DNA of 21,611 nucleotides from a virus. The stretch's first letter is position 1; each line of letters begins with the position of its first letter. The notes under the pieces are model-generated. The model searched no databases and was not told where the DNA came from. It was given only the letters and a program-made list of their open reading frames with translations. This document shows positions 1 through 21,611 of this stretch, piece by piece. A program made the position numbers and the translations under genes. Location of the stretch: the IMG/VR virus record IMGVR_UViG_3300046313_000549, positions 1 through 21,611 of that record, one strand, 5' to 3'.

Positions 1-123
1 GCTCGCTGCCACTTCGCAGGCCCAGGCGTCCGGCTCGTCGCCGTCGCTCAGGTCATCGAACTGGCTGTCGTAGTCGTCTTCGTCCTCGGGGGGCTCGCAC
101 CACTCGGCATAGGTTGTCGGCAT
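1..123 (-). CDS. Small acidic phage protein, C-terminus cut by window edge
   Basis: An open frame reads leftward from an ATG at 123 and leaves the window after 41 codons. The visible protein is very acidic, with runs of Asp and Glu, and shows no recognisable domain. A Shine-Dalgarno-like GGAG lies just upstream of the ATG, and a consensus-like promoter lies 40-70 bp upstream. It is probably the first gene of a leftward unit in the immunity region. Function is unknown. Confidence 0.6.
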   Translation of the reverse strand, partial: MPTTYAEWCEPPEDEDDYDSQFDDLSDGDEPDAWACEVAAS

Positions 124-164
124 CTGTCTTGCTCCTGAGCACTCGTCTTGAGTGCGTGAGCGAG

Positions 165-194
165 ACTTTAGTGGTCACTTGAATCCACTGTCAA
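165..194 (-). promoter_or_regulatory. Sigma70-type promoter with flanking direct repeats
   Basis: On the minus strand TTGACA (189-194) is separated by 18 bp from TAAAGT (165-170), pointing at the gene that starts at 123. On the same strand AAGTGACAACT and AAGTGACCACT form an imperfect direct repeat overlapping and preceding the -35 box. That arrangement is typical of an operator for a phage repressor. Which protein binds it is unknown. Confidence 0.6.
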
Positions 195-226
195 CAGTTG
201 TCACTTAACTTTTTGCAAGCGGACGC

Positions 227-250
227 AAAAAAACCGCCTCGCGGGCGGTT
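227..250 (-). terminator. Rho-independent terminator of the repressor operon
   Basis: AACCGCC (232-238) and GGCGGTT (244-250) form a 7-bp stem with a TCGC loop. On the minus strand the stem is followed by a run of seven T (227-233). It lies about 20 bp past the stop of the zinc-ribbon gene, so it ends the leftward repressor transcript. Confidence 0.8.
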
Positions 251-269
251 GGTGGTGAGCGAGTCCAGA

Positions 270-590
270 TCAGGGCCGCATGCCATGCTGCTTCACGAAG
301 TCGGCTTCGAGCTTCTCGCACACGCCAGCCACAAAGCGAGCGCCGGCTGGGGCATGTACGGCCCGCTTCTGGTCGTTCCAGCAGTGTTCAATGACGCGGC
401 GTTGCGCACTGCGCGCTTGGGCTTCTGGGGTGTTGCCAGCCATCAAGGCCAGCGTGACTAGCGCGCCCAACACGCCCGCGACAATCCATATTCCGTTGCG
501 AGACTTGGGCTGATTTGACCCGCACTTCGGGCACCGTGAAACGTCATCGCTGATGTGCGCGCCGCATGCAACGCATGAAACAAGGCTCAT
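270..590 (-). CDS. Zinc-ribbon protein with one membrane segment
   Basis: A 106-residue protein. Cysteines 6, 9, 20 and 23 (CVAC then CPKC) make an N-terminal zinc ribbon, followed by one hydrophobic helix at about residues 33-50 and a soluble C-terminal tail with two cysteines. Its ATG overlaps the stop of the repressor gene (ATGA), so the two are translationally coupled and co-transcribed leftward, ending at the terminator at 227-250. Zinc-ribbon plus membrane-helix proteins are common small phage and bacterial proteins without a firm role. Co-expression with the repressor suggests a lysogeny-expressed accessory gene, possibly for superinfection exclusion; that is a guess from position. Confidence 0.75.
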   Translation of the reverse strand: MSLVSCVACGAHISDDVSRCPKCGSNQPKSRNGIWIVAGVLGALVTLALMAGNTPEAQARSAQRRVIEHCWNDQKRAVHAPAGARFVAGVCEKLEADFVKQHGMRP

Positions 591-1213
591 GGCTTCTCCA
601 AGTAACCGACCTGAACGGCCAGGATGCGCAGCCTGTCGCGCACGCTGTCAAGGTGCTGATAGGCGCTGTTCCGCGCGACCCCGGCCCAGTGCGTGGGGGT
701 TCTCGGCGCGTATTGACGAATGTACAAGTTGCCATCTGCGTCCGCTAGTAGCACGCTCTTCCCTGCCGTTGGAGCGCGCTCCGGGTCGAAGATGGCGAAG
801 TCTCCAATCTCCAAGCTGCCTGCGTCATTGGTGCTCATTGAATCGTCGCGCACCTCTAGCTTAAATCGCTGCCGTAGATCACCAGACAAGATCGACTCCC
901 ATGCTTTCGTTGGAGCGTCAATCATGCGGGAACTGTCGATCAAGACCTGAGCTAGTGCTGCGTCGATTCGCTGTCCATCATTTTGATGATGAGGGGCTGC
1001 GTCGAGGTAGCCATGCGGCATGCCAAGGTTGCGCTCCCAATTGCGAGCGGCCTTCTCACCAAAAGCATAACCGCCCATGAGTTGGGACAGGTAGGACGCA
1101 GCGGATGGCTTGAGTCGTCGCGCTCTCACGATGTCCGCGACCTGCCCATGCGCAGCCACCCAGGCCCGCAAAGCGGAGCGTCTGCGCTCTTGAACGTCAT
1201 CTTCGGATGTCAT
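587..1213 (-). CDS. CI-like phage repressor with S24 (LexA-type) C-terminal domain
   Basis: A 208-residue protein starting at the ATG at 1213; the frame runs further upstream but without a better start. Residues about 15-60 form a helix-turn-helix-like DNA-binding region (RRLKPSAASYLSQLMGG). Residues about 118-200 resemble the S24 peptidase domain of CI and LexA repressors, with the catalytic serine in DDSM (Ser125) and the following EIGDFAIFD strand. At the place where S24 enzymes carry the catalytic lysine, this protein has Arg166 (YIRQY). Self-cleavage may therefore be absent or altered. It is transcribed divergently from the Cro-like gene at 1284, the classic layout of a lysogeny switch, and is coupled to the membrane protein downstream. 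Confidence 0.85.
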   Translation of the reverse strand: MTSEDDVQERRRSALRAWVAAHGQVADIVRARRLKPSAASYLSQLMGGYAFGEKAARNWERNLGMPHGYLDAAPHHQNDGQRIDAALAQVLIDSSRMIDAPTKAWESILSGDLRQRFKLEVRDDSMSTNDAGSLEIGDFAIFDPERAPTAGKSVLLADADGNLYIRQYAPRTPTHWAGVARNSAYQHLDSVRDRLRILAVQVGYLEKP

Positions 1214-1248
1214 GGTTGAACGGTAGCAAAGCGACGATAAGCAAATAC

Positions 1249-1277
1249 TTGACGACCCGAGAAGCATGCGCTAAAGT
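1249..1277 (+). promoter_or_regulatory. Early rightward promoter (PR-like) in the switch region
   Basis: TTGACG (1249-1254) and TAAAGT (1272-1277) are 17 bp apart, a near-consensus sigma70 promoter between the repressor and the Cro-like gene. The expected transcription start coincides with the ATG at 1284, which predicts a leaderless message. The 10-mer CAAATACTTG (1242-1251) overlapping the -35 box recurs at 13366-13375, in front of the promoter inside cassette 8. Confidence 0.75.
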
Positions 1278-1283
1278 TAAGCG

Positions 1284-1499
1284 ATGGACTTCAATCAATG
1301 GCTTGACGAAGAGCCCGGCCGCGCGGCTCTTGTTGCGGGGCGCTTCAGGATCACTGAATCTGCTGTGTCTCAGTGGCGCGAGAAGGGCATCCCACGCGCT
1401 CGCATGCTGGATGTCAGAGACCTGACGGACGGCACCGTCACCCTGGAGGCGATGCTGGCTTTTGCCGCCCGCCGCAAGACCGCAGGCGCGGAGGGCTGA
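1284..1499 (+). CDS. Cro-like / YdaS-like helix-turn-helix protein
   Basis: A 71-residue protein whose ITESAVSQWREKGIPRARML stretch is a typical helix-turn-helix of the Cro/YdaS kind (sequence-specific recognition after SAVSQW). It lies divergently opposite the S24 repressor and immediately behind a sigma70-like promoter. It is therefore the likely lytic-side regulator that competes for the same operators. No ribosome-binding site is visible, and the ATG sits at the predicted transcription start, so leaderless translation is likely. The family assignment is by motif and position only. Confidence 0.75.
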   Translation: MDFNQWLDEEPGRAALVAGRFRITESAVSQWREKGIPRARMLDVRDLTDGTVTLEAMLAFAARRKTAGAEG

Positions 1500-1500
1500 G

Positions 1501-1788
1501 ATGAAGAAGCCATCACGGCGCATTGAAGCCCGCCGCAAAGCGGCCGAGGCGCGCGAGAGGTCGCGCATCCTGGCGCTTGCCTGCGATGGTCCGATTACTT
1601 TGGATTCGATTCTTTGGCCGGGTCCCCGAGCGATTTGTACGCTTCCTGGAGCTGCAAATCCCTGCGAGAAATGCCCGCGACGACAAGCGCCTCTATCTCC
1701 GAAAGAAGCATGTCCCGCCGAGGCAAGTGAACAACTGCCGTCAGCGAGCGCAAGCTGTCCGACGCAAGAAGATGGATGTGGGCTGTGA
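1501..1788 (+). CDS. Doubtful ORF after the Cro-like gene
   Basis: An ATG one base after the Cro-like stop opens a 95-codon frame. The first 35 residues are a plausible basic helical protein (MKKPSRRIEARRKAAEARER). The remainder is rich in Pro, Cys, Ala and Ser and looks like an antisense shadow of the better-supported minus-strand gene at 1595-1828. A real gene could be only the short N-terminal part, or not exist at all. No domain is recognised. Confidence 0.25.
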   Translation: MKKPSRRIEARRKAAEARERSRILALACDGPITLDSILWPGPRAICTLPGAANPCEKCPRRQAPLSPKEACPAEASEQLPSASASCPTQEDGCGL

Positions 1789-1828
1789 CGATGAGCTCGG
1801 CCTCTGTCTTTGTGATCTGCAAGTTCAT
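1595..1828 (-). CDS. Small helical protein of unknown function
   Basis: A 77-residue protein on the minus strand with normal composition: a beta/helix N-terminal half (TKTEAELIVTAHIHLLASDS) and an amphipathic C-terminal helix. It has a ribosome-binding-site-like AGGAAAG seven bases before its ATG and a strong hairpin (1845-1880) immediately upstream. It points opposite to the flanking rightward genes, together with the small gene at 1928-2056. No family is recognised. Its predicted protein looks more natural than the overlapping plus-strand frame. Confidence 0.5.
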   Translation of the reverse strand: MNLQITKTEAELIVTAHIHLLASDSLRSLTAVVHLPRRDMLLSEIEALVVAGISRRDLQLQEAYKSLGDPAKESNPK

Positions 1829-1844
1829 GGGCTTTCCTGCCGTG

Positions 1845-1880
1845 GTGGCAGTTGGTGTTGAGGAGCCTCAACTCTGCCAC
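1845..1880. other. Two-step inverted repeat upstream of a minus-strand gene
   Basis: GTTGAGG (1857-1863) pairs with CCTCAAC (1866-1872) and, outside it, GTGGCAG (1845-1851) pairs with CTGCCAC (1874-1880), with a 5-nt against 1-nt bulge between the two stems. It sits 17 bp before the ATG at 1828 and has no U-run on either strand, so it is not a standard terminator. It could be an operator or a leader RNA hairpin. Confidence 0.5.
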
Positions 1881-1927
1881 GGTGGGGAAGCCCGCCCATT
1901 TGAGACTGAGGTCTGAGCCATGCGCGC

Positions 1928-2056
1928 TCACAGCCTTCGCTCCCACGCCGCAGCCTGCACAGCCAGTTCGGCCAGCAGGTTCTGCACGCATCGGGCAACC
2001 CAGTACCTCACGGCCCAGGTGGCGAACTCTTCGTCGGTCAGGTGTTTGTTTGGCAT
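1928..2056 (-). CDS. Very small protein of unknown function
   Basis: From the ATG at 2056 a 43-residue protein is read leftward (MPNKHLTDEEFATWAVRYW...). It is largely alpha-helical with a conserved-looking aromatic and Val/Leu-rich core and natural composition. A purine-rich AAGAGA lies about 10 bases upstream of the ATG. It is divergent from the CII-like gene at 2112. No function can be assigned. Confidence 0.5.
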   Translation of the reverse strand: MPNKHLTDEEFATWAVRYWVARCVQNLLAELAVQAAAWERRL

Positions 2057-2111
2057 GACCGAAGTCTCTTTTTTTCGCCGGTTTTCTAACGGCATCAGAC
2101 GGAAACACGCC

Positions 2112-2492
2112 ATGCCGTCACTTACCACCAGTCAGATGACCTTGAACTTCGAGCCCGCTTTGCCAGACCGCTTCCCTTCGTTGCGCGAGTTCATCGCCCA
2201 CCGATCCGGCGTGGTCAGCAAGACGCCAAAGCAGCAGGCCGCCGACATGGACCTCTCGCCTTCGATGCTCAGCCGCAAGCTGCACCCGACGGAGAACGAC
2301 ACCCAGCGGCTGAATTGCGATGACTTGGAATCCTGGCTGAAGAGCACGGGCGATGCGCCGGCCATCGTGGAGTACCTGGCTGCGAAGTTCATGGACACCG
2401 ATGAGGCCCGGCGTGCGCGCACCTTGTCGCGGCTGGAAAGCATGCTGCCGGAGTTGATGAACATGGTGGCTTCATCGAGGGCCGCAGCATGA
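2112..2492 (+). CDS. CII-like / phage regulatory DNA-binding protein
   Basis: A 126-residue protein from the ATG at 2112; the frame is open further upstream, but that part is arginine/serine-rich junk overlapping the minus-strand gene. The segment KTPKQQAADMDLSPSMLSRK (about residues 37-56) reads as a helix-turn-helix, and the rest is helical. Proteins of this size and pattern at this position in Burkholderiales phages are usually annotated as CII-like or phage regulatory proteins. It opens the early operon, and its stop overlaps the helicase start (ATGA). No strong promoter was found just upstream, so transcription may come from the early promoter at 1249. Confidence 0.6.
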   Translation: MPSLTTSQMTLNFEPALPDRFPSLREFIAHRSGVVSKTPKQQAADMDLSPSMLSRKLHPTENDTQRLNCDDLESWLKSTGDAPAIVEYLAAKFMDTDEARRARTLSRLESMLPELMNMVASSRAAA

Positions 2493-3877
2493 GCGACTAC
2501 GCCGCCTACGTCGCCCGCAAGCTCTCCACGGTGCCGCCCACTGGCATTGCATCGGACTTCACACTGCCGGCCTCGCTGTTCCCGCATCAGCGCGCGTTGG
2601 TTTCCTGGGCGCTGCGCCGTGGCCGCGCTGCCATCTTCGCCGACACCGGGCTGGGCAAGATGCGCATGGAGTTGGCATGGGCTGACGTGGTGCGCAAGCA
2701 CACCCGCAAGCCCGTGATGATCCACACGCCGCTGGCCGTGGCTGCCCAGCTTGCCGCAGAGGCCGCGAAGATCGGCATCGAGGCGAAGGTCTGCCGCGAA
2801 GCATCTGACCTTACCGATGGCATCAACATCGCCAACTACGAGCGGCTGCACAAGTTCGATACGTCGATCTTCGGTGGCGTGGTGCTGGACGAAAGCGGGT
2901 GCATCAAGCATCACGACACCAAGACCTTCGCGTCGCTGACTGACGCCTACGGCGACACGCAGTTCAAGCTGCCAGCCACGGCCACGCCCGCCCCGAACGA
3001 CTGGACCGAACTTGGCACGCATGCGGAATTCCTGGGCATCTGCACGCGTCAGGAGATGCTGGCCGAGTTCTTCACGCACGACGGCGGTGACACCAGCGTC
3101 TGGAGGCTGAAGGGCCACGCACGGGAAATCTTCTGGCGCTGGGTTGCGACATGGGGCGCGATGATCCGCAAGCCCTCAGACCTGGGCTTTGAGGATGGCT
3201 TGTACAGCCTGCCGCCGCTGCATCTGCACGAGCACTTCGTGGACTTTGAGATGCCACTGAACGGGATGCTTTTCGCGGCTGAAGCGCAGACTCTGAGCGA
3301 GCGGCGCGAGGCGCGCAAGGCCAGCTTGCAGGACCGCGTGCAGGCGTGCGCAGAGATGGTCAACGCGCAGCCCGATGATCCGTGGCTTGTGTGGTGCGAC
3401 CTCAATGCGGAGGGTGACGCACTCACGAAGGCCATCAACGGCGCTGTTCAGGTGGCTGGCTCTGACACGGTGGATCAGAAGGAATCGCGGCTGATCGACT
3501 TCGCCCAAGGCCGGACCCGCGTACTGGTCAGTAAGCCCTCGATCTGCGGCCACGGCCTGAACTTCCAGCACGCAGCCCGCATGGCCTTCGTCGGCGTGAC
3601 CGACAGCTACGAAGCCTTCTACCAAGCCGTGCGCCGCGAGTGGCGGTTCGGCCAGACCCGGCCGGTGCATGTGCACATCTTCGCCAGCAAGGCCGAAGGC
3701 GCAATCGTGGCGAACCTGAAGCGCAAAGAGCGCGAGGCCGGGTTGATGGCCGACAGCCTCAGCGCCGAGACGCGCGATGCCGTGATGGCTGAAGTCACGG
3801 GGCTGGTGCGCGAGACGAATACCTACAACGCCGACAAGCGCGTGGCGCTGCCGGCCTTCATGAAAGCTGCCGCATGA
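2489..3877 (+). CDS. SNF2-family / DEAD-like helicase (phage type)
   Basis: A 462-residue superfamily-2 helicase-like ATPase. FPHQRALVSWALRRG (residues 31-45) is a Q-like motif. ADTGLGKMR (Lys57) is Walker A, although the usual Thr/Ser after Lys is replaced by Met. LDESG (Asp134) is the Walker B/DEAD-like box, and LPATATPAPND matches motif III. EAFYQAVRREWRFGQ near residues 371-385 is motif VI, in the style of SNF2 proteins (QAxxRxxRxGQ). The family translocates along or remodels duplex DNA using ATP. It overlaps the next gene, a DNA methyltransferase, by 4 nt; this pair recurs in many phage early regions. A role in replication or in DNA modification and defence is possible. Confidence 0.85.
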   Translation: MSDYAAYVARKLSTVPPTGIASDFTLPASLFPHQRALVSWALRRGRAAIFADTGLGKMRMELAWADVVRKHTRKPVMIHTPLAVAAQLAAEAAKIGIEAKVCREASDLTDGINIANYERLHKFDTSIFGGVVLDESGCIKHHDTKTFASLTDAYGDTQFKLPATATPAPNDWTELGTHAEFLGICTRQEMLAEFFTHDGGDTSVWRLKGHAREIFWRWVATWGAMIRKPSDLGFEDGLYSLPPLHLHEHFVDFEMPLNGMLFAAEAQTLSERREARKASLQDRVQACAEMVNAQPDDPWLVWCDLNAEGDALTKAINGAVQVAGSDTVDQKESRLIDFAQGRTRVLVSKPSICGHGLNFQHAARMAFVGVTDSYEAFYQAVRREWRFGQTRPVHVHIFASKAEGAIVANLKRKEREAGLMADSLSAETRDAVMAEVTGLVRETNTYNADKRVALPAFMKAAA

Positions 3878-4746
3878 ACTGCCTGGATCAAGTCACTGCC
3901 GACAACTACACCGCCATCCGTGGGGATTGCGTGGAGGCCATCAAGGGACTGCCGGATCACAGCATCGGCTATTCGATCTTCTCGCCGCCGTTCGCAAGTT
4001 TGTATACCTACAGCAACAGCCCGCGCGACATGGGCAACGTGCGCAGCGACGAAGAGTTCTTCGAGCACTTCGACTACCTGATCGCGGAACTGCGCCGCGT
4101 GATGATGCCGGGCCGCGACGTGTCGTTTCACTGCATGCTGATGCCATCCAGCATCACCCGCGATGGCGTCATCGGTCTGAAGGATTTTCGGGGTGACCTG
4201 ATCCGCGCCTTCGAGCGCCACGGCTTCATCTTCCACAGCGAAGTCGTGATCTGGAAAGACCCGGTGACTGCGATGCAGCGCACCAAGGCCCTGGGCCTGC
4301 TCCACAAGACCGTGCGCGAGAACGCGGCCATGAGCCGCCAGGGCATCCCTGATTACTTGGTGACGATGCGCGCGCCTGGCCAGTCTGAGCGCGTGACGCA
4401 CGGCGCAGAGTACCCGGTTGATCTTTGGCAGAAGGTGGCCAGCCCGGTGTGGATGGACATCAACCCGAGCGACACCCTGCAGTTCCGCAGCGCCCGCGAG
4501 AACGACGACGAGAGGCACATTTGCCCGCTCCAGTTGGAAGTGATCCGCCGTGGCGTGACTCTCTGGAGCAACCCCGGCGACATCGTTCTGTCTCCGTTCA
4601 TGGGCATCGGCTCTGAGGGATTCGTCTCGCTTGAGCTGGGCCGCAAGTTCGTGGGCGTCGAGTTGAAGGAGAGCTATTTCCGCCAGGCGGTGGCGAATCT
4701 GGCTGCAGCGACTGCCGAGCAGACACAAGACCTGTTTGCAGCATGA
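3874..4746 (+). CDS. Site-specific DNA methyltransferase (N4-cytosine / N6-adenine type)
   Basis: A 290-residue amino-methyltransferase. Motif IV is SPPF at residues 37-40, near the N-terminus. The SAM-binding motif comes late, as LSPFMGIGSEGFVSLELGRK around residues 242-261. This is the beta order (catalytic motif first). The Ser in SPPF is more usual among N4-cytosine enzymes, whereas adenine enzymes usually have Asp, so the modified base is left open. It transfers a methyl group from S-adenosylmethionine to an exocyclic amine in a specific DNA site. No restriction partner is adjacent, so it is an orphan enzyme, plausibly protecting phage DNA. It overlaps both neighbours by 4 nt. Confidence 0.85.
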   Translation: MNCLDQVTADNYTAIRGDCVEAIKGLPDHSIGYSIFSPPFASLYTYSNSPRDMGNVRSDEEFFEHFDYLIAELRRVMMPGRDVSFHCMLMPSSITRDGVIGLKDFRGDLIRAFERHGFIFHSEVVIWKDPVTAMQRTKALGLLHKTVRENAAMSRQGIPDYLVTMRAPGQSERVTHGAEYPVDLWQKVASPVWMDINPSDTLQFRSARENDDERHICPLQLEVIRRGVTLWSNPGDIVLSPFMGIGSEGFVSLELGRKFVGVELKESYFRQAVANLAAATAEQTQDLFAA

Positions 4747-5201
4747 CCGCCCACAGCACCCCGCGCCCGCTCTCCCCCTCGCGTCATAGTGACTCGCAGG
4801 CCAGCATGGGTCTGTGCGATGTCACGCAGTTGGCGCTGGACTTGGAGCCGCCCAAGCTGAAGCGCCCGCCTGAGTTGATGGCCATCGCCCGCAAGCAAGG
4901 CGACCGCGCGATTGAAGCTGGCGTCGAGAAGGCCAGGAGCATTGACCCGGCCTTTGTCGAGAAGGCTGGCGTGCACATGCTGGCCTACCTGAAGGCGCAT
5001 GGCGTCAGCAGCGGCGAATTGCTGACTGACAGTTGCAAGCTGGCAGGGATCGTTTCGACTGACGACAGGCACTTCGGCGCGGTCTTCCGTTCGCTGCTGC
5101 GCCAGGGCCTGATGTATTGGGCTGGGCCGTGCAAGCGGGTGAAGGGGCACGCGAGTCGCGGTGGCAGCCGGTATGCGCTGGCGGGGGCAATGGGCGCATG
5201 A
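4743..5201 (+). CDS. Phage early protein, possible winged-helix fold
   Basis: A 152-residue protein that overlaps the methyltransferase stop (ATGA). The C-terminal half (LKAHGVSSGELLTDSCKLAG, then FGAVFRSLLRQGLMYWAGPC) has the helix-turn-helix-strand rhythm of a winged-helix module. The N-terminal 40 residues are Pro/Ser-rich and probably disordered. No catalytic motif is visible. It lies directly before the DUF1376 replication-type gene and may help in replication. The family name is unknown to me. Confidence 0.65.
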   Translation: MTAHSTPRPLSPSRHSDSQASMGLCDVTQLALDLEPPKLKRPPELMAIARKQGDRAIEAGVEKARSIDPAFVEKAGVHMLAYLKAHGVSSGELLTDSCKLAGIVSTDDRHFGAVFRSLLRQGLMYWAGPCKRVKGHASRGGSRYALAGAMGA

Positions 5202-6004
5202 AGTTCTACAAGCGATTCCCCGGGGACATCAACATCAAGACGGGGCATCTGACGCCATCGCAGTTTGGCTGCTATGACCGCCTGCTGGACCACTACTACG
5301 CCACCGAGCGACCCATTCCAGCCGCAGGCGCGCACAGCATTTGCCGCGCCGTGACTGCGGCGGATCGCCAAGCCTGCGACGTGGTTCTGGCCGAGTTCTT
5401 CGTCTTGACCGCAGCCGGCTGGGAACAGCAACGCGCTGAGGAAATGATCGCTGAAGCGCAACCCAAGATTGAGGCCGCAAGAACCAACGGGCTCAAAGGC
5501 GGACGCCCGGTAGGTTCAGGAAAAAAACCCAGTGGGTTATTTGCACAAACCCAAAGCGGAACCGAAACAGGCGATTTCGAGAAAGCTAGCCAGAGCCAGA
5601 GTACTTCTTCTCCTACGTCGAAGAAGAAGGCCACGGCTGCGCCGAGCCTTCCGGCCCCCGATGGCGTTGACCCGCAGGTTTGGGTTGACTGGCTGAAGCT
5701 CAGGAAGGCGAAGAAGGCCCCCGTCACCGAAACCGTGCTGCGCGGCGCGGAGTCCGAGGCCGCAAAGGCTGGCATGACGATGGATGCGTTCCTGCGGGTC
5801 TGGTGCCGCCGTGGATCGCAGGGGCTTGAAGCCGATTGGCTGAAGTCGCACGAGCGGCCATCCGCCGCGAGCAGCGAGCCCGCTTGGCGCACCGAACAAC
5901 GCGACCGGGTTGCCGAATTCGCCGGGCCTGCAGCCGCCAAGCGGCCCCAACTTTTGACTGCCACTCAGGAGAGTTTCGATGTCGATGCCCGCTTTGTGGG
6001 TTGA
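5198..6004 (+). CDS. DUF1376-type phage replication protein
   Basis: A 268-residue protein. The ATG at 5198 overlaps the upstream stop (ATGA) and begins the typical motif FYKRFPGDINIKTGHLTPSQ, followed by YDRLLDHYY, the signature of DUF1376 proteins. These are common in phage replication modules at the position of lambda O. The middle (about residues 110-155) is a Gln/Ser/Lys-rich linker after NGLKGGRP. The C-terminal part (WVDWLKLRKAKKAPVTETVL to GLEADWL) resembles the C-terminal domain of O-like replication proteins. It is followed, overlapping by 26 nt, by a P-like helicase-loader candidate. Biochemistry of the family is not established. Confidence 0.8.
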   Translation: MKFYKRFPGDINIKTGHLTPSQFGCYDRLLDHYYATERPIPAAGAHSICRAVTAADRQACDVVLAEFFVLTAAGWEQQRAEEMIAEAQPKIEAARTNGLKGGRPVGSGKKPSGLFAQTQSGTETGDFEKASQSQSTSSPTSKKKATAAPSLPAPDGVDPQVWVDWLKLRKAKKAPVTETVLRGAESEAAKAGMTMDAFLRVWCRRGSQGLEADWLKSHERPSAASSEPAWRTEQRDRVAEFAGPAAAKRPQLLTATQESFDVDARFVG

Positions 6005-6428
6005 CGAGCTTTTCGCTCGCCTGTCCGTGCGCTACGGCGCTGCGTTCATGCGCCAGTACGCCGATCTGGACGCGGCTGCAGTGAAGGCGGACTGGGGTCG
6101 CGTGATGTCTGGCGTGAGTGCCGATGGCGTGAAGTACGGGCTGGAGAACCTGCCCATCGAAAAGCCGCTGAACGCGATGCAGTTCCGCGCGCTGTGCGGC
6201 TCTGCGCCGCGCACCGATGAGCGGCTGAAGCTGGCCGCGCCCGTCGCCAAGCCATCACCGGAAGTGCTGGCCAAAGTCTCGCGCATCGGGGCAACGGCCT
6301 TCCAGTCCGACCCGCTGGCCTGGGCGCGCAGCCTGCAGCGACGCGAGCAACAGGGCGAGCGCCTGACCCGTGCACAGCGCGATGCTTGGCGCGCGGCGCT
6401 GCCCGAAACCACCGGAGCCGAATCGTGA
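5979..6428 (+). CDS. Replication P-like / helicase-loader-like protein
   Basis: A 149-residue protein preceded by an AGGAGAG ribosome-binding site inside the upstream gene, which favours the ATG at 5979. The N-terminal signature (WVDELFARLSVRYGAAFMRQ, then VKADWGRVM and NAMQFRALC) matches small proteins found downstream of DUF1376 genes in Burkholderiales phages. By position these are thought to act like lambda P. The C-terminal half is basic and helical. It overlaps the 3' end of the DUF1376 gene by 26 nt and the next gene by 4 nt. The P-like role is inferred from position and pattern. Confidence 0.65.
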   Translation: MSMPALWVDELFARLSVRYGAAFMRQYADLDAAAVKADWGRVMSGVSADGVKYGLENLPIEKPLNAMQFRALCGSAPRTDERLKLAAPVAKPSPEVLAKVSRIGATAFQSDPLAWARSLQRREQQGERLTRAQRDAWRAALPETTGAES

Positions 6429-6649
6429 TCTGCGAAGCCTGCGACAAGCCCGGCGGCGGGCTTTACATCATCGGCTGCCGTGACTGCAGTTTGCGGCACA
6501 TCGCCCGTGGACTGCACTTCTGGCAGTCCATCCGCGAAGGCAAGCCGACGAAGACTTACGCCTGCCAATGCCGCGCGCTGGGCAAGGCGAAGGACGTGCA
6601 CGCTGAGGTTCAGGCCACAGCGGCGCATCTGGCGAGGCCATCAGCATGA
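6425..6649 (+). CDS. Small zinc-binding protein
   Basis: A 74-residue protein. The GTG at 6425 forms a GTGA overlap with the preceding stop and begins ICEACDKPGGG, so this start is preferred over the longer upstream frame. Cysteines in CEAC and CRDC (about residues 3-6 and 18-21) suggest a zinc ribbon; two more cysteines (CQC) follow near residue 49. No specific function is recognised. It is part of the continuous, translationally coupled early operon. Confidence 0.65.
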   Translation: MICEACDKPGGGLYIIGCRDCSLRHIARGLHFWQSIREGKPTKTYACQCRALGKAKDVHAEVQATAAHLARPSA

Positions 6650-6873
6650 GCACTTTCACAGCCGCAGACGCATTCTCTGAGCTTGCCTGCCTGACCGACC
6701 GGCAGCGCGAAGTGCTGGTGCTGCGCTGCAAGGGCTACACCACGCGCGAAGTGGCCGAGCGCATGGGCGTCACGACACGGACGGTGGAGACGCACAGCGC
6801 AAGGGCAAAGCGGGTGACGGGCCTGACGTTTGGCGAGCAGGCTGTGCTGGCTGCGAAGGCCGGGTGGGTCTAG
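6646..6873 (+). CDS. Stand-alone LuxR/GerE-type helix-turn-helix protein
   Basis: A 75-residue protein made almost entirely of a LuxR-type DNA-binding domain. LTDRQREVLVLRCKGYTTRE and AERMGVTTRTVETHSARAKR cover the conserved helices, including the VxxHxxxxKxK-like recognition end. No sensor or receiver domain is present. It overlaps the upstream stop by ATGA and is followed 3 nt later by the next gene. It probably regulates phage or host transcription in the early-to-late transition; the target is unknown. Confidence 0.8.
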   Translation: MSTFTAADAFSELACLTDRQREVLVLRCKGYTTREVAERMGVTTRTVETHSARAKRVTGLTFGEQAVLAAKAGWV

Positions 6874-6876
6874 AGC

Positions 6877-7125
6877 ATGACTGACGACACCATCGAATCC
6901 GCCCTGATTGCCGCCGGCCACAAGCCCGGCACAGCCATCGACGCGCCGACGCTGCGCCGGTTCGCCATGCTGATCGAGCGCGAGGCCATCGCCGCTTGCG
7001 AGGAAATCCAAGCCCGCTACCCCATCCGGCCGTGCGTCACGGAGTCGGTGGGCGATGCGCTGATTCGTCAGGGGCGCAACGTCGCGCTGAGTTGCGCCAA
7101 TGCGGTGCGGGAGAGGTTGCAGTGA
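6877..7125 (+). CDS. Small phage protein of unknown function
   Basis: An 82-residue, mostly helical protein with two cysteines and no recognisable motif. It starts 3 nt after the LuxR-like gene and ends in a GTGA overlap with the nuclease gene. Its position inside an unbroken coupled operon supports expression. Confidence 0.65.
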   Translation: MTDDTIESALIAAGHKPGTAIDAPTLRRFAMLIEREAIAACEEIQARYPIRPCVTESVGDALIRQGRNVALSCANAVRERLQ

Positions 7126-7484
7126 GCGCCGCATCCCGCATGAAAGGCCAGCGGGCCGAACGCGAGGTGCTGAAGCTGCTCGGCGACGAACTGGGCCAGG
7201 AGCTTCAGCGCAACCTGCAGCAGACGCGCGAGGGTGGCGCGGACTGCACGATGGTCAAGGGATGGGCCATCGAAGTGAAGCGCCAGGAGCGACTGAGCCG
7301 CCCGGCCTGGTGGGCGCAGGCATGCGAGCAAGCCCAGCGCGCGGGGGCTGAGCCGATGCTGCTGTACCGGCGCAACCGCGAAGACTGGCAGGCATACATC
7401 CACACGACGGGCGGCGCGTACCGCGAAGGAACGCTGATCGACGCAGCGTGTGCGATCCGTGAAAAGTGGCTGTCGTGGCCGTAA
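7122..7484 (+). CDS. PD-(D/E)XK nuclease, Holliday-junction-resolvase-like
   Basis: A 120-residue protein from the GTG at 7122, which overlaps the upstream stop. MKGQRAEREVLKLL supplies the N-terminal acidic helix (Glu13 or Glu15). GGADC (Asp41) and AIEVKR (Glu51, Lys53) form the D...ExK active site of the PD-(D/E)XK fold, as in archaeal-type Hjc resolvases and phage NinG/Rap-position nucleases. QQTREGG before the Asp resembles the loop seen in Hjc-like proteins. It probably cleaves branched recombination intermediates and needs a divalent metal ion. Position between replication genes and the Q-like gene is where lambdoid phages keep resolvases. Confidence 0.75.
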   Translation: MSAASRMKGQRAEREVLKLLGDELGQELQRNLQQTREGGADCTMVKGWAIEVKRQERLSRPAWWAQACEQAQRAGAEPMLLYRRNREDWQAYIHTTGGAYREGTLIDAACAIREKWLSWP

Positions 7485-7495
7485 CTGGAGCAAAC

Positions 7496-7900
7496 GTGAG
7501 CAGGTACGAAGAACTGGTCATCGGCACGCTGAAGCGCGCCGGCAAGCCGCAGAACACAAGCACCATCGTGCGCGCCGTTCGCGTCCACGAGGAAGGCATG
7601 CGCCTCACGATGCAGCGCATGTGCCGAGCCGGAACGCTGCTCACGGCATCGGCTGGCGGGCATGTCATGTACGCACTGCCAAGTCAGCGGGTTCAACTCG
7701 ACGCATGGATTGCCGAGATGGCTGCGCAAGCCCAGCGCAAGGCCGACTCCATCCGCGCGAAGCAGGACGCCGCAGCCGCAAAGGCCGCAGCGAAGGCCGC
7801 GCGCCGCGAACGCTACCCGTGGCCCGCGCGCAGCCCGACGCGGGACGCCTGCCGCCCGGTGCGTGTCGCCAGCGTGTGGCAACTCGGGGGCTTGGCATGA
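7496..7900 (+). CDS. Phage protein with N-terminal winged-helix-like region
   Basis: A 134-residue protein. I place the start at the GTG at 7496 because GGAG lies just ahead of it; an upstream GTG in frame at 7466 is inside the nuclease gene. Residues 1-60 (YEELVIGTLKRAGKPQNTST...MQRMCRAGTLL) have the pattern of a winged-helix module that senses single versus paired strands or binds DNA. Residues 70-105 are an Ala/Lys/Gln-rich helix, possibly coiled. The tail is basic and Pro/Arg-rich. Exact function unknown. Confidence 0.65.
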   Translation: MSRYEELVIGTLKRAGKPQNTSTIVRAVRVHEEGMRLTMQRMCRAGTLLTASAGGHVMYALPSQRVQLDAWIAEMAAQAQRKADSIRAKQDAAAAKAAAKAARRERYPWPARSPTRDACRPVRVASVWQLGGLA

Positions 7901-8199
7901 GGGGCCGCCCGCGCAGCCCAGCAGGCCACCTATCGCCCCGCATGCGGCAGTGCCTGGACGTGATCGGCGACGCAGGCGTGAACGGCATCGGCATCACTTC
8001 GCTAGCGGGTCGCATGGGCGTGGGGCTGGCGACCGCAGGCACCTACACGAATCTGCTTTGCGCCAAGGGCCTGATCGTCTGCACTGGGGGCCGTGGATCG
8101 GTGTGGCGGCTGAGTGAGCCGCGCAGGGCGATGGCTGTGCAAATGGTGTGCCCTGCGGCCAGCGTTTGGAAGTTTGCCGAATCGCTGGGCAGCACATGA
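7897..8199 (+). CDS. Winged-helix-like phage protein
   Basis: A 100-residue protein starting at the ATG in an ATGA overlap. MRQCLDVIGDAGVNGIGITS, LAGRMGVGLATAGTYTNLLC and the following wing-like GGRGSVWRL fit a winged-helix DNA-binding domain. The preceding gene may encode a related fold, so the two could be a diverged pair of regulators. It is coupled to the next gene by another 4-nt overlap. Confidence 0.65.
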   Translation: MRGRPRSPAGHLSPRMRQCLDVIGDAGVNGIGITSLAGRMGVGLATAGTYTNLLCAKGLIVCTGGRGSVWRLSEPRRAMAVQMVCPAASVWKFAESLGST

Positions 8200-8441
8200 C
8201 CTGCACAGCCTGTGATCAAGCCAAGGTGCGGACCTGCGCCGACTACCGGCCGGCGTGCATGGGGTGCCGCGCCAGGTCGATTGCTCGCAGCCGAGCAGCC
8301 CGTGATGCGTGGCACTCGGACGGCAGTGGCGAGACAGATGACTTGGTGGCAGCCATTGCCAGGATGCTGCCGATGCAGAGCGCCGAGTCCGGCTGGCGCG
8401 CGGTCTTTGACTGGTGGCAAAGAGACGAAGGAGCCCGATGA
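8196..8441 (+). CDS. Small cysteine-rich, probably zinc-binding protein
   Basis: An 81-residue protein. The ATG at 8196 gives MTCTACDQAK and overlaps the upstream stop (ATGA), so the longer upstream start is rejected. Cysteines in CTAC and CMGC, plus one between, suggest a zinc site in the first 40 residues. The second half is helical and Trp-rich (WRAVFDWWQRDEGAR). No family recognised. Confidence 0.65.
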   Translation: MTCTACDQAKVRTCADYRPACMGCRARSIARSRAARDAWHSDGSGETDDLVAAIARMLPMQSAESGWRAVFDWWQRDEGAR

Positions 8442-9034
8442 GCAGCTTCCAAAACCGCTACGCGACGGCGATCAGCAGCCGCCGCCTTGTGAGCGAGCCG
8501 GACACCACGACCTCAGACACCGACGTGCTGGGCGCGGCCGGGCTTGCTGGAAAGACTACTCGCCACGTCACCGGGAAAGATGGCCGGGTGCACGCCGTGC
8601 CGGGCCATCCGCTGGCGATGTCGATGCTGCGCCTGCTGATGGGCGACGCCAGCGAGGGCAGGGTCATCGTGCGCATCCTTGCACCGATGGTCTGCAACCA
8701 CGCCGAAGCCACGGGCCTGCGTCCACGCATGAGCGCCACCGAGGCTGACGACATCTCGCGCGCCGTGTTGGGTTGGTGCCGCGATGCGACGTGCAAGACA
8801 TGCCACGGCCACGGCTACAAGGTTGCGGCCGGCGTGATGGGAACTGGCCGCGCGGTCATCGGCGACGCACCGTGCGACGACTGCCACGGGATCGGCCAGC
8901 GGGCATTTACTGGCATGTTTGATCGCAGCCGCCAAGAGTTGGCTTGCTGGCTGCGCGAGGTGATCGAACGAGAGGTTGCGATGGCTGCGCCGGCTGCTAT
9001 GCAGGCGCTTGCGCCGAGGCTGGATTTGGATTGA
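8438..9034 (+). CDS. Q-like late antitermination protein candidate (CxxCxGxG zinc protein)
   Basis: A 198-residue protein from the ATG at 8438, with a GAAGGAG ribosome-binding site and an ATGA overlap. Two motifs, CKTCHGHG (about residues 117-124) and CDDCHGIG (about 147-154), form a DnaJ-like zinc centre such as that of lambda-type Q antiterminators. Flanking helices include a basic-hydrophobic C-terminus. It is the last early gene, where Q is encoded in lambdoid phages, and a candidate late promoter with leader and terminator lies downstream at 14569-14716. Binding that promoter and loading onto RNA polymerase would be its job if the assignment is right. Its stop codon forms part of the left box of attC1, at the edge of the cassette array. 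Confidence 0.55.
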   Translation: MSSFQNRYATAISSRRLVSEPDTTTSDTDVLGAAGLAGKTTRHVTGKDGRVHAVPGHPLAMSMLRLLMGDASEGRVIVRILAPMVCNHAEATGLRPRMSATEADDISRAVLGWCRDATCKTCHGHGYKVAAGVMGTGRAVIGDAPCDDCHGIGQRAFTGMFDRSRQELACWLREVIEREVAMAAPAAMQALAPRLDLD

Positions 9035-9089
9035 TAACGTTGCAATTAAGCGGTTGCTGTAGGCAGTCCGCTTGAATTGCGTGTTAGGG
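9032..9089 (-). repeat. attC1 (cassette 1)
   Basis: The left arm AACGTTGCAATTAAGCGG pairs with CCGCTTGAATTGCGTGTT, leaving one extrahelical G in the right arm (canonical LH on the minus strand). Right box GTTAGGG (9083-9089). The left box TGATAAC differs from all others and includes the Q-like stop codon. This is expected if this box comes from the original insertion target. Confidence 0.85.
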
Positions 9090-9123
9090 CGCTGGTTGAG
9101 AAACGAACGAAAGGACGATTGAC

Positions 9124-9726
9124 ATGGAATTTCAAGACTTCCCGAAGATGGCGCGGCTGACCCGCGAAGTGATCGTGACCGAGAAGATAGACGGCACGAA
9201 CGCGCAGGTTTTCATTGGCGAGGATGGCGAGCTGCTGGCAGGAAGCCGCACCCGCTGGATTACCCCGGCTGACGACAACTTTGGATTCGCTGCATGGGTG
9301 CAGGCGCACCGCGACGAGCTGCTGACGCTGGGGCCTGGCCGCCACTTTGGCGAGTGGTGGGGTGCCGGCATTCAGCGCCGGTACGGCTTGAGCGAAAAGC
9401 GATTCAGCTTGTTCAACGTGCAGCGGTGGGCGTTGCACGGCACTGCGCCGAAAACCTACCCGACCGCCGACCCGCGAGTGACGCGCACGCAAGACGTGCT
9501 GCCGCCCTGCTGCGGGCTGGTGCCTGTGCTGTACCAAGGCCCGTTTGACACTGCGGCAGTTGATCGGTGCATTGAAAGCCTGCGGCTTACCGGCAGCGTG
9601 GCCGCGCCCGGCTTCATGAAGCCCGAGGGCGTGGTGGTTTTCCACACAGCCGGCAACGTGGGATTCAAGAAGACGGTGGAGAAGGACGAGGTGCCGAAGG
9701 TTCTTGCCGCGCTGCAGGTGGCCTAA
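9124..9726 (+). CDS. Cassette 1: RNA ligase (nucleotidyltransferase superfamily)
   Basis: A 200-residue protein holding the complete ligase nucleotidyltransferase motif set. Motif I is EKIDGTN (Lys21, the expected adenylated lysine), motif III is FGEWWG (Glu77), and motif IIIa is FSLFNVQRW (94-102). Motif IV is KPEGVVVF (Glu168) and motif V is GFKKTVEKDE (Lys182, Lys183). There is no OB-fold domain, which fits small RNA ligases rather than DNA ligases. Such enzymes seal 5'-phosphate and 3'-OH RNA ends; in phage T4 this repairs tRNAs cut by host anticodon nucleases. A kinase/phosphatase partner is not seen nearby. It is preceded by an AAAGGA ribosome-binding site, and its TAA stop is the TAA of the right-hand core box, so the stop travels with the cassette. 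Confidence 0.85.
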   Translation: MEFQDFPKMARLTREVIVTEKIDGTNAQVFIGEDGELLAGSRTRWITPADDNFGFAAWVQAHRDELLTLGPGRHFGEWWGAGIQRRYGLSEKRFSLFNVQRWALHGTAPKTYPTADPRVTRTQDVLPPCCGLVPVLYQGPFDTAAVDRCIESLRLTGSVAAPGFMKPEGVVVFHTAGNVGFKKTVEKDEVPKVLAALQVA

Positions 9727-9783
9727 CGTCGAAGCTAAGGCGCAGACGCGCCAGCGGCTGTCGCCTTGAGCGACCAGTTAGGC
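9721..9783 (-). repeat. attC2 (cassette 2)
   Basis: Boxes GCCTAAC (9721-9727) and GTTAGGC (9777-9783). The arms GTCGAAGCTAAGGCG and CGCCTTGAGCGAC pair, with the same extra G after CGCCTT as in the other sites. The central segment of about 19 nt is the loop region. Confidence 0.85.
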
Positions 9784-9805
9784 AGCATCTGGTGGAGAAC
9801 CGACC

Positions 9806-10129
9806 ATGCCGATAAGACCTGAGAACCGCGCACGCTACCCGAAGGACTGGAAGCGCATAGCGGACGCGATCAGAGAGCGCGCCCAGCAGCAGTGCGAGGG
9901 CTCGCCGGCCTACCCGGACTGCCGCGCGCCCAACGGTGAGCCGCACCCGGTGACCGGCTCGCGGGTTGTGCTGACGGTGGCGCACCTGGACCACACGCCG
10001 GAGAACTGCGAGCCGCACAACCTGAAGGCGATGTGCCAGCGCTGCCACCTGACGTATGACGCCGAGCACCACAAGCGAACCGCCTACCGGACCCGCAAAG
10101 ATGCGGCGATGACGGCGGACCTGTTTTGA
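9806..10129 (+). CDS. Cassette 2: HNH endonuclease
   Basis: A 107-residue HNH nuclease. CEGSPAYPDC (Cys30, Cys39) and CQRC (Cys77, Cys80) form the structural zinc site. The catalytic beta-beta-alpha-metal core is VAHLDHTPENCEPHNLKAMC with His60, Asp62, His63 and Asn72, followed by CHLTYDAEHH. Such proteins cut or nick duplex DNA. In phages they act as packaging-associated nucleases or homing enzymes, and some are defence effectors. No terminase is in the window, so a packaging role cannot be supported. It starts 22 nt after the right core box with a GGTGGAG ribosome-binding site. Confidence 0.85.
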   Translation: MPIRPENRARYPKDWKRIADAIRERAQQQCEGSPAYPDCRAPNGEPHPVTGSRVVLTVAHLDHTPENCEPHNLKAMCQRCHLTYDAEHHKRTAYRTRKDAAMTADLF

Positions 10130-10133
10130 TGCT

Positions 10134-10190
10134 GCCTAACGTTGCCGATAAGCGGCCCGTACTCGGGTCCGCTTGATTGGCGTGTTAGGC
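10134..10190 (-). repeat. attC3 (cassette 3)
   Basis: Boxes GCCTAAC (10134-10140) and GTTAGGC (10184-10190). The arms GTTGCCGATAAGCGG and CCGCTTGATTGGC pair with one extrahelical G. Read on the minus strand it has the textbook environmental attC form (TCAAGCGG ... CCGCTTA). Confidence 0.9.
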
Positions 10191-10219
10191 GTGTGGTGGA
10201 AAACCGAGAGGAACTAGGA

Positions 10220-10498
10220 ATGCAAAGAACGATTGAACAGTGGCGCGGCTGCGACCCGCAAGCGATGGCAACCGAGCAGAGCGCAGAGGCCCGGATGTTT
10301 GCGCACCGAGACGCACGCGCCGACATTCTGGAGCTGGACGGCGAGCGCGGCGTGCTGCTGGGACTGCTGACCGACTGCGCGGCGGTGCTGCGCACGATTG
10401 ACCCTGACGACAGCGACGAGGCCGAGAAGCTGGCCGACCTGCTGGGCGCGATTGACCGTGCGCAGGCCCCGACCCGCCACCAAGGATCATTGCTGTGA
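10220..10498 (+). CDS. Cassette 3, first gene: helical protein of unknown function
   Basis: A 92-residue protein from the ATG at 10220, with an AGAGGA ribosome-binding site upstream; the longer frame through attC3 is not a natural protein. It is acidic and helical (EARMFAHRDARADILELDGE, LLTDCAAVLRTIDPDDSDEA), possibly forming a coiled coil. Phages often carry similar small proteins of unknown role near their morons. Its stop overlaps the GTG of the second cassette gene. Confidence 0.65.
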   Translation: MQRTIEQWRGCDPQAMATEQSAEARMFAHRDARADILELDGERGVLLGLLTDCAAVLRTIDPDDSDEAEKLADLLGAIDRAQAPTRHQGSLL

Positions 10499-10764
10499 TT
10501 GACCTGACCGACAAAGTGGCCGCCTACGCGAACGCGCTGGACAGCGACATTGATACCGAGCGATTTGAGCAGGTGCGCAACCGCGCTTTGTGGCGTGGCT
10601 GGATTGGCACGATCTACGGCGCTGGGGTGGGCACGGAAGCGGGCTATGCGTTTTGCACCAAGAACGACGCGCTGGCGAATGCCAAGCAAATGCGCGAGCA
10701 GTGCCGCGACATTGTGCGGGCCAGGAATGCTGGCGGTGCGCAACACGCCGAACGTGGGAATTGA
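10495..10764 (+). CDS. Cassette 3, second gene: unknown protein running into attC4
   Basis: An 89-residue protein from a GTG overlapping the previous stop. The middle (RALWRGWIGTIYGAGVGTEA) is Gly/aromatic-rich; flanks are helical. The last residues (about AGGAQHAERGN) are encoded by attC4, meaning the frame reads out of its cassette into the next attC. The natural stop may have been lost. Function unknown. It makes cassette 3 a two-gene cassette. Confidence 0.6.
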   Translation: MIDLTDKVAAYANALDSDIDTERFEQVRNRALWRGWIGTIYGAGVGTEAGYAFCTKNDALANAKQMREQCRDIVRARNAGGAQHAERGN

Positions 10765-10801
10765 GCCGCCGTACTCGGTCGGCTCGAATGACGGGTTAGG
10801 C
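10747..10801 (-). repeat. attC4 (cassette 4)
   Basis: Left box GCCGAAC (10747-10753, one base off the usual GCCTAAC) and right box GTTAGGC (10795-10801). The arms GAATTGAGCCG and CGGCTCGAATGAC pair with an extra G in the usual place; the outer spacer is less well paired than in the other sites. Confidence 0.75.
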
Positions 10802-10842
10802 GTCACCCGCGACGACGCCAACTGACAAGGAATGCTTGACAC

Positions 10843-11187
10843 ATGGAAACCGAAACGACTTGGACGAAGCTGCCGGCCATTGAAGGCAAGTTCGGAGGCT
10901 GCTTGTGCTGTGGCGTGCGCGCCAGCTTCTTCCCGCCTGACGGCGTGATTGCCGTGGGCTTTGGCTATGCCGGCCTGCACCGCGACGGCGAGCCGGTGTG
11001 GACCGAGCCCAACGAGCCGACCGACGACGACGCCTACATGACCGGGAAGATTGCAGAGGAACGGGCCGCCGCCGACCCTGACCACGACTGGCGCATTTTG
11101 CTGGAAGGCCCGCTGTCCGGCCGGACGTACCAACGCCACGGCCCCAACCATTGGGCGCTGGTGGAACAGAACATGGGTTTTGCGTGA
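10843..11187 (+). CDS. Cassette 4: unknown protein with a CxxC pair
   Basis: A 114-residue acidic protein. GGCLCCGVRASFFPPDGVIA near residues 18-37 contains a Cys cluster and a beta-rich segment, followed by FGYAGLHRDGEPVW and a C-terminal WALVEQ strand. It looks like a compact alpha/beta domain with a possible metal site. I do not recognise the family. The start is at 10843 with AAGGAATG upstream. The stop lies one base before the core box of attC5. Confidence 0.65.
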   Translation: METETTWTKLPAIEGKFGGCLCCGVRASFFPPDGVIAVGFGYAGLHRDGEPVWTEPNEPTDDDAYMTGKIAEERAAADPDHDWRILLEGPLSGRTYQRHGPNHWALVEQNMGFA

Positions 11188-11188
11188 C

Positions 11189-11246
11189 GCCTAACGTTCG
11201 AGTTGAGCCGCCGCCGTAGGCGGTCGGATCGAACGAGGGGTTATGC
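11189..11246 (-). repeat. attC5 (cassette 5)
   Basis: Left box GCCTAAC (11189-11195), right box GTTATGC (11240-11246); they mismatch each other in the array. The right box does match the GCATAAC at the other end of the same cassette (12010-12016). The arms GTTCGAGTTGAGCCG and CGGATCGAACGAG pair imperfectly with the extra G. Confidence 0.85.
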
Positions 11247-11275
11247 GTGTGGTGAACGAAGGAACGAAAGCGAGC

Positions 11276-12046
11276 ATGAATGAGCTGGCACTATTTGCAG
11301 GGGCAGGAGGCGGCATCTTGGGAGGGCACCTCCTTGGATGGCGCACCGTCTGCGCTGTTGAGCTTGATGCCTACGCCAGAAGCGTGCTGCTTGCCAGGCA
11401 GCGCGACGGACTGTTGCCACGGTTCCCGGTGTGGGACGACGTGCGGACCTTCGACGGCAAGCCCTGGGCAAGAACAGTGCATGTCGTGTCTGGTGGATTC
11501 CCCTGCACCGACATTTCAGTTGCTGGCGCAGGAGCCGGGATTGACGGGCCTGAAAGCGGCCTATGGCGGGACATGGCGCGGGTGGTTCGTGAAGTTCGAC
11601 CCCGCTTCGTGTACGTGGAGAACTCCCCAGCTCTCACTGCTCGGGGACTCGGAACCGTACTCGGCGACCTGGCCTCAATGGGGTTTGATGCTCGATGGGG
11701 CGTGCTTGGCGCTGACAACGCCGACGCTCCGCACGAGAGAAAGAGACTTTGGATTCTGGCCGACGCTTACAGCTTCAATCGGGGCGAAGTGTGGCGGTCG
11801 GCACCGCGGCAAGGCGGACACGCTGGCGAGCAGGCTGGCCGAGACAGAGGGGCTTTCGACTTCATCGACTGGCCGCGTGAACCCGACGTGGGCCGAGTGG
11901 TTGATGGGGTTCCCCGAAGGGTGGAGCGACTGCGCGCCCTTGGAAACGCACAAGTTCCACGAGTGGCAGCGGCAGCATGGCGCATGCTGACTGCCGGCAC
12001 GCGGAACACGCATAACGCTGAGCTAACCGGACCACAAGGGCGCTGA
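11276..12046 (+). CDS. Cassette 5: C5-cytosine DNA methyltransferase
   Basis: A 256-residue Dcm-type enzyme from the ATG at 11276. Motif I is LFAGAGGG (6-13), and the motif IV catalytic loop is SGGFPCTDIS with Cys77. Motif VI is YVENSP (Glu115; ENS instead of the common ENV). The motif VIII region is HERKRLWILA (153-162), and motif X is RLRALGNAQVP near the C-terminus. It methylates cytosine C5 in a specific duplex site. It is short for the family, and the target-recognition region between motifs VIII and IX is small. The last 14 or so residues (THNAELTGPQGR) are encoded by attC6, so the frame runs out of its cassette. No cognate nuclease is visible, so anti-restriction is the likeliest role. 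A second frame overlaps it almost completely (11280-11990). Confidence 0.85.
   Translation: MNELALFAGAGGGILGGHLLGWRTVCAVELDAYARSVLLARQRDGLLPRFPVWDDVRTFDGKPWARTVHVVSGGFPCTDISVAGAGAGIDGPESGLWRDMARVVREVRPRFVYVENSPALTARGLGTVLGDLASMGFDARWGVLGADNADAPHERKRLWILADAYSFNRGEVWRSAPRQGGHAGEQAGRDRGAFDFIDWPREPDVGRVVDGVPRRVERLRALGNAQVPRVAAAAWRMLTAGTRNTHNAELTGPQGR
11280..11990 (+). CDS. Overlapping +1-frame ORF inside the C5 methyltransferase gene
   Basis: A 236-codon frame whose ATG lies 4 nt after the methyltransferase ATG; it is read in the +1 frame for its whole length. The product is Trp/Ser/Thr/Pro-rich. Its beginning (MSWHYLQGQEAASWEGTSLD) and end (PTWAEWLMGFPEGWSDCAPL) resemble a family of hypothetical phage proteins I remember with a conserved EWLMGxPxGWTxLxPLET ending. 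The same DNA gives the methyltransferase PDVGRVVDGVPRRVERLRAL segment in the other frame. Either this is a genuine overprinted gene, or that family is a recurrent shadow of this methyltransferase group. No function is known. Expression cannot be judged from sequence alone. Confidence 0.4.
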   Translation: MSWHYLQGQEAASWEGTSLDGAPSALLSLMPTPEACCLPGSATDCCHGSRCGTTCGPSTASPGQEQCMSCLVDSPAPTFQLLAQEPGLTGLKAAYGGTWRGWFVKFDPASCTWRTPQLSLLGDSEPYSATWPQWGLMLDGACLALTTPTLRTRERDFGFWPTLTASIGAKCGGRHRGKADTLASRLAETEGLSTSSTGRVNPTWAEWLMGFPEGWSDCAPLETHKFHEWQRQHGAC

Positions 12047-12109
12047 TGACCTACGAAGAAGCCACACTGCCGACCGCCCTTGTGGGTCCGGTTGAGCGAC
12101 GTGTTATGC
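12010..12109 (-). repeat. attC6 (cassette 6), long form
   Basis: Boxes GCATAAC (12010-12016) and GTTATGC (12103-12109). The arms CTGAGCTAACCGG and CCGGTTGAGCGAC pair with the extra G, and the stem continues with ACCACAAGGGCG against CGCCCTTGTGGGT, leaving an apical loop of about 30 nt. The stop of the methyltransferase (12044-12046) and an overlapping ATG (12046) lie in that loop. Confidence 0.9.
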
Positions 12110-12786
12110 GCCCGGTGGAGTGCTTACGCACTGTGGCGGCCTTGTACGTTGAGCCGAAGGGCTGCTATGTAGGCGTGCCGGGTGTTGACCCGTGGGACGA
12201 AGCCCGCGATGCACGCACCTACGCAGGCCCGCACCCGGTGGTGTGCCATAGCCCGTGCCAGCGATGGGGCAGGTTTTGGCACGGCAGCACCCGCAAGCCG
12301 CACCAGTACAAGCTAGGCGACGACGGCGGGTGCTTTGAAGCCGCACTGCGCGCCGTGCTGCGCTGGGGTGGCGTGCTGGAGCACCCGGCACACAGCAAGG
12401 CGTGGGAGGCGTTCGGCTTGCTGAAGCCGACGATGGGCAAGGGCTGGCAGCGCAGCGACATGGGCCACCCGAGCAGCGGCTACTGGGTGTGCTACGTGGA
12501 ACAGGGCCACTACGGGCACACCAGCCGCAAACCGACATGGCTGCTTGCCGTGACCGACAGCAAGCCGCAGGAACTGAACTGGACAAAGGGCGAGCAACGA
12601 CTGCCCGAATGGATGATTGAGCGCTACGGCTACGAGAAGGCCAGGCGCATCGGCGTGGTAGCGATGGTGGGCGGGAAGAACAAGACCGCGATCCGCAACG
12701 CCACGCCTGAACCTTTCCGCGACCTGCTGCTGTCGATAGCGCGGCAGGCGCATAACGTTCGAGCTAACGGGGAGACGACGGAATGA
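12106..12786 (+). CDS. Cassette 6: phage protein, possibly methyltransferase-like
   Basis: A 226-residue protein. The frame is open from an ATG at 12046 in the attC6 loop. An ATG at 12106 lies inside the core box GTTATGC, and a GTG at 12133 with GGTGGAG ahead would match where similar phage proteins start (VAALYVEPKG), so the true start is uncertain. Features are DPWDEARDARTYAGPHPVV, CHSPCQRWGRFWHG (SPC reminiscent of the PPC loop of cytosine methyltransferases), GGVLEHPAHSKAW (like the EN motif strand), and a C-terminal FRDLLLSIAR. I recall this as a common phage family of unknown role. A degenerate methyltransferase fold is my inference. Its last residues are encoded by attC7. Confidence 0.65.
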   Translation: MRPVECLRTVAALYVEPKGCYVGVPGVDPWDEARDARTYAGPHPVVCHSPCQRWGRFWHGSTRKPHQYKLGDDGGCFEAALRAVLRWGGVLEHPAHSKAWEAFGLLKPTMGKGWQRSDMGHPSSGYWVCYVEQGHYGHTSRKPTWLLAVTDSKPQELNWTKGEQRLPEWMIERYGYEKARRIGVVAMVGGKNKTAIRNATPEPFRDLLLSIARQAHNVRANGETTE

Positions 12787-12875
12787 CGACAGGCCCGACA
12801 GATGCAAAAGTGACCACAGCGGCTGGCGGGCCTGGCGGCATGCCGTTGGCTCTCCTGTTGAGCGAGGGGTTAGGC
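12750..12875 (-). repeat. attC7 (cassette 7), longest form
   Basis: Left box GCATAAC (12750-12756), right box GTTAGGC (12869-12875). The outer arms GTTCGAGCTAACGGGGAGACG and GGCTCTCCTGTTGAGCGAG pair imperfectly with the extra G. The inner AGGCCCG and CGGGCCT extend the stem. The upstream stop and a new ATG overlap inside it (ATGA at 12783-12786). Confidence 0.8.
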
Positions 12876-13292
12876 CCCAACGCACAGGCGTGGACATGCT
12901 TTCACTGCGGTGAAGTGTGCGCCGATGCCGAAGCCGCGCGCCTGCACTTTGGCAGCAGCGAACACCAGCAGCCTGGGTGCCAGATTGACCTGGCCGAGTA
13001 CCGCCGCATGGAGGAAGTGAACCGCCGCCACTGCGAGGAAGACACCGAACTGCACCGGGCGCTGCACCGCATGGAGTGCGAGCACCGCACGGCCCTGGTG
13101 CGCGCAGAAGAAGCAGGCTATGCCAAGGGTTTGGCAGCGTTGAAAGCCGGGTGGAAGTTTCAGCGCATCGACGGCGGCGTCTCGATCACACACACATCAG
13201 GCATGGGCGTGTTTGTGCGCGAGAAGGCGCAAGGTGCCCGCGAGATTCCAGAAGAATTGTTGCACGCACTGGCGCTGGACCTTGGGGCCTAA
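12783..13292 (+). CDS. Cassette 7: zinc-finger phage protein
   Basis: Up to 169 residues. WTCFHCGEVCADAEAARLHF, then EHQQPGC, is a C2H2-like zinc finger (Cys-x2-Cys ... His). It is followed by a long charged helix (YRRMEEVNRRHCEEDTELHR) and EEAGYAKGL, a pattern I know from hypothetical phage proteins whose N-terminus starts right at the finger. Here no start codon lies between the core box and the finger. Translation must begin inside attC7: the ATG at 12783 (overlapping the upstream stop), the ATG at 12840 or a TTG. The attC therefore supplies the start and an N-terminal extension. The TAA stop is part of the next core box. Nucleic-acid or protein binding is likely; the role is unknown. Confidence 0.7.
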   Translation: MTTGPTDAKVTTAAGGPGGMPLALLLSEGLGPNAQAWTCFHCGEVCADAEAARLHFGSSEHQQPGCQIDLAEYRRMEEVNRRHCEEDTELHRALHRMECEHRTALVRAEEAGYAKGLAALKAGWKFQRIDGGVSITHTSGMGVFVREKAQGAREIPEELLHALALDLGA

Positions 13293-13343
13293 CGCCCAGG
13301 TAAGCGGCGCCGGCACGGCGTCCGCTTGACCGACGTGTTAGGC
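13287..13343 (-). repeat. attC8 (cassette 8)
   Basis: Boxes GCCTAAC (13287-13293) and GTTAGGC (13337-13343). The arms CCAGGTAAGCGGCGCCG and CGGCGTCCGCTTGACC pair closely with one extra G. On the minus strand this is the most canonical site of the array (TCAAGCGGACG ... CCGCTTACC). Confidence 0.9.
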
Positions 13344-13375
13344 CGGCTGTTTTGTTTGCGCATCACAAATACTTG

Positions 13376-13404
13376 TTGACAGCACATTGATTTCGCACTA
13401 CATT
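13376..13404 (+). promoter_or_regulatory. Sigma70 promoter inside cassette 8
   Basis: TTGACA (13376-13381) and TACATT (13399-13404) are separated by exactly 17 bp, in an AT-rich patch unlike the surrounding GC-rich DNA. It fires rightward into three small genes, and predicted leader length is about 38 nt. The preceding CAAATACTTG (13366-13375) is identical to the sequence at the early promoter (1242-1251), so the phage repressor might act here too. Confidence 0.75.
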
Positions 13405-13448
13405 AACACCACTGCATCAAGTGACGCAGCAACTACCGGAGAGACAAC

Positions 13449-13613
13449 ATGCTGACCAACACACTGAACCCCGAAGGCAAGTACGCAACACGCTACAGCG
13501 CACCGTGGACCGGCCAAGATGGCCGCCAGTGGCGCGAAAAGCGCGTGTGGTGCTTCCCGGGCTGGCGCGATTTCATGGAAGTGCAAATAGACGGTGTGTG
13601 GCAAGGATGGTGA
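13449..13613 (+). CDS. Cassette 8, first gene: 54-residue protein
   Basis: A short gene with a good ribosome-binding site (GGAGAG, 6 nt before the ATG) and its own promoter. The product is aromatic- and Arg-rich, with five or more Trp residues (TRYSAPWTGQDGRQWREKRV, then CFPGWRDFMEVQIDGVWQGW). It resembles a small beta-sheet protein. No family recognised. Its 3' end overlaps the next gene's start by 7 nt. Confidence 0.65.
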   Translation: MLTNTLNPEGKYATRYSAPWTGQDGRQWREKRVWCFPGWRDFMEVQIDGVWQGW

Positions 13614-13783
13614 GCAAGAAAGGCGGCCCCGGAAGGGGCCAGGGCCGCAAGCCGATAAAGGAAGGCCACGAAACCGTGACCGTCTCGATTCGGCTGACGG
13701 TGGAGCAGCGCGCCAAGCTGGAGAGGCTGGGCGGTGCGGCGTGGTGGCGTGACAGGCTGGACAAGGCGAAGGAACCGACATGA
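13607..13783 (+). CDS. Cassette 8, second gene: small basic protein, ribbon-helix-like
   Basis: A 58-residue protein starting at the ATG at 13607 (or GTG at 13610), overlapping the previous gene. KGGPGRGQGRKPIKEGHETV is a flexible basic N-terminal arm, followed by TVSIRLTVEQRAKLERLGG, the strand-then-helix pattern of ribbon-helix-helix DNA-binding proteins, and a final WWRDRLDKAK helix. It is likely to be a small DNA-binding regulator or antitoxin-like protein. No toxin partner is recognisable. Its stop overlaps the next start (ATGA). Confidence 0.65.
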   Translation: MVSKKGGPGRGQGRKPIKEGHETVTVSIRLTVEQRAKLERLGGAAWWRDRLDKAKEPT

Positions 13784-14139
13784 CAGACATAGTGGATCGA
13801 CTGCTAGCAGGCACGGGCGGCGGCAAGCACTGGATGGAGTTGCACGAAGAAGCCGCGGCCGAGATTAGGCGGCTGCGCACAGACGCCGCCAAGAGCGAGC
13901 GCCGCGCCATCACGTTTGGAGACATCGTGCATACGCAAGGACTGGCGATGCGCGCGGCCTGGGTGGACGCGAAGCTGAACGGCTCGGACGCTGGCATGGC
14001 GTGGATTGAGAACACGCTGGAAGGCCCCGGCAACCTGCCGAACCTGGTTGCCGCGAAGGCCGAAGGTGGGGCGCAGTGCATGTTCAACCGCGAGATGGCC
14101 GAGCACGAAGCATTCAGGGCCGCGCACCCCGCGCCTTAG
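13780..14139 (+). CDS. Cassette 8, third gene: helical protein of unknown function
   Basis: A 119-residue protein with an N-terminal helix (LHEEAAAEIRRLRTDAAKSE) that could form a coiled coil. It is similar in style to small phage ea-type proteins, followed by a second helical part (GDIVHTQGLAMRAAWVDAKL). It overlaps its upstream neighbour by 4 nt and ends one base before the final core box. Function unknown. Confidence 0.65.
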   Translation: MTDIVDRLLAGTGGGKHWMELHEEAAAEIRRLRTDAAKSERRAITFGDIVHTQGLAMRAAWVDAKLNGSDAGMAWIENTLEGPGNLPNLVAAKAEGGAQCMFNREMAEHEAFRAAHPAP

Positions 14140-14140
14140 G

Positions 14141-14147
14141 GCCTAAC
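14141..14147 (-). repeat. Simple core site GTTAGGC: array entry junction
   Basis: A lone 7-bp core box (GTTAGGC on the minus strand) with no second arm. In an integron the first cassette abuts the insertion site through such a simple site. Its position at the right end, with a complete attC at the left end, shows that the array runs leftward in canonical terms. The sequence to its right is phage DNA. Confidence 0.7.
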
Positions 14148-14155
14148 TAGTCGAT

Positions 14156-14596
14156 ATGCCAACTTTCAAAAGTCGGAACAGTTGGACACGCTACAACGCA
14201 ACGCCCGGCGCGCACAAGCGCCGACGCGCTGCCCGTGAAGCGGCGTCCATCGCCGGGCCTTCGCCAGAGTACCCGGCCCTTGCACCTCTGCATGGGGACT
14301 GGCTGGGCGGGTGCATCAACGGGCATACCGCCATCGTCCGCATGAGCCGCGACGCTGGCCACCGATGCGACCAATGGGCTGCCGAGATTGACGGCGAGGT
14401 CATTGCAGAGGCTGCCGGCCTGACGGTTCTGGTGGCGCTCTTGCGCCAGCGGTTTGGCAAGGCCCCGAGCAAGCGCCATCTGGACGGCATACAGAACGGC
14501 TACAGCGCCAGGGATGATGCTGACGCGGCTGCCGCACAAGCCGCGCATGACGATGCGGAGCGCAGCACTTGCCAACCCCCTCACCTCATGGCATAG
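14156..14596 (+). CDS. Phage protein of unknown function displaced from the Q-like gene by the array
   Basis: A 146-residue protein. The first 40 residues are basic (SRNSWTRYNATPGAHKRRRA), followed by an alpha/beta segment (HGDWLGGCINGHTAIVRMSR) and a C-terminal helical tail rich in Ala and Asp. No family recognised. There is no clear ribosome-binding site directly upstream. If the array is removed, its ATG lies 12 nt after the start of the Q-like stop codon, so it was probably co-translated with Q originally. Its 3' end contains the candidate late promoter. Confidence 0.65.
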   Translation: MPTFKSRNSWTRYNATPGAHKRRRAAREAASIAGPSPEYPALAPLHGDWLGGCINGHTAIVRMSRDAGHRCDQWAAEIDGEVIAEAAGLTVLVALLRQRFGKAPSKRHLDGIQNGYSARDDADAAAAQAAHDDAERSTCQPPHLMA

Positions 14597-14599
14597 AAT
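14569..14599 (+). promoter_or_regulatory. Candidate late promoter (PR'-like)
   Basis: TTGCCA (14569-14574) and TAGAAT (14594-14599) with a 19-bp spacer lie at the end of the 14156 gene. They are followed by a structured, gene-free leader and a terminator about 75-110 nt downstream. Promoter, leader and early terminator downstream of Q is the arrangement of lambdoid late promoters. The wide spacer weakens the unaided promoter, which would be consistent with activator dependence. Confidence 0.45.
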
Positions 14600-14605
14600 C
14601 ACCGC

Positions 14606-14716
14606 ACTCTACAGAGCCCGGGTGTTCCGGGTACAAAAGCAGGAGCCCGCCATTCTTGGCGGAGCCGACTTCAGATCATCCCGCCCAGCGCAAGTTCGGC
14701 GGGATTTCTGCTTTCT
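14606..14716 (+). ncRNA. Structured late leader RNA candidate
   Basis: The region from the predicted start to the terminator contains three consecutive hairpins: CCCGG/CCGGG (14617-14631), CCGCCA/TGGCGG (14647-14662) and the terminator stem. There is no coding frame of note. It could be the short constitutive transcript made in the absence of Q, like lambda 6S RNA. This is an inference from layout. Confidence 0.4.
14679..14716 (+). terminator. Rho-independent terminator (tR'-like)
   Basis: TCCCGCC (14679-14685) pairs with GGCGGGA (14698-14704), followed by the T-rich TTTCTGCTTTCTG. It lies between the candidate late promoter and the downstream structural genes, so it must be bypassed for their expression. 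Confidence 0.65.
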
Positions 14717-14725
14717 GAGCCAGAC

Positions 14726-15043
14726 ATGAGCCGGAACGGACCCGCGCGGACCGGCCATCAAGGAACTGCGGGGCCGGCAAAACAGGGACACACGGATGAC
14801 GCTCACCGGGCGCGTCAAGGCCGCCCGCACTCGTCGCACCATCTGCCGCAAGGCTGACAGCCGGGAAAGACCGGCCCCTACACGAATCCTCTGCCCGCAT
14901 CCGGCCATCCTGGGCGTCAGCCTGCGGCCGCAGGGCTGTCCCGGCCGGAGGTGGAGAGAAAACACCGGCAGCTGCTGCGTGGTGTCAAGCCGACGTCTCT
15001 CCGGACGCACGGCGGCGTGAGGCAGCACAACCAGGATCCAACC
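14726..15043 (+). other. 318-bp stretch without a convincing gene
   Basis: No natural-looking protein is found on either strand. An ATG at 14726 opens a 43-codon Gly/His/Arg-rich frame (MSRNGPARTGHQGTAGPAKQ) that stops at 14857. The same reading frame stays open afterwards until the ATG at 15044. This could be a gene interrupted by one stop, or the remnant of the first late gene (a terminase-like N-terminus is conceivable but unproven). Other frames are Arg/Cys/Pro-rich shadows. Confidence 0.4.
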
Positions 15044-15202
15044 ATGACGACCCTTCAAGCGCTTCTCGCCCAGTACACCGCCACGCACTGGCAGTCGATC
15101 GATGACGATGCCCGCGCGCACCTGGCCGGCTTCGTGGTGATGGCGTTCGCGCCAGGCGCTGAGCCGATGCGCATCAACCCGGCCGCGCTTGCGCAGGCTT
15201 GA
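15044..15202 (+). CDS. Short phage protein upstream of structural genes
   Basis: A 52-residue protein with an AGGAT ribosome-binding site 7 nt before the ATG. It is helical (LQALLAQYTATHWQSIDDDA) with a hydrophobic middle (LAGFVVMAFA). No family recognised. It begins a run of closely spaced genes that continues to 18341. Confidence 0.6.
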   Translation: MTTLQALLAQYTATHWQSIDDDARAHLAGFVVMAFAPGAEPMRINPAALAQA

Positions 15203-15214
15203 CGAGAACCTGAA

Positions 15215-15586
15215 ATGGCCAAACTCGCACACATCGACGTGGTCACCAACGGCCCTGCGCTTATCCGCACCGCGGCCAACGTGCTGCACCTTGTGCCTGC
15301 GGCGACGGCTAGAACGGTGGCAGCGACTACAGCCGCCAGCCTGCTGAGTGCATCGATGAGCAGCGGCGACTACACGATTTCAGGCACCACGACCGCTGTG
15401 CTGACGGTGTCTGTCAAAACGGCCACGGCTGCAGCGTCTTCATCCAGTGGCGTGTCGCGAGAGTGGCGTTTCTGCGATGCCACGCGCGTGCTGTGGACCA
15501 CTGACGAGACAAGCGGCGGGGCCATTGTTTCGGGGACGGAGTACACGACGCCTGCACTGCAGTACAGCAGCGCGCAGCCAGTGTGA
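15215..15586 (+). CDS. Probable phage tail-associated structural protein
   Basis: A 123-residue protein rich in Ala, Ser and Thr. It has beta-strand periodicity (YTISGTTTAVLTVSVKTATA) and a C-terminal segment WRFCDATRVLWTTDETSGG. The composition is typical of small tail or fibre accessory proteins. It is followed after 18 nt by the large fibre-like gene. The exact role is unknown, and structural assignment rests on composition and neighbours. Confidence 0.6.
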   Translation: MAKLAHIDVVTNGPALIRTAANVLHLVPAATARTVAATTAASLLSASMSSGDYTISGTTTAVLTVSVKTATAAASSSSGVSREWRFCDATRVLWTTDETSGGAIVSGTEYTTPALQYSSAQPV

Positions 15587-15604
15587 CAACAGAGGCTCGC
15601 TGAC

Positions 15605-17830
15605 ATGCCATTCGATCTAGGCGTACTTGGTGGCCCTGTCACCTACACGACCGGCTTGTACGGTCAGGCGGTGAATGCAGGTACTCTGCGGAAACTGGGG
15701 TTGGGTGGGGTACTGCCATCAGCCACGCAGTTCACAGTGAACTGCACGGTCCTGAAGACTGGTTCGGGTACCCATGTCGCTTGTAGCCAAGTCGATGCGT
15801 TCTGGCTAGGTACTTTCAACAGCCTAACCGCCGTTGCGGCTTACGGGTCCGCCGCTGGTGCTCTAGTGGTAATGACGACCAGCGTGAACATCTCGGACGG
15901 CAACCCACACACGCTCAGGCTGGCGATGAGTCCTACCGGCGCGGTGCTTCTGGTGGATGGCGCTGTGGCGGCGACTTCGGCAGTGACCCCTGCCACAGCC
16001 GGTGTTGTGACGGGCGGCTTTTTCGATGTGCGTCACCTCAACGCCGGTTTTGGGTGGCCTAACGGCTGGGTGGATGAGGTGGCGGTATGGTCTTCGTACC
16101 AGCCTGACCCCTATACGCCAGCACTGATCGGCAACAACGCGCCGGGTCTTGTCTCGGTGTGGCACCTGGACGGCAACTTGCTGGACAGCGCCGGTAGCGC
16201 GCCCACGATCAGCGCGCAACCCAGCGGTGCCACGGTGACAGCGGGCGCGACGGCGACGTTCAGCGTGACCGCGAGCGGCGGCACCACGCCGTACACCTAC
16301 CAATGGCGACGCAACGGCATCGCCATCAGCGGCGCAACCGCCAGCGCCTACACCACGCCCGCCACGACCCTCAGCGGCGGCACCGCGAACAACGGCGACG
16401 TGTATTCGGTGGTGGTGACGGATGCAGGAGCGGCGTCAGTCACGTCGAGCGGCGCAACGCTGACCGTGACCAGCAACGCGGCCACTGCCATCACGCTGAC
16501 TGGCCCCTCGACGGGCCCGGCAGGCGCGGCTTCGTCCAACTTCACTGCCGCTGCGAACGGCGTCATCACGGGCACCGTGCCCGTCACGCCATCGGACAGC
16601 GGCGCTGGCGGCACGTTCACCCCAGCCAGCCTGAGCATCAGCAGCGGCACGCCGACAGCTACTTTCAGCTACACGGCCAGCAGCGCCGGGGCAAAGACCA
16701 TCAGCGTCTCCAACGGTGGTGGATTGTCGAACCCTGCCAGCCTCACGTACACGGCTACCGCGCCCGCGCTGTACGTCCGAGTAGACGCGACTGAAGCTCT
16801 GACGGGCCAGCCGATCATGGTGCTGGTGCCGAGCGGCGCTTCTGCTCTGCCCTACAACGCAGCCAATCCGACCCGCGTCGTCATCTACTGCCACGGCCAC
16901 GGAGAAGACCAGACCGCACTGCTCAGCGATCCGATCAAGAGTGCGTGCGTCAACGCGCTGCTGAATGCCGGCTTCATCCTGGCTGGCTGCAATGCGTTTG
17001 GTAGCACCTGGGGGAACCAGGCCGTGGCGGACAGTTACGCCGGACTGGCGCGGTATCTGAGGGCCAACTACAACGTGCACCCGGCTGGTGTGGCTGTGTG
17101 GTCAATGAGCATGGGTGGCCTGCCTGGCACGGCAATGGTCGTGCAGCGAAAGGCCGGCCCCATTGTTGGCTGGCTCGGTACTTATCCCGTCTGCAACTTG
17201 GCGAATCTGTACAGCCTCGGAACCTACACCGGGGTCATCAATGCAGCTTTTGGAATTGGCGCGGGTGACGCCACCTACGCAAACAAGACCGTTGGTATGG
17301 ACCCGGTGCTAAGGGCCGCATCAGACTACCGGGACACGCCCGTGCGCATCTACAGCAGCAGGAGCGACACGGTGGTTCCCGGCGAGCAGAACGGGGAACT
17401 GTTGGCGACACTGCTGGCAGGCTCGCGCATTGAAGCCACGCACGTCTCGTGTACCGGCAATCACGGCGACCCGAGCCATTTGGTGCCCGCCGAGTATGTT
17501 GCGTTTATTGACCGCTGCTACAGCTACGCCACGCGCAGCACCCGCACCGTGGCTGTCACGATCACGACAGACGGCACCACGCCGCGTGCCAGCGAGACCG
17601 GCTTGAAGTGGAGCGTGCGCGAGTGCAGCGTTCCAGGCGGGGTTTACGGCCCGGTGATCGCGCATGGATCAAACGGTGCCATCACCGGAGGCGCGGGCCT
17701 GTTCAGCGTGTCGGTGTCCACGTACATCGCGCCCGGTTCGACGGTTTGGCTTGACGTCACAAGCAGCGACGGCACCACGACGCAGAGCCCCATGGGCTGG
17801 CAGTGGAGCGGGCCGTTGGTGGTGACCTGA
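15605..17830 (+). CDS. Tail-fibre-like protein: LamG-like, Ig-like and alpha/beta-hydrolase domains
   Basis: A 741-residue multidomain protein. Residues about 1-195 form a LamG/concanavalin-like beta sandwich (DGNPHTLRLAMSPTGAVLLV, FFDVRHLNAGFGWPNGWVDE). Residues about 200-290 form an Ig-like domain (ISAQPSGATVTAGATATFSV, then YQWRRNGIAISGA), and a second Ig-like repeat follows to about residue 385. Residues about 390-640 form an alpha/beta hydrolase: oxyanion segment YCHGHG near 430, nucleophile elbow SMSMGG with Ser502, Asp588 in SSRSD and His620 in NHGDPSH. The C-terminal 100 residues are another beta domain. Phage fibres with esterase domains deacetylate or cleave surface polysaccharides during adsorption. 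A lipase- or depolymerase-like role is inferred. It overlaps the next gene by TGATG. Confidence 0.8.
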   Translation: MPFDLGVLGGPVTYTTGLYGQAVNAGTLRKLGLGGVLPSATQFTVNCTVLKTGSGTHVACSQVDAFWLGTFNSLTAVAAYGSAAGALVVMTTSVNISDGNPHTLRLAMSPTGAVLLVDGAVAATSAVTPATAGVVTGGFFDVRHLNAGFGWPNGWVDEVAVWSSYQPDPYTPALIGNNAPGLVSVWHLDGNLLDSAGSAPTISAQPSGATVTAGATATFSVTASGGTTPYTYQWRRNGIAISGATASAYTTPATTLSGGTANNGDVYSVVVTDAGAASVTSSGATLTVTSNAATAITLTGPSTGPAGAASSNFTAAANGVITGTVPVTPSDSGAGGTFTPASLSISSGTPTATFSYTASSAGAKTISVSNGGGLSNPASLTYTATAPALYVRVDATEALTGQPIMVLVPSGASALPYNAANPTRVVIYCHGHGEDQTALLSDPIKSACVNALLNAGFILAGCNAFGSTWGNQAVADSYAGLARYLRANYNVHPAGVAVWSMSMGGLPGTAMVVQRKAGPIVGWLGTYPVCNLANLYSLGTYTGVINAAFGIGAGDATYANKTVGMDPVLRAASDYRDTPVRIYSSRSDTVVPGEQNGELLATLLAGSRIEATHVSCTGNHGDPSHLVPAEYVAFIDRCYSYATRSTRTVAVTITTDGTTPRASETGLKWSVRECSVPGGVYGPVIAHGSNGAITGGAGLFSVSVSTYIAPGSTVWLDVTSSDGTTTQSPMGWQWSGPLVVT

Positions 17831-18069
17831 TGAGCGCCTACGCGCCAGCGATCTACGCCGGTGGCAATGCGGTCGCTGGGCCGATCTACGGGGCCGCTGG
17901 TGGGGCGATTGCGCTGACGGGCGACAACTGCGCACAGTCAAACGCATGCACGTCGGGTGCGCTGCGTGCTCTGTCGAGCGAATACACGATCGCGCGAGTG
18001 ACCATCACAGATGCGGCGCTGCATGAAATCAGTTTGCGCTCTTATCCCTTGGACAACCTGGGTGCCTGA
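17830..18069 (+). CDS. Small phage protein between tail-like genes
   Basis: A 79-residue Ala/Gly-rich protein starting at the ATG that shares its A with the previous stop (TGATG). AIYAGGNAVAGPIYGAAGGA is low in complexity; the second half has two cysteines and an amphipathic strand pattern. It is coupled upstream and downstream by one-base overlaps, so it is probably expressed with the fibre. Function unknown. Confidence 0.6.
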   Translation: MSAYAPAIYAGGNAVAGPIYGAAGGAIALTGDNCAQSNACTSGALRALSSEYTIARVTITDAALHEISLRSYPLDNLGA

Positions 18070-18341
18070 TGAAGCAATACACCGTAGGCACCATGGTTCG
18101 CGTGACGGCCACGGTCAAGACCGCAGCCGGCGTATTGGCCGACCCGAGCACGATGGTGTCCAAGGTCAAGGCCCCGGACGGCACCGTCAGCACGCTCACG
18201 ACCGTGCGAGTGAGCGAAGGGCTCTATCGCGGCGACTTCCTGCCCGTAGTCCAGGGCCTGCACCTGTACGAGTTCATCGGCACGGGTGACGTGCAGGCGG
18301 CGGCTGTCGGGCAGTTCTTGGTGGCACCGGACACGTTCTAG
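18069..18341 (+). CDS. Small beta-sandwich phage protein
   Basis: A 90-residue protein with the strand pattern of a small Ig-like or fibre-accessory domain (MVRVTATVKTAAGVLADPST, APDGTVSTLTTVRVSEGLYR). Similar proteins follow tail-fibre or capsid genes in many phages as head or tail decorations. It overlaps the upstream stop by one base. Its stop overlaps the stop of the converging XRE-type gene, so this is the end of the rightward block. Confidence 0.65.
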   Translation: MKQYTVGTMVRVTATVKTAAGVLADPSTMVSKVKAPDGTVSTLTTVRVSEGLYRGDFLPVVQGLHLYEFIGTGDVQAAAVGQFLVAPDTF

Positions 18342-18628
18342 ACCTGGGAATCTGCGGGAGCCGGGTGTACGGGAATCTGCGGGACGCGGGGTGCACGCCT
18401 GATGGCGATTCGCATGGCCGGGTGCTGATCGGTGGCCAGCAGGTACAGCGCCCAGCGCGCCGGCTCGATCTTTGTCTTGCCGCGCTCGTAGTCTGACCAG
18501 CGCATCACGTCGCCTAGGCCGGCAGTGGCAGCCGCGCGGGCTTGGTTCTGCCCAGCGGCTTTGCGTGCTTCGCGCAGGGACTCGGGCGTCGGCTCAGGGA
18601 TGTCAGAGAGTAGGTCTAGTGTTTCCAT
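18338..18628 (-). CDS. XRE-type helix-turn-helix protein with repeat-derived tail
   Basis: A 96-residue protein. I choose the ATG at 18628; a TTG at 18643 is possible. LREARKAAGQNQARAAATAG, then WSDYERGKTKIEPARWALYL, is an XRE-type HTH with the E-R-G-K-x-x-I core, a pattern common in small regulators on betaproteobacterial mobile elements. The final 15 residues (VPQIPVHPAPADSQV) are encoded by a pair of the 12-bp repeats, so the C-terminus was altered by repeat insertion. It overlaps the upstream gene and converges with the phage block. Confidence 0.7.
   Translation of the reverse strand: METLDLLSDIPEPTPESLREARKAAGQNQARAAATAGLGDVMRWSDYERGKTKIEPARWALYLLATDQHPAMRIAIRRAPRVPQIPVHPAPADSQV
18346..18382. 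repeat. 12-bp repeat pair A
   Basis: GGGAATCTGCGG occurs at 18346-18357 and 18371-18382 (25-bp spacing) with similar flanks (GAGCCGGGTGTAC, GACGCGGGGTGCAC). On the coding minus strand the copies translate as ADS and PQIP at the end of the XRE-type gene. Confidence 0.8.
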
Positions 18629-18851
18629 CGCGGTGTCCGTCAAAGAGGGCTTGAGCTTCGCGCGTAAGCCGGGCGAGCATGATCGGCGCGTTGTGTGCGC
18701 CGTTCTTCGGTGTGAGGATGGCCAGGGCCTGCGCCGGGTCCGTGATGACTGCGGCCCCTTGCACGAGGTTCGCAGTCACGCCGGTGTCGTGCGTGGCCAG
18801 CGGGCCGGCGAGGGTCCAGCGGGCTTGCCACTTGAATTTCTTGGATGTCAT
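18603..18851 (-). CDS. Small accessory protein in the minus-strand operon
   Basis: An 82-residue protein from the ATG at 18851, which overlaps the stop of the 793-residue gene (ATGA). The sequence (FKWQARWTLAGPLATHDTGV, DPAQALAILTPKNGAHNAPI) is compact and mixed alpha/beta. I do not recognise it. It is translated between the large gene and the XRE-type gene in one leftward operon. Confidence 0.6.
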   Translation of the reverse strand: MTSKKFKWQARWTLAGPLATHDTGVTANLVQGAAVITDPAQALAILTPKNGAHNAPIMLARLTREAQALFDGHRDGNTRPTL

Positions 18852-21229
18852 GACTCGGGCCTGAAGAAAGGAAAAACGGGGCCTACGGGAATCTGCGGGA
18901 ACCGGGGAGCACGCGAACTGCGGGAATCTGCGGAAGGCGGGGGTCCGGCGATCCGGGGCAGCAGGGCCATCGGCCGCCAGCGGCCCGGCCGGATCGGCGC
19001 ATCGGCCGCCAGCGCCCAGCGTGCGCCGGCCTGCATCGTCGGCTTGGTGCGCATCGGCACGGCATGCCACAAGCCGCGCGGCGCAGGCCACCGGGCGCGC
19101 GGCCCGGCAGACATCGGCGCACAGTCCGGCGCAGGGATCGAGTCTCGCGGCGCATCGGCGGGCACTGCTTCAGGATCGGCCGCCGTGTCTGCTGGCGTCG
19201 CGCGCTGCTGACTCGGCATCGGGCCGAGTGCATCAAGCTCGGCGCAGGACTGTTCCCACGTCAGAAGCCCGCGCGCATGGCGCTGCATGATGTCGGCCAC
19301 GGCCATCCCGTGCGCCCATTCGGGTTCGCTGGCGAGGCGATCCATCACGCCGGGCGCAGGCACCGTGAACCCGGATGACGCGGCATCGGCCACGGCTTGA
19401 TGGGCAGAGTCAAACACGGCATGGGTGTAGAACCCGCGCGCATCGAAGGACGAATAGCGGTATCGCCCGGGTTCACTGGCATCAGGCAGCAGGACACAGA
19501 ATCGCCGGCCGTCCGTGTGGGCGAGTTCGGTCCCGTCGCCAGCAGCAGCAAACGCAGCGAACCCGGCTGCCAGGCGCGCATGTTCTTTCTCGGCGTGGCC
19601 GATGAGCATGGAGAGGAATCCATCGGATCGGTGCACGCTGGTGCGCTGCTCAGTCGCCAGCTCTGCGCGCAGGCTGGCCAGCTTGTCGGCGGCATTCGCC
19701 AGCGGTGCGGGAATCTGCGGAAGCGGGGGTGCAGGTTCGGAGTCTGCGGGAGGCGGGGTGCAGGCCATCGGGGGCGGATCGGCCGCCACGGGCGCGTCCA
19801 TCGGGGCATCGGGCCGCATCGGCGCGTCAGGCGCGACGATGGCCAGCGGCGGATCGGATGCAGTCGGTGCGCAGCCGTGCGCCGGGTCGTATCGGTAGAC
19901 GATGACATGCGGCGCGCATGTGCGAAGCTGGCCGCCGCGTCCGTGTCGATAGCCGCCGTAGCACTTGATCCACACCGGCGCATCGTCGCCCGGCTCAAGA
20001 GTGAACGTCTCGCCCTTGCGCAGCTTGCGCATCGGCACCGATTGACCGTGATGAGCCGGCGCAGCCGATACGGGAATCTGCGGGTCCGGGGTACGGGAAT
20101 CTGCGGGCACGGGGGCAGCCGCAAAACTAGGTGAAAACCCGCCCGCGCTAGGTGAAAACCCGGACTCGGCCACGGCCGGCGCGGCTTCCGACTCGGCCGG
20201 CGCATCGGCCGGCGCAGGATCGGCGCAGATGGCATCAGATGCGGGCGCATCGGCCGGCGCGGCTTGCGGGGTGACATCGGCGGGCACGTCGGCGCATTCG
20301 GCCGGCTGCTCTGCGGGCACGACATCGGGGGCGACATCGGCCGGCGCATCGGGCACGGGTTCGGGTTCGGGTTCGGGCTGCACGGGTTGAGCATCGATGC
20401 CGGCCGGGTCTTCGATTCCGTGCTGCGTGCACCAGATAGCCCGCGCTGCCGCTGTGTCTGCTGCATCGTGGCCAGTAATAACGCGGATCGCGTTAGCGAG
20501 CCGATCCGCGTCCATGCCGCTGAAAAGCTGCGCTGCATGCGTTTCAGCGGCTTTGCGAGATCCGAACCCGCTAGCGTCAACCGCGCGGCCCGTGCGCATA
20601 TCGGAGACAGTCCACCGGCCATCCCGCCCGCGCTTGACGCTGCACAGTTCGGGCAGGCCATCGGGCAGGCCAGCGACTGGCACGGGTGCAGCGAGTGCAA
20701 AAGCCGCGCCCTTGTTGTCTGGGTAGTAGGTGACGCCGAGCCGCTCGCCAGTCAGCAGCGCGCCGATATGGTCCCGGTCTTCAAGCTGGGCGGACCATAC
20801 GCGCAGGATCGACACCGGCCACGACACAGCCGGGCGCGGCTTGGCTTGCGGCTTTTCGACACGCGGGCCGCCACCATAGTTTGCCCAGTTCTTCCGCACG
20901 GTCTCGGCCATCTCCAGCAGCCGGCCGCGAGTGCCTTTGACCGTGAACGAGGATTGAACCCCGGGTGCCGGGCAGAAGGCGAACGTCGCGCGCAGGGCTT
21001 GCCAGGACCGGACTGGGCCGTGCACGAAAAGGCACGGAGTCTGCGCGCGGATCTTCTGCTGATCCGGCCCGATGGCCGTCGTAATGATGCAAAGCTCTGC
21101 CGTCTCTCCTTCATCGGCCGGGCGATAGTCGGGCAGCATGTGCGCACAGTCGGACAAGAGCGCGACTGATGCGGCATAGATCAGGGCTTGATGCAAAGCG
21201 GCGGCAGTAGTGAAAACAGGGGAAAGCAT
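18848..21229 (-). CDS. 793-residue Ala/Pro/Asp-rich protein of unknown function
   Basis: I choose the ATG at 21229 because GGAG lies 8 nt upstream; a GTG at 21283 would add 18 residues. Residues about 1-270 are a folded domain with a helical start and beta segments (CIITTAIGPDQQKIRAQTPC, SWPVSILRVWSAQLEDRDHI), followed by a SGFGSRKAAETHAAQLF helix. Residues about 280-400 are a disordered, low-complexity linker of DAPAD, PADV and PEPE repeats. A small basic domain follows (KLRKGETFTLEPGDDAPVW), then another DAP-rich linker and a folded part near residues 540-690 (LAHTDGRRFCVLLPD). The C-terminus is Arg/Pro-rich. Three pairs of the 12-bp repeat lie in the linkers and tail. No catalytic motif or family is recognised; mobile-element accessory function is likely. 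Confidence 0.65.
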   Translation of the reverse strand: MLSPVFTTAAALHQALIYAASVALLSDCAHMLPDYRPADEGETAELCIITTAIGPDQQKIRAQTPCLFVHGPVRSWQALRATFAFCPAPGVQSSFTVKGTRGRLLEMAETVRKNWANYGGGPRVEKPQAKPRPAVSWPVSILRVWSAQLEDRDHIGALLTGERLGVTYYPDNKGAAFALAAPVPVAGLPDGLPELCSVKRGRDGRWTVSDMRTGRAVDASGFGSRKAAETHAAQLFSGMDADRLANAIRVITGHDAADTAAARAIWCTQHGIEDPAGIDAQPVQPEPEPEPVPDAPADVAPDVVPAEQPAECADVPADVTPQAAPADAPASDAICADPAPADAPAESEAAPAVAESGFSPSAGGFSPSFAAAPVPADSRTPDPQIPVSAAPAHHGQSVPMRKLRKGETFTLEPGDDAPVWIKCYGGYRHGRGGQLRTCAPHVIVYRYDPAHGCAPTASDPPLAIVAPDAPMRPDAPMDAPVAADPPPMACTPPPADSEPAPPLPQIPAPLANAADKLASLRAELATEQRTSVHRSDGFLSMLIGHAEKEHARLAAGFAAFAAAGDGTELAHTDGRRFCVLLPDASEPGRYRYSSFDARGFYTHAVFDSAHQAVADAASSGFTVPAPGVMDRLASEPEWAHGMAVADIMQRHARGLLTWEQSCAELDALGPMPSQQRATPADTAADPEAVPADAPRDSIPAPDCAPMSAGPRARWPAPRGLWHAVPMRTKPTMQAGARWALAADAPIRPGRWRPMALLPRIAGPPPSADSRSSRAPRFPQIPVGPVFPFFRPES
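18887..18933. repeat. 12-bp repeat pair B
   Basis: Copies at 18887-18898 and 18922-18933 (35-bp spacing), with a partial unit (GCGAACTGCGGG) between them. They lie in the 3' end of the 793-residue gene and translate as PQIP and ADS. Confidence 0.8.
19709..19749. repeat. 12-bp repeat pair C
   Basis: One exact copy at 19709-19720 and one variant (CGGAGTCTGCGG) at 19738-19749, in a Pro/Ala linker of the 793-residue protein. In the ADS frame the variant keeps ADS (GAT to GAC). Confidence 0.75.
20072..20106. repeat. 12-bp repeat pair D
   Basis: Exact copies at 20072-20083 and 20095-20106 (23-bp spacing), again within the 793-residue gene and translated as PQIP and ADS in PADSRTPDPQIP. Confidence 0.8.
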
Positions 21230-21328
21230 GGGAGTGACTCCGTAGAGCGCAGCCGGCCGGGCTGCGTCGGTTAGTGCAGACACACTGGCCAGCGCACCCG
21301 GGCGGATGCGCTGCGCCGCTGGGCCCGG

Positions 21329-21611
21329 TTAAGCGTAGGCGGTCCAATTGCTCGCAGGAAAGACCCTGATGCCCTGCACCGTGGAATGCTGCAGCTTGGA
21401 TGCAATCGCGTACGAGGCAATGCGGATCGAATCCCGCGCGCCGTACTCGCTCACGCGGTAGCGTTTCGCTGCGCCGATGTAGGAACCCGGTGCCGGCACG
21501 CTCTGCCCTTGCATGTAGGCGGCCGAGTCTTCGGACTGGCATCCGATCTTGCGTACTTCAACCATCTGCGACCCGACCAGCGCAGTGACCTCGTAGTAGT
21601 CGATGTTGGTC
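21329..21611 (-). CDS. Partial CDS, N-terminus outside the window
   Basis: The frame is open from the window edge to the stop at 21329 (at least 93 codons, beginning inside IDYYEVTALVGSQMVEVRKI). An internal Met occurs at 21565, but the frame continues upstream without a stop, so the start is probably off-window. The visible part is mixed alpha/beta with YMQGQSVPAPGSYIGAAKRY. It belongs to the same leftward operon as the 793-residue gene, 99 bp ahead of it. Function unknown. Confidence 0.6.
   Translation of the reverse strand, partial: TNIDYYEVTALVGSQMVEVRKIGCQSEDSAAYMQGQSVPAPGSYIGAAKRYRVSEYGARDSIRIASYAIASKLQHSTVQGIRVFPASNWTAYA

Follow-up and report, generated by a model that had tools for sequence, protein, structure and literature searches.

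Overall, our comparative analysis of the locus at 11276-12046 of a viral record (the window, meaning the whole 21,611-base stretch that was analyzed) indicates that it very probably encodes a heterodimeric C5-cytosine methyltransferase, with the alpha subunit in one frame (frame A) and the beta subunit in a second, overlapping frame (frame B). Judged from sequence comparisons, both frames are maintained, the start codon of B is selected, selection alternates between the frames along the gene, and motifs IX and X are in B and A, respectively. We infer that B is translated and that both proteins would be initiated from one ribosome-binding region; with starts only 4 nt apart behind that shared region, A and B would come from one message. 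Alpha would supply the large domain for SAM binding and catalysis (motifs I-VIII) together with the motif X helix, and beta would supply a variable, presumed target-recognition, segment together with motif IX, that is, the small domain. The two would assemble into a complete C5 methyltransferase, and each frame would serve as an open spacer where its partner frame holds the function. Orphan phage methyltransferases usually shield phage DNA from restriction; the enzyme described here would probably modify the phage genome, for example against host restriction.

Parts of the two frames

Both frames lie on the plus strand, as do all features given below, and both were found where the preliminary description had placed them, running in parallel for 236 codons. 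Frame A, the proposed alpha subunit, spans 11276-12046 (256 aa, with an alternative in-frame ATG at 11243), and frame B, the proposed beta subunit, spans 11280-11990 (236 aa) and is +1 relative to A. The double start ATGAATGAGCTGG (11276-11288) opens A at 11276 and B, beginning with MSW, at 11280.

Frame A had been credited with all C5 methyltransferase motifs, and this did not hold, as motif IX is absent. Frame A matched PF00145 (E=5e-25) over residues 4-162, covering only Pfam positions 4-160 of 324, and the frame-A family profile matched M.HhaI in the PDB over 4-174 only. It also matched phrog_363 (E=7e-60), which PHROG labels DNA methyltransferase. Frame A carries motifs I-VIII and X; across 114 sequences, residues of motifs I, IV (PC), VI (ENV-type), VIII and X are invariant. 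Motif IV, which reads GGFPCTDIS and contains the catalytic Cys, lies at 11492-11518 (G73, G74, F75, P76, C77 and S81 are invariant), and the motif X helix VERLRALGNAQVPRVAAAAWRML lies at 11921-11989 (G223, N224 and Q226 are invariant). A target-recognition domain (TRD) accompanied by motif IX on one chain, as in a C5 methyltransferase of the ordinary kind, was not found in A, whose matches end at residue 162-174.

The C-terminal signature of frame B, NPTWAEWLMGFPEGWSD, is of the motif-IX type, and the motif itself, NPTWAEWLMGFPEGWSDC, lies at 11880-11933. Within these bases the segment PTWAEWLMGFP of B and the segment PDVGRVVDGVP of A are read from the same nucleotides, just as the preliminary description had it. 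We searched the frame-B motif segment profile in frame against 64 ordinary single-chain C5 methyltransferases, and its best matches fell on their motif IX (TPRECERLQGFPDGWTD), although each match was individually weak (E 0.004-0.02 for 67 sequences). The same profile gave stronger matches to L267, a plasmid-encoded Tsukamurella enzyme that is a single chain of about 545 aa (E=1e-6), to the +1 frame of a Streptomyces plasmid locus (L268, E=5e-8) and to gp5 of Gordonia phage McKinley (E=9e-6). Motif IX is encoded in the +1 frame, with motif X remaining in frame A, at 258 of the loci collected. The similarity of B around TWPQWG / WPxWGxMRNG is partly a shadow of motifs VII-VIII of A, and 35 ordinary methyltransferases match the WPxWGxMRNG profile in their +1 frame; given this partial shadow, the B core similarity (TWPQWG) was excluded as evidence.

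These data also bear on the possibility that B encodes an independent, overprinted phage protein, such as a regulator or a counter-defence factor, with a fortuitous likeness to motif IX. B has no recognised domain: Pfam and NCBIfam searches with it matched no family, and a PDB profile search gave one match, at chance level. Moreover, an hhalign comparison of the B family with the control family gave a single alignment, which fell on motif IX but is not significant alone (E 0.17), and hhalign of B against A gave no alignment. However, the one motif missing from A is present in B, the B profile singles out motif IX when run against ordinary enzymes, and selection on B peaks at the variable region and at motif IX. 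Additionally, a B homologue lacking the alpha frame was not found among the loci collected. The preliminary description had held that coincidence of every homologue with a methyltransferase frame would speak against B; the coincidence itself was observed in our data, yet it does not refute B, since a beta subunit needs its alpha. We therefore give little credence to an unrelated protein in frame B.

Maintenance of frame B and frame-specific selection

Relatives were collected by frame A alone, so that sampling on frame B was avoided. Essentially all of them are open in B, and their third frame contains 6-25 stops. When synonymous codons were permuted within each gene, keeping protein A and its codon usage, the mean probability of an open B per locus was about 0.005, with a mean of 4.9 stops. 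Across 37 A-sampled loci less than 75% identical, B contained 0 stops per gene compared with 4.88 after shuffling, the stop-codon avoidance that the preliminary description had proposed to look for; frame C of the same loci contained 13.6 observed stops and 11.7 shuffled stops. The same +1 frame of 64 ordinary full-length C5 methyltransferases contained 17.4 stops compared with 21.3 after shuffling and was open in none; these controls are on average more AT-rich than the frame-A/B loci, and the seven with a GC content of at least 0.46 were similar to the rest (11.1 observed and 15.1 shuffled stops). Whole-protein identity in B was also raised relative to shuffled codons, but it is uninformative alone because the identity of frame C rises as well. 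Among the relatives sampled on B, one carries two stops inside its matched frame-B stretch, and its B ends after 78 codons, reflecting either decay or a sequencing error.

Sequence comparison also points to selection on the B start codon, which is better conserved than the start of A. About 182 of 193 distinct loci have ATG as the B start. The codon 4 nt upstream, at the A start position, is ATG in 109 of them, GTG in 34 and TTG in 19; the remainder mostly have a non-start codon there, such as TTA or CTT, and in them A usually opens a few codons upstream. Codons 2 and 3 of A are AAT and GAG, each in 180 of the 193 loci, whereas AAT makes up 40% of Asn codons and GAG 35% of Glu codons elsewhere in these genes; the fixed bases are those that spell ATG AGY TGG (Met-Ser-Trp) in B. 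Where a Shine-Dalgarno sequence was matched, it mostly lies 4-5 nt before the A start, placing it 8-9 nt from the start of B; the one in the window is weak.

To locate selection along the gene, we took 43 independent pairs with a nucleotide identity of 0.80-0.97 and sorted their substitutions into nonsynonymous and synonymous ones for A and for B, counting opportunities in both contexts. The omega of A was taken as dNN/dSN and that of B as dNN/dNS, with kappa 2 and 95% bootstrap ranges; these omegas are pair-based counts rather than a full likelihood model, and they are pooled across the family rather than describing the window alone. Over codons 2-94 (11279-11557), A is constrained from motif I onwards (omega 0.14, range 0.12-0.17) and B is merely kept open (1.08, 0.92-1.29). 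In this region, changes that are synonymous in A but introduce a B stop run at 0.21 times the rate of other A-synonymous changes, a depletion not seen in control methyltransferases (0.460 vs 0.403). Over codons 95-165 (11558-11770), which run to and past motif VIII in A and include the B core FVKFDP..WRTPQ..TWPQWG, constraint is mainly in A (0.28, 0.23-0.31) and weak in B (0.74, 0.61-0.86). Codons 166-197 (11771-11866) hold the variable region, coded in B (0.38, 0.30-0.49), over which A is an unconstrained linker (1.45, 1.23-1.74). Both frames are constrained over codons 198-226 (A 0.57, 0.43-0.70; B 0.35, 0.23-0.46), and only A is constrained over codons 227-240 (A 0.32, 0.23-0.45; B 1.19, 0.93-1.56). 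Selection on B, which the proposed substitution test was meant to detect, was seen at codons 166-226.

From 5′ to 3′, the dNS/dSN ratios of the five regions are 0.13, 0.37, 3.83, 1.65 and 0.27; their order is stable at kappa 1 and 4, and the bootstrap ranges of regions run by A and regions run by B do not overlap. Ordinary C5 methyltransferases show no such switching between frames, with omegas of 0.34 in A and 0.90 in B over 27 control pairs. With finer windows, selection passes to B at codon 166 and returns to A at about codon 217, with codons 166-206 evolving in the B frame and not in A, and B selection is detected at codons 2-6 too. Between the window and the relative L013, 24 codons of the segment 166-197 could be compared, with an identity of 0.38 in A and 0.92 in B. 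In distant members these codons are dissimilar in both frames, which is expected if the recognition region differs between enzymes. The substitution pattern suggests that the variable segment in B is probably the target-recognition region, and only the N-terminal ~94 codons of B and codons 166-197 of A look like overprinted filler.

The predicted structures agree with this substitution map, although the model of B is of too low a quality to establish a fold. AlphaFold modeled A from 114 sequences with a pLDDT of 78 and a pTM of 0.76, predicting the catalytic fold and the motif X helix (helices 212-250), with pLDDT below 50 at 172-196 and 206-210, over the selected part of B. The model of B from 118 sequences was poor (pLDDT 55, pTM 0.27), with the lowest confidence over the first ~90-95 residues and the best (70-82) in the last 40 residues; a Foldseek search of it against the PDB returned no match.

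The alternation of function from A to B and back to A could also be read as a single chain made through two programmed frameshifts, from A to B after motif VIII and from B to A before motif X, and the single-chain relative L267 has all motifs in one frame. However, such a chain would explain neither the conserved B ATG with its MSW at the 5′ end nor why stops in B are avoided across codons 2-94, where it never reads B, and it would require two efficient shifts in opposite senses. We regard it as quite improbable, a shade more so than the unrelated protein. Finally, a phantom B, open only through composition and codon bias as the shadow of a conserved methyltransferase frame, could account for the shadowed WPxWGxMRNG similarity and the lack of a Pfam or NCBIfam family, but it is hardly credible in the face of the stops expected by shuffling and never seen, the selected start codon, the evolution of codons 166-206 in frame B and the recognition of true motif IX in other enzymes, and we rejected it on codon shuffles, start-codon conservation and frame-specific substitution. 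The preliminary description had posed a choice between an overprinted gene and a phantom. Its first half stands insofar as B appears selected; an overprinted gene unrelated to the methyltransferase is not the favored reading, as B carries motif IX and the variable region.

Comparison with known two-polypeptide and overlapping systems

The design proposed here, a two-subunit enzyme from overlapping frames, has a close parallel in M.EcoHK31I, whose beta subunit is reportedly also encoded in another frame inside alpha, with activity said to need both proteins. As summarized in PMC3404938 (citing Lee, Kam and Shaw 1995), this two-polypeptide C5 methyltransferase carries motifs I-VIII and X on its large subunit and motif IX on its small subunit, and its predicted TRD is on the large subunit. 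By motif layout, the window is alike, with I-VIII and X on A and IX on B. It differs in that its frames are nearly co-extensive, with starts 4 nt apart, in that it belongs to the orphan methyltransferases of phages and prophages, and in that its variable region, with a presumed TRD role, is under selection in B rather than placed in alpha. M.AquI is likewise one methyltransferase divided over two polypeptides, but PMC3404938 places motifs IX and X both on its small subunit, whereas the window keeps motif X in frame A. The Streptomyces plasmid locus L268 and mycobacteriophage Jeffabunny (L182) look nearer to the M.AquI type, with motifs I-VIII of alpha in one frame and the remainder read in +1. 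Methylase genes of actinophages can also contain an additional protein read in a different frame, the ShiLan element, a hidden HNH endonuclease (PMC11855218); that element is an inserted homing element, unlike frame B, which is no insertion and has a methyltransferase motif.

Our literature search for an overlapping-frame phage methyltransferase found none on point. The two-polypeptide design is known, with one characterised enzyme of this motif layout; new relative to the literature searched are the near co-extensive frames, the breadth across phages and prophages and the frame-by-frame selection map. As a natural example of two long frames that overlap and pass the functional load between them along the gene, the locus is unusually clear.

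Relatives, annotation and surrounding cassettes

The open +1 frame B was matched in 42 phage records (best E=1e-39), 412 viral stretches, five plasmid records and 149 stretches of bacterial genomes or prophages from many phyla. The overlap arrangement is old and widespread in phages and prophages, as the preliminary description had suspected, and databases usually name only one half of it. The resemblance of B to database phage proteins, also claimed earlier, was borne out by phrog_1008 (E=2e-18), whose label is, confusingly, also DNA methyltransferase, and by MG592659 and PP083311, where frame B is annotated as 'hypothetical protein'; the sister locus MG592466 is annotated in frame A. PHROG treats 363 (A) and 1008 (B) as separate proteins and does not link them as frames from a single locus. 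In the phage records L002 (1501-2199), L006 (1501-2229) and L174 (1432-2118), 'hypothetical protein' is the annotation of frame B and the methyltransferase frame is unannotated.

On balance, we favor the broader view that a large phage and prophage class of C5 enzymes consists of obligate two-subunit enzymes, in which the gene for the catalytic subunit would conceal the recognition subunit in its +1 frame, specificity would evolve in B and catalysis would be held in A, with most database entries naming half of the enzyme. A two-subunit enzyme would explain the truncated look of many phage C5 methyltransferases, and why one locus is labeled 'DNA methyltransferase' in some phages and 'hypothetical protein' in others. 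The annotated frame expressed alone should fail, and specificity screens of phage methyltransferases may therefore miss this class.

Other layouts occur among the relatives. In SG4, S72 and Porphyromonas phages, B is open over only the C-terminal two thirds or so, giving a shorter nested B. In Jeffabunny (L182 1429-2362, gp79/gp78), motifs I-VIII are in one gene, and LPTP recognition repeats and a motif-IX-like segment are in the +1 frame; given this split layout, actinophage annotations of the 'two methylase' kind may in many cases represent split enzymes. The Tsukamurella enzyme (L267 795-2429) has several LPTP repeats and motifs IX and X in a single frame, possibly an unsplit, ancestor-like form. 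Compared by layout, the single-frame L267, the L268 and Jeffabunny arrangement and the window suggest a series of splits.

In the window, a repeat of ~37 nt (..TTGAGCGACGTGTTATGCGCC, partner GCCTAACGTT..) occurs at least seven times in the region 9053-13346, at a spacing of ~400-1100 nt. The copies are separated by about one gene each and form an attC-like cassette array in a viral contig. The methyltransferase pair is one cassette of this array, with the stop of A at the downstream repeat, and another cassette gene (9124-9726) encodes an RNA ligase domain protein (PF09414, E=1e-14). Further along, at 15605-17830, a 741-aa open reading frame contains an immunoglobulin-like domain (PF13927), together with a SprB-repeat match below the cut-off.
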